Source: Ezakiella peruensis (GTDB lineage Bacteria > Bacillota > Clostridia > Tissierellales > Peptoniphilaceae). From it: a DNA stretch of 64,000 nucleotides. The notes beneath the pieces are model-generated. The model did no database searches, was not told the DNA's origin, and worked only from the letters and a program-made list of their open reading frames with translations. Positions 1-64,000 of this stretch are shown in pieces. A program made the translations under genes and the position numbers. The DNA is taken from positions 62,001-126,000 of the forward strand of contig NZ_LT962470.1 of NCBI RefSeq assembly GCF_900215725.1. The letters are read 5' to 3'. Position 1 is the stretch's first letter; each line of letters begins with the position of its first letter.

Positions 1-405
1 TATAACCTTGACCTTATCCGGCACATTTTGAATCATCAAGAGAGAAAAAATCGAATAGAAAAATCCTCCAATGAAAATCCCAAAGAGGCTGAGCACATAG
101 GGCTTGTCGATGAACTTTTGCATGGCCCTGGGCGTAAAAGAATTGGCATATTGATTTAAAATACTCAATATCGTCGTCAAAGTAAAGGTCGTAACCGTCA
201 AAAATACACCAGCCAAAGTCGTCAGAAAAGTAGTCGACACGTCCTTGGATAGCATGAGCTGGTCGGGCACAAACTGTCTAAATTCAAAACCCCGGTAGTC
301 AATAAAATACGACACAATCAAAAGTAAAATCGATATAAAAGTGAAGCTAGTAATATTTAGCATATTCCTATTCTTTGCAATCTTCATCTTAATCTTTGTA
401 AACAT
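1..405 (-). CDS. DUF2254-family membrane protein (N-terminal part, runs off window)
   Basis: The reading frame is open from the ATG at 403-405 to the left window edge, so only the first 135 residues are visible. The start is preceded by an AAAGAGGG ribosome-binding site. The translation has a hydrophobic segment near residues 17-35, then a second around 60-85 and a third around 105-125. The stretch containing TFLTTLAGVFLTVTTFTLTT, followed by a TPR motif and a GIFIGGFFYS-like segment, matches the predicted membrane protein family DUF2254 (COG4325), whose function is unknown. This is family recognition from sequence pattern; the C-terminal half, normally soluble, is outside the window. Confidence 0.7.
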   Translation of the reverse strand, partial: MFTKIKMKIAKNRNMLNITSFTFISILLLIVSYFIDYRGFEFRQFVPDQLMLSKDVSTTFLTTLAGVFLTVTTFTLTTILSILNQYANSFTPRAMQKFIDKPYVLSLFGIFIGGFFYSIFSLLMIQNVPDKVKVI

Positions 406-497
406 AACAAATCCCTCTTTAAAAATATTTCTATAAAGTAATTATACCTCAAAAAATAATAATTGGCAAAAATTCACCCCTGTCCTGAAATCTTCAA

Positions 498-530
498 AAA
501 ATAAAGCCCCTTAACTTTTAAGGGGCGATA
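498..530 (-). terminator. Intrinsic terminator after the YkvI-like gene
   Basis: GCCCCTTAA and TTAAGGGGC form a strong short hairpin at about 508-526. On the minus strand it is followed by a T-rich run. It lies just past the stop codon of the YkvI-like gene and separates it from the DUF2254 gene. Confidence 0.8.
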
Positions 531-552
531 AATTTACATATAATTTTTTAAA

Positions 553-1788
553 TCAAACTTCCTCATCCATTTCTTCTTCGATTTTCTCTGCAATCTCTTC
601 TTTGATTTTTTCATTATCTATAATGGATGATTCAGCTAATCTTTCTAGTCTCTCCTTGTCTTTTTTGTTAAAGACTAGGTCGTCATCTAACTTTTTCCTG
701 GTCAGCTTGCTCATCTTTTCTCTTTTTCTGTGCTCAAATTTAATTTCTTCCTTTTCTTTTAGCCAGGCCACAACCAGTATTATTACCAAGGTCAAGCCAA
801 TAAAACCAAGTATAGGATAGAGGATCGACATGAGCTTTTTAAAGCCAAGAAAAGATAGGCCAAAGCCTGCAAAGGTAAAGATAATCAAATTTCCTTTAAA
901 TCTTCTCTCATTTGATGACAGCCTTTTGGCAGCCGAATAAAATAGAGAAATGGCCGTGTTAAAAATCATACCAAATATTATTACAGACATAATTAGTCCC
1001 AAGATTGGGCTTATGTCTTTTAAAATTATTTGCATGGGGATATCTGAATCCTTTACCCTTTCAAGGGCAATAAAGGTCGTCAGACCTATTAGCCCAGTTA
1101 ATAGAGCTACCAAAAATCCCCCGATCAATCCAGTATTCCCAGCCTCTGATGAGTCGGTGTTCCTGCCACCTAGGACAAAGGCCATGGATATGCAAGACAT
1201 CATGCACATACCAAAATAATTTAAACTGGATAAAACTACATTTGGCAGGGCCGGTCTTAAAGTTTTGCCCAGGGCATCAAGAGCAACAAAATCCGGGCTC
1301 TCAACCGCAATAGTATAGGCCGCACCTATCAAGGTAAAAATTAATACAAGAGGCGTAAAGGCGCCTATAACCTTGGTGACTTTATCAAAGTCAAGCATGC
1401 CAACCCCTATAATTAAAATCGTACAAATTAAAGAACCCATCCAAGTGGCCAGACCAAATTGCTGGTTCAAAATTGATCCCGCCCCGGCTATCATTACAAA
1501 GCCCATCAAAAAACAATTTAAAATCAGGGCAAAGTCCATAAATTTCGTTAAATATTTTTGGGAAAGTTCTTCCAAAACATCAATATGACTCTCCGCTATA
1601 AAATGGCTGCCCATCTGCAAAATAATTCCACCAAGTAAAATATGCAAAAGGCCAACCCCGGCCAGGCCGATTAGGCCCTTAATCCCAAAGGGCGCAAAAT
1701 ACTGAATAGCCTCCTGCCCACTTGCAAGGCCCGCTCCTGTAAGCACGCCAACATAGGCAAGGACTATATTAAATTTCTTTTTCTTCAT
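553..1788 (-). CDS. YkvI-like integral membrane transporter
   Basis: About 411 residues with roughly ten hydrophobic segments and a conserved N-terminal YVGVLTGAGLASGQE signature typical of the YkvI family (COG3949, distant relative of the APC/SSS transporter fold). The substrate is not known. The C-terminal 55 residues are strongly charged (many E, K, R) and probably cytoplasmic. An upstream ATG at 1806 is in frame, but the ATG at 1788 has an AAGGAGA ribosome-binding site at correct spacing, so the shorter form is preferred. It is a single-gene unit with a terminator directly downstream. Confidence 0.75.
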   Translation of the reverse strand: MKKKKFNIVLAYVGVLTGAGLASGQEAIQYFAPFGIKGLIGLAGVGLLHILLGGIILQMGSHFIAESHIDVLEELSQKYLTKFMDFALILNCFLMGFVMIAGAGSILNQQFGLATWMGSLICTILIIGVGMLDFDKVTKVIGAFTPLVLIFTLIGAAYTIAVESPDFVALDALGKTLRPALPNVVLSSLNYFGMCMMSCISMAFVLGGRNTDSSEAGNTGLIGGFLVALLTGLIGLTTFIALERVKDSDIPMQIILKDISPILGLIMSVIIFGMIFNTAISLFYSAAKRLSSNERRFKGNLIIFTFAGFGLSFLGFKKLMSILYPILGFIGLTLVIILVVAWLKEKEEIKFEHRKREKMSKLTRKKLDDDLVFNKKDKERLERLAESSIIDNEKIKEEIAEKIEEEMDEEV

Positions 1789-1953
1789 TAAATCTCCTTC
1801 ATTCATTTAATTTTTATTTGTGTTTTCAGTTTCTAGCACAAAGTAAATATTATAACGATTTTAAAAACATTTTTCAAATTTTTCTAAAAATTCACATCCG
1901 GCTTGCATTTGTTTTTGATGCATGTACTGATATTTATAAATTGATCCAGACTC

Positions 1954-2100
1954 CTAAAGACCTGGAAAATCGCAGACCGAATGGCAAAGTCCTCGTGACT
2001 TTGTGGCAGGTCCATCATATGAAAGCTGCTCAACCACAATAATCGATAAAATTGCAGCAAAAGCCGTCTTAACAGTCCTAATTAAAAGCGATTTACTCAT
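1954..2100 (-). pseudogene. Fragment of an aromatic-acid-exporter/FUSC-type membrane protein
   Basis: A 48-codon frame starts at the ATG 2098-2100 behind an AAAGGAGGG ribosome-binding site and a consensus promoter. Its first 27 residues (MSKSLLIRTVKTAFAAILSI then IVVEQLS) look like the N-terminal transmembrane helix of ArAE/FUSC family proteins. After that the sequence loses family character and soon stops. A second frame continues the ORF for about 45 codons without recognisable homology. I read this as a truncated, decaying gene whose promoter and start survive. A genuine small membrane peptide is the alternative. Confidence 0.4.
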
Positions 2101-2123
2101 CAAGCCCTCCTTTAACTAAAACA

Positions 2124-2152
2124 ATTATACCTAAAACCCCAAGTATATACAA
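2124..2152 (-). promoter_or_regulatory. Sigma-A-type promoter of the FUSC-like fragment
   Basis: On the minus strand a TTGTAT -35 box (2147-2152) is followed after 17 bp by a perfect TATAAT -10 box (2124-2129). It stands about 25 bp upstream of the start codon at 2100. Confidence 0.6.
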
Positions 2153-2168
2153 GCAAAAGCAAATAAAA

Positions 2169-2189
2169 AGTCCCTCACAATGAGGGACT
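2169..2189 (-). terminator. Terminator of the AbiE operon
   Basis: AGTCCCTCA and TGAGGGACT pair to form a hairpin; the minus strand then reads TTTTTATTTG. It directly follows the AbiEii stop codon. Its surroundings are nearly the same as those of the hairpin at 5552-5572. Confidence 0.85.
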
Positions 2190-2207
2190 AAAATTCAGAT
2201 TTTAAAT

Positions 2208-3053
2208 TTACTCATCTTTATTAATTATTTTATAAATATCATACACAGCATCAACAGCATCGTTAAAACTCAAATTCCCAATGTATTCATTCTCTCTGAT
2301 ATATACATCCCACAAGTTTAATAGATAAGTATCTTCTCTGATTTCTCCTATAATTTCTTCAGAATCTTTCAGAATATCTATACTTTCTCTCTTAACTGCC
2401 GTCCTTTCGATTGCAGCTTTCAAAGCATCTGTGTCAATCTCATCTTTTTTTAGATTGTATAAAGTATATATGTCATAGAAATCTCTCATTCTCGTGTTAG
2501 ATATATTTCTTTTAATTATGCTCTCATATTTTTCTGCTAAAATCGTCTCCAATGGATACGCAAGCACTTTTATTTTTCCTTCATTAAAGATACACGGATA
2601 ATGGTAATCTATTTCTCTTGGCGTAATAACGTCTCCAGTTGTTATATCTAATTTAATTGGATTTCTTGTTTTTCCAACCTTCGCTATTAATGACACCCTA
2701 AAATTTTCATAATCATCATCTTCTCTAATATATTCAAGATTACAAATTTCAAAATCTATTCCATCTCCAACTTCAATATCGATAATTTTCTCAATAATTT
2801 CCCTTATCTTATCTTCCTTAAGCGGTATGCCTTTAACTGTTGCATCCAAATCCATAGTAGTCCTATTCTCTACACCTATTAAAGACGAAATCAAAAAACC
2901 ACCCTTAATAACAAAATTTGCCTGGTAATCTGATCTCGATAAACGATCCAAAAATCTTTCGAAAAAATACATTTGAAGAACTTCTTGAGAACTTAATTTT
3001 TTATTTTTTGATAAATATCTTATTTTCCCCTTGATGCTCTCAATATTAATCAT
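2208..3053 (-). CDS. abiEii: AbiEii/AbiGii-family nucleotidyltransferase toxin
   Basis: 281 residues. The KGG motif at 50-52 and the D68-x-D70 pair in a TMDLDA context mark the DUF1814/AbiEii fold, a nucleotidyltransferase related to DNA polymerase beta. In studied AbiE systems this protein is the toxin of a type IV toxin-antitoxin pair that aborts phage infection. The start codon overlaps the stop of the upstream antitoxin gene by 4 bp, so translation is probably coupled. Length and domain order are normal and no disruption is seen. Base composition is more AT-rich than the neighbouring housekeeping genes. Confidence 0.85.
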   Translation of the reverse strand: MINIESIKGKIRYLSKNKKLSSQEVLQMYFFERFLDRLSRSDYQANFVIKGGFLISSLIGVENRTTMDLDATVKGIPLKEDKIREIIEKIIDIEVGDGIDFEICNLEYIREDDDYENFRVSLIAKVGKTRNPIKLDITTGDVITPREIDYHYPCIFNEGKIKVLAYPLETILAEKYESIIKRNISNTRMRDFYDIYTLYNLKKDEIDTDALKAAIERTAVKRESIDILKDSEEIIGEIREDTYLLNLWDVYIRENEYIGNLSFNDAVDAVYDIYKIINKDE

Positions 3054-3637
3054 GACAATACCTCCATATATTTTCTTACATCTTCTTCGATTCCAAAGAC
3101 TCTACTGTATTTTATTAGCTGCCTCAGATCTTTTTTGTCAGATTTAAAATACCGAGTAATTCCATCTATGAAAATTTGCTTATCAATCTTTTCCCGATCA
3201 ACAATCAAGTCACATATAGTTCTTTCTAAATTATAAACCTGAACTTTATTTTCCAGAGGAGTATTAATTTCTGTTAATCCAAGCTCATGAATATCTTTTT
3301 TTATATAATGAACTTGAATATTATCATTACGTTTTTTTATGTGACTTGCGTTATAGCCTTGGGGAACTGAAATATGAAAAACATTTGGAGTTCTATCAGA
3401 TAAGTCGTGAAGGTATAGGGCAGTTTGATAAGAAAAAATAATTCTCTTGCTCTTGGAAGCAATCATTACAAAATCATCTACAAGTTCATCTTTAACTTGA
3501 TAAAGCCCTGGCCTTAGCCTTTTTAACTTGCCAGAATTTGTCAATACCTGCAAATTATACCTGCTATATCCAAGATCTTCAGCTTCTTTATTTGTTATCG
3601 TAGAATTTTCTTTTATATATTGATTTAACAAATCCAT
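3050..3637 (-). CDS. abiEi: AbiEi-family antitoxin / transcriptional autoregulator
   Basis: 195 residues from the ATG at 3637, which has an AAAGGAGG site 8 bp upstream; an in-frame GTG at 3655 is less likely because it precedes that site. The N-terminal 50 residues resemble the winged-helix domain of AbiEi antitoxins, ending in the typical LRPGLYQ segment. The rest is the conserved antitoxin C-terminal domain (a SYQTALYLHDLSDRTPN-like stretch). AbiEi proteins bind inverted repeats at their own promoter, and such a repeat is present at 3657-3686. It is cotranscribed with the AbiEii toxin. Confidence 0.85.
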   Translation of the reverse strand: MDLLNQYIKENSTITNKEAEDLGYSRYNLQVLTNSGKLKRLRPGLYQVKDELVDDFVMIASKSKRIIFSYQTALYLHDLSDRTPNVFHISVPQGYNASHIKKRNDNIQVHYIKKDIHELGLTEINTPLENKVQVYNLERTICDLIVDREKIDKQIFIDGITRYFKSDKKDLRQLIKYSRVFGIEEDVRKYMEVLS

Positions 3638-3656
3638 AATCAAACCTCCTTTCACT

Positions 3657-3694
3657 TTCGCTTTAATTATACAATTTTAAAGCGAATTTGTAAA
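3657..3694 (-). promoter_or_regulatory. AbiE promoter with overlapping palindromic operator
   Basis: The minus strand has TTTACA (3689-3694), a 17-bp spacer and TATAAT (3666-3671). A perfect 10-bp inverted repeat, TTCGCTTTAA at 3657-3666 and TTAAAGCGAA at 3677-3686, is separated by 10 bp and covers the -10 box. The position fits negative autoregulation by AbiEi. Confidence 0.8.
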
Positions 3695-3707
3695 GCCTTT
3701 TATGAAT

Positions 3708-5544
3708 TAACAATCGAATAGGGGCTAAAATCTAGCCCCTTTCACACCACCGTACGTGCCGTTCGGCATACGGCGGTTCAATTTAATTTACACATGACCT
3801 GCTTGTATAGTAATCGTATGGGTCGACTAAACCTGTTTTGGTTAGTCTTTCCTTTGTAATTGCTCTTACTAAGTAGGTTTTTGTTGCTACAAAATAATAC
3901 CTATCTCCGCAATAGGCTGTTAGTCTTGCTATGTCTTTTCCTACTCCCATCTTCATTAATGCCCATTGTCTTTTCTTTGGTACTTTCCACATTTTCCAAC
4001 ATATTATTCTGAGTCTGGTCCTCAGTTGTTCGCTAAATCTTTTTAGTTTATTTTTCATATCTGCAATCCTAAAGTAATTTATCCATCCTCTTGTTACTTC
4101 ATTTATCTTTTTGATTCTGTATTCTAGAGATACTGACCATTTTCTTGTGGTTAGAGTCTTTATTTTGTCTTTGAATCGGCTAAATGATGTTTCGTGGACT
4201 CGTGCTTTCCATTTATTTGCTTTGTTGTCTTTCCAGTAGCCAAATCCTAGATATTTTATTTTACTTGGTTTTGTTATCTTACTTTTTTCTGCGTTTACTT
4301 TTAAGCCAAGTTTCTTTTCTATGAATCTTGTTACTGAGTGCATTACTCTTGTTGCGGCTGCTTTACTCCCTACAAATATTAAGCAGTCGTCTGCGTATCT
4401 AGTAAATCTAAGTCTTCTTGCCTCTAATTCTTTGTCTAATTTATCCAGCATGATGTTGCTTAGTAGGGGTGATAGGTTTCCGCCTTGGGGAGTGCCTATT
4501 TCACTTTTTTCGTATACGCCTTTGTTCATTATTCCCGCTTTTAAATATTTTCTGATTAGTGATTCTGTGTCAGGTGCTTGGATGTGTTCATGAACTATGC
4601 TCATTAATTTATCTTGTGGGACTTTGTCAAAGAATTTTTCCAGGTCTATGTCCACCACCCATTCAAATCCATCGTTTAGGTATTCCAGGCTTTTTGTTAT
4701 TGCCATTTGGCAGTTTCTTCCTGGTCTAAATCCATAACTTGTTTCTGAAAATTTTTGGTCTATTATTGGTGTTAAGACTTGTACGATTGCTTGTTGGATT
4801 ATTCTGTCCATTACTGTCGGTATTCCGAGTTTTCTTTTTCCTCCGTTTGGTTTTGGTATTTCTACTCGAAGTACTGGCTGTGGTTTGTAGCGTCTTTCGA
4901 TGATTTCTTGTCTTATCCGTGCCCAGTTGTCTTTGATGTATTCATCTATTTCTTCTACACTTATGCCATCTATTCCTGATGCTCCTTTGTTGGAGATAAC
5001 TTTTAATTTAGCTTGGTGCATGTTTTTCGGGTTTAGGATTTGATTTATTAATTTATCTTCCATGTGTGTGCACTTGCTCCTTTCCGCTTGCATAACTTAT
5101 TTCTTAAGTGTGAGATTTCGCTTTCATTTACGTTTCTTCTACTTTCTCTGTCAGATTTGTTATGCAACATACATTTTACTCGTGCTGTTAAATTGTTTAG
5201 TCCTTCGGTGTTTCCACCTACTATGACTTCTGCTGACTTCTCATAGTTCGTTGTTACTACTGTTTCGTCTACAAGACCTCACGGGATAAGTCCTAATACT
5301 TTCATCGTTTACTTGCAGAATTTACGCCTTGGGTTTACGGTTACCTTTTGAGTCTTTGCTATCTATGGCTAGCTTGCCCACCTGTTACGCCTTGTATTCT
5401 GTTCCTGTTCGTCAAGCCACGATTTCGCTATTGCTTCTTCTCTCCTAGATGTCACCATCTAAAACTTGCAAGTCGCTATTAGATTCGTCGGTAACTACGC
5501 TCTGTAGGGATTTTCACCCCAGCATTAGGACATGCCCGTCATAC
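3708..5544 (-). mobile_element. Group IIC intron
   Basis: The element contains a maturase ORF, a typical domain V (a GAACCGCCG...CGGTGG hairpin on the minus strand at about 3730-3780) and a GGGGCTA/TAGCCCC domain VI stem at 3720-3740. The 5' end is placed at 5544, where the minus strand reads GTATGACGGGC right after the T-run of the hairpin at 5552-5572. Group IIC (bacterial class C) introns are known to insert just downstream of intrinsic terminators, and this copy follows that rule. The 3' end is known only to within about 10 bp. The element interrupts no gene. Confidence 0.8.
3783..5093 (-). CDS. ltrA: Group II intron reverse transcriptase/maturase
   Basis: 436 residues. Reverse-transcriptase blocks are clear: GIPTVMDR at 90-97, YGFRPGR at 120-126, the GTPQGG block at 200-205 and the catalytic YADD at 233-236. 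The maturase X domain follows at about 310-400. No HNH endonuclease domain is present, as usual for class C introns, which reach targets without En activity. The protein helps splicing and copies the intron at new sites. An internal ATG at 5063 has a GGAAAGGAG sequence 13 bp upstream and may be the real start. The frame appears intact. Confidence 0.9.
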   Translation of the reverse strand: MQAERSKCTHMEDKLINQILNPKNMHQAKLKVISNKGASGIDGISVEEIDEYIKDNWARIRQEIIERRYKPQPVLRVEIPKPNGGKRKLGIPTVMDRIIQQAIVQVLTPIIDQKFSETSYGFRPGRNCQMAITKSLEYLNDGFEWVVDIDLEKFFDKVPQDKLMSIVHEHIQAPDTESLIRKYLKAGIMNKGVYEKSEIGTPQGGNLSPLLSNIMLDKLDKELEARRLRFTRYADDCLIFVGSKAAATRVMHSVTRFIEKKLGLKVNAEKSKITKPSKIKYLGFGYWKDNKANKWKARVHETSFSRFKDKIKTLTTRKWSVSLEYRIKKINEVTRGWINYFRIADMKNKLKRFSEQLRTRLRIICWKMWKVPKKRQWALMKMGVGKDIARLTAYCGDRYYFVATKTYLVRAITKERLTKTGLVDPYDYYTSRSCVN

Positions 5545-5551
5545 AATAAAA

Positions 5552-5572
5552 AGCCCCTCGCAATGAGGGACT
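5552..5572 (-). terminator. Terminator hairpin used as the intron target
   Basis: On the minus strand AGTCCCTC pairs with GAGGGGCT (one G-U pair) and is followed by TTTTTATT, after which the intron begins at 5544. About 50 bp around it are nearly the same as around the AbiE terminator at 2169-2189. Confidence 0.75.
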
Positions 5573-5654
5573 AAAAATCATATTTTAAATTTTTAAGTAA
5601 ATTATTCTTCAACTTTAAAAATAATTGTGTAAGCTAATAGAACAAAAAACATTC

Positions 5655-5698
5655 TTCCACTTACGCTTTAATATTTCGTTTTTAAAGCGTAAGTGGAA
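5655..5698. repeat. 17-bp perfect inverted repeat resembling the AbiE operator
   Basis: TTCCACTTACGCTTTAA (5655-5671) and its exact reverse complement (5682-5698) flank a 10-bp loop. The core CGCTTTAA-10 bp-TTAAAGCG and the flanking AAGTG are shared with the AbiE operator at 3657-3686. Because the minus strand continues into a T-rich stretch, it may also act as terminator for the ATPase gene at 5731. Confidence 0.6.
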
Positions 5699-5730
5699 AA
5701 TAAAAACTCTATTCGTTAAAAGGTTATATC

Positions 5731-7908
5731 CTAAGTTTCTTTTAAAATATCTTGAATATTAATATTACAATGATCATGAAAATGCTTCGAACTATTATTA
5801 TTTTCAAAGCATTCATAGAGGACTTTAATAATTGTATTTTTATCTACTCCAGCCACATCAGCATCTAGGTCTTCTATTTCATGAGAATTTACATCAAATA
5901 ATTTTTTAGCTCCCGCTACATCCTTATAAAAACTTGTCTTTGTTATAGAATTAAAATTAATAAATGTATCAACTATTCTCCTAGCTATATTACATAATAG
6001 ACCAGCTCTACCCTTATCGGAATTATATACAAATTCAAGATCTTGCCATAAAGCTGCATAATTAGATTTAAAGTCCTCACTTTCATTACTTATATTAATA
6101 ATATTTGTTTTTATACCATTTGAAATAAACCTTATAAACTGATAATTTTTATACCTGGCTTTTCCAAGATATCCAGTTAAGTTCAAATAAAAATGGTGGT
6201 TATGAGTCATGATAATCAAATGTTCTATGTTATCATCTTTAGCTGAAGAATTTATTAGTTTTATTAATTCTTCTATCATAATATATTGCATATTGTTATC
6301 ATTTGAACTCATTGGATCATCAAAAACAATAACTTTATTAGTAGTCCGTCTTTGCTCATTAACTTCCTCTAGCTTCTTTAAAAAATATAAAAATGCAATT
6401 ATATTTTTCTCTCCCTTTGATAATTGCTTAACATCTCGAATTTCATTTGTATATTTACTTTGTATCTTATAGTACCCCACTTGATCTTGTTCATAATGCA
6501 CAAGCTTAAAATTAACATATACTCCTAGAAGCTTATTTATTTCTGACGCTAATTTTTCTTCGTTCTTACTTTGTAGCTTTAATTCCAGTTTCTTATCTTC
6601 AAGTGATTCTATTCTCAACTTTATTTTATTAACTTCTTCTTCTTTATTTTCAAAGTGTTGTTTTGAAGTGTTATAAACTGACTCTAACTCATATGAATTT
6701 TCTAATTTTTCTAAATATTTATATTTTAATAGGCTCTCTTTAATCTCATGATATCTTAATTGATCCTTAGCATCCATTTTTCTTTGGCCCAAATCACTTT
6801 CATTATTTCTTTTAGATAATGTATTATACTTAGATTCTACTACACTAAAACTATTAGGTGGCAAAATATTCAGCTTATTTACCTTTTCAAATAACTGTTT
6901 TTGCTTATTAGAAATCGCTTCTATTAAAGTATCAAAAAATTTAATATTCGCTGACTTTGTATCATTAAAAATTAATTCTAACTCTCTGAATTCATTATGA
7001 AGTACTTCGTAAAAATTATTTATACTTAGATAAAGATTTTCAACTTCTTCTTTTGTTGACTTTAATGAATCTAACTCATTTTGCAATTGTTTCTCAAAAT
7101 TCTTTATATCTTCACCTGAAAAATACTTATCTAATTGTTCGAAGCAATCGTCTGAAATAATATTTCCGCAAAAACTACATCTATCTCCTTTTTTATGAAT
7201 TTGCAATCCTCGTTTAGCAAACTCTCTCTTTTCTATATTATTATCTAGCCTATCTAATTTAAAAGTCTCATCAACAGTCTTATATAATAAATCATTTACT
7301 TCCATTAATTTTTCATGCGGATCTACTTTCGGAAAATATATTAATGGTGCAACTTTTTCTTCAGAAACTATAAGTTTTTTTAGATGCTCTATTTCTTGAT
7401 CTGTTAAGGTATTAGCTTTCTCTATTTCTTTCTTAAAATCATTTTTATTGTAATTTGTTTTTGAAATTTTAGGCTCTATATTCTTGATTCTAGAGGCTTC
7501 GCGAGAGTAGAAATTTTCAATTTCACTATTACAATTATCCAATTGCTCCTTATCATTAATCATCTTATAATATAGATTCCCATCATGATTATTATTCTCA
7601 TCAATTAATCTCTCTACTTCTGATTTTTCTAACTCAAGTTTGTTTATCTGATTATCGATATCATTAAGTTTTTTATCAATTTCTACATTCTGCTCCCCTA
7701 AAACAACTGCGTTCAATTCTTCATTACCATTAACAACACTATCGAATCCTTGAAAAACTCTAACATCAAAATTCGTCAAAGAGTCATCTATATAATTTGT
7801 GAATGTACTTTTACCTGTTCCATTATTACCAAAAATAAAACAGGTCTTCTTATTAATCTCGATACTACTTTCATCAAAAACATCTACTCCACTTAAATCT
7901 ATTCTCAT
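5731..7908 (-). CDS. AAA_13 / RloC-like ATPase with zinc hook
   Basis: 725 residues. Walker A GNNGTGKST lies at 27-35, the ABC-type signature LSKGEKN at 496-502, Walker B VFDDPMSS at 528-535 and an H-loop THNHHF at 568-573. The two ATPase halves are separated by long coiled coils (about 75-130, 265-345, 380-460) with a CSFC zinc-hook motif at C244-C247. This is the AAA_13 architecture of RloC and PrrC, ATPases whose C-terminal domain cuts tRNA anticodon loops and whose genes accompany restriction systems. The C-terminus has R643-R644-I-V-D647 and H676, reminiscent of but not proof of a nuclease triad. The restriction genes lie directly upstream. Other AAA_13 defence proteins without tRNase activity are the alternative. 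Confidence 0.7.
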   Translation of the reverse strand: MRIDLSGVDVFDESSIEINKKTCFIFGNNGTGKSTFTNYIDDSLTNFDVRVFQGFDSVVNGNEELNAVVLGEQNVEIDKKLNDIDNQINKLELEKSEVERLIDENNNHDGNLYYKMINDKEQLDNCNSEIENFYSREASRIKNIEPKISKTNYNKNDFKKEIEKANTLTDQEIEHLKKLIVSEEKVAPLIYFPKVDPHEKLMEVNDLLYKTVDETFKLDRLDNNIEKREFAKRGLQIHKKGDRCSFCGNIISDDCFEQLDKYFSGEDIKNFEKQLQNELDSLKSTKEEVENLYLSINNFYEVLHNEFRELELIFNDTKSANIKFFDTLIEAISNKQKQLFEKVNKLNILPPNSFSVVESKYNTLSKRNNESDLGQRKMDAKDQLRYHEIKESLLKYKYLEKLENSYELESVYNTSKQHFENKEEEVNKIKLRIESLEDKKLELKLQSKNEEKLASEINKLLGVYVNFKLVHYEQDQVGYYKIQSKYTNEIRDVKQLSKGEKNIIAFLYFLKKLEEVNEQRRTTNKVIVFDDPMSSNDNNMQYIMIEELIKLINSSAKDDNIEHLIIMTHNHHFYLNLTGYLGKARYKNYQFIRFISNGIKTNIINISNESEDFKSNYAALWQDLEFVYNSDKGRAGLLCNIARRIVDTFINFNSITKTSFYKDVAGAKKLFDVNSHEIEDLDADVAGVDKNTIIKVLYECFENNNSSKHFHDHCNINIQDILKET

Positions 7909-7925
7909 ACATACTTCTCCAATAT

Positions 7926-8177
7926 TTATACTTCATAACCATTACTATCTTCTGCCACCATAATTATTCTTTCCATATTATCTAAATATATAGAATTTCG
8001 ATCTAATTTATTTCCATTTATCAAGTTATAGTATTTGTTATTTCTTATATTATCCATATAGTAATAATCAATCTTATCAATGATGCTTGCAAAGTCCAAT
8101 GCTTCTGTGTATACTTCTTTATTTTTATCCAAGACTTCTGGAGTTAAAGAATAAAATTTACCTGTATGTTCGTTCAA
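7926..8177 (-). pseudogene. Remnant of a YobI-like P-loop ATPase gene
   Basis: 83 codons starting with TTG at 8177 behind a strong GGAAGGAG site. The first 30 residues, FYSLTPEVLDKNKEVYTEAL in particular, match the start of YobI-like P-loop ATPases, which normally continue for about 1,200 residues with a Walker A motif soon after. Here the expected GxxGxGKS is absent and the sequence switches to an unrelated hydrophilic tail. I infer a gene reduced by a large internal deletion. It could still make a short protein. It lies 17 bp upstream of the RloC-like gene and may serve as its translational lead. Confidence 0.45.
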
Positions 8178-8282
8178 GTTTTTAGCTCCTTCCTATAATA
8201 TAAATAGTAACTTTAGTAATTTATGTAAAGTGCCCATTAAATCCAAAAGCGGAAGTAAGAGGTCACCTTTGTTTTTGCAATT
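8178..8282. other. Short AT-rich gap between the restriction gene and the YobI remnant
   Basis: About 100 bp with no recognisable promoter, hairpin terminator or coding frame. The restriction gene, the remnant and the ATPase may therefore share one transcript. Confidence 0.3.
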
Positions 8283-11200
8283 TTATTCCATTGGGGCAAC
8301 TTTTTCTTCTATAAAATCAATCTCTTCTTGAGATAAGCCATATTTTTTATAAAGTTGCTGATCAATTTCTGGTATAGATTTAGTCCAGTTGATATCTGAA
8401 TTTTCTGTGAAATCTTGGAGTGGAACTTTTGACCAAGTTTCAGGTGTTTTATTATTTTGTGTTATCTTTCGAATTCCTAGCATTGTTCTTGCAAATTTTG
8501 ATTTTATATACTTAAGCAATGCTTTAGCCTGATATTTGTCAGCAAAGCTTCCCAAGCTTATAAATGTTTGTGTATGCCCGATTAGGGGTTCCCCGATTAG
8601 GGGTTCCCCGATTAGGGGTGTGCTTAAAACCTCACCAATTGCCCCAGAACCGTTCGCAGCAGGCAAAATGACTTTAAAGGTCTCGAGGTTACCATTGTCC
8701 TGTATATACCTTCTATTTATAAATTTATACACTCTTTGATTATTTTGTCTTCCTAGTACACAGATGTCTCCATCCTTTTTTGTATCACGAAATACTTCTG
8801 GAAATCTATCAAACGATGAGGATACTAGCCGCCTTTCCCTGTTGTTGCCAACTCTATCTTCATATTCTGGATAATCTGAAAGCAATACATCTAAATTAAA
8901 TTTTAGCTGTACATACATAATTTGTCCAAATACATCCAATTCAGATGTTTCTGAAACTTTTTCTAATATAGAATCTAATTCTTTAAATGATGTAAACTCG
9001 CCTATTGGCCCTAGAATTTTATTTCTATCCCTTAATGTTATTGCTAAACCACCTTTTATATCAGCTCCAGGAAAAATTTGTTCGGAATTTTTCTCGTAGA
9101 ATTTTACACATAAATGCTCGTCTTCCAACATTTTTTTATTCCATTCTTTATTAGTTGATCCTATGTTAAACAAAAATCTTGCAGGAGTAATATAAGTCAC
9201 TGTATCTGCTAGGCTAAAAGCTGCATCATAAAAATAGTGATAAATAGCATCGTCTCTATTTCTATCTGAGTTATTTTCTTGATAAGGCGGATTTCCAATT
9301 ATTATATCAAATTTCATTCCTTCTCCCCATAACTTTTCTATTTCTTCTTTGGCCTTTCCTTGCTTTGCAGCTGGAACAAGGTCACAAAGTTTTATATTCT
9401 TGTCATCTATATCTTTAAAGTCACTCATAATATAATTTTTGCTTATATTATAAATGGTCCTTGTTGGTGCAAGAGCATAGACTTGATTTTCTATAATCCA
9501 TTTTAATCTTTCTTTTTGATCTGGTATTTCTGTTTCCAATCCTTTGTTTAGTCTCTTGATAATCTCAACTACAAACATTCCACTCTTTGAATATATGTCT
9601 GCAAATTTTAGATTTTTGTCAGAGAAAACATTAGGATATTCTTTTTCCAATATGTCCAACATAAATTCTACAACCCACCTAGGGGTAAACTTTTGATTGG
9701 TTTTTTGTGATGGGATAAAGTCAAAGATATCTTCTTTTTGCTCTTCCTTATAATAATCTGAAAGCCTATCTCTAGTATCATAAAATTCTTGGATACTTGA
9801 ATTAAAGACTGGCTCGTTAAAGAACCCAGGAATCCTTTCTTCCTTGCCCCTTACTTTTTCTGTAAAACCATCACGTAGAGTCTTAAAATCATCTACTGTT
9901 ATACCTGTTACATCCAAGAAATCATCAGGATCAACAATTCGATCGTAATTTTGGAGAGTAACGTCTCGATTGCCATACGACATTAAGAAAGACGGTATGG
10001 TCCTTGAGAATCCTCTCAATTTTTCCCTTACTTCATCTTCACTAGACTTTTTAATCTTTTCTTTGGCCTTTATTTCAGTTTTTATTACATGTTCTTCAGT
10101 GCTACCTTTAATAACTTCAGCGACCTTTTCATAAAGATTATTTTCAATTTCTTTCTTTTTAGCTTGATGGTCTTCAATTTCTTTCTTTAACTCTTCTATT
10201 ACTTTCTCATCTTTAGTGTTACCAAGTTCTTTTTCTTTGTTCTCTATTTGTTTGTTCTCTATTTCAATATCATAACTTGCAGATTCATATTCTTTTTTCA
10301 AGTTTCCTTTTATGGTATCTTTTAAGTCTTTTTTATTTTTGTTTAGGTCTCTATCTGTAAAATTGTATGTTTTCTGGGTCTCGGAGAAATCCATTTTATT
10401 ATCCACATACTCATCAACAAGCTTAGAAGTATCTTCAATGAATTTATCTGGCTTATCCTCTTTTCTAATAGAGTCTACTTGATCTTGAGCGTCTTTATAG
10501 ATTTTTGGCCCAAAGAGACTATTGGTTTGGTTAATAACAATTGCTGAATCCGGAATAATATCCCCGTTTTCATCAAGATTTATATTATCTGGAATTTTTG
10601 TTTCTGTCTTTTTTCTATTTTCTTCAAAAGGTTTTTTTAGTTTATTAATAATATCTTCCAAAGCTTTTGGCACTCTAAATATAGCAGATATATTTTCAAA
10701 CAAGAAGTTACTCATAAATCCACTTCTAACAACTTCTGTTGCCTTAAGAGCTGATGGAATTTTAAGAACTTCCTCAGCATTCAGTTCATACATTCTGCCG
10801 TTTTTATCTTCAGCTACAACTGGGAAGAAGTTTATTAGCTCTTTTATATTTTCTTTGCGATCATTTCTAGTTTCAGCTTTATCTGATCTTAAATTGTTTG
10901 CAAACTCATCAAATTGTATTAATGTGCGTTCAGGTGCAAAGTCGAAAACATATGCGTTTTCCTTTATATATAATTTACCATTATCTTCGTCTGTAAATGA
11001 ATATGGATTTTGTGCACGAAAGGCTGCTTGAAAATATAGGGCGGGAGATTGAATATTTGATAAAATCATCACTCCTGTCCATTCTGGTACGGTCACACCT
11101 GTTGTTAGTTGGCCAACAGATAAAGTGATCGTCTTTTCATTTTCTTTAATTGCCCGGCGAACTTTGTCTAGAGATTTTTTAGCCTCATTGTTATCTACAA

Positions 11201-12644
11201 TTTCTTCTGTACCATCATCTTTTAAAACTTCACCGTCTCCAGCCGCCAGAACTACTTTGTAATCTTTGAAGAATTCATCTTCTCTAAGGAGTTTTTCTAG
11301 AGCCTTGGCCGAGTCAACTCTATTTAATAGCCAAAGTGTATGGTTAAGTTTATGCCTGTACTCAGATGGTGCAAAAGGATACTTGCCTTGGCAAATGTTT
11401 TTTAAAAACAGTTTTACGCTACTCTCGTATACAAAAGTCCCATTTTCTTTAGTAGAAAAAAACTCATTTAAATCAAAGGTATAATCCAAGTTTTTATCAT
11501 CTATATCTACTCCCTCTTCGAGATATTGTTCCATAATCCTACTCATTTGATAAGTAAATAGGTGAAGAGTTGGTAAATTTTCATATGGATTTGTATCTAA
11601 TTCAGCAGGCCACTCTTTTTTTGCTCTCTGTTCATCAGCATATGACCAGTTATATATTTGTTCTTCATTAAACTTATTGGATGCTAGAGCCTTGAATGGG
11701 GTTCCCGAAAGATGCAATGTAAATTTTCTTTGAATTTTCTCAAGGAGTTTATCAGTTTTAAAAGTATCTACTCCTTCATGGGATTCGTCAATAACAACTA
11801 AGTCAAATTCTTGCTTAGTTATCCAATCGTTCTTAGCATAATCTCCTCCAGCCCAGTCTGATCCTTTTAGGTCTTGGAGAGAATAAAATGATATAAAGCC
11901 ATCTACAGAGCCTAAATTCTCTTTAGCCACTGTGATGTATTCTTCACGGCTAATCGGGCCTTTTTTGGTAATAGAGTCAGACTCCGATATAAATAAGTAT
12001 TTGGGGTCCTGCCACCTAATAAATTTTATAAAATCATCGTACCAGGAATTTGCAATAGCAGGCCTGTTAGTGATTATAAGTACCGAGGTTAGTTCAAGCC
12101 TTCTTATCATATCATAAGTAGTTAGTGTTTTTCCAAACCGTGGTTTTGCATTCCAAAGAAATTTCTTACTTAAAAGAGGATTTGTAAGTGTTCTCTTATA
12201 GTATTCAATAGTTTTACAAACCGCGTCCTCTTGTTCTTTTCTTAATGTGTAAGCAGAGGTGGATTCTATTTTCTGCACACTTGAATAGTCCATATTAATG
12301 AACTTGTCTGTAAGTATTTCTGCTTGTTCAGGATGGTCACCAAAATAAAACCATTCATTAGCACTGGTTCCAAAATCTTCTCTTTTTATGTCATTTTTTT
12401 CAAAGAACTGGTGAAGATCGTAGTCTGTAAAATATTCGCCATTAGAATGTTTAGCGACACGATCAAAATAAATTTTTGGAATCAATCCTGCTTGACTTAA
12501 TTGCTCATTTATTCTTGTGGCAACATCACGGGTAGTTTGTCCAACTTTTACATACTTAATTCTATCAGGTATTACTGGTAAGGTATATCCATAGACTTTT
12601 CGCTCTGTCTCTATTATTGGATTAATTTCAATAATATTTGCCAT
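8283..12644 (-). CDS. Single-chain restriction-modification protein (nuclease-helicase-N6-methylase-specificity)
   Basis: About 1,453 residues from the ATG at 12644 (AAAGGAG site; an in-frame ATG at 12674 lies inside the preceding gene). Residues 15-105 resemble a GIY-YIG/T5orf172 nuclease domain (YGYTLP, then KYVKVGQT, then NEWFYF). An SF2 helicase follows: KPRFGKT at 167-173, DESH at 284-287, SGTPF at 312-316. Long charged helices (about 700-880) act as a spacer. A gamma N6-adenine methylase carries a KSG-type motif I near 1018 and catalytic NPPY near 1117. The end (about 1230-1453) is the Eco57I-type recognition region. The order resembles type ISP/IIG enzymes. A partner methylase-like gene lies 2 bp upstream. 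Confidence 0.8.
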   Translation of the reverse strand: MANIIEINPIIETERKVYGYTLPVIPDRIKYVKVGQTTRDVATRINEQLSQAGLIPKIYFDRVAKHSNGEYFTDYDLHQFFEKNDIKREDFGTSANEWFYFGDHPEQAEILTDKFINMDYSSVQKIESTSAYTLRKEQEDAVCKTIEYYKRTLTNPLLSKKFLWNAKPRFGKTLTTYDMIRRLELTSVLIITNRPAIANSWYDDFIKFIRWQDPKYLFISESDSITKKGPISREEYITVAKENLGSVDGFISFYSLQDLKGSDWAGGDYAKNDWITKQEFDLVVIDESHEGVDTFKTDKLLEKIQRKFTLHLSGTPFKALASNKFNEEQIYNWSYADEQRAKKEWPAELDTNPYENLPTLHLFTYQMSRIMEQYLEEGVDIDDKNLDYTFDLNEFFSTKENGTFVYESSVKLFLKNICQGKYPFAPSEYRHKLNHTLWLLNRVDSAKALEKLLREDEFFKDYKVVLAAGDGEVLKDDGTEEIVDNNEAKKSLDKVRRAIKENEKTITLSVGQLTTGVTVPEWTGVMILSNIQSPALYFQAAFRAQNPYSFTDEDNGKLYIKENAYVFDFAPERTLIQFDEFANNLRSDKAETRNDRKENIKELINFFPVVAEDKNGRMYELNAEEVLKIPSALKATEVVRSGFMSNFLFENISAIFRVPKALEDIINKLKKPFEENRKKTETKIPDNINLDENGDIIPDSAIVINQTNSLFGPKIYKDAQDQVDSIRKEDKPDKFIEDTSKLVDEYVDNKMDFSETQKTYNFTDRDLNKNKKDLKDTIKGNLKKEYESASYDIEIENKQIENKEKELGNTKDEKVIEELKKEIEDHQAKKKEIENNLYEKVAEVIKGSTEEHVIKTEIKAKEKIKKSSEDEVREKLRGFSRTIPSFLMSYGNRDVTLQNYDRIVDPDDFLDVTGITVDDFKTLRDGFTEKVRGKEERIPGFFNEPVFNSSIQEFYDTRDRLSDYYKEEQKEDIFDFIPSQKTNQKFTPRWVVEFMLDILEKEYPNVFSDKNLKFADIYSKSGMFVVEIIKRLNKGLETEIPDQKERLKWIIENQVYALAPTRTIYNISKNYIMSDFKDIDDKNIKLCDLVPAAKQGKAKEEIEKLWGEGMKFDIIIGNPPYQENNSDRNRDDAIYHYFYDAAFSLADTVTYITPARFLFNIGSTNKEWNKKMLEDEHLCVKFYEKNSEQIFPGADIKGGLAITLRDRNKILGPIGEFTSFKELDSILEKVSETSELDVFGQIMYVQLKFNLDVLLSDYPEYEDRVGNNRERRLVSSSFDRFPEVFRDTKKDGDICVLGRQNNQRVYKFINRRYIQDNGNLETFKVILPAANGSGAIGEVLSTPLIGEPLIGEPLIGHTQTFISLGSFADKYQAKALLKYIKSKFARTMLGIRKITQNNKTPETWSKVPLQDFTENSDINWTKSIPEIDQQLYKKYGLSQEEIDFIEEKVAPME
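8577..8619 (-). repeat. 15-bp in-frame tandem repeat inside the specificity region
   Basis: Nearly three exact copies of CCCGATTAGGGGTTC, encoding PLIGE-PLIGE-PLIGH near residue 1348 of the restriction-modification protein. Each unit adds five residues without shifting frame, so copy number changes would alter spacing in the recognition domain. Confidence 0.9.
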
Positions 12645-12646
12645 GT

Positions 12647-13354
12647 CTAACTCCTTTCTATTTCTTCCTTCCAAAGTTTATCTATAGCTACTGGAACATA
12701 TATTTCCTCTATTTCTTTTTTATCATCTTGAAAAAAACTTATTTGATCATACACAATTCTACTTTTTGATTTTCCACTCGATACATTTGCCTGTTCTCTT
12801 ATTTCATCCAAAGTATATTCTGTTCTTTGTATGATATTGTAACCTTTTTTATTTTTGTTAACTACCTGCCATTCAGAAAAGATAAGGTCATTGCCATAGG
12901 GATCTTTTTCTGTAAGAAAATTTCCTAATAAGTTATTAGCACTTATAATAGTAATTGCAGATTTTTTTATATTTTCATTTATATTCACTTTTAGTTTTTG
13001 AGCATACTTTCTATAATATTCCATATATGTTTCAGTAATATTTGCAACACATTTCTGTGAGTTGTCTTTTAATAGTTCAACTCCATATAAGGTTGTCAAT
13101 GCCATAATGGATTCATTTTCATAAGTAATCAAATCATCTGGGCTTTTTTTGAATAAATAATCAAGACGCATTTTTAAAAGTTCGACTAAAAATATTCCCT
13201 CGCCAGCCGATGGCTCAAGAACTGTTTTTGTAAAATCCGTCTTAGCCTCTTTGATTCCAGGCAAGGCAAGCATTTTATGTACTATAAATTTAGGGGTAAA
13301 AACTTCCCCATGATTTTTTACTCTTTCTCGACTTTTAATTAATTTTTCTTCCAC
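12647..13354 (-). CDS. Methylase-like subunit of the restriction-modification system
   Basis: 235 residues starting with GTG at 13354 behind a GAGGAG site. It has the N6-adenine methylase motif X (GEVFTP at 16-21) and an intact AdoMet-binding motif I (EPSAGEG at 47-53). The catalytic NPPY/NPPF motif IV is not found: the corresponding stretch is charged and reads ..IFSEWQVV... It therefore probably does not methylate DNA alone but works with the large fusion encoded 2 bp downstream, which carries NPPY. Similar small genes precede related fusion enzymes in other bacteria (recognised pattern). It is the first gene of the island operon. Confidence 0.7.
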   Translation of the reverse strand: MEEKLIKSRERVKNHGEVFTPKFIVHKMLALPGIKEAKTDFTKTVLEPSAGEGIFLVELLKMRLDYLFKKSPDDLITYENESIMALTTLYGVELLKDNSQKCVANITETYMEYYRKYAQKLKVNINENIKKSAITIISANNLLGNFLTEKDPYGNDLIFSEWQVVNKNKKGYNIIQRTEYTLDEIREQANVSSGKSKSRIVYDQISFFQDDKKEIEEIYVPVAIDKLWKEEIERS

Positions 13355-13517
13355 AATGACTCCTCAAAAACAAACTAAGTGTGCTTCCTTTTATTACATT
13401 ATAACATAAGTAGCAAAAAAATCCCACAATATTATATACATAAAAATATTATATTAAATTTCTCCCCTCACCCTTCCCCTCCTTGATAAGGGGCGGGGCT
13501 TGTGGTATTATTGGTTT
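13355..13517. other. Divergent intergenic region between the restriction operon and ung
   Basis: Contains a TATAAT-like box for the minus-strand methylase gene near 13400-13406, and a pyrimidine-rich stretch with a CCCC...GGGG hairpin at about 13477-13498 just before ung. No coding potential is seen. The hairpin may affect ung translation. Confidence 0.35.
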
Positions 13518-14177
13518 ATGGAATTATTTACGAATGATTGGGGGGAGGTTCTCTCTCCCATTATTAATAGCGAGTATTTTGTGGACTTGATGGAGAAGCT
13601 TGACGAAGAACGAAAATCATACGATATTTTTCCTGGGGAGGAGGATATTTTTCGGGCCTTTAATCTGACTGCTTACAAGGATGTACGTGTGGTTATTGTG
13701 GGTCAAGATCCTTATCACACGCCGGGGGTTGCAGATGGTTTGGCTTTTTCGACTAGGGCCGACAAGTTGCCGCCTTCCTTAAGAAATATTTTTAAGGAAT
13801 TGGAATCTGATCTGGGGATTAAAAATACATCAGGTGATTTGTCATCCTGGGCTCAGCAGGGAGTCCTCCTTTTAAACAGGACTTTTTCTGTTCGGTCGGG
13901 TCAGCCTTTGAGCCATGATTTTTTAAATTGGAAGGTCTTTACTGATTATGTTTTTCAGAAGTTAAACGACCATCCTTCCCCTCTGGTTTTTGTTTTATGG
14001 GGCAAGGAGGCCCAGGCTTTGGAGAAAAATATCGACGATCGTCACGCTATTATAAAATCTGCCCATCCGTCTCCGCTTTCAGCCTATCGCGGTTTTTTTG
14101 GATCGGGTGTTTTTTCAAAAATAAATGAGGCTTTGATAAATTTTGGCTACCAGCCGATTGATTTTAAAACGAGGTGA
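13518..14177 (+). CDS. ung: Uracil-DNA glycosylase, family 1
   Basis: 219 residues from the ATG at 13518 (a TTG at 13500 is in frame; neither has a good ribosome-binding site). The catalytic water-activating motif GQDPYH is at 62-67, the WGKxAQ region near 170 and the HPSPLS motif near 188-193. The enzyme removes uracil from DNA to start base excision repair. Length is normal for the family. It is followed 3 bp later by an esterase gene, so the pair is probably cotranscribed. It marks the return to core-type DNA after the defence island. Confidence 0.95.
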   Translation: MELFTNDWGEVLSPIINSEYFVDLMEKLDEERKSYDIFPGEEDIFRAFNLTAYKDVRVVIVGQDPYHTPGVADGLAFSTRADKLPPSLRNIFKELESDLGIKNTSGDLSSWAQQGVLLLNRTFSVRSGQPLSHDFLNWKVFTDYVFQKLNDHPSPLVFVLWGKEAQALEKNIDDRHAIIKSAHPSPLSAYRGFFGSGVFSKINEALINFGYQPIDFKTR

Positions 14178-14180
14178 ATT

Positions 14181-14951
14181 ATGAGTTTTAATGGTTATTT
14201 GGAAATGGACATCAACATTAATGGGATTGATGTTACAGAGATTACGCCCATGAGCTACAAGCCTCTTGGGGCAATTATTTATTATCACGGCTACACTTCT
14301 TCAAGGGCCCGGTCCATGTTTAGGTGCCAGATTTTGGCAAGCATGGGCTATGATGTTTTTGTGGTCGAACAGTTGGGCCACGGGTCCAGGAAGAGCGAAT
14401 TTAATATTAATGCTGTGTCAGATGCGGAGGCTTTGCCAAAGGTTTTGATAAATACAATTACCGAGAGCCCCAGCATTGTAAATTATGTGGCTGAAAAGAA
14501 GGGCTACAATCCAAACGATATTATTTTTGCTGGCCACTCTATGGGGGCCATGGCGGCTGCAGGTGCCTTTGTGAAAAATCCTGTGGGCAAACTCATTTGC
14601 TACAACGGCGTCCTCGATTACCTGGCCTTTGCGGACTGGATTGCAAGGGAAGAAAATATTAGCGAAGAGGTTTACAAGCCAATCAAAAATGAGCTCCGCT
14701 ATTACAGTCCGGCGGAAAATTTATCCCGCCTGGAAAATCGTCCTATCATCTTGGTAGACGGTGCACTCGACGAAATCGTGCCACCCAAGTTTAATATTGA
14801 AACGGCCTCAGCATTAAAGCCTTTTTATAAAAAGAAAAGCCTCTTTAAACACATTGTACTGGACGATGCCAAGCACCAAATGACGGTTAAGGCCATGGAA
14901 TTTACAGAGATGTTTTTAGAGTCAGATGGAGTTAAAGATTATGGAAAATAA
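14181..14951 (+). CDS. Alpha/beta-hydrolase (serine esterase/lipase-like)
   Basis: 256 residues with the alpha/beta-hydrolase signature: YYHGYTSS oxyanion region near residue 32, the nucleophile elbow GHSMG near 117-121, an aspartate in the DGALDEIVPP segment near 195 and the final histidine in DAKHQ near 234. No signal peptide, so cytoplasmic. The substrate cannot be told; carboxylesterase or lysophospholipase activity is likely for this type. The ATG at 14181 has a GAGGTGA site. The 3' end overlaps the next gene by 11 bp, which suggests coupling. Confidence 0.75.
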   Translation: MSFNGYLEMDININGIDVTEITPMSYKPLGAIIYYHGYTSSRARSMFRCQILASMGYDVFVVEQLGHGSRKSEFNINAVSDAEALPKVLINTITESPSIVNYVAEKKGYNPNDIIFAGHSMGAMAAAGAFVKNPVGKLICYNGVLDYLAFADWIAREENISEEVYKPIKNELRYYSPAENLSRLENRPIILVDGALDEIVPPKFNIETASALKPFYKKKSLFKHIVLDDAKHQMTVKAMEFTEMFLESDGVKDYGK

Positions 14952-15849
14952 GGTAAAAATTTACTGCCCAAATCCAAAAATGCTGGAGCTTTTTGGATCT
15001 AGGTACGAGATTAAGTCCAAGCTTATGGCCATTATCATCGGCAACTTGATTTTTGCCTTTGGGGTCAACGCTTTTTATACACCTCATATGTTTTTGAGCG
15101 GGGGCATCGGCGGTATTTCCATTATGATTCAGTACCTGACCGATATTTCCGCAGGTATTACTGTCTTTGTTTTGAACCTGCCACTCTTTTTGTTCGGTTT
15201 GAGGACTCTTAGCAAAAAGTTTTTGGTCTACACTTTTATAAGTACAATCGTCCAATCTTTTACCATGATTATCTTTAGAGGCGTGTCCCAATATGTATCC
15301 TTTACTGATCCGCTTTTGTCGGCGATCGTAGGGGGCGTGGTCAACGGGACTGCCATGGGGATTTTGTTTAAAAACGGTTGTTGCCAAGGCGGTTTTGACA
15401 TAGTGGCTGCCGTTATGAAAAAGAAATACAATATGCAAATCGGCTCTGCCCTATTATTGCTAAATGCCGTCGTAATTGGCACAGGCGCTTATCTATTCGG
15501 CATTCAGCCAGCAGCCTACACCATTATTGCCATGTACGTTTCCTACACAATGCTCGACAAGATTCAAACGGGCAAGGGCGACCTCAAGGCCGTCAATGTT
15601 ATAACTGCTAAGCCAAACGAAATTGCAAATGCCATCAACCAGCAAATGAGTCGGGGCGTTACATTTTTGAAGGCCGAGGGCGGTTGGTCCAAGCAGGACA
15701 CCAAGGTCATTTACCTGGTTATCTCCAATCGTGAGATCACAATCCTCAAGGACATTGTAAACAAAATTGACGAAGGCGCCTTCATAGGCATCAGCGAACT
15801 CACAGAAGTCCGCGGCCGCGGCTTTAGGATGGACAGCCTGGACGCTTAA
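14941..15849 (+). CDS. YitT-family membrane protein (DUF161/DUF2179)
   Basis: 302 residues from the ATG at 14941 (GATGGAG site upstream; an ATG at 14926 is in frame). Five to six hydrophobic segments fill the first 200 residues, including the GGIGGISIMIQYLT motif of the family. A soluble DUF2179 domain follows at the C-terminus (TFLKAEGGWSKQDTKVIYLV, then an ISNREI strand). YitT proteins are widespread in Bacillota with unknown transport role. It overlaps the esterase gene and ends the ung transcription unit. Confidence 0.85.
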   Translation: MENKVKIYCPNPKMLELFGSRYEIKSKLMAIIIGNLIFAFGVNAFYTPHMFLSGGIGGISIMIQYLTDISAGITVFVLNLPLFLFGLRTLSKKFLVYTFISTIVQSFTMIIFRGVSQYVSFTDPLLSAIVGGVVNGTAMGILFKNGCCQGGFDIVAAVMKKKYNMQIGSALLLLNAVVIGTGAYLFGIQPAAYTIIAMYVSYTMLDKIQTGKGDLKAVNVITAKPNEIANAINQQMSRGVTFLKAEGGWSKQDTKVIYLVISNREITILKDIVNKIDEGAFIGISELTEVRGRGFRMDSLDA

Positions 15850-15860
15850 ATAAAAAAATT

Positions 15861-15887
15861 AACTTGCACAAGAGTGCAAGTTTTTTA
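15861..15887 (+). terminator. Terminator of the ung-esterase-yitT unit
   Basis: AACTTGCAC-AAGA-GTGCAAGTT hairpin followed by TTTTTATT, 12 bp past the YitT stop codon. Confidence 0.9.
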
Positions 15888-15928
15888 TTGGAATGATTGT
15901 ATATTTTTTGTTGAAAGTTTTTTTATTT

Positions 15929-16069
15929 GCAAAATTTTGTAGTGTCCGATTGCAGCCACGCCCAAGAAGGAAAAATCCAGCGAAGCGTGTAGGGTCCACT
16001 TTATGTGAACCGAATTTTTCCTGATTGAGGACAAGAGTTTCAAGGAGAATTTCGGACAAAAAATTTTGC
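15929..16069. repeat. 141-bp nested inverted-repeat element (MITE-like or structured RNA)
   Basis: The ends GCAAAATTTTGTAGTGTCCGA (split over 15929-15949) and TCGGACAAAAAATTTTGC (16052-16069) are imperfect inverted repeats. Inside them AAGGAAAAATCC (15967-15978) pairs with GAATTTTTCCT (16012-16022), and GGTCCAC/GTGAACC (15993-16010) forms the apical hairpin. Pairs nest as in one long stem. A 66-codon minus frame across it has no ribosome-binding site and is not called as a gene. Confidence 0.55.
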
Positions 16070-16093
16070 TAAAAAGAATTTATTGCAAGCAAA

Positions 16094-16119
16094 AAGCACC
16101 CGGTTTCCTCCGAGTGCTT
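16094..16119 (-). terminator. Terminator of the radical SAM operon
   Basis: AAGCACTCGG and CCGGGTGCTT pair on the minus strand around a GAGGAAA loop, followed by TTTGCTTG. It lies 12 bp after the radical SAM stop codon. Confidence 0.85.
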
Positions 16120-16131
16120 AAATCTACATAT

Positions 16132-17091
16132 TTATTCTAAGGCGCCGCCGCAGGAGCTTCCAGATCCGGCTGTACATCCGTAGCAGTGGTTGGCTGTGGC
16201 AATTTTTCTTTTCCCTAAGCCCATTTCCAGTGCTTGGTCAAGGGTCTTTGGCTCATCAACCATTTGTAGGTCAGTGGCCAAATTAAAATCGCAGTCATAA
16301 AGTGTCCCGTCGTCGTTAACGCTTATCATATCCCTACACATGACATCGTTAATGGTTGCCGGGTTAAAGGCTGCCAAAAGTTTATCCATGTAGCGTTCCA
16401 GGTTGCCTGATCTTTCCAGCCAATTGTAAAATCTGCCGGATGGATTGTTGGTGATGGTAAAAAGTTGGTTGAATTTAATGCCATATTCATCCAGCTTGTC
16501 CCTGTAAATATTTTCCAGTTCCACTTGGTCGCCAGGCAAAATTGCCCCGTTTGGATTATATACAAGATCCAAAATCAAATCGTCTTCAATCCCATAGCCC
16601 ATCTTGGTTAATTTTTGCAAGACTTGAATTGATTCATCGTAAACGCCCATGCCGCGTTGGCGGTCGGTCTTGTCCTTTTCATAAAAAGGAAGGGAGGCGA
16701 CGATTTCAACCTTGTGGTCTTTCATAAATTCCAAGTAACCCTCGTATTCTGGTTCAAGGTGAATGGTCAGGTTGGTCCTGGTCATAATTTTTTTGGCGTA
16801 TGGAGCTAGGTTTTCGATTAAATATTTATATTGGCTGGACATTTCTGGAGCCCCGCCAGTGATGTCTAGGATTTGAAATCCTTCTTTTTTAAATAATTCA
16901 ATTACCTTGTCCGCAGTTTCCCTGTTCATATCTTCTGTCCGCGAAGGGCTTGACTCAACGTGACAATGCTTGCAAGCCAGGTTGCAAGTCTTGGTAATGT
17001 TTACTTGCATGGTTGCCAGCTTGTCTTTGGACCAGAGGATGCCGTCTTCTAAATGGCTTTCAAAATCTGGAATATTTAATTTCTTTTCCAT
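16132..17091 (-). CDS. ArsS-type radical SAM protein
   Basis: 319 residues. The radical SAM cluster motif CNLACKHC is at about 36-43, followed by the DITGGAPEM SAM-binding strand near 78. The C-terminus has extra cysteines (MCRDM near 252, YDCDFN near 268, and a final HCYGCTAGSGSSCGG), a pattern of the ArsS / selenodomain radical SAM family. ArsS attaches a 5'-deoxyadenosyl group to arsenic during arsenosugar synthesis; no ArsM methyltransferase lies here, so the substrate may differ. All family positions that are sometimes selenocysteine are cysteine codons. Last gene of the operon; overlaps the upstream gene by 1 bp. Confidence 0.8.
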   Translation of the reverse strand: MEKKLNIPDFESHLEDGILWSKDKLATMQVNITKTCNLACKHCHVESSPSRTEDMNRETADKVIELFKKEGFQILDITGGAPEMSSQYKYLIENLAPYAKKIMTRTNLTIHLEPEYEGYLEFMKDHKVEIVASLPFYEKDKTDRQRGMGVYDESIQVLQKLTKMGYGIEDDLILDLVYNPNGAILPGDQVELENIYRDKLDEYGIKFNQLFTITNNPSGRFYNWLERSGNLERYMDKLLAAFNPATINDVMCRDMISVNDDGTLYDCDFNLATDLQMVDEPKTLDQALEMGLGKRKIATANHCYGCTAGSGSSCGGALE

Positions 17092-17429
17092 TAGAATTCC
17101 AACTCGTCAATTAATTTTTTCATTTGTGTGCCATGGGCCAATACTGCACCGCCTGTAATTGCAGTTGCAACATGGACTGCTTCCATGAGCTCCTTGTTGT
17201 CGCAGCCTGATTGGAGGCTGGCTTCTGTGTAAGCTTCAATGCAGTATGGGCAGTGAACAGCGTGGGCCACAGCAATGGCGATCAGATTTTTTTCTCTGGT
17301 TGTAAGAGCGCCTTCTGCAAAAACGTCTGCATAGTAGGCCATAAATTTATTCCAAAGTTCTTTGTCTAATTCTCCAAGTTCTCCCTTACCAAAAGCTTGT
17401 AGGTCTTTTCTTTCATAGTATTCACTCAT
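17091..17429 (-). CDS. AhpD-like (carboxymuconolactone decarboxylase fold) protein
   Basis: 112 residues with the redox motif CPYC at about 60-63 followed by a conserved histidine region typical of AhpD-like proteins. Members next to ArsS-type genes are described as peroxidase-like companions. It probably carries out thiol-disulfide chemistry for the pathway in the cytoplasm. The start ATG at 17429 has a GGAGGAAT site. The stop overlaps the radical SAM start by one base, which implies coupled translation. Confidence 0.8.
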   Translation of the reverse strand: MSEYYERKDLQAFGKGELGELDKELWNKFMAYYADVFAEGALTTREKNLIAIAVAHAVHCPYCIEAYTEASLQSGCDNKELMEAVHVATAITGGAVLAHGTQMKKLIDELEF

Positions 17430-17477
17430 AATATTCCTCCCTAAAATTTTATTTTTATTTTTAATCCCTTGCGAATT

Positions 17478-17915
17478 TTATCCGCAAATTTCTTCCACCA
17501 GTTCAATAGCTGTAAATATTGCCTGAGGACAAACTCTTTCGATGGTCCCATCTTCAAAGGCCTTGGATAGGTTATCGCCTTCATTTACATTAGTAGCTAA
17601 TAAATCCTTGCACATATTTGATCCCATTTTTTCTTTAAAGGCTGTCACAAACTTATGTGAAGCTTTGATGAGTTCAACCTTTCCCTCATCGTCCATGGCT
17701 CCCTTAATAAGGCCGATTACCATGAGTCCTCCGCTTAAAGCCCCACAGGTCTCCCCTGTGTAGTGGCCAAGCTCAAAGGGCTGAGCAATTTTTTTGGCTG
17801 TTTCTAGACCTAAATCAATGGCTTTTTTATTTGCAAAGTGCATGAGTACAACTTGTGAGCAATTGTAGCCTTCGCCCATCCAGGCTAGGATTTGCTCTCT
17901 TTCATTATCTTTCAT
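17478..17915 (-). CDS. C_GCAxxG_C_C family putative redox protein
   Basis: 145 residues. The family cysteines are visible: NCSQ near 19, GETCGALSGG near 56-65, MCKDLL near 102 and VCPQ near 129. The family (PF09719) is thought to be redox-active or metal-binding, but no reaction has been assigned. It is 48 bp upstream of the AhpD-like gene and 25 bp downstream of the Fe-S protein gene, with no terminator between, so it belongs to the same operon. Confidence 0.85.
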   Translation of the reverse strand: MKDNEREQILAWMGEGYNCSQVVLMHFANKKAIDLGLETAKKIAQPFELGHYTGETCGALSGGLMVIGLIKGAMDDEGKVELIKASHKFVTAFKEKMGSNMCKDLLATNVNEGDNLSKAFEDGTIERVCPQAIFTAIELVEEICG

Positions 17916-17940
17916 GTGTTTCTCCTTATCAATTTATAAT

Positions 17941-18897
17941 TTACATCTTATGATTTCTAAATTTTATTTTCAAAACATTTTTCCCGTAAGACTGGCTTGG
18001 TCTTTCGTCAACTCCCAAGACTTCGGTCAAAAAGTTTCTTACATTATTTATGCCGCTTGCCTCGAAAACCCCAGCACAAGTTGAGCAGTAAGTGTAAATA
18101 TTGTCTGCGTCAATATCCTTAATGTCTTGGTGCCAGTCGGTCTTGATTTGACCTTCGGTCTTGGATGCGCCGCCGCCCATGCCGCAGCAATTTATTTTTT
18201 TGTAAGTCCTTGTCTTGACATTTGGAGCAAATTTTTTAATGTGTTCAAAGATAGGCGAATCAAAACGCTCTGAGCAAGGGAAAAATACATGAGCCTCTTC
18301 CTCTATGGTCTTACCCTCTCCGATTTCCAATAAATATTCGTATGGGTCAATGATTTCTATGTCATCGTAGCGATTTTTCAAAAAGTGATAGCAGTTGGGG
18401 CAGCAGCAAATGAGTCGCTTGACGCCCTTGTCCCTAAAGACCTTATCTATATATTTCATCTTGGGGTCGCCACCCATTTCTGCTACTGGCTTCTTGCAGC
18501 AGTCAACGGAAAAATCCACTCCATGCTCAGCGCAGATTTCGATCATGCGTTCAGATGTCTTGGGCAAAAATCCTGGATAATTGCAGCCCAAAAATAAAAG
18601 TGTCTCCGATGGCTTTTTGCTATTGTTTCTCAGCTTGTAATTGTTTTTCATAAATTCCACAGAGCCCAGGCCCTTTGGATTCTTTTGCCTGAGTTCGAGG
18701 GCGATTTGCCTACCCGACAAATCTTTGGGGCAGACTTCCTTGCACCTGTCACACATAAAACATGAATAGCGGAGGTCTTCGCGGTCGCAAAAGTCCAGCA
18801 GATTCATAGAGTATTTTTCTAAAAATTTACAGTTTTTTGTGCAAGCCCCACACTTGATACAGTCTTGTCTAGTTCTTTCGATTTCACTTACCGTCAT
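17941..18897 (-). CDS. Fe-S protein with CCG domains (heterodisulfide-reductase-like)
   Basis: 318 residues from the ATG at 18897 (AAGGAG site 10 bp upstream; an in-frame ATG at 18999 lies inside the previous gene). Two 4Fe-4S motifs, CIKCGACTKNC and CFMCDRCKEVC, stand in the first 60 residues. Cysteine-rich CCG-type blocks follow: DCCKKP, CCCPNCYHFL and NCCGMGGG. The pattern resembles HdrD/GlpC/LutA-type electron-transfer proteins. It likely supplies or accepts electrons or reduces a disulfide-like substrate in this pathway. It overlaps the upstream glycosyltransferase gene by 14 bp. Confidence 0.8.
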   Translation of the reverse strand: MTVSEIERTRQDCIKCGACTKNCKFLEKYSMNLLDFCDREDLRYSCFMCDRCKEVCPKDLSGRQIALELRQKNPKGLGSVEFMKNNYKLRNNSKKPSETLLFLGCNYPGFLPKTSERMIEICAEHGVDFSVDCCKKPVAEMGGDPKMKYIDKVFRDKGVKRLICCCPNCYHFLKNRYDDIEIIDPYEYLLEIGEGKTIEEEAHVFFPCSERFDSPIFEHIKKFAPNVKTRTYKKINCCGMGGGASKTEGQIKTDWHQDIKDIDADNIYTYCSTCAGVFEASGINNVRNFLTEVLGVDERPSQSYGKNVLKIKFRNHKM

Positions 18898-19558
18898 AGC
18901 TTTCGTACTCCTTATGTATATCAAATATATCCCTGCCGTGCCTGTACTTCCATTGGAGCTTTTGCATTTTAAAATAGGTCCTAAAGGCTCCCTTTTCAAA
19001 GCGTCTGGCCGATGTAATTATAGGCAGGTCAATGAGTTCAATCTTCTTGCCCATTTTATTTATATCCACAGACAATTGATAGTCTTCCATCAGCGGAATT
19101 TCCTTGTAACCCCCTATGGATTCAAAGAGGTCCCTCCTTATAAAAATTCCCTGGTCACCAAAGGCAAGTTTTTGTAGCCTTAGCCTAAAGGCAGTTGTAA
19201 AATATGAATTTAATCTGAGAGCAAAAGTGTCCTTGTCAAATTTTAGCCTAAAGCACCCAATCTCGTAACCCGATTCCTCAATGGCGAGGACTGACTTTGG
19301 ATGCAAAATCGAATCCACGTGGACAAACCACAGGTATTCGGTCTTGGCATACTTGGCCGCAGCGTTCATCTGGAAGGCCCGATACTTGGCCTCTTGAATT
19401 TTTGGATAAGTAATTAGCTCATAGGTTTTATCCGTGCTAAAGCCATCGGAGAAGATGACATCAAAGTCACCCTCCAATTTCCTTAGCTGATTTTCAATTT
19501 TTGCTATATTTCCTTCCTCATTATAAGTCGGAAGAATTATCGTCACTTTTTTTGACAA
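18884..19558 (-). CDS. Family 2 glycosyltransferase, selenodomain-associated transferase 2 type
   Basis: 224 residues. A GT2 start (TIILPTYNEEGNI at 5-17), a DGFSTDKT strand near 38 and an HVDS metal-binding motif near 79 are clear. The length and the GDQGIFIRR segment fit the TIGR04283 family (rSAM/selenodomain-associated transferase 2), known from gene clusters with ArsS-like radical SAM proteins. It probably transfers a sugar or sugar-like group. The start is TTG, inside the end of the upstream VTT gene (38-bp overlap), with a weak GGTGA site, so translation likely depends on coupling. Confidence 0.85.
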   Translation of the reverse strand: MSKKVTIILPTYNEEGNIAKIENQLRKLEGDFDVIFSDGFSTDKTYELITYPKIQEAKYRAFQMNAAAKYAKTEYLWFVHVDSILHPKSVLAIEESGYEIGCFRLKFDKDTFALRLNSYFTTAFRLRLQKLAFGDQGIFIRRDLFESIGGYKEIPLMEDYQLSVDINKMGKKIELIDLPIITSARRFEKGAFRTYFKMQKLQWKYRHGRDIFDIHKEYESYDGK

Positions 19559-20225
19559 CTAAATCACCAAAATACTTTCTTGTAAAAAATATTGGCACAA
19601 TAACTATTAGAGCAAGGAGGACTGCAGCAATTATAAATGAAGCAGAACCCGGCTCCAACATCTTATCGCCAAAGTTTAAAAATATTAACGTGCCCGGAAT
19701 AATCCCAATAACCGACGAGAGCATGTGAACCCAGAACTTGACATTTGTAATCCCCGCCAGATAATTTGAAAGGCTAAAGGATACAATGGGCATGATCCTC
19801 ATTACAGTTAAAACTACAAAGAGGGATTTTTGATCTTCGGTCAAAAGTTTTTCCCTGAGTTTGCCGCTGACTCTGTTTAAAATAATTTTTTCTACAAAGT
19901 CCTTGGCTACATACCTGGATAAAAAATAAACCACAATTACATTTAGCATGGCTCCAAGCATGGTGAGGAGGCTGCCCTTGCCAATCCCGTACATTACTCC
20001 GCCTGCAAAGGCGATGACAGGAACCGGAAACATAAATATGGGCAGGACCACCCAGCATAGCACGTAAATTACCTCGCCCCAAACACCGTAGCTTTGAACA
20101 AAGTCGCGGATGTGCTCAAACTTTGCATACCTGGCCAAATAAATTGACCCGGCCACGATGATTATAGCGATTAATATTTTAATTATTTCCTGGATCTTTT
20201 GTTTCTTCGTCTTTGTATTTTTCAT
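19521..20225 (-). CDS. VTT-domain (TVP38/TMEM64) membrane protein A
   Basis: 234 residues with five or six hydrophobic segments and the VTT/SNARE-associated core (FAGGVMYGIGKGSLLTMLGA, then RIMPIVSFSLSNYLAGI). This DedA-related family includes lipid scramblases and transporters. It begins within the last 47 bp of the second VTT gene and overlaps the glycosyltransferase by 38 bp. Two different VTT proteins in tandem suggest they act together, perhaps moving a lipid-linked product or intermediate; that role is inference. Confidence 0.8.
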   Translation of the reverse strand: MKNTKTKKQKIQEIIKILIAIIIVAGSIYLARYAKFEHIRDFVQSYGVWGEVIYVLCWVVLPIFMFPVPVIAFAGGVMYGIGKGSLLTMLGAMLNVIVVYFLSRYVAKDFVEKIILNRVSGKLREKLLTEDQKSLFVVLTVMRIMPIVSFSLSNYLAGITNVKFWVHMLSSVIGIIPGTLIFLNFGDKMLEPGSASFIIAAVLLALIVIVPIFFTRKYFGDLVVKKSDDNSSDL

Positions 20226-20922
20226 CGTACATCTTCTTAGCCATCGTTACAATAGCTGAACCGCCAAATAAGATTAAGAGGCCAATAAACATCTTTTGTG
20301 CGCCGCCTGTTAGTTGAGCACCTCCGTATGAATAGATAACTGTAGCTGGTAATTGGCCAATACCTGTTGCCCAGAAAAAGCTCCAGAAACTCATAGATGT
20401 AAGTCCTGCAACATATGAAACTGGGTCAAAAGGAACAAATGGTAAAAGTCTGGCAATGATAATGGTATTTGTGCCATATCTTTCAAAAAATTGTTCAATC
20501 TTTGCTATACCTGATTTTGCATTTAATTTCTCAACAACGTCACGGCCTAAAACGCGAGCAATGTAGAAGCAGAGACCTGCTGCAACCATGGATGAGGTCC
20601 ATGAAAGGATGGCTCCCCTCCACCAGCCCCAGATAACTGCGTTTGATAGGGTTATAACAAAGGCTGGGACAGGTGCGATAATTGCTTGCAGGATCATCAA
20701 TAAAAATGAAACTGCAACTGCATATCCGCCGAAACCTCTGATGTATTCAACCACTTTATGAATGTCAGTTGTAAATACTGTTGAAACTGCTGTGTTAATC
20801 TTTGTGTTTACACTTGGTACAAAGAAATATACCAAGAGGCAGATACCAATAACGGCTAAAAGAATTATCCGTCTGGTGTTGGCCTTTTTTTGTTCTTGTG
20901 GAGTTAAATCGTGTTTTGTCAT
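20179..20922 (-). CDS. VTT-domain (TVP38/TMEM64) membrane protein B
   Basis: 247 residues, N-terminal cytoplasmic segment then a membrane anchor near 17-33 and the VTT core (APVPAFVITLSNAVIWGWWR near 90, ARLLPFVPFDPVSYVAGLTS near 160). It is clearly paralogous to the VTT gene downstream but not nearly identical to it. The start lies 9 bp after the stop of the transferase-kinase fusion, with AGAGGTGA as ribosome-binding site. Same operon. Confidence 0.8.
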   Translation of the reverse strand: MTKHDLTPQEQKKANTRRIILLAVIGICLLVYFFVPSVNTKINTAVSTVFTTDIHKVVEYIRGFGGYAVAVSFLLMILQAIIAPVPAFVITLSNAVIWGWWRGAILSWTSSMVAAGLCFYIARVLGRDVVEKLNAKSGIAKIEQFFERYGTNTIIIARLLPFVPFDPVSYVAGLTSMSFWSFFWATGIGQLPATVIYSYGGAQLTGGAQKMFIGLLILFGGSAIVTMAKKMYDEKYKDEETKDPGNN

Positions 20923-20931
20923 AATTCACCT

Positions 20932-22380
20932 CTAATAAAATCTTTCCCTTAACATTTTTAAGAAATCTAAGCTTAAAAATTTATCTATCTTATTCTCTGT
21001 ATCTTCATTTTTTATGGCCCGGTCGCTGGAGTACTCCCGCTTAGCCATGGAGCACCAGGTAACCCCCCTTAGGGTGTTGAAGGTCATAAATTGTTTTAAT
21101 AATACGCGGTTTACTGGTCGGTACTTTTCGTATTCACTTAAAAAGTTTTCGATTTCTGCGTCCGACAAAATTTTATCGGTCTTCCAATTGGTCGTAGTCG
21201 GTACCAAAAAGTGGGCCAAGTCCTGTTCGCAGTCGCCAATAATGGGCTTCTCCCAATCTATAATATAAGAATTATTATTGATAATAAAATTGCGATTGTT
21301 AAGTTCTGTATTTATTATAGACGGTCGATCCATTTGGGCATCCAAGTCATAAGAGCCTGCAATTTCCATAAGCTGGTCGATAAACTTTTCGACTTCCCTG
21401 TCCCGGTCCTCCCAAGATTTGTAGTGGGAGTACATGGACAAGCATTCCTCGTACATCATCTTGAAGGGCTTATCTGCGCGAATGAGTTTTGAATGGCTGG
21501 CGTCCATATTGTGAACGGTTGACAAAAGTCTGGCAGCTGTCGCCATGTCTTTGTCGTAATCGAGGGGCCGGCCTGTCAAATATTCCATGGTCAAAAAGCC
21601 ATAGGGAATATATTCGCCAACTTTTTTGCACTCATAGGCCTTGGGCGTTACACCTGATTTTTCTAGCTCTTTTAAGGCTCCATACTCATAGGCAATTTGG
21701 TCTTTGCCAAGTCCCATTTGACTGGCAAAGTTAATGCGAAAAACCCTATCGCCAACCTTGTAGTTGACATTATATTCGCCCCTGCCGATCAGGTCAATAT
21801 CAAAAATTCCCGTCTCTGCTCGGACCAGGTCGTCAAACTCATCTATGTCCAAGATTTCTTTTAAGACCTTGACCTTAAATCCTTTTTCTTCTGCCAGGTC
21901 AAGTGTATCTGTGAGTACGTGGGGCGTAGAATATTCTATGCCAGTAAAAATATCGCATTCCCTATTCATTCCCACCAGTCCGTAGCCGCCGTCAGCTACG
22001 GGAGCAATGACTATATCATAATCGTCAAGAGCCTCATAAGCAGACTTAATCAAGGCATCATCTATGCCAACCAAGTCCGAGCCAATTAAAATCACCTTGT
22101 CATTTGACTTGAGCTCATTATAAATGGCCTCCTTCATCCGCCTGCCCAAGCTGCCTTTGACCTGGGGCTTATGGGGAACTTTTGTAAGGTCGACATTTAA
22201 AAAATCCAATTTTTCATAAGCTCCAGTAAAATAAATCGTGCAGGGAAAGTGGTTTATGGATACAAAGGTATCTTTTATTAGCTTTCGGCAAATTGCCAAA
22301 ACTTTTTCGTCATCTATAAATTCCCTTAAACGTGATTTACAAAAACCAGGCTCAGGTGCTTTTGTGAAAAATATAATCAT
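20932..22380 (-). CDS. Fusion: DUF2064 selenodomain-associated transferase 1 + kinase-like (APH/choline kinase) domain
   Basis: 482 residues from the ATG at 22380 (AAGGAAG site; ATG 22413 in frame lies in a terminator). Residues 1-205 are the DUF2064/TIGR04282 transferase (TKAPEPGFCKSRL at 6-18, GSDLVG near 107, ADGGYGLVG near 135). From about 208 on comes an aminoglycoside/choline-kinase-like domain (GRGEYNVNYKV nucleotide loop, MEYLTGRPL). Its catalytic loop reads INTELNNRN where HxDxxxxN is usual, while the metal-binding D of IDWEKP near 365 is kept. First gene of the operon. The fusion hints that the sugar is phosphorylated or that the kinase-like part binds the product. Confidence 0.8.
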   Translation of the reverse strand: MIIFFTKAPEPGFCKSRLREFIDDEKVLAICRKLIKDTFVSINHFPCTIYFTGAYEKLDFLNVDLTKVPHKPQVKGSLGRRMKEAIYNELKSNDKVILIGSDLVGIDDALIKSAYEALDDYDIVIAPVADGGYGLVGMNRECDIFTGIEYSTPHVLTDTLDLAEEKGFKVKVLKEILDIDEFDDLVRAETGIFDIDLIGRGEYNVNYKVGDRVFRINFASQMGLGKDQIAYEYGALKELEKSGVTPKAYECKKVGEYIPYGFLTMEYLTGRPLDYDKDMATAARLLSTVHNMDASHSKLIRADKPFKMMYEECLSMYSHYKSWEDRDREVEKFIDQLMEIAGSYDLDAQMDRPSIINTELNNRNFIINNNSYIIDWEKPIIGDCEQDLAHFLVPTTTNWKTDKILSDAEIENFLSEYEKYRPVNRVLLKQFMTFNTLRGVTWCSMAKREYSSDRAIKNEDTENKIDKFLSLDFLKMLRERFY

Positions 22381-22391
22381 ATGCTCTTCCT

Positions 22392-22446
22392 TAAAAAAAC
22401 AAGGGAGATTCACCTACACTTGTTTTTAAATTGTAGAAAATCTCCC
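22392..22446 (-). terminator. Terminator between the rhodanese gene and the radical SAM operon
   Basis: GGGAGATT...AATCTCCC (22403-22410 and 22439-22446) with an inner CTACA/TGTAG pairing, followed on the minus strand by TTGTTTTTTT. It ends the rhodanese transcript just 12 bp before the next start codon, so some read-through could still feed the operon. Confidence 0.85.
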
Positions 22447-22465
22447 TTTCATATTTTTATTTAAA

Positions 22466-23182
22466 TTATTTTACTAGTTCGTATTCGTATTCCTTAGTTC
22501 CGTCGATAGCGTTTGTAACGTCATATCCTTCTTCAGCAAGCTTGTGAGCTCCGCCAAATGATCTGTTTCCTGAATAGCAGTATGTTAGAACTGGCTTATC
22601 CTTTGGAATTTGATCTAGGATATTTAAAACGTCATCAGCTGTTGTGTTGATAGCGCCTGCAATGTGGCCTTCGTTGAAGTCTTTTTCTTCTCTGAAGTCA
22701 AGAATTGTAACGTCGCCCTTAATAAGTTCAGCAAATTCTGGTCCAAGAACTGATTTAGCCTTGGTCATAGTTGTGTATGCGAAGTCTTTTACGCCTTCAG
22801 CATTTAAAACCTTTGTAAAGCCATTGTCTTGAAGAATTTTTTGAGCTTCTCCACTCTTCTTACCTGTGTTGCAAACTGTGATAACATTCTTATCTTTGAA
22901 AGATTCGATTTCTGAAAGTCTGCTTTCAAGTGTATCAAGTGGAATGTTGATAGCGTGTTTTACGTGTCCTTCGTTATATTGTTCAGGACCTCTAACGTCG
23001 ATTACAAGGTAGTTTTCTTTTTCCTTGTTGTCTTCTTCAATCTTGTCTAAGTCTGCACCTGAGATTGTACCATCAGCGCTTGCTGTTGAATCAGTCTTTG
23101 CTGGTGCATCATTTGATTTACATCCAGCAAAAGCTAATAATAAAGCAAGGATGCAAACTAAAAAAATATTTTGTTTTTTCAT
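22466..23182 (-). CDS. Lipoprotein with two rhodanese domains
   Basis: 238 residues. A lipoprotein signal peptide ends in LAFAGC (Cys20), so the protein is anchored outside the membrane. Two rhodanese domains follow: residues 45-130 with catalytic CNTGKKSG and 140-235 with CYSGNRS. Both active-site cysteines are present. Rhodaneses carry sulfane sulfur as a persulfide. Its position upstream of the radical SAM operon suggests a link with sulfur or selenium delivery, but the terminator between them makes that uncertain. The ATG at 23182 has a GGAGGAA site. Confidence 0.85.
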   Translation of the reverse strand: MKKQNIFLVCILALLLAFAGCKSNDAPAKTDSTASADGTISGADLDKIEEDNKEKENYLVIDVRGPEQYNEGHVKHAINIPLDTLESRLSEIESFKDKNVITVCNTGKKSGEAQKILQDNGFTKVLNAEGVKDFAYTTMTKAKSVLGPEFAELIKGDVTILDFREEKDFNEGHIAGAINTTADDVLNILDQIPKDKPVLTYCYSGNRSFGGAHKLAEEGYDVTNAIDGTKEYEYELVK

Positions 23183-23207
23183 AATTTCCTCCTAAATGAA
23201 AATATCT

Positions 23208-23259
23208 AGTGGCAATAGCCACTTTCGATATTATAGCAGATAATGATAAAAATATCCAA
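23208..23259 (-). promoter_or_regulatory. Promoter and 5'-end stem-loop of the rhodanese lipoprotein
   Basis: Minus-strand TTGGAT (23254-23259), 18-bp spacer and TATAAT (23230-23235). Immediately downstream, AATATC-AGTGGC-loop-GCCACT-GATATT folds into a hairpin that would form the very 5' end of the mRNA. Confidence 0.6.
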
Positions 23260-23316
23260 TAAATTCCATCTATAAGAAAAGCCGACCTATAGATGAAACT
23301 TATAATGCAAAGTGCT

Positions 23317-23604
23317 AAATTTTTTCCAAAATGAAAGGCCTTACATATATATTTGCAAATTACATTTTAAAAATACAATACTCTGCCCTCAAAAGTTTAA
23401 AGACCTGGAGAAACTTAAATAAAATTTGCAAATGCAAATAAAAAATAAATTAAAATCAAGAAATTTTTTCCAAAATGAAAGGCCTTTGATATCCTAAGGT
23501 AAATTGCATTTTATAAAAATAATTCTCTGCCCTTTGAAGATTGAAGGCCTGAAGATTTTAAATAAAAATTGAGAAGCGAAAATAAAAAAATGCAATAAAA
23601 AAAG
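23317..23604. repeat. Two diverged tandem copies of a 144-bp AT-rich unit
   Basis: Both copies (23317-23460 and 23461-23604) begin with the same 27 bp, starting AAATTTTTTCCAAAATGAAA, and share a CTCTGCCCT block and a TTAAATAAAA block at the same spacing. The rest has drifted. No reading frame or RNA family was recognised in this 445-bp gene-free stretch. Confidence 0.75.
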
Positions 23605-23617
23605 AGCTTTCGCTCTT
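23593..23617 (-). terminator. Terminator of the tRNA-Ser/SRP RNA unit
   Basis: AAGAGC-GAAA-GCTCTT hairpin at 23602-23617 followed by TTTTTATTG on the minus strand, 10 bp past the SRP RNA 3' end. Confidence 0.9.
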
Positions 23618-23627
23618 AAATATGTAA

Positions 23628-23895
23628 GGTGCGGACTTAGAATCGAACATTTGCAACCGTGCCCACCATGGCACTTGGCTCCTCACGGATGGCTATATGT
23701 CACACGAAAGAAACGCGTATCGCTGCTTCGTTCCCGACCTGACGAGGTTCGGCGCACTTTACGTTGCATATAGGTCCAATGTATCAACACCAAGATGCCA
23801 CAATAGCATCCGACCACAAAAAGCCCTCAAAAAAGTCAGACTCTGCTACAGCGGATTGCAGATTACAAGGAACCGCTAGCCCCCCGTCTTGCACC
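23628..23895 (-). ncRNA. ffs: Signal recognition particle RNA, large Bacillus type
   Basis: About 268 nt. The conserved helix 8 core GTCAGGTCGGGAACGAAGCA is present near the 3' third, with the GGAA tetraloop. The 5' domain has the Alu-like CTAGCGG...CCGCTGTAGC segment of large Gram-positive SRP RNAs, and the ends pair (GGTGC...GCACC). The pair closing the GGAA loop is G-C instead of the usual C-G, a compensated change. It guides secretory ribosomes with Ffh. It directly follows tRNA-Ser and both probably come from one precursor. Confidence 0.9.
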
Positions 23896-23896
23896 A

Positions 23897-23986
23897 TGGC
23901 GGAGAGAGAGGGATTCGAACCCTCGATACGTTTAAGCGTATACTCGCTTTCCAGGCGGGCGCCTTCAACCGCTCGGCCATCTCTCC
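23897..23986 (-). tRNA. tRNA-Ser (GGA)
   Basis: 90 nt with acceptor GGAGAGA/TCTCTCC, a long variable arm (TATACGC...CGTAT) typical of serine tRNAs, a TTCGAAT T-loop and an encoded CCA end. The anticodon loop CTGGAAA gives anticodon GGA, reading UCC/UCU. The anticodon stem CCCGC/GCGAG contains one C-A mismatch. It is followed one base later by the SRP RNA. Confidence 0.95.
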
Positions 23987-24038
23987 ATGAGCTATTATTA
24001 TAAATGATTTTTAATAATTTGTCAAATAGAATTTGTAT

Positions 24039-24067
24039 TTGTAAAAGGTCTTTTAGAGTGCTATAAT
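24039..24067 (+). promoter_or_regulatory. Promoter of the ABC-F leader and gene
   Basis: TTGTAA (24039-24044), 17-bp spacer, perfect TATAAT (24062-24067). The transcript would start near 24074 and carry a leader of about 130 nt. Confidence 0.75.
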
Positions 24068-24099
24068 AAAGTTATCATTTACAGAAAGGAAGTGTCAAG

Positions 24100-24117
24100 A
24101 TGACAATTATGGCTTAA
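24100..24117 (+). CDS. Leader peptide (five codons) of the ABC-F gene
   Basis: ATG ACA ATT ATG GCT TAA, encoding MTIMA, is preceded at 7 bp by AAAGGAAG. Short translated leaders of this kind precede antibiotic-inducible ABC-F and erm genes, where a stalled ribosome changes downstream folding. A GGCT-TAAG-AGCC hairpin overlaps its stop codon. No other reason for such a well-placed ribosome-binding site is seen. Confidence 0.6.
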   Translation: MTIMA

Positions 24118-24151
24118 GAGCCTTCAAATGAGGGCACAGATCAAAACAGAC

Positions 24152-24199
24152 GCGGAATTTGTGTCCAACAAATCCGCCTTATAAAAATAATAAGGAGGA
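24152..24199 (+). promoter_or_regulatory. Mutually exclusive leader hairpins; one sequesters the ribosome-binding site
   Basis: Hairpin 1 pairs GCGGAaTTTGT (24152-24162) with ACAAATCCGC (up to 24177). Hairpin 2 pairs TCCGCCTTAT (24173-24182) with ATAAGGAGGA (24190-24199), nine pairs with one mismatch, burying the GGAGG of the ABC-F gene. The segment TCCGC is used by both, so only one can form. Hairpin 1 would leave the site open. Confidence 0.65.
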
Positions 24200-24202
24200 A
24201 AT

Positions 24203-25687
24203 ATGTTACAAGTTAATAATTTATCTATAAGAAACCTAAGGGACTTAAAAGTCTTGGTAAAAGACTTGTCCTTTGTGGTAAACCCTGGCGACAAAATCGC
24301 CATTATCGGCGAAGAAGGAGCCGGCAAGTCTTCGATTTTAAAATGCATTTTAAAGGACCCCGCCATACAAGATTACTTGGAAGTGGAAGGATCAATTAAA
24401 AATTCTTTTGCGACTGGATACTTGCCACAAAATCTGGACGCCTATTATGATTTATCTGTTAGCGAATATTTGGGCGAAATCAACCACTCCATTATTTATG
24501 GAATTTTGGATGACCTTGGTCTTGATTATGATTTTATAAGTCGCGATACACAAATTAAAAAGCTATCTGGCGGTGAGAAAATCAAACTGGCTTTGGTGAA
24601 AATCCTAATGGCTGAACCTGATCTATTGCTTTTAGACGAGCCGTCCAATGACTTGGATCTGGCAACCGTCTATTGGCTGGAGGATTTTATAAGGCATTCG
24701 GACTTAGCGATTTTATTTATCTCCCACGACACGGAACTTTTAAAGGCTACAGCTGAAGGCATTATCCATCTGGGAAAAACTTCGACCTTTGTCCCCATAG
24801 CCTACGAAGACTTTATAGACAGGAAAAATCGCAAGTACGCATCAGACCTTATGATCGCCAACAAACAAAGAGCCGATTATAAAAAGCGGATGGAGAGGCT
24901 CCAGCAAATCTACCAAAGAGTTGACCACGAGCAAAAGGTCATCAGCCGGGCTGACCCAGCTGGCGGCAGATTACTGGCCAAGAAGATGCACGCAGTCAAG
25001 TCTACCAGGAGGCGTTTTGAAAGGGAAGCGGAAAATTTTTTAGAAATTCCAGAAGCTGAGGACAAGATTTTAATTAAGTTTTCCAATTACCAGCCCCTGC
25101 CAGCAGCCAAACCCATAATAAATCTGGTAGACTATGAGCTAAAAATCGGCGAAAATATTTTGTCGAAAAATATTAATTTAGATTTTTACGGCCAAGATAA
25201 GATTGGCATAGTTGGTAAAAACGGGGTTGGCAAGACTACACTCTTTCGAAAGCTGACCGAAGAATTAAAAAATCGGAATGATATAAAGCTTGGCGCCATG
25301 CCCCAGGACTACAGGGAAATTTTGGATTACAATCAGACCGCCTACGAATTTTTATCAGTGGACGGGACCAAGGACGAGCGGACGAAGATTATGACCTACC
25401 TATCCAGCGTGAAATTTTCCAAGGAAGAAATCAATCGCAAGATGGGCGATTTAAGTCCAGGACAAAGGGCAAAAATAATTTTGACCAAACTGGATTTGGA
25501 CGGTGCAAATGTCTTGCTCTTAGACGAGCCAACGCGAAATTTTTCGCCCCTCTCGATCGACGAGCTCAACTCCGTCTTCGCAGACTTCAAAGGAGCAATA
25601 TTTGCAATCTCCCACGACAGGTCCTTCCTGACCCAAGCCTGCGACAAAATCTACGAGTTAAATCCCAACGGCCTTAAAGAAATATAA
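24203..25687 (+). CDS. ABC-F family ribosomal protection-type ATPase
   Basis: 494 residues with two ABC domains and no membrane segments. Domain 1: Walker A GEEGAGKSS at 36-44, signature LSGGEK near 124, Walker B LLLLDEPSND near 148. A charged linker helix pair spans about 210-280. Domain 2: GKNGVGKTT near 339, LSPGQRA near 416, LLLDEPTRN near 441. ABC-F proteins bind the ribosomal E site; resistance members (Vga, Lsa, Msr, Vml types) dislodge antibiotics. The regulated leader supports a resistance or stress role, though a housekeeping ABC-F cannot be excluded. The linker length does not alone identify the drug class. Confidence 0.85.
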   Translation: MLQVNNLSIRNLRDLKVLVKDLSFVVNPGDKIAIIGEEGAGKSSILKCILKDPAIQDYLEVEGSIKNSFATGYLPQNLDAYYDLSVSEYLGEINHSIIYGILDDLGLDYDFISRDTQIKKLSGGEKIKLALVKILMAEPDLLLLDEPSNDLDLATVYWLEDFIRHSDLAILFISHDTELLKATAEGIIHLGKTSTFVPIAYEDFIDRKNRKYASDLMIANKQRADYKKRMERLQQIYQRVDHEQKVISRADPAGGRLLAKKMHAVKSTRRRFEREAENFLEIPEAEDKILIKFSNYQPLPAAKPIINLVDYELKIGENILSKNINLDFYGQDKIGIVGKNGVGKTTLFRKLTEELKNRNDIKLGAMPQDYREILDYNQTAYEFLSVDGTKDERTKIMTYLSSVKFSKEEINRKMGDLSPGQRAKIILTKLDLDGANVLLLDEPTRNFSPLSIDELNSVFADFKGAIFAISHDRSFLTQACDKIYELNPNGLKEI

Positions 25688-25696
25688 TATAAAAAT

Positions 25697-25722
25697 AGCG
25701 AGAGCAGAACTCTCGCTTTTTG
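25697..25722. terminator. Bidirectional terminator
   Basis: AGCGAGAG-CAGAA-CTCTCGCT hairpin (25697-25717). Plus strand continues TTTTGTG, minus strand continues ATTTTTATATT, so it can serve both the ABC-F gene and the converging zinc-ribbon gene. Confidence 0.9.
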
Positions 25723-25740
25723 TGTGGGATAAACAGATTC

Positions 25741-26220
25741 TTAATCCCTTTCATAAATCCTATCCAGACAATTTATATCTGTATTAATTATATACACTAC
25801 TTTTAAATCTTTAGAAATATAATACTTATAAGGTCTAAATGGATTTCTTACAAATAAATCTTTTATAAATAGGTCATCTATATTATCGTTGTTATTTATT
25901 ATAAATAGTTCAGTCATGCTTTTAATTGCTTCTAAATCTATATTCTTATCAATACTTTCAGTTTTTCTATGAAAACTAAAGCTGTCATCATTTATAAGAT
26001 TCCATACATACACTGCTTGACACTTGTTGCACTTCCAAAAATAATAATTACTTAATTCATAATCGCTATAATATGTTATATCCAAGAGTTTTGGATTTTC
26101 TAATTTTAGGTATTTGCTATTATATTCATTTAATATATCTTTGGTAAAAACATCATATACAACACTTCCGTCATGATCAACGATTATACTCTTACATATA
26201 CTACAAACCATCCCGCCCAT
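25741..26220 (-). CDS. Uncharacterised protein with two CxxC motifs
   Basis: 159 residues, not recognised. CSICK near residue 6 and CNKC near 64 probably form a zinc ribbon around a mostly beta N-terminal half; the C-terminal half is acidic and asparagine-rich (INNNDNIDD). No signal peptide or membrane segment. The ATG at 26220 has an AAGGAGA site. It lies 61 bp downstream of a CPBP protease gene in the same direction without a terminator between, so the two may be cotranscribed. The Asn/Lys-rich composition is more AT-driven than that of neighbours, which may reflect transfer. Confidence 0.6.
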   Translation of the reverse strand: MGGMVCSICKSIIVDHDGSVVYDVFTKDILNEYNSKYLKLENPKLLDITYYSDYELSNYYFWKCNKCQAVYVWNLINDDSFSFHRKTESIDKNIDLEAIKSMTELFIINNNDNIDDLFIKDLFVRNPFRPYKYYISKDLKVVYIINTDINCLDRIYERD

Positions 26221-26281
26221 TTATATCTCCTTTTTTCTATTTAAAAACATAAAAGACTCTATATCTTATATTTTTTTATAT

Positions 26282-26968
26282 CTATAGCACTTTGAAAAAT
26301 ATTGATGCCCAGACAGAAATCATGGCATTGTAAACCCCGTGAGCAAATATTAATGACAAAGTTGTAATTCCTGAAATTTTTAATCTAATCAAACAAAATA
26401 TAAGTCCCAGTATGCTTGTTGCAATTACTTGAATCAAATTTCCAGAAAAAATATGAAAAAAGCCAAAAAGTATTGAGGATAAAATAATTGCTGGCCATTC
26501 TCCACTAAAAATATTCCTTATCTTGCCATAGATAAGCCCTCGAAAAACAAATTCTTCGACCGCTCCTACAGCAAATATACAATAGAGAAACTCATACATA
26601 AACTGCCAAAAATATTTATAGCGGCGACCATTATCCACATATTTCCCCAAACCCATTAAATGTGGAAGCAAGGTTAAAGCAAAAGACATAATAAGCCCTG
26701 CAAATATTCCTAAAAGCACCTGTTTGCTTATAAAAGTTTTCGTAAATCCATATGCAGAGAGTTTGTCATCTGTCCGAGCCATGATAAGTATGGGTACCAA
26801 AGCGATAATCCAATAGGAGGCTATTACTCCAAGCATCCTATATATTAGAGGCCATTTCAAAACTATATTTTGATTTAGATATAAAACAATATATACTCCT
26901 GTCATTGCACCCCAGTAAATTAATATCAAATCTATTATATTTTTTCTAGTAACTAAATTTCTATCCAT
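26282..26968 (-). CDS. CPBP-family intramembrane metalloprotease
   Basis: 228 residues with about seven hydrophobic segments. The CPBP (Abi/CAAX protease) motifs are present: EEFVFRG near 130, with the catalytic Glu pair, and FGFFHIFSGN near 163 with the metal-binding His. In Gram-positive bacteria such proteins often give self-immunity to bacteriocins or process membrane peptides. The substrate is unknown. A GGAGTGATGAA site precedes the ATG at 26968. No bacteriocin gene is apparent next to it. Confidence 0.85.
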   Translation of the reverse strand: MDRNLVTRKNIIDLILIYWGAMTGVYIVLYLNQNIVLKWPLIYRMLGVIASYWIIALVPILIMARTDDKLSAYGFTKTFISKQVLLGIFAGLIMSFALTLLPHLMGLGKYVDNGRRYKYFWQFMYEFLYCIFAVGAVEEFVFRGLIYGKIRNIFSGEWPAIILSSILFGFFHIFSGNLIQVIATSILGLIFCLIRLKISGITTLSLIFAHGVYNAMISVWASIFFKVL

Positions 26969-27026
26969 AAAAATTCATCACTCCTTAAAAAAACTAATAA
27001 TGTATCCCTTTTAATATTTCAAAATC

Positions 27027-28217
27027 TTAATTAATTTCTACCTCTTCCAGCATTTCTTTGGCCACAATCTTTAAAGACTCAAAATAAAATTCTAAATTGC
27101 TATCGTCGAAGTCAAATTTGTCGGAGTGGTGGGGGCCGGCGAGTTTGGCTCCCAGTAGCAAATGCAGAGCCTTGTGGCCATTTGATTTAGCGTAATTTAA
27201 ATACCTGGTAACGTCTTCGCTGGCACCAAAATCAGGAAGCTTGGTCGTCCTTATATTGTTTTCTTCTAAGGCATTTGAAATCTTATCAACCAAATCAAAA
27301 TCTTCTTCATGATAGCTTTCGGACCTGCCTTTAAAAATTATTTCATAGGACCCCTCTCTGGCCTGGCTGATTCCAGCTGCTATTTTTTCAATATTAACCA
27401 GCATTTCATCCACCAGATAGCTTTCGACTGCCCGTGAGTCAATGCCTAGTTTGCAAGTTTTCATTACAATATTATCGGCCTGGCCTCCGTGGACCTGGCC
27501 AATATTTAAAACCTTGCGGCCGCGGCTGTCGTTTATAAGTTCTGCCGCCATCTGTGCAAAGGCTGCCGCCATTGTAAAAGCAGACGCTCCGTCTTGTGGA
27601 CTGTTGCAGGCGTGGGCTGGGCGACCATGAAAAATTAAATCGAGTTTTTGGGCAGCCACAAAATTTGTACTGCCAACTCCGATTGTCCCTTGGGGCTGAC
27701 CCAGGCCAATATGAAAGCCAAGTGCACAAGTGGTCTCTGCCATTATAAAATCCAAATCCATCTTAACTGATCCCAAAACGCCTTCCTCTGCTGGTTGGAA
27801 AAGAATCTTTGCAGAGATATTGTTGTCAGCAAAATATTCTGCCATGGCAAGCCCCAGCGTTATATGACCATCGTGGCCGCAGGCGTGCATATTTTTCTCC
27901 GCTCTAAAACCCTCCTTGGCCGGCAGGTGGTCGTCATCTTCTGATTCACTAACAGGGAGTCCATCTATGTCCACCCGCATGAAGATATATGGGCCCTTGC
28001 CAATTACTGCCATGGCACCAGTCATTCCATTTTGTAAGTCTTTGGATAAAAGGTCTTTATCATCTGTAAAGCCCTGGTCCTTGTAGAGATTTCGCCCGTA
28101 AAAAATCTTGCAGTCGAATGTTTTTAATATATTTATAATTTCTTTTGTCGTTCTCACTTCTTCAAAGTCAATTTCTGGAAAAGTGTGAAAGAACCTACGA
28201 GTTTGTATTAAATCCAT
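27027..28217 (-). CDS. M20-family amidohydrolase (aminoacylase/hippurate hydrolase type)
   Basis: 396 residues. The metallopeptidase M20D pattern is clear: CGHDGHITLGLA near 113 supplies metal ligands, EEGVLGS near 142 the catalytic Glu, GFHIG near 166 the next metal His, and HHSDKFDFDD near 375 the last. A dimerisation domain lies at about 185-300. Enzymes of this group release amino acids from N-acyl or aromatic acyl amides. The fold is complete and cytoplasmic. It is a single-gene unit with AAGGTGATA before the ATG at 28217. Confidence 0.8.
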   Translation of the reverse strand: MDLIQTRRFFHTFPEIDFEEVRTTKEIINILKTFDCKIFYGRNLYKDQGFTDDKDLLSKDLQNGMTGAMAVIGKGPYIFMRVDIDGLPVSESEDDDHLPAKEGFRAEKNMHACGHDGHITLGLAMAEYFADNNISAKILFQPAEEGVLGSVKMDLDFIMAETTCALGFHIGLGQPQGTIGVGSTNFVAAQKLDLIFHGRPAHACNSPQDGASAFTMAAAFAQMAAELINDSRGRKVLNIGQVHGGQADNIVMKTCKLGIDSRAVESYLVDEMLVNIEKIAAGISQAREGSYEIIFKGRSESYHEEDFDLVDKISNALEENNIRTTKLPDFGASEDVTRYLNYAKSNGHKALHLLLGAKLAGPHHSDKFDFDDSNLEFYFESLKIVAKEMLEEVEIN

Positions 28218-28280
28218 ATTATCACCTTGCCTTCATTATAGCAGAAAAGTTTAAAAACTTATAGGCAGAAATTTTTCAAA

Positions 28281-28313
28281 TAAAAAATGCAGGCGGATCT
28301 CTCCAACCTGCAT
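28281..28313 (-). terminator. Terminator of the corrinoid methyltransferase operon
   Basis: ATGCAGG (28287-28293) and CCTGCAT (28307-28313) pair; the minus strand continues TTTTTATTTG. It lies 5 bp after the methyltransferase stop codon. Confidence 0.85.
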
Positions 28314-28317
28314 GTAA

Positions 28318-29319
28318 TTAAAATTTTGTCATGTATGATTTTGTTATTTCAATGGCCCTCTTGATATTTTCATCTGGTGCATCATTTGGCGCATTGCAAC
28401 CAAAAGCGACCATGTAGTTTGGATAGGCTTCCAGGTCTTCAAGGAGCTTATAAGTCACCCTCTCCACATCTTCAATCTTTCCACGGCCAATTATATCAAT
28501 GGGATCAATGTTACCAACCAAGACCATGTCGTCTGGGAAAATTTTTACAGCTGATTTTAGATCCATAATTTGGTCCAGGCTAATAGCATCTGGGCCCGAC
28601 TCAATCATAATGGGCAAAAATTTTCTGGTGTCTCCGCAAATGTGGAGCTGCTTCCAACAGTCGACGGATTCATAGACCGATTTTAATCGCGGCAAAACGA
28701 GCTCGCGGAAGTTCTCTGGACTCAAGGTAACTGACGCCGGCTCAGCAATTGACATGTATTTTACACCAGCCTCTACAACGGCCTTGGCGTAAGTGCAAAC
28801 GCATTGGCAAGTAAAATCCAAGAGCTCAACCACAAAGTCTTTGTTTTTTATTAGCTCTCTCAAAAGATGGGTTGCACCTGCCAGTTGAACTGCCAATGTA
28901 AAGGGCCCAAAAATCGATACATAAAGGGGCTTGTCAATCCCAGTCGCAATTAGATTTTGTGATTTTAAATTTGTCGGCATCCGCCCATCTTTTTTGGGGT
29001 CGGGAACTTTTAGGGCCCGAACATCTTCGATTGTTAAAACCTTGTGCTCAAGTGGGCTTGGAAAATCGTAATCGGGTTTTAAGAGCTTGACGCCCAGGGT
29101 CTCGCTAATAATATTTCCATCGCTTAAGGGATAGACAAAGTCGCCTGGAAATTCTTGGTCCAAAATTTTTGCCATTTCAAATTGGACTTCAGGGTTTTCG
29201 TAGACCTCGTAGACTTTTTTATTTACAAATTTTAATCCGTTGGTTCCCAGGTCTGTCAAAAAAAATCGCCTGGGCTCCGATGTGATGTATTCCATAAGTG
29301 TCATATTTCTAAAGTCCAT
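28318..29319 (-). CDS. UroD-fold methyltransferase (MtaA/CmuA-like)
   Basis: 333 residues of the uroporphyrinogen-decarboxylase superfamily. The HICGDTRKFLP segment near 223 and the later CNAP near 308 give the His/Cys zinc ligands of methylcobamide:thiol methyltransferases such as MtaA and CmuA, not of true UroD. It would move a methyl group between a corrinoid protein and a thiol or other acceptor. Encoded 11 bp inside the end of the corrinoid-protein gene, with which it must work. No substrate-specific methyltransferase (MtaB type) is present in the window, so the methyl donor is unknown. Confidence 0.8.
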   Translation of the reverse strand: MDFRNMTLMEYITSEPRRFFLTDLGTNGLKFVNKKVYEVYENPEVQFEMAKILDQEFPGDFVYPLSDGNIISETLGVKLLKPDYDFPSPLEHKVLTIEDVRALKVPDPKKDGRMPTNLKSQNLIATGIDKPLYVSIFGPFTLAVQLAGATHLLRELIKNKDFVVELLDFTCQCVCTYAKAVVEAGVKYMSIAEPASVTLSPENFRELVLPRLKSVYESVDCWKQLHICGDTRKFLPIMIESGPDAISLDQIMDLKSAVKIFPDDMVLVGNIDPIDIIGRGKIEDVERVTYKLLEDLEAYPNYMVAFGCNAPNDAPDENIKRAIEITKSYMTKF

Positions 29320-29938
29320 TGGTCAGCCTCCTAACGAGTTCTACAGCCTCAACAGCATTTTTGGAGTAACCGTCTGCACCAATTTCATCGGCAAAGCTTT
29401 GGCTGATGGGTCCACCTCCGATTATTATGAGCGGGGTCTTGCCCTGATTTAATTTTACCACCTTTTCCATATTGTGCATTGTGGTGGTCATCATTGTCGA
29501 TAAGCCAATGAAATCTGCCCCAACCTCCTCAGCTTTTTTGACAAAGTCTTCGGCCTTTACATTGAGGCCCAAATCGTAAACATCAAAATTGGCAGCTTGA
29601 AACATAATCTTTACGATGTTTTTGCCAATTTCGTGTAGGTCACCTTCCACAACGCCAATTACAATTTTGGGTCCGTCTTTTTTCATTTCGTGGTTAAACT
29701 TTTTTTGCAAGTATTTAACGCCCTTGTTCAAAGTATCAGCGCAAACTATAACCTCTGATACATAATATTTTTCGTCTTCAAAAAGCTTGGTAACAGCAAG
29801 CATGCCTCCGGATAAGCCTTCGTTGTAAATCTCTTCATCGCTAACGCCATTTGCCAGGGCCTGGTCGATCAGGTCTATAATGTTATCCTCATCCATGTCC
29901 ACCACGGCGTTTTTGATATTCTCTAAATATTTATTCAT
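29309..29938 (-). CDS. Corrinoid (B12-binding) methyltransferase protein
   Basis: 209 residues. An N-terminal four-helix B12-binding cap (1-85) is followed by the cobalamin domain with the lower-ligand motif EGDLHEIGKN near 100, LSTMMTTT near 146 and IIIGGGP near 172. It is the methyl carrier of the system (like MtaC, MtmC or the MetH core). It overlaps the activation-protein gene by 8 bp upstream and the methyltransferase gene by 11 bp downstream, so the three are translationally coupled. Confidence 0.9.
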   Translation of the reverse strand: MNKYLENIKNAVVDMDEDNIIDLIDQALANGVSDEEIYNEGLSGGMLAVTKLFEDEKYYVSEVIVCADTLNKGVKYLQKKFNHEMKKDGPKIVIGVVEGDLHEIGKNIVKIMFQAANFDVYDLGLNVKAEDFVKKAEEVGADFIGLSTMMTTTMHNMEKVVKLNQGKTPLIIIGGGPISQSFADEIGADGYSKNAVEAVELVRRLTNGL

Positions 29939-30527
29939 CCATTGCTCCTCTCATATCGCATTTAAAATCGCAGGCGTCACAAGGAGATCCCTCTTTCTCC
30001 ATGTCATCTGCTTCCGCATCTTTTAGCTTGGCCCTAAGGGCAACTGACTTTACGGGATAGAGCTGATGATAATCGTTTATCTTTATGTAGCCCGTATCCA
30101 TCATCTGGTGGATGTCAGCTTGCAAATCAATCCCATAGTCCTTGCCGCCAGGATAAAAATACTTATATGGGGTCTTCTGATATTTGGCCTTTACTTCTTT
30201 TACTATAAAAGACCTGATCACATCCAGGCAAATTACCCCGATCTTATCCACAATCATGGCGTTCATGGCCTGGCCGTCCTCAACCAGGAGATCTATCCGC
30301 TCTTCAAACTTAGGACCAACAGAATAAATCATATTGATCTCATCGCCAACGATCTTGTAATTATAAAATACATCCAGAAGATCTGGTACATTTTCCATTT
30401 CTTGATCAATTTTTTTCTGGATAACTTTTGGAGCCGGCCTATCGGTAAAGCCCAAAAACCTCTCGACAACCCTCTTTTTACTGTTAACTTTTTTAATTAA
30501 TTCAGCTTGGTAAATAAATTCCCTCAT
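29931..30527 (-). CDS. MetH activation-domain-like protein with C-terminal cysteines
   Basis: 198 residues. Residues 110-175 resemble the AdoMet-binding activation domain of methionine synthase: YPGGKDYGID, then a helix, then YHQLYPVKSVALRAKL, matching the family pattern YxPGY...P.KSV. The C-terminal CDACDFKC may bind a metal or cluster. In MetH this domain reductively remethylates oxidised cobalamin; here it would reactivate the corrinoid protein encoded next. First gene of the three-gene operon. The RamA-type ferredoxin activator seen in other systems is absent. Confidence 0.7.
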   Translation of the reverse strand: MREFIYQAELIKKVNSKKRVVERFLGFTDRPAPKVIQKKIDQEMENVPDLLDVFYNYKIVGDEINMIYSVGPKFEERIDLLVEDGQAMNAMIVDKIGVICLDVIRSFIVKEVKAKYQKTPYKYFYPGGKDYGIDLQADIHQMMDTGYIKINDYHQLYPVKSVALRAKLKDAEADDMEKEGSPCDACDFKCDMRGAMDE

Positions 30528-30561
30528 AAAATAATAATAACAAAGCTTAAGCTTTTATTCC

Positions 30562-30599
30562 AATAAAAAAAATCTATAAGGTGAGCCCACCTTATAGAT
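30562..30599 (-). terminator. Terminator of the murA-mreB unit
   Basis: Perfect 12-bp inverted repeat ATCTATAAGGTG/CACCTTATAGAT at 30572-30599 followed by a run of eight T on the minus strand. Confidence 0.9.
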
Positions 30600-30610
30600 A
30601 AATTTTATAA

Positions 30611-31645
30611 CTATTTCTTGTATCTGCCAACTTGTGACTTGGTAGCGTTGGACTTGTCCAAAATTTCCATCCATTCCAAGCTCTTGCCCGTACCGATAGC
30701 AACGCATTCAACTGCATTTTCGGCCACACGAGTTTGGATGCCTGTCCTTTCTTCGATAATATTTGGCAGTCCGCGAAGTAGGGCTCCGCCCCCTGTCATA
30801 ATAATACCTTGGTTAGAAATATCCGCTGCCAATTCTGGTGGTGTCCTTTCAAGGACATAGTGAACTGCTTCTAGGATTTCTTGGACAGGTTCTTTAAGGG
30901 CTTCAAGCATATCGTTTGAAGATACAACCACGTTCATTGGCAGGCCTGAAACCATATTTCTGCCCTTGATTTCCAAGAATTCTTCTTCCTCAAGTGGATA
31001 AGCGCAACCGATCTTTACTTTGAGTTCTTCGGCTGTGCGTTCACCAATCATCATATTGTGTTTTTTCTTTACAAATCTGGTGATGGCCTCGTCAAAATTA
31101 TCGCCAGCAACTTTTATACTCCTGGAGACAACGATGCCGCCCAAAGAAATTACAGCTACGTCAGTTGTGCCGCCGCCGATATCTACGACCATATTGCCTG
31201 TTGGAGCGGTGATGTCTAAGCCCGCACCGATAGCTGCTGCAACTGGTTCTTCAATTAAGTAGGTCTTAACAGCGCCTGCTTCATTGGCCGCTTCAATAAC
31301 AGCTCTCTTTTCAACTTCTGTACAACCAGATGGGACACAGACGATTAGTCTTGGCTTGAGCAAGGTCCTTCCCAAAGATTTTCCAATAAAATATTTGAGC
31401 ATGCGCTCGGTTACATTGTAGTCGGAAATTACGCCTTCCTTCAAAGGACGGATCGCTACAATATTGCCTGGGGTCCTGCCCAGCATCTTCCTGGCTTCTT
31501 CGCCAACTGCTAAAAATTTATTTGTATATTGGTCAATTGCAACAACCGATGGTTCTTGCAAGACTATGCCTTTTCCCTTTACATAGACCAAGACACTAGC
31601 TGTACCCAAGTCTATACCCACATCATTTCTAAGAAAAAACGCCAT
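30611..31645 (-). CDS. mbl: MreB/Mbl-type actin homologue
   Basis: 344 residues. The actin-fold motifs are complete: phosphate-1 DVGIDLGTASVLVY at 8-21, phosphate-2 MVVDIGGGTTDVAVISLGG near 152, and the adenosine motif GIIMTGGGALLRGL near 288. MreB/Mbl filaments position peptidoglycan synthesis along the membrane. The Mbl assignment rests on its place directly after murA, as in other Bacillota, and on overall similarity; mreB itself cannot be excluded. Its presence suggests a rod or coccobacillary cell. It starts 1 bp after the murA stop. Confidence 0.9.
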   Translation of the reverse strand: MAFFLRNDVGIDLGTASVLVYVKGKGIVLQEPSVVAIDQYTNKFLAVGEEARKMLGRTPGNIVAIRPLKEGVISDYNVTERMLKYFIGKSLGRTLLKPRLIVCVPSGCTEVEKRAVIEAANEAGAVKTYLIEEPVAAAIGAGLDITAPTGNMVVDIGGGTTDVAVISLGGIVVSRSIKVAGDNFDEAITRFVKKKHNMMIGERTAEELKVKIGCAYPLEEEEFLEIKGRNMVSGLPMNVVVSSNDMLEALKEPVQEILEAVHYVLERTPPELAADISNQGIIMTGGGALLRGLPNIIEERTGIQTRVAENAVECVAIGTGKSLEWMEILDKSNATKSQVGRYKK

Positions 31646-31646
31646 C

Positions 31647-32900
31647 TTATCCCTCTCTCCTTATATCTGCGCCAATGCCTTTAAACTTTTCTACCAAGTG
31701 TTCATAGCCCCTATCAATATGATAAATATCGGAAATTTCTGTCTCGCCATCAACGGTCAGGCCCGCTATAATAAGTGCTGCCCCACATCTGAGGTCAGTG
31801 GCCTTTACCTTGGCTGGACGGAGCTTCTTGACACCTTGGACGATGGCATTTTTGCCATCAATGCGAATATTCGCTCCCATACGGTTTAGCTCGTCAACGT
31901 GCATAAACCTATTTTCAAAAACTGTTTCTATAATAACACTCGTGCCTTCTGATATTGCAGCCAGTGCCATAAACTGAGCCTGCATGTCTGTTGGCATACC
32001 AGGATATGGCAAAGTCTTTATATCAAAGGCAGATATTTTTTTATCTGCTATAACATTTATGGAATCTCCATTTTCATGGATGATAACTCCAGCTTCTCTG
32101 AGCTTTGCAATTACAGGACGCATGTGGCTGGTAATTACATTTTCTACAACGATATTGCCACCTGCAGCTGCTGCCGCAATCATAAAGGTTCCCGCTTCAA
32201 TCCTGTCGGGAATAATTTGGTGCCTACACCCATGGAGTTTGTCAACACCCTTAATCTTTACAATGGATGTGCCCGCCCCTCTGACATCAGCCCCCATTTT
32301 ATTTAAAAAGTTTGCCAAGTCTACAATTTCAGGTTCGCAAGCAGCGTTATCTATAATGGTTTCGCCTTCTGCTAAAGTCGCCGCCATCATTATATTTTGT
32401 GTGGCGCCAACGCTTGGGAAGTCCAGATAAACTTCAGTCCCAACCAGCTTTTCGCATTCGGCTGTAACCATGCCGTGTTCGGTTACCACATCTGCTCCCA
32501 GGGCTTTGAAGCCCTTTAAATGAAGATCGATTGGTCTGGTTCCGATTGCACAACCACCTGGAAGTGCATTTGCGGTGTGACCCATCCTTGAAAGAAGAGG
32601 TCCCATGACACAAAAACTCGCCCTCATCTTGCTCATAAGCTCAGGGCCAGTAGTTGTATTTGTAATATTTCTTGCATCAAATTTATAGGTATGCTCATCA
32701 AGCCTGTCTATAACTAGACCAAGGCCTCTTAGCACCTCTGATAAAATCTCAACGTCTTTTAAGTTTGGCATGTCTTCTAAGATGACTTCGCCATCACATA
32801 AAATTGTGGCACACATGATAGGAAGGGCTGCATTTTTTGCTCCGCTCACCCTAACTTGGCCACTCAAAGGGCCTGTGCCTTTTACAATATATTTTTCCAA
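31647..32900 (-). CDS. murA: UDP-N-acetylglucosamine 1-carboxyvinyltransferase
   Basis: 417 residues from the TTG at 32900, which has an AAAGGTGA site 6 bp upstream and gives the normal N-terminus (KYIVKGTGPLSGQVRVSGAK); an ATG at 32960 would add 20 unlikely residues. The PEP-binding loop with catalytic Cys reads GGCAIGTRPID near 117, so the enzyme should be fosfomycin-sensitive. It starts peptidoglycan precursor synthesis by adding enolpyruvate to UDP-GlcNAc. Cotranscribed with the downstream mreB/mbl gene. Confidence 0.95.
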   Translation of the reverse strand: MEKYIVKGTGPLSGQVRVSGAKNAALPIMCATILCDGEVILEDMPNLKDVEILSEVLRGLGLVIDRLDEHTYKFDARNITNTTTGPELMSKMRASFCVMGPLLSRMGHTANALPGGCAIGTRPIDLHLKGFKALGADVVTEHGMVTAECEKLVGTEVYLDFPSVGATQNIMMAATLAEGETIIDNAACEPEIVDLANFLNKMGADVRGAGTSIVKIKGVDKLHGCRHQIIPDRIEAGTFMIAAAAAGGNIVVENVITSHMRPVIAKLREAGVIIHENGDSINVIADKKISAFDIKTLPYPGMPTDMQAQFMALAAISEGTSVIIETVFENRFMHVDELNRMGANIRIDGKNAIVQGVKKLRPAKVKATDLRCGAALIIAGLTVDGETEISDIYHIDRGYEHLVEKFKGIGADIRREG

Positions 32901-32984
32901 AATCTTCACCTTTCTACTCACTAATTTTACCATAGAAGAAATAAAAATACAAGAATGCAAGGTGTCTTGGCCAAAGAATTATTA

Positions 32985-33015
32985 CCACAAAAAAATTGCC
33001 CCCAGAGGAGGCAAT
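32985..33015 (-). terminator. Terminator after aspA
   Basis: ATTGCC (32995-33000) and GGCAAT (33010-33015) plus inner C/G pairs form the stem, followed on the minus strand by TTTTTTTGTGG. Confidence 0.85.
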
Positions 33016-33027
33016 TAAATTTATAAA

Positions 33028-34452
33028 TTAATTTTTCTTTTCATCCAGCAAGTGCTTGCCAGCAATGCCTGGTTTTGTAAGTTCCATAGCATCTAAAATT
33101 TCATCTAGATTTTCATTTGTCATAATCTTATCTCTTAGGATAATTTCACGAACTGGAACACCGGTCTTCAGTGATTCCTTAGCGATAGCTGCAGATGGTT
33201 TGTAGCCGATGTGTGGTACAAGGGCTGTGATCATACCGACTGATCTGCCAAGAAGTTCTTCGATACGGTCTTCGTTAGCTGTAATTCCGTCTACGCAATT
33301 TACTCTTAGAGTATTCATAGCACCTGTGAGGGCTTCGATTGATTCGTAGAGGGATTTAAATAAAACTGGTTCAAAGGCATTTAATTCAAATTGACCAGCC
33401 TCTACACACATGGAAACGGTTGTGTCATTACCTGCAACCAAATATGCAGCTTGGCTAACAACTTCTGGAATAACAGGATTTACTTTGCCTGGCATAATGG
33501 ATGAACCATTTTGCTTTGGTGGTAAATTAATTTCTCCAATACCTGTGCGTGGTCCCGAGCTCATAAGTCTTAAATCGTTTGAAATCTTTGATAGACTTAG
33601 GCCCAAAGTTTTAAGAGCACTTGATAAGGCTGAGAGCACGTCTAAGTTTTGTGTACCATCAACCAAGTCTTCAGCTTGGTGAAGTTCGTAGCCTGTGATC
33701 TTTGATAGGTTTGGAACGATTCTTTCTAGGTAATCTGTGTCAACATTAATTCCTGTGCCGATTGCAGAAGCGCCCATATTTACAGTTTTAATTGCTTCGA
33801 TAGCATCTGAAATTCTAACGACATCGCGTTTTAAGGCATCCCTGTAGGCTGCAAATTCTTGGCCCAATCTAATTGGAACTGCGTCTTGAAGTTGGGTCCT
33901 GCCCATCTTTACAATGTGATCAAATTCTTTGGCCTTGTGGTCAAAACTTTCAATTAAAAGTCCAAGTTCATTAATCATGCTATCAGCAAGAGCAATTGCC
34001 CCTAGCTTACCAGCTGTTGGGTAAACGTCGTTGGTTGATTGGCCCATATTTACATGGTCGTTTGGATGTACGAACTCATACTTGCCTGGCTCATTGCCAA
34101 ATTCACGTTCAGCAAGGTTTGCGATGACTTCATTTGCATTCATGTTGGCAGTTGTACCTGCACCACCTTGAACAGGGTCAACAATAAACTCTTCGTCAAA
34201 TTTTCCTTCTATAACTTGGTCAGAAGCCTTTACAATTGCATCCTTAACCTTTTCTTCCATAACGCCTGCTTCAAAGTTTGAGATAGCACAAGCCTTTTTA
34301 ACTTGGCCAAGAGCCTTGATCATTGCTGGGTGCAAAGATGAATGTGTAATTCTAAAGTTTTCATAACCTCTTAATGTTTGAACGCCGTACAGAGCATCAG
34401 CTGGAACTTGCTTTTCTCCAACTGAGTCAGATTCTAAACGAAATTTTTCCAT
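33028..34452 (-). CDS. aspA: Aspartate ammonia-lyase (aspartase)
   Basis: 474 residues of the aspartase/fumarase class II superfamily. The N-terminus RLESDSVGEKQVPADALYGV and the C-terminal signature SSIMPGKVNPVIPE near 325 are clear. The TxxxxxxxMNANEVIANLA region and the length fit aspartase better than fumarase C, though the two are hard to split by eye. It would deaminate aspartate to fumarate, useful to an amino-acid-fermenting anaerobe. Monocistronic, ATG at 34452 with GGAGGTAT site, terminators on both sides. Confidence 0.85.
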   Translation of the reverse strand: MEKFRLESDSVGEKQVPADALYGVQTLRGYENFRITHSSLHPAMIKALGQVKKACAISNFEAGVMEEKVKDAIVKASDQVIEGKFDEEFIVDPVQGGAGTTANMNANEVIANLAEREFGNEPGKYEFVHPNDHVNMGQSTNDVYPTAGKLGAIALADSMINELGLLIESFDHKAKEFDHIVKMGRTQLQDAVPIRLGQEFAAYRDALKRDVVRISDAIEAIKTVNMGASAIGTGINVDTDYLERIVPNLSKITGYELHQAEDLVDGTQNLDVLSALSSALKTLGLSLSKISNDLRLMSSGPRTGIGEINLPPKQNGSSIMPGKVNPVIPEVVSQAAYLVAGNDTTVSMCVEAGQFELNAFEPVLFKSLYESIEALTGAMNTLRVNCVDGITANEDRIEELLGRSVGMITALVPHIGYKPSAAIAKESLKTGVPVREIILRDKIMTNENLDEILDAMELTKPGIAGKHLLDEKKN

Positions 34453-34540
34453 GGATACCTCCTAAAATATTATAAATTAACTATAGCACAAGTCAGGTTT
34501 AAATTCAAATGATAATTAGAAAACCCTTTATCAAATAAAA

Positions 34541-34565
34541 ATCCGCAGGCCTCTAAGCTGCGGAT
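34541..34565 (-). terminator. Terminator after the 173-residue secreted protein
   Basis: ATCCGCAG/CTGCGGAT stem with a short loop, followed on the minus strand by TTTTTATTTG. Confidence 0.85.
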
Positions 34566-34577
34566 AAAAATTAATTT

Positions 34578-35099
34578 TTATTTTTTTAGGATTAGACTAA
34601 TGGTCTTTGCTTCTTCGTCCCACAGAATTTCTTTATTTTTAGATAATTCTAGGAGGTCTCTAATATTTGAAATAGATACATAAGTTCTGCCGTCCCTTAC
34701 TTCAAAGTTAGGCTCAGTATCTATCTTTTGCTTGTTAACTCTAAGGATTTTGCTATCTACATAAAATTCAATTATATTGTCATTGTCAGAAAGTATAATG
34801 GTCCTTGTCTTTGCATTCCACTGAACATCATAGCCAATAACTTTGGCGATATATCTGATTGGGAGCATTAATTCTTCACCTTTCATGTAGGCTGCAGCAT
34901 CCATCATGTCATTTACTTCATTGTTTTTATAATCCCTTTCTCCAATTGTAAAAACCCCTATAATAGGTTTTCCTACAAATTCTTTCTTATCTTCATTTTT
35001 TTCTGCTGACTTATCGCCCTCAGCGTAAACTGTAAAAGCTGGTAAAACTAAAAGAGCTGCCAGCAGGATTGCTAGAACTTTTCTTAAATTTTTCATCAT
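34578..35099 (-). CDS. Secreted protein with copper-amine-oxidase-N-like (stalk) domain
   Basis: 173 residues. A signal peptide (KNLRKVLAILLAALLVLPAF, cleavage after VYA near 26) is followed by a short charged linker and a single Cu_amine_oxidN1-type domain (MLPIRYIAKVIGYDVQWNAK at about 75-94, then TRTIILSD and YVSISNIRDLLE). Such domains are common in surface or secreted proteins of anaerobic Bacillota and do not imply oxidase activity. Two adjacent ATGs (35099, 35096) share an AAAGGAGG site. A paralogous domain occurs in the protein encoded at 39750-40733. Confidence 0.75.
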   Translation of the reverse strand: MMKNLRKVLAILLAALLVLPAFTVYAEGDKSAEKNEDKKEFVGKPIIGVFTIGERDYKNNEVNDMMDAAAYMKGEELMLPIRYIAKVIGYDVQWNAKTRTIILSDNDNIIEFYVDSKILRVNKQKIDTEPNFEVRDGRTYVSISNIRDLLELSKNKEILWDEEAKTISLILKK

Positions 35100-35171
35100 A
35101 GCCTCCTTTAAAAGATATATTTTAAAAAGATTTTCTATCTTTTCATAACATTTATACCCAATTTTATATAT

Positions 35172-35203
35172 AGAAAATCGGACCCTTATACATGGTCCGA
35201 TTT
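35172..35203. terminator. Bidirectional-looking terminator after the symporter gene
   Basis: AAATCGGACC (35175-35184) pairs with GGTCCGATTT (35194-35203). The minus strand continues TCTATATATAAA, so termination for the symporter is plausible although the T-run is short. Confidence 0.7.
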
Positions 35204-35220
35204 AAGAAAATTATGAAAAA

Positions 35221-36606
35221 TTATTTTTTATCTAACAAATCAAATTCTTTTTTGGATTTGACAACTACATTTGAGAGTATCAAAACTGCAATTACGTTTG
35301 GCAGAACCATTAGGGCGTTAAAGAAGTCCGATAAATCCCAAACTGTAGCCACTGGAATTAAGGTCCCTACAAATACTGCAAGGCCAACCAAAATTCTAAA
35401 TGGTGTCAGAGCTTTTTTTCCGAACAGATACATAATGTTGGATTCACCAAAATAATACCAGCCAATAATGGTTGTAAAGGCGAAGAACAAGAGCGAAACT
35501 GCTAAAAATATTTCTCCTGCCCTTCCATAAGCTATAGTAAAACCGAGTTGTGTAACTGCTGGCCCGTGGATAGATCCATCGGCTGCTGCAGCCATGTGGG
35601 CTTCTGGTAGCAAGATTATAAGAGCTGTCATGGTGCAAATAATAAGTGTATCTACAACAACTCCAGCTATAGCTACTAAACCTTGATTGCCTGGGTGAGG
35701 TACGTCTGCAACTGCGTGAGCGTGTGGGGTTGAACCCATACCTGCCTCATTGGAAAATAATCCACGAGCAATACCCAGTCTCATGGCCTGCTTCATGGTT
35801 GCACCAATCATACCGCCAGCCACCGCATTAACTCCAAAGGCTCCGTCAAAAATTTGCTTAAAAGTGTTGCCAAGATTTGCCCTAAACTTAAAGATAATTG
35901 CAAAACCTGCAATAATAAATACTAGGGCCATAATAGGTACGACAGTTTCTGCAACTTTTGAAATTCTTTCGATGCCGCCGGCCACAATCAAAAGTACAAG
36001 TACTCCAAGTACGGCACCCACCACGACAGGTGGAATGTTAAAGGCGGTTTCCAGTGAAGTTGAAATTGAATTGGACTGAACCATATTGCCTGCTAGTGGC
36101 AGGGCCAAAATTATAAACACTGAGAACAAAGTCGCCAAGACCTTACCAAGTTTTTTATTTTTGATTCCCTTGGACATATAATATGAAGGTCCACCGTAAA
36201 TGGACCCATTTTTTTCTTCCCTGTAGATTTGAGCGAGTACCGCTTCTGCAAAAATCGTACCCATGCCTAGAATTCCCGACATCCACATCCAAAATACTGC
36301 TCCTGGTCCGCCTGCCATAATTGCTGTAGCAACACCGGCTACGTTACCGGTTCCAACTTGGGCGGCTATTGCAGTTGCAAGTGCTGCAAAGGATGTAACT
36401 TCACCTGCTTCATCAGGTTTTTTCTTGTCAGCCTTCTTGGTAAAAACTCCTCCAAAAGCTTCTTTCATTGCTCTTCCAAATTTTACTATCTGTGGAAAGC
36501 CAAGTCTAATTGTAAAATATAGACCTGTTCCCAGCAGGGCGTAGACTAAAATATTGTCCCATAGAAAATTTGAAATAGCTTTTACAATACTAAAAATATT
36601 GTTCAT
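35221..36606 (-). CDS. Alanine/glycine:cation symporter (AGCS family)
   Basis: 461 residues with about ten membrane segments. The AGCS signatures are visible: ATAIAAQVGTGNVAGVATAI near 75, GPGAVFWMWMSGILGMGT near 100 and SNEAGMGSTPHAHA near 295. The family imports alanine or glycine with sodium or protons. A single-gene unit with AAGGAGAGGATACA before the ATG at 36606. It fits the amino-acid-based metabolism suggested by aspA, the peptidases and the M20 hydrolase. Confidence 0.9.
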   Translation of the reverse strand: MNNIFSIVKAISNFLWDNILVYALLGTGLYFTIRLGFPQIVKFGRAMKEAFGGVFTKKADKKKPDEAGEVTSFAALATAIAAQVGTGNVAGVATAIMAGGPGAVFWMWMSGILGMGTIFAEAVLAQIYREEKNGSIYGGPSYYMSKGIKNKKLGKVLATLFSVFIILALPLAGNMVQSNSISTSLETAFNIPPVVVGAVLGVLVLLIVAGGIERISKVAETVVPIMALVFIIAGFAIIFKFRANLGNTFKQIFDGAFGVNAVAGGMIGATMKQAMRLGIARGLFSNEAGMGSTPHAHAVADVPHPGNQGLVAIAGVVVDTLIICTMTALIILLPEAHMAAAADGSIHGPAVTQLGFTIAYGRAGEIFLAVSLLFFAFTTIIGWYYFGESNIMYLFGKKALTPFRILVGLAVFVGTLIPVATVWDLSDFFNALMVLPNVIAVLILSNVVVKSKKEFDLLDKK

Positions 36607-36871
36607 TGTATCCTCTCCTTTTTTAAAAATCTCCTTCTATATCTTTATCATAACACAGCGACAAACATAAAACAAGAAAATTTATAAAAAAATTATAAAA
36701 TTTTATGAAATATTTTTATGATTTTAATTAGCTTTGTTAATCTTTTGTATTTTATAAGTTCAGCCCTTTATGTTTCTCTATAGAAAGAAAATTTATTTTT
36801 GTCTTTATGACTTGTGTTTTTGTGCTTAAAAGAAATTTTATTTTTCATTTGTATTTCGAATGTCGAAACAC
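36607..36871. other. Divergent intergenic region, symporter / pepC
   Basis: AT-rich. Apart from the pepC promoter region at its right end and a palindrome TTTCGA-ATG-TCGAAA (36854-36868), nothing coding or structured is seen. The symporter promoter must lie here but no single good match stands out. Confidence 0.4.
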
Positions 36872-36950
36872 TTGTATTATAAAATTCATAGTGCTATAAT
36901 TAACTTGTTGATGAAATTTATCAATTAATTTATCAATTATACTAAAAAGG
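36854..36950 (+). promoter_or_regulatory. pepC promoter with flanking repeats
   Basis: TTGTAT (36872-36877), 17-bp spacer, TATAAT (36895-36900). A palindrome TTTCGA-ATG-TCGAAA sits just upstream of the -35 box. Downstream, TTTATCAATTA occurs twice in tandem (about 36917-36940). Both are candidate regulator sites. Confidence 0.6.
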
Positions 36951-36958
36951 AGGAACTT

Positions 36959-38278
36959 ATGGAAAAAGAAATTACCAAATCCAGGATCAAAAAATTTCAA
37001 GAATCTTACGACGAAAATTTTAGCCTGGCCGCACAAAATATGGTAGCTACTGTTGGAATAATGGATGCGTCCGTGGACAGTCAATTGCTCCAAAAAAATC
37101 CGAATGTATTCTCAAAAGAGCTTAAGATCGGTAAAATGACAAACCAAAGGCAATCCGGCCGCTGCTGGATGTACGCAGGTTTAAATACAATTAGGGTGGA
37201 AATGATGAAGGAATTAAAGCTTGCTGACATTCAATTTTCACACAAGTACTTGTACTTTTATGACAAACTTGAAAGGGCCAACCAATTCTTAGAAGATGTC
37301 ATCAGACTCAAAGACAAGGATTTAGATGACAGACTAAATCAAGCCGTCCTTCAATGGGCAGCAAGCGATGGAGCTTGGTGGACAACATTTTCAAGGCTGA
37401 TAAATAAGTACGGGATCGTACCTGAATACGTTTATCCTGATACAAAAAATGTCGAATGCACCAACTTTATTATAAATAACCTTGACAAGCGTCTAAAAAT
37501 TGCTGCCAAAGATATTAGAAATGCATATAAAGATGGCAAGGAAGAAAAAATCGATCAGATTAAAGACGAGGCCCTAAAAGACGTCTACAAAATCACAGCC
37601 ATTTCCCTTGGCCTACCACCAAAGAGATTTGACCTCATTTTAAAGGACAAGGACGGAGAATTAATCGAACGCAGAAATATTTCTCCAAAGGAATTTTTCA
37701 ACGAATTCGTAGCCCAAGACATCAACAAATACGTTGAACTTGGCAACTACCCTGGCAAAAATAAAGAAGAAAACGTTCTTTATGAACGCGACTTCATCCA
37801 ACAAAGACTTGGGGGCAGCCTCCAATATGTAAACGTTTCTACAGATAGGATGAAGGAAATCATCATTGCTATGATCGATGCTGACGAGCCAGTTTGGTTT
37901 GCTTGCGACGTTGGCAAGGACTCCCTAATCTCACGCGATGGACTTGGCACAGGCCACATGGTCTACAATTTATTAAATAGAGATGCTCTCTTTGGTATAG
38001 ATACCGAATGCACCAAGGTCGAAAGACTTGAAACCATAGAATCATACGGCACTCACGCCATGGTAATCGTCGGCTACGATAAATCAGCTGATGGCCTTAA
38101 GTTTAAAGTTGAAAACTCATGGGGCACAAAGGCTGGCATAGGCGGCTATTTGATTATGGATGAAGCATGGTTTGACAATTTCGCTTATGAAATAATTCCT
38201 AAGAAAGAATTTTTAAATGAAGAAGAACTAAAGGCCTTTACAAAAGACCCAGTCAAACTGATGCCTTGGGAATCGTAG
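36959..38278 (+). CDS. pepC: C1B cysteine aminopeptidase (PepC/bleomycin hydrolase), copy 1
   Basis: 439 residues. The catalytic cysteine lies in QSGRCWMYAG (Cys69), the histidine in GTHAMVIVGYD near 364 and the asparagine in VENSWGTK near 386. The C-terminus ends MPWES, like the LPWDP ends of PepC whose tail trims the active site. PepC hexamers are cytoplasmic and release N-terminal amino acids from peptides. A strong AAGGAGG site precedes the ATG. The next gene is a second full-length pepC starting 9 bp later. Confidence 0.9.
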   Translation: MEKEITKSRIKKFQESYDENFSLAAQNMVATVGIMDASVDSQLLQKNPNVFSKELKIGKMTNQRQSGRCWMYAGLNTIRVEMMKELKLADIQFSHKYLYFYDKLERANQFLEDVIRLKDKDLDDRLNQAVLQWAASDGAWWTTFSRLINKYGIVPEYVYPDTKNVECTNFIINNLDKRLKIAAKDIRNAYKDGKEEKIDQIKDEALKDVYKITAISLGLPPKRFDLILKDKDGELIERRNISPKEFFNEFVAQDINKYVELGNYPGKNKEENVLYERDFIQQRLGGSLQYVNVSTDRMKEIIIAMIDADEPVWFACDVGKDSLISRDGLGTGHMVYNLLNRDALFGIDTECTKVERLETIESYGTHAMVIVGYDKSADGLKFKVENSWGTKAGIGGYLIMDEAWFDNFAYEIIPKKEFLNEEELKAFTKDPVKLMPWES

Positions 38279-38287
38279 GAGGTTTAT

Positions 38288-39622
38288 ATGAAACAATTAA
38301 GCATAGATAAAATAAATGAATATGAAGCAGAGTTTTTAAAAGACAAGTCCAATCTTGTCCGCATGAACGCCGGCTCATACAATCCACTAAACAAAGTTGT
38401 AGTGGACATAAACAGACTAAAAGACGAGCCCTTTAACTTTAACAACGACATCAAAAATGGAGAAATCACCAACCAAAAGGCTAGCGGCCGCTGCTGGATG
38501 TTTGCTTCCATGAATGTTATGAGAAATATCGTTATGAAGAAGTTGAATCTAGAAAATTTTGAATTTTCACAGTCCTACACCTTATTCTGCGACAAACTCG
38601 AAAGGGCCAACTACTATTTGGAAGCCATGACCCAAAAAGCCAAGGACCCAATCGACGATAGAGAAGTCCAATACCTCATGGGTGAAGTCCTAGGTGACGG
38701 CGGCCAATGGGATATGTTTGTAAACCTGGTTAAAAAGTACGGACTCGTTCCAAAATACGCTTATCCAGAAAGCACAAGCTCATCCAATACAAGAGAGCTC
38801 AACAAATACCTGGTAAAGGTCCTTCACAAATACACAGTTGATATAAGAAAAGCTGTGGGCGAAGGCAAGAGTAAAAAAGAAATCTCTGCCATTAAAGAAG
38901 AAGCCCTCCAAGGCGTTTACAATGTCTTGACTGCAACACTCGGCAGATTGCCAGAAAAATTTGACTTCATAGCTTACGATAAAGACAACAAGCTAATCGA
39001 AGACAAAAATCTCAACCCACAAAAATTCTTTGAAAAATATGTGGAAATGGAAATCGACGATTATGTATCCCTCATCAACGCTCCAACTGAAGACAAACCA
39101 TTTGGCAAGACCTACACCATAAAATACCTGGGCAATGTCATCGAAGGCAAGGAAGTAAAGCACTTGAACCTAGCCATCGAAGATTTAAAGGCAGCAGTCC
39201 TCGCCCAATTAAAAGATGGCATGCCAGTTTGGTTTGGTTGCGACGTTGGCAAAGATTCATTTAGCGAAGACGGCAGAGCCATGCTCGACACAAAGATTTC
39301 CAACTATGACGAACTCTTTGGTATAGACTTACAACTATCAAAGGCCGACGCCCTTGACTACTATCAATCACAAATGACCCACGCCATGACCTTCACAGGT
39401 GTTGAAGTCAAAGACGGCAAGTCATTAAGATTTAAAGTTGAAAACTCATGGGGAGATAAATTTGGCTACAAGGGCCACTACACCATGACAGATGACTGGT
39501 TTGACAAATACGTCTACCAAGCAGTCGTCAACAAAAAATACCTGTCAAAGGACATGCAAAAAGCCTATGACAAAGATCCAGTAGTCCTAAAACCATGGGA
39601 CCCAATGGGATCACTCGCATAA
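38288..39622 (+). CDS. pepC: C1B cysteine aminopeptidase (PepC/bleomycin hydrolase), copy 2
   Basis: 444 residues. Catalytic Cys69 in ASGRCWMFAS, histidine in MTHAMTFTGVEV near 373 and asparagine in VENSWGDK near 394 are intact, and the end reads KPWDP then six residues. It aligns with copy 1 from end to end but is clearly diverged, so the duplication is old and both copies are probably selected, perhaps for different peptide substrates. Tandem and cotranscribed with copy 1. Confidence 0.9.
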   Translation: MKQLSIDKINEYEAEFLKDKSNLVRMNAGSYNPLNKVVVDINRLKDEPFNFNNDIKNGEITNQKASGRCWMFASMNVMRNIVMKKLNLENFEFSQSYTLFCDKLERANYYLEAMTQKAKDPIDDREVQYLMGEVLGDGGQWDMFVNLVKKYGLVPKYAYPESTSSSNTRELNKYLVKVLHKYTVDIRKAVGEGKSKKEISAIKEEALQGVYNVLTATLGRLPEKFDFIAYDKDNKLIEDKNLNPQKFFEKYVEMEIDDYVSLINAPTEDKPFGKTYTIKYLGNVIEGKEVKHLNLAIEDLKAAVLAQLKDGMPVWFGCDVGKDSFSEDGRAMLDTKISNYDELFGIDLQLSKADALDYYQSQMTHAMTFTGVEVKDGKSLRFKVENSWGDKFGYKGHYTMTDDWFDKYVYQAVVNKKYLSKDMQKAYDKDPVVLKPWDPMGSLA

Positions 39623-39653
39623 AAACAAAACATTTTTCAGTTTTCCTTTCTTG

Positions 39654-39684
39654 CCAGAGTCCAGATTTGGACTCTGGTTTTTTG
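39654..39684 (+). terminator. Terminator of the pepC pair
   Basis: CCAGAGTCCA and TGGACTCTGG form a strong stem (39654-39677) followed by TTTTTTG. Confidence 0.95.
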
Positions 39685-39699
39685 TACATAAAATTTCCC

Positions 39700-39727
39700 C
39701 ATAAAAAAACAGGCCCCAAGGGACCTG
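39700..39727 (-). terminator. Terminator of the charged secreted protein gene
   Basis: On the minus strand CAGGTCCC-TT-GGGGCCTG forms an 8-bp stem with one G-U pair, followed by TTTTTTTATG. Confidence 0.8.
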
Positions 39728-39749
39728 CCTTAAAAGTCAAAATTAAAAA

Positions 39750-40733
39750 CTATTTTCCGTCTTTATTTTCTACTTTATTGTCGTCTTTGTCATCGTCGAT
39801 TTTGTCTTCGATTTTATCTTTGATTTCTTCAATCTTATCTTCAGCTTTTTCTACAGCTTCTTCAGCTTTTTCTTTTACTTCTTCAGCTTTTTCTTCTACT
39901 TTCTCTTTGATTTCTTCAATTTTTTCAGATAATTCTGAAAATTCAATTGCAAATTTGTCATTAACTAATTCAGCTTCAAACTTTGCTGTCTTTTCAGCTG
40001 TTGTGATTGTTCCATCGTATTCGTAAACAACCTTGTCATCATCTTTTTCTTGTTTGATTTTGTTAACAGTGATGTTTTTAATTTCGCCTAGTTCTTTTGC
40101 TGCAGCTTCTGCTTCAATAGCTTTTACTAGAGCTTCTTTAGCTTTTTCATTAAGTTCAACACCTGTTTCGTTAACGAATGGTTCTAGAACTTCTTCTTTC
40201 TTTTCTTCAGCATTTTCTTCTTCAGCTTTTTCATCTTTTTCTTCTACCTTTGATGAAAGTTCGATAGCCCTTGTTTCTTCGTTGAAATGAACGCCAAAGC
40301 CGATTAATTCGCCAAGTTCTCTTAGTTGTAGGTAGTTGTTTTGGTTGATAACAGCTGTTTTTACCATTTTTTCTTCACCATTGAAAACGAAAGCTTGTTC
40401 GCCCATAAGAGCTTCAACTTTACCTTCTGGGAATTCAACTAGGTCTGAGTCTAGCTTTTCGTAGGCTTCGCCTGTTGTGATAACAACTTTGTGGTCTTCA
40501 TATCCTACGTTAAACTTTGCATCTGTTGCTGTTAAGATTGCTGCAACGTCACGTAGTTTTACATAGTTTCTTTGGTTGATTAAGTATGCACCTAGGTCAA
40601 CTTTTCCACCGTCTAGGTATACTTCTTGGAAGGTTTTTTCGCCTTCAGCTTTTACTGGTTCTGCTTCTGCTGCAAAAGCAAAACTGCTAGCAAGTAGTAC
40701 AAATACTAATGCTAATGAAATAAATCTTTTCAT
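39750..40733 (-). CDS. Secreted stalk-domain protein with long charged helix
   Basis: 327 residues. Signal peptide at 1-22 (FISLALVFVLLASSFAFAAE). Residues 30-165 hold two copper-amine-oxidase-N-like repeats (YLINQRNYVKLRDVAAIL, then AVINQNNYLQLRELGELI). A PepSY-like or unknown segment follows at 190-270. The last 75 residues are an almost uninterrupted E/K/D helix with KAEEVKEKAEEAVEKAED-type heptads ending in an acidic tail. Localisation outside the cell is likely; function is unknown. GGAGGAAT precedes the ATG, and the 5' UTR carries a GCATGA/TCATGC hairpin. Confidence 0.65.
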   Translation of the reverse strand: MKRFISLALVFVLLASSFAFAAEAEPVKAEGEKTFQEVYLDGGKVDLGAYLINQRNYVKLRDVAAILTATDAKFNVGYEDHKVVITTGEAYEKLDSDLVEFPEGKVEALMGEQAFVFNGEEKMVKTAVINQNNYLQLRELGELIGFGVHFNEETRAIELSSKVEEKDEKAEEENAEEKKEEVLEPFVNETGVELNEKAKEALVKAIEAEAAAKELGEIKNITVNKIKQEKDDDKVVYEYDGTITTAEKTAKFEAELVNDKFAIEFSELSEKIEEIKEKVEEKAEEVKEKAEEAVEKAEDKIEEIKDKIEDKIDDDKDDNKVENKDGK

Positions 40734-40834
40734 AATTCCTCCTAAAATTTTTCTTGCATGAAATCATGCTTTATATAGTTTAGCACAATCTAAATATTTT
40801 ATCAAGATAAGCCTTGTGCCATACTAGCTTCGAT

Positions 40835-40862
40835 AATCCATGTTGTTTTAACAACATGGATT
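40835..40862. repeat. Perfect 28-bp palindrome
   Basis: AATCCATGTTGTT-TT-AACAACATGGATT. The plus strand then reads AATTATTTTTTAAG, as in a plus-strand terminator, but no plus-strand gene ends here. It may be a regulator site or the trace of a lost gene. Confidence 0.5.
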
Positions 40863-40928
40863 AATTATTTTTTAAGCATGAATAAAATTAAAAATAACTC
40901 ATACACCAAAGGTGCAAACAATATCCCA

Positions 40929-40955
40929 AAGAAAAAAGCCTATCCAAGATAGGCT
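40929..40955 (-). terminator. Terminator after the 40968 gene
   Basis: AGCCTATC-TTG-GATAGGCT stem (40937-40955) followed by TTTTTCTTTGGG on the minus strand. Confidence 0.85.
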
Positions 40956-40967
40956 CTTTGTTGTGGG

Positions 40968-41627
40968 TTATTTGTTTTTAACAACTTCATGAATATTTGC
41001 TATGAAATTATAACCATCTTTATAGTCCATAATAGACATGGTCGTATAAGTTTTATTTGCATATCTATATACTATTGTATACTTTACCCCATCAACAGAT
41101 TGTTCAATATATCTTACTTTCTTTACAACATTTTTTGGATCTACCTTAACTTCCTTATATCTTTTTTGGCCACTAGCAAGTAATTCGGCTGTTCTCCCTT
41201 CTTCTAATGTCATTGCTTTACTTATAATGCTCTCGAATTTTTTAACATCGTTATTAATGTATGGTTCATATAGGTCATCAATTAGCTTAAAGTGTGCACT
41301 ATCCTTTTCATTAAGGCTTTCAAAAGATTTATCAGTGAGTCTTTTTATTGCAGTGTTTCTAATTCCTGCATTAGTACCTCTAATATTATATTCAATTCTA
41401 ACTAAGGAGTTGTTGCCATAGTCATATTCTCTGGAAATTTCAATGCGGTTTCCAAAATTAATGGCCATTCCCCTAGCCTTAAAATCCTTTTTGAAAATGT
41501 CGGCACCAATTTTTGAAGCAAAGCCTTCAAGTTGGTTTATATCATTTTGTATAACTTTATCATCAAGTCTGTTATTTAAGAGTGTAAATAATGCATCAGA
41601 AGCAAGTTTGTATTCAGAATTATTCAT
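40968..41627 (-). CDS. Uncharacterised protein
   Basis: 219 residues from the ATG at 41627; not recognised. It is hydrophilic with a helical first half (ALFTLLNNRLDD, then YEPYINNDVKKFESIISKA) and a beta-rich end (DGVKYTIVYRYANKTYTTMS). The open frame extends upstream to 41711 through the terminator of the previous gene without a ribosome-binding site, and the chosen ATG has none either. Either the start is weak or the gene lost its 5' end, including a signal peptide that the secreted-like composition would suggest. AT-rich composition resembles the small secreted genes at 53155-53857. Confidence 0.5.
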   Translation of the reverse strand: MNNSEYKLASDALFTLLNNRLDDKVIQNDINQLEGFASKIGADIFKKDFKARGMAINFGNRIEISREYDYGNNSLVRIEYNIRGTNAGIRNTAIKRLTDKSFESLNEKDSAHFKLIDDLYEPYINNDVKKFESIISKAMTLEEGRTAELLASGQKRYKEVKVDPKNVVKKVRYIEQSVDGVKYTIVYRYANKTYTTMSIMDYKDGYNFIANIHEVVKNK

Positions 41628-41645
41628 TCCATTATAAAAATATAT

Positions 41646-41680
41646 CAAGGAGGACAAATATATTTTACTTGTCCTCCTTG
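41646..41680 (-). terminator. Terminator overlapping the end of the LtaS-type gene
   Basis: Perfect 12-bp inverted repeat CAAGGAGGACAA/TTGTCCTCCTTG with an 11-bp loop that contains the stop codon at 41665; the minus strand continues ATATATTTTTATAA. The last codons of the gene are part of the stem. Confidence 0.8.
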
Positions 41681-43461
41681 TACATAAAGTGTGTATTGGT
41701 ATAGTAGTCAACTGAAAGTAGTTTGTGCATGGTTGACTTTATTGGATCAGTTGCGGTTGGGATTAGATCAGAGCCTTTTTTTGTATAAGATGTATTAAAT
41801 ACACTTATATCAGGAAATTCATTCCTTTTAATTTGCATGGTCTTGGTCCCCTCAAGTCCCATCTGGTCAAAGGCATAACCCATAAGATATTGGGGAGACA
41901 ATGTTGGTCCCTCGCCTACAAATTCATTTCCAGTCACTTCCTTGGCCTTGTCGTTGGCCCAAATAACATATGGGGTCCTGTATCTATTTACATAACCCCG
42001 CCAGGTCTTTGGATCTACGTCTACTCCCATGGCCTCAAAACCGACGTCGTCTTGGCCCAGGAATGGATTGTGGTCGCCAAAGGCAATTACCATTACGGGC
42101 TCGTCATCGTCTTTTAGCTTGTCTAGCAAGTCCCTAAAGGCTTCTGAAGAACTTTTAATTCCGTCAAAGTAAACATTGGTTTCCTTTAAGGCCTTTTCAT
42201 CTACAGAAAAATCTGGCTTTATATATGCAGGCACATTGTAGTCTACGTGATAAGGTCCATGGTTTTGCATGGTGATCGTCATATTAAAATAGGGTTTGCC
42301 AGTTTTTTTATTGTCCCTATAGTCTTTTAGGACATACTTGAAAAGCTCTTTATCTGGCATATAATAATTTTTCCCCCAGACTTCATCAAAGTAATTCTCA
42401 TCATAGAGAAAGCTATCAAATCCCAGATATCTGTTGGCGTTTTTGCGGTTGTAAAAAACGCCCAAATGTGGATGCATGGACACAGTGTTGTAGCCTTGAG
42501 ATTTAAGATACCAAGCATATGAATTTACCTTGCGATTGTATCTTGGCTGATCGTAGACACCCGTTAAAAAAGTTCTCTCGGTATTTATAGTGCCGCCGCC
42601 AAAGACGTGGACGATGAGGCTGCCGCTAATGCTGGCGTCCTTTATTTCATCATAGGCTTCGTAAGGATATTTATTAAAGTCCACACCAAGCTTGGAAAAA
42701 TCGTTGTAGGACTCAAACATAATGGCAATAATGTTCACCTTTTTATCAGCAGGAATGTCGGCATCTTCATACTTTTCCCAGGCCGTTTTTGCAAAGTCCT
42801 CGTCATATCCATCTGGTTTGCTAATGCTAATAGCGTTATATGAATGCATAAAAGAATAGACCATGCCCCTGGCCTTCTCATTTTCTACATCAACCCATGG
42901 ACTAAAGCCTTCGACCTTGGTCTGGGCATAAATTGTATTGTCCGTAGTAACTTTAAAGACAAAAAAGGCAAAGGCAAGCGAAAGTGCCAAGCCAGTCCAC
43001 CTCATCCAGCCCCTCACTTTGAAATTGCGGGCTAGCAGATAACAAATCGAAATAAATAAGATTAAACCGGATGCAAACCAGATCCAATTCGGCCACTGGA
43101 TTGCAAAATCGTGGTCAACCATATTCATAGCCTCATATATGAGAGTCATGTCCAGCATATTAAAAGTCTCTTCCCTATAGAAAATCTTGGAAGCGTTGGT
43201 TACACCCATCAAGATAATGACAGTTGATCCAATAAAAAATGCCAGCCAAAAGCGCCCAGTCAAAAAATATAGCAGGTATAAAAAAGCCAAGATTGGCAAG
43301 AAATTATATTTAAAAATAGCCTTGTTGTTAATGAATTTTATAAATAATTCTCGGTCCATGTCCGGCTCTACAAACAAAAAGCTTATCAGAGTAAGGGCAA
43401 AGGCCAAGATTGTAAGTAGAAATAAATCTAAAATTAAATTTTTAAACTTATCCTTTTGCAT
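41665..43461 (-). CDS. LTA synthase-type sulfatase-fold phosphoglycerol transferase
   Basis: 598 residues. Five membrane segments occupy the first 170 residues; the extracellular sulfatase-fold domain follows. The metal-binding start NIIAIMFESYND near 237, the nucleophile Thr in NTERTFLTG near 290, and MTITMQNHGPYH near 390 plus AFGDHNPF near 457 match LtaS/MdoB-like enzymes. These polymerise or transfer phosphoglycerol from phosphatidylglycerol onto lipoteichoic acid or glycans. Domain order and length are normal for LtaS. The start ATG at 43461 has a GGAGGCAATAGT site. Monocistronic. Confidence 0.85.
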   Translation of the reverse strand: MQKDKFKNLILDLFLLTILAFALTLISFLFVEPDMDRELFIKFINNKAIFKYNFLPILAFLYLLYFLTGRFWLAFFIGSTVIILMGVTNASKIFYREETFNMLDMTLIYEAMNMVDHDFAIQWPNWIWFASGLILFISICYLLARNFKVRGWMRWTGLALSLAFAFFVFKVTTDNTIYAQTKVEGFSPWVDVENEKARGMVYSFMHSYNAISISKPDGYDEDFAKTAWEKYEDADIPADKKVNIIAIMFESYNDFSKLGVDFNKYPYEAYDEIKDASISGSLIVHVFGGGTINTERTFLTGVYDQPRYNRKVNSYAWYLKSQGYNTVSMHPHLGVFYNRKNANRYLGFDSFLYDENYFDEVWGKNYYMPDKELFKYVLKDYRDNKKTGKPYFNMTITMQNHGPYHVDYNVPAYIKPDFSVDEKALKETNVYFDGIKSSSEAFRDLLDKLKDDDEPVMVIAFGDHNPFLGQDDVGFEAMGVDVDPKTWRGYVNRYRTPYVIWANDKAKEVTGNEFVGEGPTLSPQYLMGYAFDQMGLEGTKTMQIKRNEFPDISVFNTSYTKKGSDLIPTATDPIKSTMHKLLSVDYYTNTHFMYKEDK

Positions 43462-43766
43462 TACTATTGCCTCCTCAATTATCCATAATTATACTCTTTA
43501 AAGCTAGCCTTGTCAAACGCAAATGGCTAAATACTCAAATATACAAGCTTTGTCCGTCAACTTTTTTCTCCAAAGATTTTTTGAATTTTAACCCGCATTT
43601 ATAAAAATTTTCTCATGATTTTTAATAAGAAAAATCCTACAAGCAGTCATTTTTTTCACTCTTGAATAATAAATTTGATCTTAAAGATCAAAAAAATTAA
43701 AAAATCAAAAGGCTTTTTGCCCACAAAAAAAGTTGTGGCTTTTAACCACAACTTTAAAATTTCTTT
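43462..43766. other. Intergenic region upstream of the LtaS gene
   Basis: 305 bp, AT-rich. Contains the pta terminator at 43729-43755, a TTTGATC/GATCAAA hairpin at 43674-43692 and a TATAAT-like box near 43488. No coding frame is supported. Confidence 0.4.
43720..43755 (-). terminator. Terminator of the ispE-pta operon
   Basis: AAAGTTGTGG/CCACAACTTT stem (43729-43755) followed by TTTTTTGTGG on the minus strand. Confidence 0.9.
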
Positions 43767-44705
43767 TTATAAGGCTTGAGCAGCTGTTAGGTAAACTAGG
43801 TTTACAATATCTGTTACGCTGCAACCTCTTGATAGGTCGTTTACAGGTGATTTTAATCCTTGGAGGATTGGGCCTAAGGCTTCGTAACCGCCCATGCGTT
43901 GGGCAATCTTGTAACCGATATTACCAGCTTCAAGTGATGGGAAGATAAATACATTGGCCTTTCCTGCAACTTCTGAACCAGGAGCTTTTTTCTTACCAAC
44001 TGATTCTACAAAAGCTGCGTCGAATTGCATTTCCCCATCCACTACTATGTCTTCGCCTGATTCTTTTATCAGCTCTAGAGCTTTTTCAACTCTTTCAGTC
44101 TCTTCGCTCTTGGCACTGCCCTTGGTTGAGAATGAAAGGAGGGCTACTTTTGGATCGCTAATGCCAAAAGTCTTTGCAGTCTTATTTGAAAGAATAGCAT
44201 TTTCTGCAATGTCTTCAGCAGTTGGAGCGATATTAATAGCGCAGTCTGAGAAAATATATCTTTCATTACCCTTCATCATTACAAAAACGCCTGAAGTTTT
44301 TTTGTAAGGTTCTTTCATCTTGATAATTTGAAGTGCTGGGCGAACGGTGTTTCCTGTTGAGTGGTTGGCACCACTTACTAATCCGTCAGCCTCTTTCATG
44401 TAGACCATCATTGTGCCAAAATAGTTGGCGTCTTCATGAACGAGTTTTTTAGCGCCTTCTTCGTCGATCTTGCCCTTTCTGCGTTCAACAAAAGCTTCGA
44501 CCATCTTGGTGGTGTCAACTTGGTCGGTCTTGATGACTTCCAATCCTTCGATATCTTCATTTTTGGTAAGTACGATTGGACGAACGATGCCTTCCTTGGT
44601 CAAAATTTTTGCCGCTTCAACAACTCTTTCGTCTTCACCTTCTGGGAGAACAATTGAAATGTCCTTGCCCTTTAAAGTTTCCTTTACTTCTTGAATTAAA
44701 TCCAT
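43767..44705 (-). CDS. pta: Phosphate acetyltransferase
   Basis: 312 residues, slightly short of the usual 325-330. Pta motifs are clear: VLPEGEDERVVEAAK at 19-33, YFGTMMVYMKEADGLVSGAN near 95, and the C-terminal LQGLKSPVNDLSRGCSVTDI near 285. It interconverts acetyl-CoA and acetyl phosphate, feeding acetate kinase for ATP. The last gene of a four-gene run; it starts 2 bp after the decarboxylase stop. No acetate kinase gene is next to it in the window. Confidence 0.95.
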   Translation of the reverse strand: MDLIQEVKETLKGKDISIVLPEGEDERVVEAAKILTKEGIVRPIVLTKNEDIEGLEVIKTDQVDTTKMVEAFVERRKGKIDEEGAKKLVHEDANYFGTMMVYMKEADGLVSGANHSTGNTVRPALQIIKMKEPYKKTSGVFVMMKGNERYIFSDCAINIAPTAEDIAENAILSNKTAKTFGISDPKVALLSFSTKGSAKSEETERVEKALELIKESGEDIVVDGEMQFDAAFVESVGKKKAPGSEVAGKANVFIFPSLEAGNIGYKIAQRMGGYEALGPILQGLKSPVNDLSRGCSVTDIVNLVYLTAAQAL

Positions 44706-44707
44706 CC

Positions 44708-46039
44708 TTAACTCCTTTCATCAATTACATAAATCTTCTTGCCTATATATTTTAAAAGTCCATCCTCTACCTGCTCTCCCGGCACGAGTACCGGTATGCC
44801 TGGAGGATATGGAGCAATAAAATCTGCGCTAATCCTGCCCACAGCCTGGTCTGAGCCAACTTCCACTCGCTTGCAAGCGTAGGCCTCATAGGGCTCCATA
44901 ATTTTTTTAGGGATATTAAAAAAATTCTCCTTAACATTAAATTCCCCGCCTGCATTTTTTGCAAGATCTTTAATTGCATCCAAGGCTTTGGCGTAATCCG
45001 CTTCCTCATTCATCAAAGTCACGAGTAATAAAACATTTACCCCGTCATTCATCTCAGCCTCTATATTATAGTCCTCGTAAAGCTTTTTGTGAAGGCTTTC
45101 TCCATCCATGCCTCTAACATTAAAGACAATTTTTAAGGGATCGCGATTTTCGTAAGCTAAAACTCTGACATTATCTATTTGATTAAGGTCGTCTGTCAAT
45201 TTTTTTGCCCAGGCGATATTATCTGCCAGTCTCTTTCGACCTTGGGACTGCATAAAAGCAGCCGCTCCTTCACATGAGGCGATAATAGGATATGAGGGAC
45301 TGGTGGTTTGAAAAGTCCTGATGGCCCTAAAAAGGTCATCGACATCAACTCTGTCGCTCGCCACATGGACATAAGCGCTTTGGTTGAGTCCTGTTAGCAT
45401 CTTGTGGGCTGACTGGATAATTATATCTGCCCCTGCATCTATTGCCGACATGGGCAGGTCGCTAGAAAAACGTAAGTGACCACCGTGGGCCTCGTCAACT
45501 ATGAGCGTGCACTCGTAATCCTTAGATATCTCCACGATTTTTTCTATATCTACCGGAAAGCCAAAATAATTTGGGTGTGTTACCACGATTGCCTTAGGTC
45601 TTATTTTTTTAACTTGGTCTTCAAAAGCTTGAGCAGAAATATTTTTATCAAAGCCTTCTGAAAAACAAGTCTCTATATAATGAACCTTGAGCCTATTTAT
45701 AATGGCAGCCCTAATAACCGATATGTGGCAATTCCTTGCTATAAGTATATCGTCACCAGGCTTGGTCGCATAAAAAGTTGATGCAATTATCCCGCCCGAA
45801 GACCCGTTTACAGTGTAAAAACTCGCCTTGGTCCCGAAGATATTTGCACATCGCATCTGACTTCTCTTGATTACATTTTGAGGATCATTTAAATTGTCCG
45901 TACCAAAGGATTCCGTAAAATCAAAAGAAGGATCCAGGTCAATCACCTGGTCCAACCTATGCTTGTGGCCCGGCATCAAAAATTTAACCGACTCCCTCTT
46001 TATATTTGCCCTTAAAGACTCGTATAATTCTCTTTTCAT
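44708..46039 (-). CDS. PLP-dependent Orn/Lys/Arg decarboxylase-fold protein
   Basis: 443 residues. The PLP lysine lies in QSAHKMLTGLNQSAY near 220, the aspartate in LIVDEAHGGH near 188, and the N-terminus MPGHKHR fits the group III decarboxylase family in its shorter, YaaO/SpeA-like form lacking the N-terminal wing domain. The substrate may be lysine, arginine or ornithine. It overlaps the upstream membrane-protein gene by one base and precedes pta by 2 bp. Linkage with pta may suggest amino acid catabolism, though location alone is weak evidence. Confidence 0.8.
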   Translation of the reverse strand: MKRELYESLRANIKRESVKFLMPGHKHRLDQVIDLDPSFDFTESFGTDNLNDPQNVIKRSQMRCANIFGTKASFYTVNGSSGGIIASTFYATKPGDDILIARNCHISVIRAAIINRLKVHYIETCFSEGFDKNISAQAFEDQVKKIRPKAIVVTHPNYFGFPVDIEKIVEISKDYECTLIVDEAHGGHLRFSSDLPMSAIDAGADIIIQSAHKMLTGLNQSAYVHVASDRVDVDDLFRAIRTFQTTSPSYPIIASCEGAAAFMQSQGRKRLADNIAWAKKLTDDLNQIDNVRVLAYENRDPLKIVFNVRGMDGESLHKKLYEDYNIEAEMNDGVNVLLLVTLMNEEADYAKALDAIKDLAKNAGGEFNVKENFFNIPKKIMEPYEAYACKRVEVGSDQAVGRISADFIAPYPPGIPVLVPGEQVEDGLLKYIGKKIYVIDERS

Positions 46040-46722
46040 TAGTACTTATCCAATTCATTTTTGCTGGATAATTCTCTGTAAAAAGAATAATTAATCAGCA
46101 TAAAGATAAGACTTGCAAAAACTAATATGGTGTACTCATCCTTGGCCCTAACCTTAAATACGTAGACATACAATATTTGAACTATTTGCATGAGGGCCAA
46201 ATATAAACCGAAGCGTTGGAAGATCCCACTCCTCTTGTAATAGCCGTCCAGGGTCAAGACAAAGCTTACATAAAAACCCAAGACAAGGGATGGGATTGTC
46301 CGTATTTGTGGTAGAAGACGGCCAGGATTTTCCTTGAAGTATTCATTTTGTGGCAAGACTGCCAAAACAATTGAAATCAAAGCCAGTATCCAAATAAAAT
46401 TTTGCTGGCGTTGGTATCTCTTCTTTTTAAATCTAACTATATAAAGATAATATGAAAAAACTGATAGGAGGGTAAAAAATAAGGCAAAGAGCAATCTGCT
46501 AACACCCAAAACCCTGGGCACAGATGCGGAATTTACTTCAAAATAAGCATAGGCCCTCACTATATAGGCCTGGCCAATCATAATTATGCCAAAAATACAG
46601 TAGATTCCAAGGAGCTTGTAAAAATTGCTCCACGAACTTTTTTTGAAAATATAATTAGCCATATATCCCATTGTGGATAAGAAAATTATGGCAAAAATTG
46701 TCTTCATAATATTAATAATCAT
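46039..46722 (-). CDS. Uncharacterised seven-helix membrane protein
   Basis: 227 residues from the ATG at 46722, which has GGGAG seven bases upstream and overlaps the ispE stop by 11 bp; an in-frame ATG at 46776 lies deeper in ispE. About seven hydrophobic segments, with a basic cytoplasmic loop RFKKKRYQRQQ near 97-107. No family recognised. Its overlap with both neighbours shows it is a real gene in the ispE-pta operon. Confidence 0.6.
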   Translation of the reverse strand: MIINIMKTIFAIIFLSTMGYMANYIFKKSSWSNFYKLLGIYCIFGIIMIGQAYIVRAYAYFEVNSASVPRVLGVSRLLFALFFTLLSVFSYYLYIVRFKKKRYQRQQNFIWILALISIVLAVLPQNEYFKENPGRLLPQIRTIPSLVLGFYVSFVLTLDGYYKRSGIFQRFGLYLALMQIVQILYVYVFKVRAKDEYTILVFASLIFMLINYSFYRELSSKNELDKY

Positions 46723-47491
46723 AAGCGTCTCCCGTTGGAACAAGTAGGCTACCGATTTGTTTATAGCTGGCTTCAATTTTATCTGAAATCTCCCTTAAGG
46801 CTTCGACCTCGTCGATTAGATAAAAAGCCCCGCCTGCTCCTGTCATTTTAAAATTGCCAAATTGCAAAATATATTCATAAAAATTTTTCAAATCTTGGTT
46901 GTCCCTCAAAACTGGGGCCAATAGGTCATTATAAGAATTCGAATTAAAATCATCCGGCCTCATCAGCTGGTAAACATTTTTGGAATAGCTGGGCACATTA
47001 AAAACCACCAGGGCATCTCTTTTAATCCCTGCGATTTTTTTAAGTACATCTCCCCGTTCGCTGGCAACTTGCAAACCGCCGTCAATAAAAAAGCTAACGT
47101 CCATGCCTATTTGCCTGCAAATATCAAAAATATCTGCCCTGGACATGGGAAGGTCAAAGAGTTTTTTTGCAGCCATAATAAAAGATGCAGCGTCAGATGA
47201 ACCCCCACCCATACCGCTTGCTATAGGTAAGTTTTTGATAAGCTCAATCTCCATGGGAGGCAGCCTATAGGAATCTCTGAGGAGGCTGAGGGCTTTTAAA
47301 ACTAAATTGTCCCTTGATAGGTTCTTGATATTGCAAGTAAAGCTATCGCAGCAAGAGGATTCCTTGATACACAAAGTATCCCCAAAATCCAGCTGGCTCA
47401 TCACAGATTTTATATTGTGGTAGCCGTCTGGTCTTTTTGAAAGGACCTTTAAATTTAAATTAATTTTTCCCTTGGCTAAAAACTCATTCAT
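46712..47491 (-). CDS. ispE: 4-diphosphocytidyl-2-C-methyl-D-erythritol kinase
   Basis: 259 residues, GHMP kinase fold. KGKINLNLKVLSKRPDGYHN at 7-26 is the family start, and the ATP-binding loop LPIASGMGGGSSDAAS lies near 85-100. A third motif, MTGAGGAFYLI near 216, is present. It phosphorylates CDP-methylerythritol in the MEP isoprenoid pathway. Somewhat shorter than the usual 280-290 residues, with a trimmed C-terminus. First gene of the operon. Confidence 0.9.
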   Translation of the reverse strand: MNEFLAKGKINLNLKVLSKRPDGYHNIKSVMSQLDFGDTLCIKESSCCDSFTCNIKNLSRDNLVLKALSLLRDSYRLPPMEIELIKNLPIASGMGGGSSDAASFIMAAKKLFDLPMSRADIFDICRQIGMDVSFFIDGGLQVASERGDVLKKIAGIKRDALVVFNVPSYSKNVYQLMRPDDFNSNSYNDLLAPVLRDNQDLKNFYEYILQFGNFKMTGAGGAFYLIDEVEALREISDKIEASYKQIGSLLVPTGDAYDY

Positions 47492-47553
47492 ATAATCACC
47501 TGTTTCCTATATTATAACAAATGATATATGATTTTACAATTAAAATATATAAT

Positions 47554-47591
47554 ATCCAATAAAAAAGATCCCGTCATAAAACAGGATCTTT
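47554..47591 (-). terminator. Terminator of veg
   Basis: AAAGATCC/GGATCTTT stem (47564-47591) followed by TTTATTGG on the minus strand. Confidence 0.85.
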
Positions 47592-47610
47592 AGATTCAAA
47601 TTAATCTATC

Positions 47611-47847
47611 TTAACCTACAAGTGGTGTTATAACAACTCGGTCGCACAAGACATCCGAATAGGAAAAGGAAACCGTCCCCGTAACATCGAGATTATAGTT
47701 TACCTCCACAGTAAAAACTCCTGGATATGTATTTGTAACCACACCCTCTGTTTCTAAAGTTTTATTTCTGCCTAGGTCGGATTTGATCATGACAGGCTTG
47801 CCAACCAATCCTTTTAAGTTGCCCTTAATGATTTCAACTTTGCTCAT
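47611..47847 (-). CDS. veg: Veg family protein
   Basis: 78 residues, full length for the family, with the conserved IKGNLKGLVGKPVMIKSDLG start and the VTNTYPGVFTVEV core (SH3-like barrel). In Bacillus subtilis Veg stimulates biofilm formation by opposing SinR; outside Bacillus the role is unclear. The gene upstream of ispE is the usual neighbour in Bacillota. GAGGGTGTTATG gives the start. Confidence 0.95.
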   Translation of the reverse strand: MSKVEIIKGNLKGLVGKPVMIKSDLGRNKTLETEGVVTNTYPGVFTVEVNYNLDVTGTVSFSYSDVLCDRVVITPLVG

Positions 47848-48027
47848 AACACCCTCGCTTTCTTAAATTGTATAAATGTATTTGCTCGTGTACATTTATT
47901 CTAGCATATTTCTACGATAAAGTCAACTTTTCCTATGACTTTCAACACTTCAAATCCTGTTGTCCAATATATTTTTTATTTTTTTATAGAAGTTTTTTAT
48001 AAAAAATTATTAAATAACATTTTTATG

Positions 48028-48062
48028 ACAATAAAAATCCCAGGTCAGTAAAAAACCTGGGA
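48028..48062 (-). terminator. Terminator after the zinc-ribbon gene
   Basis: TCCCAGGT/ACCTGGGA stem (48038-48062) followed by TTTTTATTG on the minus strand. Confidence 0.85.
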
Positions 48063-48069
48063 ATAAATT

Positions 48070-48576
48070 TTAGTTTATTTTTGCTCCGCAAGATCCACAG
48101 AATTTTGCACCTTCAGCATTTTTTGCTCCGCAATTTGGGCAGAAAGTTACAGGACCGTTTTGAGCTGCTTGGCCAGCTGGGTCATTAACATTTTGGTTAA
48201 CTTCTTCTTGAGCTGGTACAAAAGACTCCAATCTCTTTGAAAGAATGTCGATTTCTTGTGCGTATCTCTTTACAATGTCGTCTTTCTTTTCGGCTATGTC
48301 CTTGAGCTCGCCTTCGCTTGCTTTAACAAGATCATAGCTTTCCTTGCAAGCGTCTGCCAAGCCGTTTTCCTTTAGGTGTTCGTAATTGTTAAATACGTAT
48401 TCACCAATCTTTTTAAATTCTTCCGCGTTTTTGCCTAGAATCCTATTTTCTTCTTCTACAAGAGCTTGAATCAAAGCTTCTCTCTTGCTTTCGCTTTCAG
48501 CAATCATCTTTCTGATTTCTTGAACTTCCTTTGGCTCTTTTGAAAAATTAATGCCTAGATCATTTAAAAAATTCAT
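48070..48576 (-). CDS. Coiled-coil protein with C-terminal zinc ribbon
   Basis: 168 residues. A long helical region (about 15-125) resembles a phage-shock or scaffold-like coiled coil. After a Gln/Asn-rich linker the last 27 residues form a zinc ribbon with two CxxC knuckles (CPNCGAK and CGSCGAK). Many such proteins exist without known role; signalling or scaffolding is a guess. It is encoded 8 bp after the htrA stop, so both are cotranscribed. Confidence 0.7.
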   Translation of the reverse strand: MNFLNDLGINFSKEPKEVQEIRKMIAESESKREALIQALVEEENRILGKNAEEFKKIGEYVFNNYEHLKENGLADACKESYDLVKASEGELKDIAEKKDDIVKRYAQEIDILSKRLESFVPAQEEVNQNVNDPAGQAAQNGPVTFCPNCGAKNAEGAKFCGSCGAKIN

Positions 48577-48584
48577 ACTACCTC

Positions 48585-49841
48585 CTAATACCCTAATTCA
48601 ATTTCAATTAGCTTTTCCATGTTGTTTTGATTTACCTTAACCTTTAGCACATCACCCTCTTTGTGTTTAAAGAGGCTTGTCCTAATTTGAGAAGCATTGG
48701 TTATCTCTTCTCCATCGATGTCAATTATAATATCACCTCTAGTAAGTCCTGACTTTTCAGCTAGGCTTCCTTCTTCGATTTCAAGAATAATTGCACCGTT
48801 CTTGATATTATCTTCTATACCCATTCTGGCCTTAAAATATTGATAGTCTACAACTCTAACCCCAAGTACCAATGGGCTCTTGTCTCCACGAGAAATAATT
48901 GCGTCTACAATTTCCTTGGCAGTGTTGATTGGAATTGCAAAACCAAGTCCTTCTGTGGCTGTACCACCAATCTTGATGGTGTTGATACCAATTACTTGGC
49001 CCTTTTTATTTAAGAGCGGCCCACCTGAGTTGCCGTTGTTGATGGCAGCATCAGTTTGAATAAGACCCGATATAATCTTGCCGTCTTGGGTTTCAATGGT
49101 CCTGTCTACCCCTGAAACATAGCCAGCTGTAACCGACCTATTGAAATCAAGTCCCAATGGATTTCCAATTGCAATTGCTTGCTCACCAATATTTACCTTG
49201 TCCGAATCGCCCAGCTCAGCTGCTGGCAAATTGCTTTCATTAACTTTGATAACGGCCAAATCCATATAAGGATCGTTCCACAAAAGCTTTGCATCCACAG
49301 TCTTGTCATCTTCGAGCATAACTTGAATCCTAGATGTGTTGCCGTCGCTAACCACGTGTGAGTTGGTAAGTATATAGCCGTTTGAATTTATAATTACGCC
49401 ACTGCCAACACCTTGGACTTCTCTCTCGCCAAAAAATGTATTCACCTTACCAGTTGTCGTGATGCCCACAACGGACGGTAGAGCTTTTTTGGCAACAGCT
49501 TCAACCGTGCCCATCTCATCGGTGGTATTTATCGAAACATTTTGAGTCTCCACAGTTTTTTGAATGGGATTATTCTCATAAAACAAAGATGCACCTGCAT
49601 AGCCGCCTCCCAAACCAAGAAGAAGAGATAAAAGGCCAGATAAAATTACCCTGCCAACTTTCTTTTTCTTCTTAGGCTTAGCCTCTACATATACATAGGG
49701 CTCGTCATCATCCGTCGTATAATTGTATCCACCGTAGTCATCCCTGCCGAGATTTCTATTGTTTAACCTATATTCATAACGCTCATCGCGTTCGCGCCTG
49801 CGAGCTTCCCTCCAGGCGTCAAAATCTTGTTTATCATCCAT
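48585..49841 (-). CDS. htrA: HtrA/DegP-like membrane-anchored serine protease
   Basis: 418 residues. A charged cytoplasmic head (1-60, with many R, E, Y) precedes one membrane segment at 62-85. The trypsin-like domain contains the triad: His in TNSHVV near 158, Asp in DLAVIKV near 189, Ser in NGNSGGPL near 270. One PDZ domain (about 325-410) follows. It degrades misfolded exported proteins at the outer face of the membrane. Normal Gram-positive HtrA architecture. GAGGTGTTATT precedes the ATG at 49841. Confidence 0.9.
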   Translation of the reverse strand: MDDKQDFDAWREARRRERDERYEYRLNNRNLGRDDYGGYNYTTDDDEPYVYVEAKPKKKKKVGRVILSGLLSLLLGLGGGYAGASLFYENNPIQKTVETQNVSINTTDEMGTVEAVAKKALPSVVGITTTGKVNTFFGEREVQGVGSGVIINSNGYILTNSHVVSDGNTSRIQVMLEDDKTVDAKLLWNDPYMDLAVIKVNESNLPAAELGDSDKVNIGEQAIAIGNPLGLDFNRSVTAGYVSGVDRTIETQDGKIISGLIQTDAAINNGNSGGPLLNKKGQVIGINTIKIGGTATEGLGFAIPINTAKEIVDAIISRGDKSPLVLGVRVVDYQYFKARMGIEDNIKNGAIILEIEEGSLAEKSGLTRGDIIIDIDGEEITNASQIRTSLFKHKEGDVLKVKVNQNNMEKLIEIELGY

Positions 49842-50044
49842 AATAACACCTCTTTCTAAAATAAAGATGATTATTAGTATTAAAATTTTTTAAAATCAAA
49901 AAATTTTAAAGATTAATCTTAATATTAATATAGACTTCTCCATATATTTACCCTGATAAAATGAAATATAAACAAGGGCAAAAGCTGTTTGATATTATTT
50001 ATTGAACTTTCACAATGAATTTTATTTTATTTTTTGTTTTTCTA

Positions 50045-50098
50045 TTGACAAAAGTTTTTTTCTTGCCTATAATTAAGAAAGTTGATATTGATTATCAA
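50045..50098 (+). promoter_or_regulatory. Consensus promoter and Fur/Zur-type box of the zur-znu operon
   Basis: Perfect TTGACA (50045-50050), 17-bp spacer, perfect TATAAT (50068-50073). A 7-1-7 palindrome TGATATT-G-ATTATCA within TTGATATTGATTATCAA (50082-50098) lies just after the transcription start, as expected for repression by the Fur-family protein encoded next. Confidence 0.8.
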
Positions 50099-50119
50099 TT
50101 TAAGATTTGGAGGTTAAAA

Positions 50120-50503
50120 ATGGCAAATGGTTATAGAACTGAACAAAAACAATTGATAGACGAAATTTTATCCACCGACAAGGATTTTTCCTGCGATGAA
50201 ATCGTGGACTATTTAAGGTCCAAGGGAACGCCCGTTAGCGTACCCACTGTTTATAGACGGCTGGCAAAATTAAAGGAAGCCGGCAAGGTCAACAGCTTTT
50301 ATGTTGACGGCAAGCTAAGATACAGGAGGACAAAAGCTGATACTGGCTTTGCGATTTTAAAATGCAATTCATGCGGCAAGAGCTTTAAGCTGGACTGCGA
50401 TGACCTCCATGACTTTTCCGACCACCTCATGAGCCACCACAACTTTTTGGTCGATACCAATTCAATTATACTTTATGGATTATGTAAGGAGTGCATGAAA
50501 TAA
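50120..50503 (+). CDS. zur: Fur-family zinc-responsive repressor (Zur-like)
   Basis: 127 residues from the ATG at 50120, which has a TTGGAGG site; the frame opens further upstream only through the promoter. A winged helix (1-75; VPTVYRRLAKLKEAG is the recognition helix) precedes a dimerisation domain with two zinc knuckles (CNSCG near 86 and CKEC near 122) and an SHH pair near 108. Fur family members sense Fe, Zn, Mn or peroxide. The one-base overlap with znuA makes zinc the likely effector. The operator at 50082-50098 suggests autoregulation. Confidence 0.8.
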   Translation: MANGYRTEQKQLIDEILSTDKDFSCDEIVDYLRSKGTPVSVPTVYRRLAKLKEAGKVNSFYVDGKLRYRRTKADTGFAILKCNSCGKSFKLDCDDLHDFSDHLMSHHNFLVDTNSIILYGLCKECMK

Positions 50504-51588
50504 TGAACAAGCTTAAAAAAATATTTGTATTAATAATAGTAAGTGCATTGGTCTTTACAGCTTGTGCAAAGCCGCAAGAGCAAACAAAAAGCAATAATAA
50601 TTTAAAAGAAGAAAAGAAAGAAGAAGTTAAAAACGAAGAACAATCATCAGATTTCTCTATCGTAACAACTCTTTTCCCAACTTATTCCTTTGCCAAGGCT
50701 ATAGCACCTCAAGCAAATGTTTCCCTCTTGCTCCCACCAGGGGCAGACTCACACGCCTTTGAGCCAAGCCCAGACGATATTTTGTCCTTGCAAAAGGCAG
50801 ACGTGGTTGTCTACACATCAGAATATATGGAAGAGTGGTTTGACAGAACTGCCAAGGCAATCGACCTCGATATTGACAGGGTTGTCAAGGCAGCAGAAGG
50901 AATCGGCCTGATGAAGGGTGATGATCACGACCACGATCACGATCATGACCATGACCACGATGAAGATGAAGACCACGACCATGACGATGACCACGATGAA
51001 GACCATGATCACGATGACCATGACGAGCACGATGATCATGACCACGAAGGCCACCACCATCTTTATGATCCACACATCTGGACCAGCCCAGTTCTCGCAA
51101 AAAAAATGGCAGAAAATATTTACAATAAAATTATCGAAATCGATCCTGCCAACAAAGACGACTACAAAGCAAATTACGACAAGCTAATCGCTGACCTAGA
51201 CGATCTTGACAAAGAATTTAAAGACATCAAAGCAAGCGCAAAGAGGGACACAATTTTCTTTGGCAGCCGCTTTGCCCTTTCCTACTTTGCCCACCAATAC
51301 GACTTTGACGTTGAATCCGTTTACGACAACTGCGCTGCAAATGCTGAGCCAAATCCACGCGAGATGGCAGAAGTCATAAATGAAATGAAAGAAGAAAAAG
51401 CACCAGTTATTTTTTATGAAGAATTGGTTAACCCAAAACTTGCAAATCAAATTGCAGATGAAGTTGGAGCCAAGGCCATGCTCTTCCACTCTTGCCACAA
51501 CTTATCCAAAGAAGACTTTGAATCCGGCAAGACCTATGTGGGCATTATGAAGGCCAATGCTGAGGCTCTTAGAGAGGCCCTTAACTAA
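50503..51588 (+). CDS. znuA: Zinc-binding lipoprotein of an ABC transporter (ZnuA)
   Basis: 361 residues from the ATG at 50503 (TAATG overlap with the zur stop). A lipoprotein signal ends with FTACA (Cys around 20). Family motifs for metal-binding: GADSHAFEPSPDD near 81 and HHLYDPHIWTSP near 182, plus FGSRFALSYFAHQYDF near 245. A His/Asp/Glu-rich loop of about 45 residues at 135-180 is typical for zinc-specific rather than manganese-specific members. It captures zinc outside the membrane and passes it to ZnuB. Confidence 0.9.
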   Translation: MNKLKKIFVLIIVSALVFTACAKPQEQTKSNNNLKEEKKEEVKNEEQSSDFSIVTTLFPTYSFAKAIAPQANVSLLLPPGADSHAFEPSPDDILSLQKADVVVYTSEYMEEWFDRTAKAIDLDIDRVVKAAEGIGLMKGDDHDHDHDHDHDHDEDEDHDHDDDHDEDHDHDDHDEHDDHDHEGHHHLYDPHIWTSPVLAKKMAENIYNKIIEIDPANKDDYKANYDKLIADLDDLDKEFKDIKASAKRDTIFFGSRFALSYFAHQYDFDVESVYDNCAANAEPNPREMAEVINEMKEEKAPVIFYEELVNPKLANQIADEVGAKAMLFHSCHNLSKEDFESGKTYVGIMKANAEALREALN

Positions 51589-52271
51589 TGCTTGCTGTTA
51601 AAAATTTAACAATTAAATATAAAAACAATGTAATCTTAGATAATGTAAGCTTTAATATTAAAAAAGGCGACTACCTGGCAATTGTCGGTGAAAACGGGTC
51701 GGGCAAGTCGACTTTGGTCAAGGCCATGCTGGGCCTCAAGGACTACACGGGCACAATCGATTTGTCGGCCTTTAAAAGCGTGGGCTACCTGCCCCAAGTC
51801 GATGAATCTTTGGAAAATTTTCCCGCAACGGTCTATGAAATCGTTTCCTTAGGATTGGTAAATCAAATTCGTTTTTTCTTTAAGAAATCCGACCGGCAAA
51901 AGATAGATGAAACTTTAAAAAGATTGGATATTTACGATATAAAAGACGCCTATTTCGGTGCCCTATCTGGTGGCCAAAGGCAAAGAGTCCTTTTGGCCCG
52001 GGCCCTGGTATCCGGTTCTGATATTTTATTTTTGGACGAGCCTACAACTGGCCTGGACCCAATTGCAACCGAAGAGCTCTACAATATTATCGACCGCCTA
52101 AACGAAGAAGGCGTGACAATTGTAATGGTCACCCACGATATAAACACCTGCATCAAATGCGCCAAGTCTGTACTTCATTTAAATCGGGGAATTTTATTTT
52201 ACGGGTCCAAAGACGAATATCTTTCTACGGATCTTTACAAACTTATAAGCGGGGTCCATGACCATGATTAA
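51588..52271 (+). CDS. znuC: Zinc ABC transporter ATP-binding protein (ZnuC)
   Basis: 227 residues with Walker A GENGSGKST at 35-43, signature LSGGQRQRV near 127, Walker B ILFLDEPTTG near 146 and the H-loop VTHDINT near 181. It powers the zinc importer at the inner face of the membrane. It overlaps znuA by one base (TAATG) and znuB by 14 bp, so the transporter genes are translationally coupled. Confidence 0.9.
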   Translation: MLAVKNLTIKYKNNVILDNVSFNIKKGDYLAIVGENGSGKSTLVKAMLGLKDYTGTIDLSAFKSVGYLPQVDESLENFPATVYEIVSLGLVNQIRFFFKKSDRQKIDETLKRLDIYDIKDAYFGALSGGQRQRVLLARALVSGSDILFLDEPTTGLDPIATEELYNIIDRLNEEGVTIVMVTHDINTCIKCAKSVLHLNRGILFYGSKDEYLSTDLYKLISGVHDHD

Positions 52272-53070
52272 TACTTTCATCGAAATGCTGCGCCACGGTT
52301 TTATCCAAAGGGCCCTTATAGTTGGACTTATCACAGGAATTATCTCTGCCATTATGGGAGTGAGTTTGGTTTTAAAAAACTTTTCCATGATTGGTGACGG
52401 CCTTAGCCACGTAGGCTTTGGCGCCTTCGCCCTCGCGGTTGTATTGGGCTTTACTCCCCTCTACTTCGCCCTGCCCATTGTAATTATCGCTGCCTTCTTG
52501 ATGCTGGGCCTTAGCAAAAAGTCCTCCATCAATTCTGACGCCATGATTGCCCTCTTGTCCAGTTCATCTCTGGCCCTGGGCGTGGTTGCGACCAGTTTAT
52601 CAAAGGGCATGACAATTGACATTTACCAATTTATGTTTGGGTCTATCCTAACCATTGGCAAAACCGATTTGTATGCAACTTTAATTATAAGTACTATCGT
52701 CTTTATAATTTATATTTTAAATTACAACAAGATCTTTGCCATCACCTTTGATGAAAATTTTTCCAAGGCCATCGGCGTAAACGTTGACGCCTACAGGATG
52801 ATGCTTGCCATCATCACAGCCCTGGTAATTGTAATTGGCATGAGGGTAATGGGAGCCATGTTAATCTCATCGCTCTTACTATTTCCCGCCCTATCAAGTC
52901 TCAGGCTCTTTAGATCTTTTAAGACCTGCCTGATAGCGGCCTGCATTATATCTGCCATCTCAATTGTCCTCGGCATATCCATATCCTTTATGGCCTCACT
53001 GCCAACTGGATCTGTAATTGTCCTGGTCAATCTGGCGATATTTATACTTGCAAGTTTTATAAAAAAGTAA
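52258..53070 (+). CDS. znuB: Zinc ABC transporter permease (ZnuB)
   Basis: 270 residues, about eight membrane segments, ABC-3 family. The conserved DGLSHVGFGAFALA near 48 and the cytoplasmic coupling region are visible. A second ATG (52264) near the start is possible. It completes the zur-znuA-znuC-znuB operon, which ends here without a strong hairpin; the downstream gene has its own promoter. Confidence 0.9.
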   Translation: MTMINTFIEMLRHGFIQRALIVGLITGIISAIMGVSLVLKNFSMIGDGLSHVGFGAFALAVVLGFTPLYFALPIVIIAAFLMLGLSKKSSINSDAMIALLSSSSLALGVVATSLSKGMTIDIYQFMFGSILTIGKTDLYATLIISTIVFIIYILNYNKIFAITFDENFSKAIGVNVDAYRMMLAIITALVIVIGMRVMGAMLISSLLLFPALSSLRLFRSFKTCLIAACIISAISIVLGISISFMASLPTGSVIVLVNLAIFILASFIKK

Positions 53071-53086
53071 ATAAATAGTATTTTAT

Positions 53087-53115
53087 TTGACATCTTTTGT
53101 TTAATATGCTATAAT
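53087..53115 (+). promoter_or_regulatory. Consensus promoter of the small secreted protein pair
   Basis: Perfect TTGACA (53087-53092), 17-bp spacer, perfect TATAAT (53110-53115), followed by an ATATGCATAT palindrome in the leader. Such a promoter predicts strong expression. Confidence 0.8.
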
Positions 53116-53154
53116 TAAATTGGGCATATGCATATATAAGAAGGATGGTAAAAA

Positions 53155-53565
53155 ATGGTTAAAACTTTAAAAAAAGTTCTGTTTCTATCACTAGTTATGA
53201 TATTGCTGATATCTAATATAGCTTTTGCCACCCAAAATAGGGATGAAATCGCAAAAATGTATAAAGATTCTTATAAAAAAATCAGCAAGGACCATGACTT
53301 AAAGATTTATAAGGATAAAGATGGAACATGGTATGATACCTTAGTTGTTATGACTACCATACCACAATCAAAATTTGAAGGTGGACTAAACCACGGAAAG
53401 ACATATGACATGGACAACGGAGAGGCAAAGGGTGTACTTACATTAATTGCAACTGACGTTGTAAAAGCTGATGGAATAAACCTGACTCTTTATTATTATA
53501 AAGGTAGACTATATAAATATAAAGGAACAGGCAAAACCCCATCTATGACTTTAAAACAGAGGTGA
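53155..53565 (+). CDS. Small secreted protein of unknown function (136 residues)
   Basis: A signal peptide (residues 1-25, MILLISNIAFA cleavage region) is followed by a compact, Lys/Tyr-rich domain with alternating charged and hydrophobic residues. No cysteines and no known motif. The run TLYYYKGRLYKYKGTGKTPS near the end is unusual. It is encoded directly before a second small secreted protein, both behind a consensus promoter. The low use of G/C-ending codons resembles the 40968 gene. I do not recognise a family. Confidence 0.6.
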   Translation: MVKTLKKVLFLSLVMILLISNIAFATQNRDEIAKMYKDSYKKISKDHDLKIYKDKDGTWYDTLVVMTTIPQSKFEGGLNHGKTYDMDNGEAKGVLTLIATDVVKADGINLTLYYYKGRLYKYKGTGKTPSMTLKQR

Positions 53566-53569
53566 TGAA

Positions 53570-53857
53570 ATGAAAAAACTATTATCTATTTCATTAGTAG
53601 TAATTTTTCTACTAACAATTGTAGCCCCAGTAACTGCTGAATCTTACAAACCACAATGGAAAGGTCCAGCAGATGGAAGAGAAGCCAAATTTTTTACAAA
53701 AGTTGTTGTACAATCAATTGATATACCAGTGCAGCCAACATACTTTCACAGAGAAGGCAGGTTTTCTGGATATCTTGAGTATTCACACATGGATGATTAT
53801 AGTGAATACAAAGGAGAAATGGTTCTAGTCTACTGGGGATATTTATTCGCTGATTAG
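53570..53857 (+). CDS. Small secreted protein of unknown function (95 residues)
   Basis: Signal peptide at 1-24 (LLSISLVVIFLLTIVAPVTA) then a mature part of about 71 residues rich in Tyr, His and Phe, without cysteine. Near the end it reads EMVLVYWGYLFAD. It starts 4 bp after its partner's stop with an AGGTGATGA site. The pair may form a secreted or surface complex, or be a toxin/immunity pair, but nothing in the sequence proves either. Confidence 0.6.
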   Translation: MKKLLSISLVVIFLLTIVAPVTAESYKPQWKGPADGREAKFFTKVVVQSIDIPVQPTYFHREGRFSGYLEYSHMDDYSEYKGEMVLVYWGYLFAD

Positions 53858-53882
53858 CTCTAATTAAATGCATGTGTCCCCT

Positions 53883-53920
53883 AAAAGCCGCGAGTTCGCT
53901 CGTGGCTTTTCTTGTTTTTT
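53883..53920 (+). terminator. Terminator of the small secreted pair
   Basis: AAAAGCCGCGAG-TTCG-CTCGTGGCTTTT stem (one G-U pair) followed by CTTGTTTTTTG. Confidence 0.9.
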
Positions 53921-53940
53921 GCCCGTCTTTTTAGTATAAT
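53912..53940 (+). promoter_or_regulatory. Promoter of the M23 peptidase gene
   Basis: TTGTTT (53912-53917), 17-bp spacer, TATAAT (53935-53940). Its -35 box lies in the T-run of the preceding terminator, and its start point would be at or next to the first ATG at 53947. Confidence 0.6.
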
Positions 53941-53946
53941 TAGGGG

Positions 53947-55212
53947 ATGATGAATATGAAAAAAGAAAATTTTAATAAAAAATATTTAATAGGAATTTTG
54001 TTTGGCCTTTTGCTTTTGACTTCAATAGTAACTGGCCTTTATGAAAAACAAGTTCAAAGCCTGGCCCTTAATTTAAATGGCGAGGACCTAGGCCTAGTTA
54101 AAAATGAAAAGATAATTGAAGACGCAATTGATCGGGCCAACAAGGCCGTTCAAATAGACAAGGCAAATGTCTATTACAAACCGAATTTTTCCGCCACAAA
54201 AAGTTATGGGGCTTACAAAAATCTCTTGAGCGAAAAAGATTTGGCAGATCTCATTATGGAAAAAGCCGATCTTTATACCAACGCTTGGATAGTGACCATT
54301 GACGGAGAATCCGTGGCCGCCCTCTATGACAGGGACGAGCTTTTGGATACCATTAGCTCCTTCAAGCAATCTTTTATCGGCGAGAGCAAACGGATAATCA
54401 AATCCATCGACTTTATGAGTAATGTAAGTATTAGTTTTGGCGAAATTGACACAAGTCTTTTGATGGACCAAAACAAGTTTTACGAATTTTTATTAGACAG
54501 CATTTCTGGAACAAAAGTTTCCCATTACAAGGCCGATAATCTAACCCCCTACAAGGACTACGAAGACTTATATGTAAAACGCGACCCAAAGTCCTTTGAC
54601 GTCTTTATAAAGGACCAGGTTGAGGAAAAGATCAGCCTGCCTGCATCTACAATTTTTATTTACGATGAGACCTTAAACATGGGCGAAACTTTCGTTGAAC
54701 GCGAGGGCGAGGACGGTGTTCTACTTAGAAAATCTGAGAACGAATATATTAACAATAATATTATTAAATCCAATGTCCTAAATGAAAAGCTCATTTCCTA
54801 CCCAACATCTACAATCGTCCACGTAGGAGACAGGGCCCTGACCTTGAAACCTGAATTTCAAATGCCAACTTACGGCGTAATTACAAGCGGTTACGGTCCG
54901 CGCTTCGATGGCTTCCACCGCGGAATTGACATCGCCGGCCCCTTTGGTTCAGACATCAAGTCAGCCGCTCCTGGCAAAGTAACCTTTGCTGGCTACATGG
55001 GCTCTTATGGCTACGTGGTCTTTGTCGAGCACGCCAACGGCTACGAGACTCGTTATGCCCACATGCTGCGGATAAATGCCTACAAGGGACAATCTGTAAA
55101 TACAGGAGATGTACTTGGCGAGATGGGTTCATCTGGTAATTCCACAGGCGCCCACTTGCATTTTGAAATATTAAAAGATGGAGATCTTTTAGATCCGGAG
55201 ACACAATTATGA
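53947..55212 (+). CDS. M23-family peptidoglycan endopeptidase, membrane-anchored
   Basis: 421 residues. One membrane anchor near 13-30 is followed by an extracellular stalk (about 35-290) of unknown fold and a C-terminal LytM/M23 domain. Zinc ligands are visible: HRGID near 330 and HLHFE near 405, with YAHM between. The missing or partial active sites seen in regulatory M23 proteins are not the case here. It likely cleaves cross-links for wall remodelling. Several ATGs (53947, 53950, 53956) could be the start. The next gene overlaps by 4 bp. Confidence 0.85.
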   Translation: MMNMKKENFNKKYLIGILFGLLLLTSIVTGLYEKQVQSLALNLNGEDLGLVKNEKIIEDAIDRANKAVQIDKANVYYKPNFSATKSYGAYKNLLSEKDLADLIMEKADLYTNAWIVTIDGESVAALYDRDELLDTISSFKQSFIGESKRIIKSIDFMSNVSISFGEIDTSLLMDQNKFYEFLLDSISGTKVSHYKADNLTPYKDYEDLYVKRDPKSFDVFIKDQVEEKISLPASTIFIYDETLNMGETFVEREGEDGVLLRKSENEYINNNIIKSNVLNEKLISYPTSTIVHVGDRALTLKPEFQMPTYGVITSGYGPRFDGFHRGIDIAGPFGSDIKSAAPGKVTFAGYMGSYGYVVFVEHANGYETRYAHMLRINAYKGQSVNTGDVLGEMGSSGNSTGAHLHFEILKDGDLLDPETQL

Positions 55213-55973
55213 AGACACAAGTTGAAATTAGAAGAAGCCTTATAAAAAAATATCGGAAGGAGCTTTACAGGCCCTTTATCGAGGCTATCAAAAAATATAA
55301 TTTAATAGAATCGGGCGACAAGATCATGTCCTGCGTAAGTGGGGGCAAGGATTCAATCCTCCTTTCACTTCTCCTTCAAGAGCTCTTTGACCACGGCATA
55401 CAAAACTTTGAGCTCAGGCATGTCATGATGAATCCTGGCTTTACCGATGAATATGTTTCAGGCATTAGGGAAATTTATAATCACCTGGGCATTGAGCTTG
55501 AAATTTTTAAGACGGATATCTTTGAAGTGACAGAAAAGATTGCCAACGAAAATCCCTGCTTTATGTGTGCCCGCATGCGCAGAGGAGCCCTCTACAGCCA
55601 CGCTCAGGAAATCGGCTTTAACAAGATCGCCCTGGGCCATCACATGGATGACGTGGTTGAGACAACCCTTATGAATATGATCATGCAGGGGTCTTTTAGG
55701 AATATGCTTCCGATTTTGGATTCGGACAATTTCCCCGGCATCAAACTCATCCGTCCGCTTTACTTAGTAAAGGAATATGATATAATTAGATTTAGAGACT
55801 ACGCAGAGTTAAAAACTTTGGATTGCGCTTGCATGCTTACAAAAAAGAATGCTCTTTCCACCAGAGACAGGATCAAGACCCTGCTTGGTCAAATTGAAAA
55901 AGATTTTCCAGGTGCCAAGAAAAATATTCAAAACTCAATTGAAAATGTTTCTCTGGACACCATTATAAAATAA
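55209..55973 (+). CDS. TtcA-like tRNA thiolation PP-loop ATPase
   Basis: 254 residues. The PP-loop SGGKDS near 44-49, CFMC near 117, and ALGHHMDDVVET near 140 match the TtcA/TilS-like family that activates tRNA for sulfur insertion at C32. Two further cysteines (DCAC near 205) could complete the Fe-S cluster. It overlaps the M23 gene by 4 bp, an unusual pairing that appears chance or translational. TtcA itself is about 300 residues; the shorter form fits Gram-positive relatives. Confidence 0.8.
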   Translation: MKTQVEIRRSLIKKYRKELYRPFIEAIKKYNLIESGDKIMSCVSGGKDSILLSLLLQELFDHGIQNFELRHVMMNPGFTDEYVSGIREIYNHLGIELEIFKTDIFEVTEKIANENPCFMCARMRRGALYSHAQEIGFNKIALGHHMDDVVETTLMNMIMQGSFRNMLPILDSDNFPGIKLIRPLYLVKEYDIIRFRDYAELKTLDCACMLTKKNALSTRDRIKTLLGQIEKDFPGAKKNIQNSIENVSLDTIIK

Positions 55974-56009
55974 GGCAAGAAAAGCTTACTACTATAAGGA
56001 GTTGACGAC

Positions 56010-57359
56010 TTGGTTTTTACATCGACAGTATTTTTATTTTACTTTTTGCCCCTGGCACTTTTATATCACCTACTGCCCAAGAATTTAAGAATAAGAAATT
56101 TTTATCTATTGATCCTTAGCCTCTTGTTTTACGCTTACGGCGAAGGGAAAAATATTATTTTGATGCTTATAGCAATTGCCACGTCCCACTTGGCGGCTAT
56201 AATTATCCACAAGTATCCCAAATACAAAAAGCCAGCTCTGGTCGGCTCTCTTATAATTATGCTGGGCCAGCTTATGATTTTTAAATACCTGGGATTTTTT
56301 ACCGGCATTTTAAATCGCTTTGCAGATACCCCTGTAATTCAAATCGCCTTGCCAATTGGCATTAGCTTTTTTACCTTTCAGGCCATCTCTTATGTAGTTG
56401 ACGTTTACCGGGGCCACCATCCGGCCAGAAATGTTTTCGACGCGGCCCTCTATGTAAGTCTCTTTCCACAGTTGGTCGCAGGTCCCATCGTCCGCTATGA
56501 CACAATTGAAAAGGAACTGCAAAATCGAACTGTGACCTTGGATTCATTTACCGAGGGCCTGGACAGGTTTTTATTAGGCTTTTCAATGAAAATGCTTCTG
56601 TCCAATCAATTCGGCAAAATTGCTGACGCGGCCTTTACCCTTAACACTTACAATTCACTTTATTTTATGATGGCCCTACTTGGCGCTGTCGCTTATACAC
56701 TTCATATATATTACGACTTTGCAGCCTACTCCCACATGGCCATCGGCCTGGGGAAAATGTTCGGCTTTAATTTCTTGGAAAACTTCAACTATCCATATAT
56801 ATCCAAGTCCATCAAGGAATTTTGGTCCCGCTGGCACATATCTCTGTCCACTTACTTTAGGGACTACGTTTACATTCCACTTGGTGGCAGCAGGTGCTCG
56901 ACCGGTCGCAATATCTTTAACCTGCTCTTTGTCTGGTTCTTAACCGGACTCTGGCACGGAGCTGGCTTCAACTTTATAGCTTGGGGTATGTACTATGCGG
57001 TTCTATTATTGATCGAACGCTATGTATTTAAAAATAAATTTCAGTCCCATATCATTACCATGATTCTGGTTATAATCGGCTGGATATTCTTTAGGGCCGA
57101 CGGCCTAAGAGCAGCCCTGGCCTATTTGAAATCCTTTACCGTTTTTCAAATGCCCTTTGCAGGCAGGACATGGGTCTACTACATCTTAAATTTCAAATTG
57201 GAATGGATCTTCGGCCTCTTGTTTATCTCTCCATATATTGGCAAAAAGATTTCTAAGCGGCCAGTCTTGAAGCGAGTCCTTCTAATCCTCCTCTTTATGC
57301 TTTCAATTGTAAGGCTGATGACGGACGGCTTCAACCCCTTTATATATTTCAGATTCTAA
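56010..57359 (+). CDS. MBOAT-family O-acyltransferase (AlgI/DltB type)
   Basis: 449 residues, start TTG at 56010 with an AAGGAG site 8 bp away. About ten membrane segments. The MBOAT catalytic histidine lies in WFLTGLWHGAGFNFIAWG near 306, with ISLSTYFRDYVYIPLGGSR just before. These enzymes O-acylate cell-surface polymers such as peptidoglycan, alginate or teichoic acids. No partner AlgJ/PatB-like gene follows, so the acceptor is unknown. The gene begins 36 bp after the TtcA-like gene and ends with a terminator. Confidence 0.85.
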   Translation: MVFTSTVFLFYFLPLALLYHLLPKNLRIRNFYLLILSLLFYAYGEGKNIILMLIAIATSHLAAIIIHKYPKYKKPALVGSLIIMLGQLMIFKYLGFFTGILNRFADTPVIQIALPIGISFFTFQAISYVVDVYRGHHPARNVFDAALYVSLFPQLVAGPIVRYDTIEKELQNRTVTLDSFTEGLDRFLLGFSMKMLLSNQFGKIADAAFTLNTYNSLYFMMALLGAVAYTLHIYYDFAAYSHMAIGLGKMFGFNFLENFNYPYISKSIKEFWSRWHISLSTYFRDYVYIPLGGSRCSTGRNIFNLLFVWFLTGLWHGAGFNFIAWGMYYAVLLLIERYVFKNKFQSHIITMILVIIGWIFFRADGLRAALAYLKSFTVFQMPFAGRTWVYYILNFKLEWIFGLLFISPYIGKKISKRPVLKRVLLILLFMLSIVRLMTDGFNPFIYFRF

Positions 57360-57366
57360 AAAAACA

Positions 57367-57404
57367 AACCCTCGATGGATTTTTTCTCCACGAGGGTTTT
57401 TTAT
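57367..57404 (+). terminator. Terminator after the MBOAT gene
   Basis: AACCCTCG/CGAGGGTT stem with an inner GGA/TCC pairing, followed by TTTTATT. Confidence 0.9.
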
Positions 57405-57434
57405 TATAAAATCTTATTTATTTCTTAAAAAAAT

Positions 57435-58565
57435 TTATTTTTCCAAAAATTCTTGAGCCTGTCTTAATCCTTCGATGATTTCCAGATTTTGTGGGCATTC
57501 ACCTTCGCACTTGCCGCATTCTATGCAGGCGTCTGGTGCTACCTTGCCTTCTTCGATGTACTTTTTGTATGCTTCTTTTGATTTGTCCACTTCGTCATAA
57601 AGGAAAGCGTTATTCCACATGGAGAAAATCCTTGGGATATTTATCTCAACTGTGCAAGGCATGCAGTATTCGCAGGCCGTACAACCGATTTGCTCCCTGG
57701 ATTTAAAAATATCCCTGGCTTTTTTATAAAAAGCCTTGTCTGCTTCTGTGATTGATGATGAATCAACAGTTGCTGCCATTTCAATATTTTCATCTATTTG
57801 CTTGATGTCATTCATGCCAGATAAAACTGTCATTACATTGTCCAAGGACAAAGGGAATTTCAAAGCCTGTTGAGAAGGGCTGAGGGGTTTAAACTCATCA
57901 TTTAAATCCAGCACTTCCTTAGGCGGATTTGATAGGCGGCCACCCTTGAGTGGTTCCATAATAACAACTGGAATGCCCAGGCTGGTTGCCAGCTCATAAC
58001 CCTTGAGTCCTGCTTGGTAATCGGTGTCCAAATAATTTAATTGAATTTGACAGAAGTCCCAATCGTAAGATTTTACCATTTCTTCAAAGGCTGGGAATTC
58101 GTCGTGGAAGGAAAAGCCCATGTGCTTAACCTTGCCTTCTTTTTTGATTTTGTCCATAAAATCAAAGACGCCCAAGTCCTTGACCTTTCTAAAGGTCTTG
58201 ATATCTAGTGAGTGCAAGAGGTAAAAGTCAATTACATCTGTGCGCAGATTTGCCATTTGCTCATTCATAAATTTTTCAAAGTCTTCATATGTTTCAACCT
58301 TCCAGCATGGGAGCTTGGTTACCAAGTGTAGTTTGTCCCTGAGCCCGTGTTCTTGAACAAATTTCCCCACAAAGGCCTCACTGGTGCCACCGTGGTAAAC
58401 GTAGGCTGTGTCTATGTAATTAACTCCATTTTCAATTGCATGCAAGAGTTGCTTGGTCGCTTCCTCTTCATTTATCTTTGCATTGTCTCCATCTATAATG
58501 GGAAAACGCATGCAGCCGTAACCTAAGCGGCTAACCTTGTCCTCCCCAATATTAAAATATTTCAT
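57435..58565 (-). CDS. Aldo/keto reductase with C-terminal 4Fe-4S domain
   Basis: 376 residues. The AKR barrel occupies 1-285 (GYGCMRFP at 16-23, catalytic DTAYVYHGG with Tyr near 58, and the KLPCW strand). The C-terminal part carries CTACEYCMPC near 297 and CIECGKCEGECP near 347, two 4Fe-4S motifs. This ferredoxin-type AKR fusion is common in anaerobic Bacillota; natural substrates are unknown. Single-gene unit; ATG at 58565 with a GAGGAGAC site. Confidence 0.85.
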   Translation of the reverse strand: MKYFNIGEDKVSRLGYGCMRFPIIDGDNAKINEEEATKQLLHAIENGVNYIDTAYVYHGGTSEAFVGKFVQEHGLRDKLHLVTKLPCWKVETYEDFEKFMNEQMANLRTDVIDFYLLHSLDIKTFRKVKDLGVFDFMDKIKKEGKVKHMGFSFHDEFPAFEEMVKSYDWDFCQIQLNYLDTDYQAGLKGYELATSLGIPVVIMEPLKGGRLSNPPKEVLDLNDEFKPLSPSQQALKFPLSLDNVMTVLSGMNDIKQIDENIEMAATVDSSSITEADKAFYKKARDIFKSREQIGCTACEYCMPCTVEINIPRIFSMWNNAFLYDEVDKSKEAYKKYIEEGKVAPDACIECGKCEGECPQNLEIIEGLRQAQEFLEK

Positions 58566-58609
58566 AAAGTCTCCTCCTCAGAATAATTATAACGAAATTC
58601 GAATTAAAT

Positions 58610-58649
58610 TGCAAACAAAAAGACTAAAAATTAAAAAATTTTAGTCTTT
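58610..58649 (-). terminator. Terminator after the HAD phosphatase gene
   Basis: AAAGACTAAAATT/AATTTTAGTCTTT stem (58619-58649) followed by TTTGTTTG on the minus strand. Confidence 0.8.
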
Positions 58650-58656
58650 CAAATTA

Positions 58657-59274
58657 TTATTCTTTTTTTCTGTGTCCCTCAATATTTATAAACCCCTGGT
58701 GACTTGCCTGATCATTGACTACAAACTTGGACTTGCAGGGCGAGCACATCCACTTGTCGTTTTTAACCGAATCCGTATAGGCCTTGGAGTTTTCATAGTC
58801 AACCTCAATATTTTCTCTGGCGAATAATTCATTCAGTCGAACTAACTTTTCTTCCTTGGCATTGTTAACGCCCAAAACTTTTTTCTCATCATGATGAGTA
58901 GCTATACAGTAATCAAAGCCCAGATCTCTTGCGATAATTTTTACATATCTTTCCAGCGAAGCCGAACATAGAATCATAGTGTAGCCGTCTTCATGAATTT
59001 CGTCGATCAGGTTTTGAAATCCATAGATCTCCAAGTGCCAGGTCACATATTTTTCTAAGTCTTCATCGGAAAATTTATTTACCAGCCAGGCTGCGAAGGA
59101 TTTAAATCTCTCGATTTTAAAACCCAGCAGAAAATTTAGAGATGCCAAAAATAATCGCCAGTAAATTGCAGGTTTCGATGCAATCTTGTGGGCTTTTGCG
59201 TATTCAATTAGGGACATAATCGAGTCGCCCTGGGCCAGGGTCTTGTCGAAGTCGTATATTTTTACCTTTGTCAT
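58657..59274 (-). CDS. HAD-IB family phosphatase
   Basis: 205 residues. HAD motif I DFDKTLAQGDS at 8-18, motif II LCSAS near 102, and a SerB-like cap with a conserved WRLF helix. The family (SerB/CicA-like) dephosphorylates small metabolites. Near the end the usual DDE motif is replaced by AYTDSVKND, which contains the needed aspartate. A CSPCKSK cysteine pair near 180 is added. ATG at 59274. Confidence 0.75.
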   Translation of the reverse strand: MTKVKIYDFDKTLAQGDSIMSLIEYAKAHKIASKPAIYWRLFLASLNFLLGFKIERFKSFAAWLVNKFSDEDLEKYVTWHLEIYGFQNLIDEIHEDGYTMILCSASLERYVKIIARDLGFDYCIATHHDEKKVLGVNNAKEEKLVRLNELFARENIEVDYENSKAYTDSVKNDKWMCSPCKSKFVVNDQASHQGFINIEGHRKKE

Positions 59275-59302
59275 CTAAAATAAAACCCCGATTGCTCGGG
59301 GT
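59275..59302 (-). terminator. Terminator of hpf
   Basis: ACCCCG-loop-CGGGGT stem (59285-59302) followed by TTTATTTTAG on the minus strand. It lies 12 bp after the hpf stop codon. Confidence 0.85.
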
Positions 59303-59314
59303 CCCTTTCTTTAA

Positions 59315-59845
59315 TTATTGTTCGCTGATGATGCCGTAGTTGCCGTCGCCGCGTTTATATAATACGCTGACCTTACCAGTTTCGGCATCCAAGAAGAGAT
59401 AGAAATCGTGAACAACGAGTTCCATTTGAAGGATTGCTTCTTCCCTGGACATTGGGATTAGCTCGAAGCTCTTTTCACGGACGATCTTGCCTTCTTCATG
59501 GGTTTCTTCCTTTAGAGGTTCAATGGTTTCAAATCTAATTGAGTCATTGTTTTTATATCTCTTTTGGAGTTTGGTCTTGTGTTTTCTAACTTGTCTTTCA
59601 AGTTGAGCCAAAGCCTTGTCCATGCAGTTTTGCATGTCGTCTGATTTTTGTTCGGACCTTAGGACTGCCCCATCAGGCAAGTAAACTGTGACCTCTAGGA
59701 TCTTATCAGACTTTTGTTCCTTAAAAACAACGTCCGCCTTTATATCTTCTGCGAAGAATTTATCTAGTTTGCTGAGCTTCTTTTCAGCAAGTTCTTTTAA
59801 ATCGTTAGTAACTTCCATGTTTTTTCCAATGTAATTAAGTTTCAT
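59315..59845 (-). CDS. hpf: Ribosome hibernation promoting factor, long form
   Basis: 176 residues. The N-terminal S30AE domain (1-100) begins MKLNYIGKNMEVTNDLKELA; the C-terminal dimerisation domain (about 125-176) contains the conserved FELIPMSREEAILQMELVVH. Long HPF binds the decoding centre and joins 70S into 100S ribosomes in stationary phase. Length is normal for Gram-positive long HPF. ATG at 59845 with GGAGAATT site; shares a divergent region with exonuclease III. Confidence 0.95.
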   Translation of the reverse strand: MKLNYIGKNMEVTNDLKELAEKKLSKLDKFFAEDIKADVVFKEQKSDKILEVTVYLPDGAVLRSEQKSDDMQNCMDKALAQLERQVRKHKTKLQKRYKNNDSIRFETIEPLKEETHEEGKIVREKSFELIPMSREEAILQMELVVHDFYLFLDAETGKVSVLYKRGDGNYGIISEQ

Positions 59846-59973
59846 AATAATTCTCCCTTCGTCTTTTGATATATTCTATTTACCCGAAATTCTATCGCTT
59901 TACTCATCAAAAATATTTTGAATTTACTACCTATAATGTTATAATAAAGATAAGAAAATTTTTAGGAGGTATT

Positions 59974-60804
59974 ATGAAAAAATTTGTTTCATGGAATATA
60001 GATTCACTTAATGCGGCTCTCACGAGCGATTCCAATAGGGCGCAAATGTCCAGAGAGGTTTTAAAATCCATCATCGCCTATGATCCGGACTTTATTTCAT
60101 TGCAAGAGACCAAGCTCCCTGCAACTGGTCCGACCAAAAAACATTTGGAAATTATGGAAGACCTCTTCCCTGATTACGACCACGTGTGGACATCGTCCAG
60201 AGATGGCGCCAGAAAATCTTACGCTGGCACAATGATTTTATACAAAAAAGATTACAAGCCAGTCGTAACTGTCCCCCACATCTGTGCACCAGACCCCATG
60301 GACTTGGAAGGCAGGATGCTGACACTTGAGTTTGACGATTTTTTCTTTACAACCGTTTACACGCCAAACGCTGGCGACGGATTAAATAGACTTAGTGAGA
60401 GACAGGACTGGGACAAGTGCTATGCCAATTATCTGTCAAACCTTGACCACAACAAGCCGGTAATAGCAACTGGCGACTTCAACGTTGCCCACAAGGAGAT
60501 CGACCTTAAAAATCCTGAGTCCAACCACATGTCAGCAGGTTTTACCGACGAAGAGAGAGAAGGATTTACAAATATTTTAAACAAGGGCTTCACAGATACC
60601 TTTAGGCACGTCCACGGAGATGTCGAAGGCGTTTACACTTGGTGGGCCCAAAGGGTCAAGACCAGCAAGATCAATAACTCTGGCTGGAGAATCGACTACT
60701 TCCTGGTAAGTGATAGGATCAAAGACAAGGTTTCCAAATCTGAGATGATGGATTCTGGTGACCGCCAAGACCACACGCCAATTATTTTAGAAATAAATAT
60801 TTAA
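59974..60804 (+). CDS. xth: Exodeoxyribonuclease III / AP endonuclease
   Basis: 276 residues from the ATG at 59974, which has TAGGAGG; the frame extends upstream without a site. EEP-fold motifs: SWNIDSLN at 5-12, LQETKLP near 44, GDFNVAHKEIDL near 165, and the terminal RIDYFLVS near 233 with DHTPIILE near 265. It cuts DNA at abasic sites, complementing uracil-DNA glycosylase encoded at 13518. Followed 15 bp later by the S9 peptidase gene. Confidence 0.9.
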   Translation: MKKFVSWNIDSLNAALTSDSNRAQMSREVLKSIIAYDPDFISLQETKLPATGPTKKHLEIMEDLFPDYDHVWTSSRDGARKSYAGTMILYKKDYKPVVTVPHICAPDPMDLEGRMLTLEFDDFFFTTVYTPNAGDGLNRLSERQDWDKCYANYLSNLDHNKPVIATGDFNVAHKEIDLKNPESNHMSAGFTDEEREGFTNILNKGFTDTFRHVHGDVEGVYTWWAQRVKTSKINNSGWRIDYFLVSDRIKDKVSKSEMMDSGDRQDHTPIILEINI

Positions 60805-60819
60805 TTTTAAGGAGGCAAT

Positions 60820-62778
60820 ATGGAAAAAATTCAAATCAATGATTTTTTTAACTACAAATTTTTGTCAAATCTGACAAAGGTAAATGATGAACTATATTTT
60901 AATATAGCCCAAGTTTCAACTGACGGGAAAAAATACCAAACATCAATCGCTAAGTTAGACGGCAAGGATGCCAAGCTTATGGCGACTAATTCTGGGGCCG
61001 GCTTTATAACAGACGGAAAATGCCTTTATTTTACAGACAGTCGTACTGACGAAGAAAAAGAAAAGTCCAAGGACGGCGGCCCACACACATCCATCTACAA
61101 GCTGGATCCTACAGGCGGCGAAGCCATCAAGTTTTTGGAGTTTGATTATAACTTTTCACTCAAAAAAATCACAAGCGACTATCTCATTATGAGTGAAGCT
61201 TATAATCCAATCTTTGATGGCTATGAAGAGGCAAATGAAGAGGACCGCAAGAAAATCCTCGATAACAAAAAAGAAGAGGACGACTACCATGTCTTTGATG
61301 AAATTCCATTTTGGTCCAACGGCGGTGGAGTTACAAATAAAAATCGCACCCGCCTAGCCATCTATGACCTAAAAACAGAAAAATTAAATATAATATCTGA
61401 CGAGCTTACAAACTGCTACTATTCCGATTATAAGGACGGAAAAATCTTGGCTGTCACAGAGAGACATAAAGACAAAGAGCCTCTGACAAATGAAATTAAT
61501 ATCTACGACATAAAGCAAAATTCCTGGACCACAATTAGTCCACGTGAAGATTATTCCTACGCCTTCGCCAAGTTCATGGGCGATAAGATTATATGCGGGG
61601 GAACTGATATGAAAAAGCACGGGGTCAACGAAAACCCTATCGTATTTTTGATTGACGGTTCGGGCAAAATTATCAAGGAATCCTTCCCCGACCTGTCCTT
61701 CTGGGATAGCGTTGGCTCTGATGTCCGCTATGGCGGCGGCAAGACTATGCTTGCAGACGGGGAAAATTTATTCTTCACAACGACTTATCATTACAATGGA
61801 CCATTATTTAAAATGGACATGGATTTAAATCTAGAAAAAATTACAGACTTTGAAGGATCTATCGACTGCATAGAAATTATTAATGGAAAAATTTACGCAG
61901 TCGCCCTCAAGGACCAAAACTTACAAGAAATTTATGAAGTTAATAAGGACCTCAAAGCCCTTTCAAAAGTAAATACAGACCTGGACAATAAATATGTAGC
62001 CAAGCCAGAAAAAATTACTTGGGCTGCAAACGGCTACGACTACACAGGCTTTGTACTCTTGCCTCAAGGCTTTGACGAAAAGAAAAAATATCCTGCCATC
62101 CTTGACATCCACGGTGGACCAAAGACCGTTTACGGGCCAGTTTTTTATCATGAGATGCAATACTGGACCAATCTGGGCTATGTAGTTTTCTTCACCAACC
62201 CACGCGGATCAGACGGCTACGGCAATGACTTTATGGATATCTTTGGCAGCTACGGCGACGTTGACTACAAGGACATCATGGACTTTACCGACAGGGTCCT
62301 CGATAAATACAAAAATATCTACAAGGATAATGTCTTTGTAACTGGCGGATCCTACGGAGGCTTTATGACCAACTGGATCGTTGGCCACACCGACCGCTTC
62401 AAGGCAGCCGCCACCCAGCGTTCAATTTCAAATTGGGTTTCCATGTGGGGAACAACAGACATCGGATATTATTTTGCATCCGACCAAACTCGGGCAGACA
62501 TTTGGGATTCACACGACAAAATGTGGGACCAATCGCCCCTTAAATACGCAGACAAGGTCACAACACCGACCCTCTTCATCCACTCAGACGAAGACTATCG
62601 GTGCTATCATGTAGAAGGCCTGCAATTCTACACCGCCCTTAAATACCACGGAGTAGACGCAAGATTTGTATGGTTCAAGGGAGAAAACCACGAACTCTCC
62701 AGGTCCGGTAAACCCCACCACAGGGTCAGAAGACTCAAAGAAATCACCGAATGGTTTGAAAAATACAAGGACAAATAA
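60820..62778 (+). CDS. S9-family serine peptidase (acylaminoacyl-peptidase/prolyl oligopeptidase-like)
   Basis: 652 residues. A beta-propeller (about 1-380) precedes an alpha/beta-hydrolase domain. The nucleophile lies in GGSYGGFMTNW near 512, the aspartate in HSDEDYRC near 590 and the histidine in ENHELSRSG near 627. No signal peptide, so it acts in the cytoplasm on short peptides. It is consistent with peptide fermentation together with the tandem pepC genes. AAGGAGG precedes the ATG. Confidence 0.9.
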   Translation: MEKIQINDFFNYKFLSNLTKVNDELYFNIAQVSTDGKKYQTSIAKLDGKDAKLMATNSGAGFITDGKCLYFTDSRTDEEKEKSKDGGPHTSIYKLDPTGGEAIKFLEFDYNFSLKKITSDYLIMSEAYNPIFDGYEEANEEDRKKILDNKKEEDDYHVFDEIPFWSNGGGVTNKNRTRLAIYDLKTEKLNIISDELTNCYYSDYKDGKILAVTERHKDKEPLTNEINIYDIKQNSWTTISPREDYSYAFAKFMGDKIICGGTDMKKHGVNENPIVFLIDGSGKIIKESFPDLSFWDSVGSDVRYGGGKTMLADGENLFFTTTYHYNGPLFKMDMDLNLEKITDFEGSIDCIEIINGKIYAVALKDQNLQEIYEVNKDLKALSKVNTDLDNKYVAKPEKITWAANGYDYTGFVLLPQGFDEKKKYPAILDIHGGPKTVYGPVFYHEMQYWTNLGYVVFFTNPRGSDGYGNDFMDIFGSYGDVDYKDIMDFTDRVLDKYKNIYKDNVFVTGGSYGGFMTNWIVGHTDRFKAAATQRSISNWVSMWGTTDIGYYFASDQTRADIWDSHDKMWDQSPLKYADKVTTPTLFIHSDEDYRCYHVEGLQFYTALKYHGVDARFVWFKGENHELSRSGKPHHRVRRLKEITEWFEKYKDK

Positions 62779-62794
62779 AATTTGAAAGCAAAAA

Positions 62795-62945
62795 GCTTTT
62801 TAAGATGATTTTTAAAAGGCAAATTAATTTGTAATTCAAAATGCTTTTTAAGATGATTTTTAAAAGCAAATTAATTTATGAACCAAAAGGCTTTTTAAGA
62901 TGATTTTTAAAAGACAAATTGCTTTAAAAAACAAAAAGCTTTTCA
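62795..62945. repeat. Tandem repeat of a 48-bp AT-rich unit
   Basis: Three full copies start GCTTTTTAAGATGATTTTTA at 62795, 62843 and 62890 (period 47-48 bp), followed by a degenerate fourth beginning at 62938. They lie between the S9 peptidase stop codon and its terminator. Confidence 0.85.
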
Positions 62946-62958
62946 AAAACAAAAATAT

Positions 62959-62995
62959 GCCCTTAGACTAATTCAAAGTCTAAGGGCTTTTGCTT
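62959..62995 (+). terminator. Terminator of the S9 peptidase gene
   Basis: GCCCTTAGAC/GTCTAAGGGC stem (62959-62987) followed by TTTTGCTTT. Confidence 0.9.
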
Positions 62996-63073
62996 TACTT
63001 TTTTACTTATTTGTAGTAAAGTTAAAATATATTATATTATTATGATTAAGTTCGATAATAAGGAGGGTGAGAA

Positions 63074-64000
63074 ATGAAAGCTATAATTAATACTTATAAA
63101 ATTGTCAAAGACAATGCCAAAAATATTTCTCTACTTATCTTGGTCCAAGCACTCTTGTCCGCCCTTGCCAGTCCCCTGATTATCTACTATACAAAAAATG
63201 TGGTGGATTCAATCGCTGGATTTGCGAGCGGCCAAGGCGATCTCAAGCCAATTGTTATCCTCATGGTCCTCTTCGCCTGGAGAGAGCTGGCCAAGTTTAT
63301 TAGAAATATTTTGGATATCAAACTTGAGCAAAGGCTAGAGGAAAATTTGACGACCAAAGTTATGAAAAAACTAAACAATATTAGCATGGAAGACTTAGAA
63401 AATCCGGACTTGCAAGACAAATTAAACAAGATCAAGTCCCGACCTCACATGGATATTATTGAGCTCTTTAACTCGTCCATTGCAATTGTTTCAATCATCG
63501 TTCAAGTAATCGGTATAGCCCTTGTGTTTTTTTCTATCTCGGTTTATCTGGGAATTACTTACCTGGTCTTTGCCAGCCTAGATTCCTTTATGACTTTCAA
63601 GGCTGTGAGCAAAATGGATGCCATGTTTGAAAATACTTCCCACAATGAGCGGGAGATGGACAATATCCTAAGGATTTTAAAAGACAAGGACGCCCTATAC
63701 GAGATCAAAGTTTTTCAAATGAAAAATTTGTTTTTATCAAAGTACAAAAAATATTCGGATGCAGTTTTTGATGAGCGTTTAAAGACGACCATCAGCAGCC
63801 AAAAATTCCTTTTATATTCCTCAGCTATTACTATCATCTGGTTTATCCTTGCCATTGCCTTTGTAATTTTAAAACTCTTGGCCCATACCATTAGCATAGG
63901 TTCTGTGACAGCTGTTATTACATCTGCAGCAAACTCCATAGATATAGCTGAAGAGCTGGTCTATGAGGCTAGCACCATTGCAAACAGCGGATACATGGCA
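63074..64000 (+). CDS. ABC transporter with N-terminal membrane domain (runs off window)
   Basis: 309 codons are visible from the ATG at 63074 (AAGGAGGGTGA site) and the frame is still open at the edge. Five hydrophobic segments (about 17-43, 60-75, 135-152, 155-168, 243-270) fit the exporter-type membrane domain of ABC half-transporters; the soluble loop LEQRLEENLTTKVMKKLNNI near 92-111 is typical. The ATP-binding domain would follow beyond the window. The substrate cannot be inferred from this part. Confidence 0.75.
   Translation, partial: MKAIINTYKIVKDNAKNISLLILVQALLSALASPLIIYYTKNVVDSIAGFASGQGDLKPIVILMVLFAWRELAKFIRNILDIKLEQRLEENLTTKVMKKLNNISMEDLENPDLQDKLNKIKSRPHMDIIELFNSSIAIVSIIVQVIGIALVFFSISVYLGITYLVFASLDSFMTFKAVSKMDAMFENTSHNEREMDNILRILKDKDALYEIKVFQMKNLFLSKYKKYSDAVFDERLKTTISSQKFLLYSSAITIIWFILAIAFVILKLLAHTISIGSVTAVITSAANSIDIAEELVYEASTIANSGYMA

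Follow-up and report, generated by a model that had tools for sequence, protein, structure and literature searches.

What does an ArsS-type radical SAM enzyme do in Ezakiella peruensis, where its gene shares an operon with two transferases, two membrane proteins and several redox proteins? ArsM and ArsS play a role in arsenosugar biosynthesis in Synechocystis (PMC8552651), a radical SAM enzyme adenosylates arsenic during that biosynthesis (PMC12159101), and for an alga the involvement of a nucleosidase has been suggested, the passage leaving the gene unnamed (PMC10456119). In the literature that we searched, no genes were assigned to the steps of arsenosugar or arsenolipid formation that follow ArsS. 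The operon and its relatives provide a candidate enzyme for each of these steps, along with alternative forms, and would place an arsenosugar-type pathway in small anaerobes, the named relatives in their family being Ezakiella, Peptoniphilus and Anaerococcus.

A nine-gene operon with recurring gene order

A first-pass annotation of the 64,000-nucleotide window (the whole stretch of DNA analysed here) had described eight coupled minus-strand genes that end in a single terminator, a layout that open reading frames, spacing and a hairpin at 16119-16094 bear out. The families it named also hold, with the TIGR models above their cut-offs and Pfam detecting VTT twice as well as CCG. The eight genes stand but the extent was incomplete: a rhodanese lipoprotein gene, located on the same strand 85 bp upstream of the DUF2064-kinase gene, had been left out, and the operon comprises nine minus-strand genes, from the rhodanese gene through arsS:

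23230-23258, minus strand: promoter-like site upstream of the operon, TGGATA-17-TATAAT with extended -10 (consensus scan only)
22466-23182, minus strand: rhodanese lipoprotein with two rhodanese domains, the ninth member (PF00581, two stretches; lipobox by sequence reading)
21811-22380, minus strand: DUF2064/CofC-like nucleotidyltransferase domain (TIGR04282, 149 bits, cut-off 134)
20932-21810, minus strand: APH/choline-kinase-fold, sugar kinase-like domain fused to DUF2064 (NTE replaces the catalytic HxD)
20179-20922, minus strand: VTT/DedA-type membrane protein 1 (PF09335, 102 bits)
19521-20225, minus strand: VTT/DedA-type membrane protein 2 (PF09335, 80 bits)
18884-19558, minus strand: GT2 glycosyltransferase, GT-A fold (TIGR04283, 197 bits, cut-off 182)
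17941-18897, minus strand: 2x[4Fe-4S] ferredoxin + CCG (HdrB/TfrB-like) protein (Pfam CCG; invariant Cys sets)
17478-17915, minus strand: C_GCAxxG_C_C redox protein (PF09719; TIGR01909, 65 bits, cut-off 47)
17091-17429, minus strand: AhpD-like protein, ArsS partner (TIGR04169, 157 bits, cut-off 120)
16132-17091, minus strand: ArsS radical SAM enzyme (TIGR04167, 411 bits, cut-off 300)
16094-16119, minus strand: intrinsic terminator-like hairpin, 10 pairs, T-rich tail

Taking ATG starts at 18897 (CCG) and 22380 (DUF2064) instead of the longest reading frames, the eight genes first described are spaced, from 5' to 3', by +9, -47, -38, -14, +25, +48 and -1 bp (gaps positive, overlaps negative). 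Promoter-like sites of the kind listed number 28 between 15000 and 24000, against 19.7 expected.

The identity of these genes, their order and their co-occurrence across genomes are matters of direct observation. The nine-gene order is found again in another genus, where the kinase domain is absent, the position of the rhodanese gene is kept in related loci (L021, L157, L163, L165, L166, L168, L023, L167), and genera g249 and g229 carry rearranged versions of the gene set. This recurrence supports the earlier view that ArsS, TIGR04282 and TIGR04283 proteins form a conserved unit to which both VTT proteins and the redox partners truly belong. The annotation had further proposed comparing neighbourhoods to test for a conserved order without arsM; the order is indeed conserved, and arsM adjoins arsS in G457, G458 and G467, which is not the case in E. 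peruensis.

A candidate pathway from arsenic to lipid

We consider that the operon probably represents the ArsS half of an anaerobe's arsenosugar (arsenoribosyl-lipid) pathway, and infer as follows all its chemical steps, what accepts the sugar and which way the product is transported. Dimethylarsenite would be made by an unlinked selenoprotein ArsM. ArsS, assisted by its AhpD-like partner, would add a 5'-deoxyadenosyl group, a reaction known for ArsS elsewhere and presumably also catalysed in E. peruensis, to give 5'-dimethylarsinoyl-adenosine (in full, 5'-deoxy-5'-dimethylarsinoyl-adenosine). Adenine would be removed by a nucleoside-cleaving enzyme, which may be a phosphorylase (MTAP/PNP) in other phyla and a nucleoside hydrolase in part of the family. 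The freed arsenoribose could then be phosphorylated at C1 by the APH-fold domain and converted to an NDP-sugar by the DUF2064 domain, after which GT2 would transfer the arsenoribose, most likely onto a glycerol-containing lipid that the VTT pair would move. The Fe-S/CCG, C_GCAxxG and rhodanese proteins may provide reducing power or thiols, or pass them on.

How well do the individual proteins fit these roles? ArsS has both the radical SAM motif CxxxCxxC and the C-terminal motif SS[C/U]GG, with Cys (SSCGG) where many relatives have Sec (SSUGG, TGA codon), and the AhpD-like gene shares a stretch with ArsS in 80/114 loci. Both the DUF2064/CofC-like fold of the nucleotidyltransferase domain, together with its conserved acidic and glycine motifs, and the APH/choline kinase fold of the kinase-like domain are present. 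The catalytic Asp of HxD is absent from the latter, with Glu in 56/56 aligned rows, and the NTE motif (its position, like that of HxD, assigned by eye) recurs in all nine kinases of the loci, E. peruensis included. This lowers but does not remove the likelihood that the APH domain is a working kinase. In genera g3, g5 and g11 no kinase is linked to DUF2064.

Among the 50 matches listed by a fold search, GT2 resembles general NDP-sugar GT-A enzymes, and these matches point to no particular acceptor. Both membrane proteins contain the VTT domain of the UptA/DedA lipid transporter class (PF09335); we rejected the idea that the pair is UptA itself, as the UptA model reaches 20 and 41 bits against a cut-off of 250. 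The CCG protein has two CCG-type Cys sets with invariant Cys columns in the alignment and resembles the HdrB/TfrB type (HdrB matches at 1e-6). Other genomes carry it fused to its presumed partners, as DUF2064-CCG, GT2-CCG and VTT-CCG. A plasmid search for the CCG protein found no close mobile copy and four distant matches (22-28% identity), one of which (H1) has no annotated genes beneath it.

An ArsM-like protein is encoded elsewhere in the genome, and ArsM accompanies ArsS in the family

The first-pass annotation saw no ArsM or arsenic-resistance gene, which is correct for the window but does not extend to the rest of the genome, where the models for ArsM and Acr3 do find matches, all of them on other contigs. 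One such contig carries an ArsM-like reading frame with an in-frame TGA in a UxxG context (UVGG). With this TGA read as Sec, the best NCBIfam model for the protein is NF008823, at 217 bits below its cut-off of 263. SelB is likewise encoded outside this contig's window (356 bits, cut-off 242), on one of the other contigs, and a hairpin at the ArsM locus was seen by RNA folding only, an Rfam search of the locus returning no SECIS family match. An arsR-D-A-acr3-C cluster also lies on another contig (Acr3 338 bits, cut-off 283).

Across 130 family genomes, ArsS occurs in 29, ArsM in 36 and both in 26, so that ArsM is found in 26/29 ArsS-positive versus 10/101 ArsS-negative genomes (Fisher 4e-16), with the two genes mostly unlinked. 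A class-level sample gives 7/9 versus 26/382, and in G355 a single reading frame of 676-680 aa contains both ArsM and ArsS. ArsM was not found in three of the 29 family genomes with ArsS (G444, G453, G499), nor, in a wider sample, in 25/78 ArsS-positive genomes at E<=1e-30 or with the second ArsM model NF038099 above cut-off; the remaining 53 count as positive, 14 of them by weak matches alone (E 1e-31 to 1e-39). NF038099 rescued none of the 31 genomes searched with it, its only matches at E<=1e-20, in G000 (76 bits) and G394 (91 bits), both falling below the cut-off of 400. Muricomes intestini is ArsM-negative yet has the fullest VTT/CCG gene set seen outside the family, and one ArsS group (SH-aLRT 94) is ArsM-negative in 5/6 rows. 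In lineages without detected ArsM, ArsS may have a non-arsenic use.

Nucleoside-cleaving genes near ArsS and the module

The adenine-cleavage step is supported by phosphorylases near ArsS and nucleoside hydrolases near the module. Phosphorylase genes lie near ArsS in 15/80 genome_contigs loci, all from other phyla and all within 1.73 kb; between 1.73 kb and 10 kb none was found in these 80 loci with a model built from the 15 genes, which were first found <=7 kb from ArsS, so that farther subtypes could escape it. Among seven phosphorylases typed, those of L052, L053 and L082 exceed the MTAP cut-off, that of L091 falls just below it (263, cut-off 275), MTAP is the best model for that of L072 although it reaches 145 of 275, and those of L066 and L102 are PNP. 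On an Acinetobacter plasmid, arsS lies together with TIGR04283, TIGR04282 and an ArsM-like methyltransferase, and mtnP is encoded on the opposite strand, all within 8 kb.

In the family, a PF01156 nucleoside hydrolase is found at 10/24 CCG-centred loci and shares the module stretch, at distances from immediate adjacency up to about 7 kb, in G466, G479, G492, G518 and G548; an ABC importer does so in G466, G479, G503, G518 and G548. The hydrolase model has no match in the window, L026 or L117, and the phosphorylase model none in window positions 8001-32000. Of 54 DUF2064 loci, 12 have PNP, 9 the kinase and none both (P of no overlap 0.08), an exclusivity that we dropped as proof because it is confounded by lineage, the kinases all being in this family and the phosphorylases all in genome_contigs loci.

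Is the module specific to arsenic?

The CCG protein accompanies ArsS even where the genes are unlinked, being present in 27/29 ArsS-positive versus 11/101 ArsS-negative family genomes. These 11 carry the VTT-GT2-CCG module, with DUF2064 seen in 10, and eight have neither ArsS (E 1e-60) nor ArsM (E 1e-30). Since it is present in genomes without either, the module may have a non-arsenic use. Imagine that rhodanese-DUF2064-(kinase)-VTT-VTT-GT2-CCG were a general path from a nucleoside-derived pentose to a glycosyl donor for lipid, with ArsS a plug-in in some carriers; the pentose, synthesised by the cell or imported, could be 5-deoxyribose, methylthioribose or a ribose modified in some other way. 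The nucleoside hydrolase and ABC importer that share the stretch in several ArsS-negative carriers would suit this scenario, which we nonetheless regard as unlikely: both genes are found in ArsS-positive genomes too, ArsS and CCG are present or missing jointly across the genomes of g3 and g249, the CCG gene is broken in ArsS-negative G471 and G536, as if its use had been lost with ArsS, and ArsM does occur in three of the 11 carriers, one of which, G297, has it about 3.4 kb away from CCG. A more specific version, somewhat unlikely in our estimation, takes the same genes plus hydrolase and importer as an unnamed lipid glycosylation pathway whose donor comes from 5'-modified nucleosides, the arsenosugar being one use, through added ArsS-AhpD, and another nucleoside serving ArsS-negative anaerobes.

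Noting that arsM was missing, the first-pass annotation had inferred a pathway in which a deoxyadenosyl or sugar unit is attached, by ArsS, to sulfur, selenium or some other acceptor and a lipid-linked product is exported or flipped. Rhodanese, the C_GCAxxG protein, Sec-containing relatives and the ArsS-positive lineages without detected ArsM would all be consistent with sulfur or selenium. However, the premise fails with the ArsM-like gene and ars resistance genes of the same genome; the tight ArsS-ArsM co-occurrence in the family and the reading frame that holds both domains point to arsenic, and Sec in ArsS and ArsM can be put down to these enzymes being selenoproteins. We therefore judge this reading improbable. 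That the neighbours of arsS are there by chance or for housekeeping is very improbable indeed: in the g3, g4 and g5 genomes read, ArsS and the module do lie in separate stretches, but the order kept in another genus, the rearranged sets in g249 and g229, the CCG fusions and the unlinked co-occurrence argue against it.

In weighing the arsenosugar pathway we counted in its favour the family scores, the genome's own ArsM-like gene, SelB and Acr3, co-occurrence, CCG fusions, folds, the nucleoside-cleaving genes near ArsS and the module, and the mtnP-bearing plasmid. Counted against it were ArsS-positive genomes lacking ArsM, the module lacking ArsS, the ArsM score, the missing SECIS and kinase Asp, the absence of hydrolase and phosphorylase matches in the regions given above, and the DUF2064 genera without a linked kinase.

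Relation to known systems

Like the Synechocystis ArsM-ArsS pair, E. peruensis has an ArsS above the family cut-off and an ArsM-like gene, but here arsM is unlinked and probably encodes a selenoprotein, and the operon holds eight further genes. Similarity also links the CCG and C_GCAxxG proteins to the DVU_1555-type/Trs selenium-associated group (NF045663, NF045669), although they score far under the cut-offs (62 of 530 and 44 of 103 bits).

Methylthioadenosine is salvaged either by MTAP or by a nucleosidase and MTR kinase. The proposed pathway would likewise cleave a 5'-modified adenosine and yield a sugar 1-phosphate, either through phosphorolysis or through hydrolysis followed by the action of an APH-fold kinase, and MTAP genes lie beside ArsS in other genomes. 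The likeness is one of shared logic only: a nucleotidyltransferase and GT2 would replace isomerisation, and the E. peruensis kinase has NTE, not HxD.

The NCBIfam 'arsenosugar biosynthesis glycosyltransferases' (TIGR04282 and TIGR04283) and the peroxidase-like TIGR04169 are all matched above cut-off. In E. peruensis, however, TIGR04282 forms a fusion with an APH-fold domain and is associated with the CCG and C_GCAxxG proteins and with two VTT proteins, and the gene set is also found without ArsS. The occurrence of the VTT-GT2-CCG module without ArsS is new; the module may serve other nucleoside-derived sugars, and it is questionable whether the NCBI name 'arsenosugar biosynthesis glycosyltransferase' fits all occurrences of these proteins.

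Operon structure and gene order

The operon is a new version of the ArsS/arsenosugar gene group and offers candidates for the steps that have no assigned gene. All eight genes that the first-pass annotation had assigned to one minus-strand unit at 16132-22380 are found there, spaced by +9, -47, -38, -14, +25, +48 and -1 bp (negative values are overlaps). ArsS, the ArsS-associated AhpD-like protein, GT2 (TIGR04283) and DUF2064 (TIGR04282) exceed the cut-offs of their curated models, and Pfam adds APH, two VTT, CCG and C_GCAxxG_C_C domains among the operon proteins. The run is flanked by the following:

16119-16094, minus: terminator-like hairpin at the 3' end of the operon
22466-23182, minus: ninth operon gene, 85 bp upstream of the eight-gene run; its lipoprotein product has two rhodanese domains
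23627-23986, minus: large bacterial SRP RNA and tRNA-Ser(GGA), an adjacent pair just upstream of the operon

Since the RNA genes lie farther upstream, the promoter is probably within the ~400 bp separating them from the rhodanese gene. On the same strand, 8283-13354 holds a gene whose 1463-aa product combines a ResIII helicase domain with an Eco57I methylase domain; an overlapping gene encodes 235 aa with no match in Pfam, and the pair looks like a restriction-modification unit.

The gene order, whose comparison across genomes had been proposed earlier, recurs within the Peptoniphilaceae: G386, from another genus, has the identical series (rhodanese, DUF2064, VTT, VTT, GT2, CCG, C_GCAxxG_C_C, AhpD, ArsS) with the kinase domain absent, and G513 and G514 have the same order as G386. 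Reading the ArsS surroundings in all 29 ArsS-positive genomes of the family (130 genomes), we find CCG within the ArsS stretch in 14; of these, G529, G532, G533 and G494 have rearranged sets with the kinase as its own gene, cut in G494 by a contig end. For the other 15 we read the CCG surroundings in 13 (G091, G185, G440, G442, G444, G453, G457, G458, G467, G481, G483, G484 and G515, leaving out G441 and G445): VTT and GT2 are present in all 13, counting the weak CCG match of G515 (8e-43), and DUF2064 is in the stretch in all except G457 and G467. In G481 AhpD and the start of ArsS adjoin the other genes at a contig end, so that the two parts are probably linked.

A module separable from ArsS

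The rhodanese-DUF2064-(kinase)-VTT-VTT-GT2-CCG module is separable from ArsS, and the CCG protein is its best marker. A profile built from 42 CCG homologues and run on the 130 family genomes finds CCG in 38 at E<=1e-90 and in 41 at E<=1e-40; at the former threshold it occurs in 27 of 29 genomes with ArsS versus 11 of 101 without (Fisher 7e-17). Presence of ArsS and of CCG also matches within genera g3 (both in six of eight genomes) and g249 (both in three of at least six).

All 11 CCG-positive genomes without ArsS have GT2, VTT and rhodanese genes in the CCG stretch (in G518 the VTT gene is 9 kb away, at the cut end), and all except G466 have DUF2064 too. ArsM is present in three, about 3.4 kb from CCG in G297; the other eight, 92-100% complete, have neither ArsS nor ArsM, and the role of the module in ArsS-negative genomes is unexplained. 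Two ArsS-negative genomes carry a split or truncated CCG gene (L237 of G471, L243 of G536), and the remaining module genes there look intact. Elsewhere, single proteins fuse CCG with DUF2064 (P0186), GT2 (P0193) or VTT (P0198). Among the named organisms with CCG homologues are Treponema pedis, Campylobacter corcagiensis and Peptostreptococcus equinus, and a homologue of the DUF2064-kinase protein is present in T. pedis and P. equinus as well.

ArsM and the arsenic context

The first-pass annotation had argued from a missing arsM towards a sulfur, selenium or other acceptor. Genome-wide this argument is not supported: there is one ArsM-like ORF (contig C3:95409-96146), with an in-frame TGA within UVGG and a score of 217 bits, below the curated cut-off of 263. 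Arsenite methyltransferase is among the UxxG selenoproteins listed in a 2026 review (PMC13188914). SelB is found in the genome. Contig C4 carries an arsR-arsD-arsA-acr3-arsC cluster, with Acr3 identified by model match and the other four genes being what we take, from their sequences, to be arsR, arsD, arsA and arsC. Near the gene of the putative ArsM-like selenoprotein (L026, G000:C3:86000-105500) is a cluster that its sequence marks as pst/pho phosphate uptake, and locus L092 has PstB- and PstA-like genes near ArsS. In many family ArsS genes, including those of L020, L021 and L012, a TGA stands in frame at the position of the window's Cys, giving SSUGG in those that were read; Sec/Cys exchange thus looks frequent.

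Of the 130 family genomes 36 have ArsM, including 26 of the 29 that are ArsS-positive (Fisher P 4e-16); in a class sample ArsM occurs in 7 of 9 ArsS-positive versus 26 of 382 ArsS-negative genomes (P 5e-7), both P values ignoring shared ancestry. ArsM is found solely alongside ArsS in genera g3 and g4 and is commoner than ArsS in g1 and g249. The genes adjoin in G457, G458 and G467, and in G355 a single ORF of 676-680 aa comprises an ArsM and an ArsS domain.

In a wider set we considered 80 named ArsS loci, the best 80 of at least 493, searching 78 genomes for ArsM (L052 left out; L030 and L032 share a genome). At E<=1e-30, 34 of 48 and 19 of 30 are positive, 14 of these 53 by weak matches only (E 1e-31 to 1e-39). 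None of the 25 negatives has a match above the NF038099 cut-off, G394 having a weak one; all are draft assemblies or MAGs, with Muricomes intestini, two Pedobacter and one Algoriphagus being named isolates. In a tree of ArsS made by a quick method, the ArsM-positive G494 groups (SH-aLRT 94, below the starred level) with five ArsM-negative genomes: Muricomes, one of the Lachnospiraceae, two of Synergistales type, and Fretibacterium. ArsS of this Muricomes-type group may use imported dimethylarsenic or another substrate. A small membrane protein and a YdjY-domain protein, the domain model having been applied to L045 only, repeatedly adjoin ArsS in Pelotomaculum, Muricomes and Synergistales (L033, L039, L045).

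Nucleoside-cleaving enzymes

How might the ArsS product be processed further? Where no passage is cited, what we say on the chemistry of ArsS, on MTR kinase and on the structure of arsenosugar lipids is general background. Adenine might be removed by phosphorolysis, which would give the 1-phosphate directly, or by hydrolysis, after which the kinase would act. We offer this scheme as a hypothesis, because the two forms also divide by lineage.

A PF01048-type phosphorylase is present at 15 of 114 ArsS loci, all 15 among the 80 of the wider set, and always within 1.73 kb of ArsS (sequence covered: 642 kb within 3.1 kb versus 1134 kb at 3.1-10 kb). Seven of the 15 were typed: those of L052, L053 and L082 score above the MTAP cut-off and that of L091 just under, MTAP is the best model for L072 at a score far under the cut-off, and those of L066 and L102 are PNP. 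A PF01156 nucleoside hydrolase occurs in 10 of 24 family CCG-centred stretches (three of the ten confirmed with Pfam), five of them from ArsS-positive genomes, and is absent from all other loci searched with the same model. In G481, which shares its genus with the window, the hydrolase gene has C_GCAxxG on one side and AhpD-ArsS on the other. Seven loci have an ABC importer.

An arsenosugar-type set with mtnP is also found on an Acinetobacter portensis plasmid, an NDM-1 plasmid according to its record (L258; NZ_CP096121.1 130097-144978). Its row reads arsS, VTT-FAD oxidoreductase, DUF547, TIGR04283, TIGR04282, ArsM-like methyltransferase and phosphate transporter, with mtnP next on the opposite strand.
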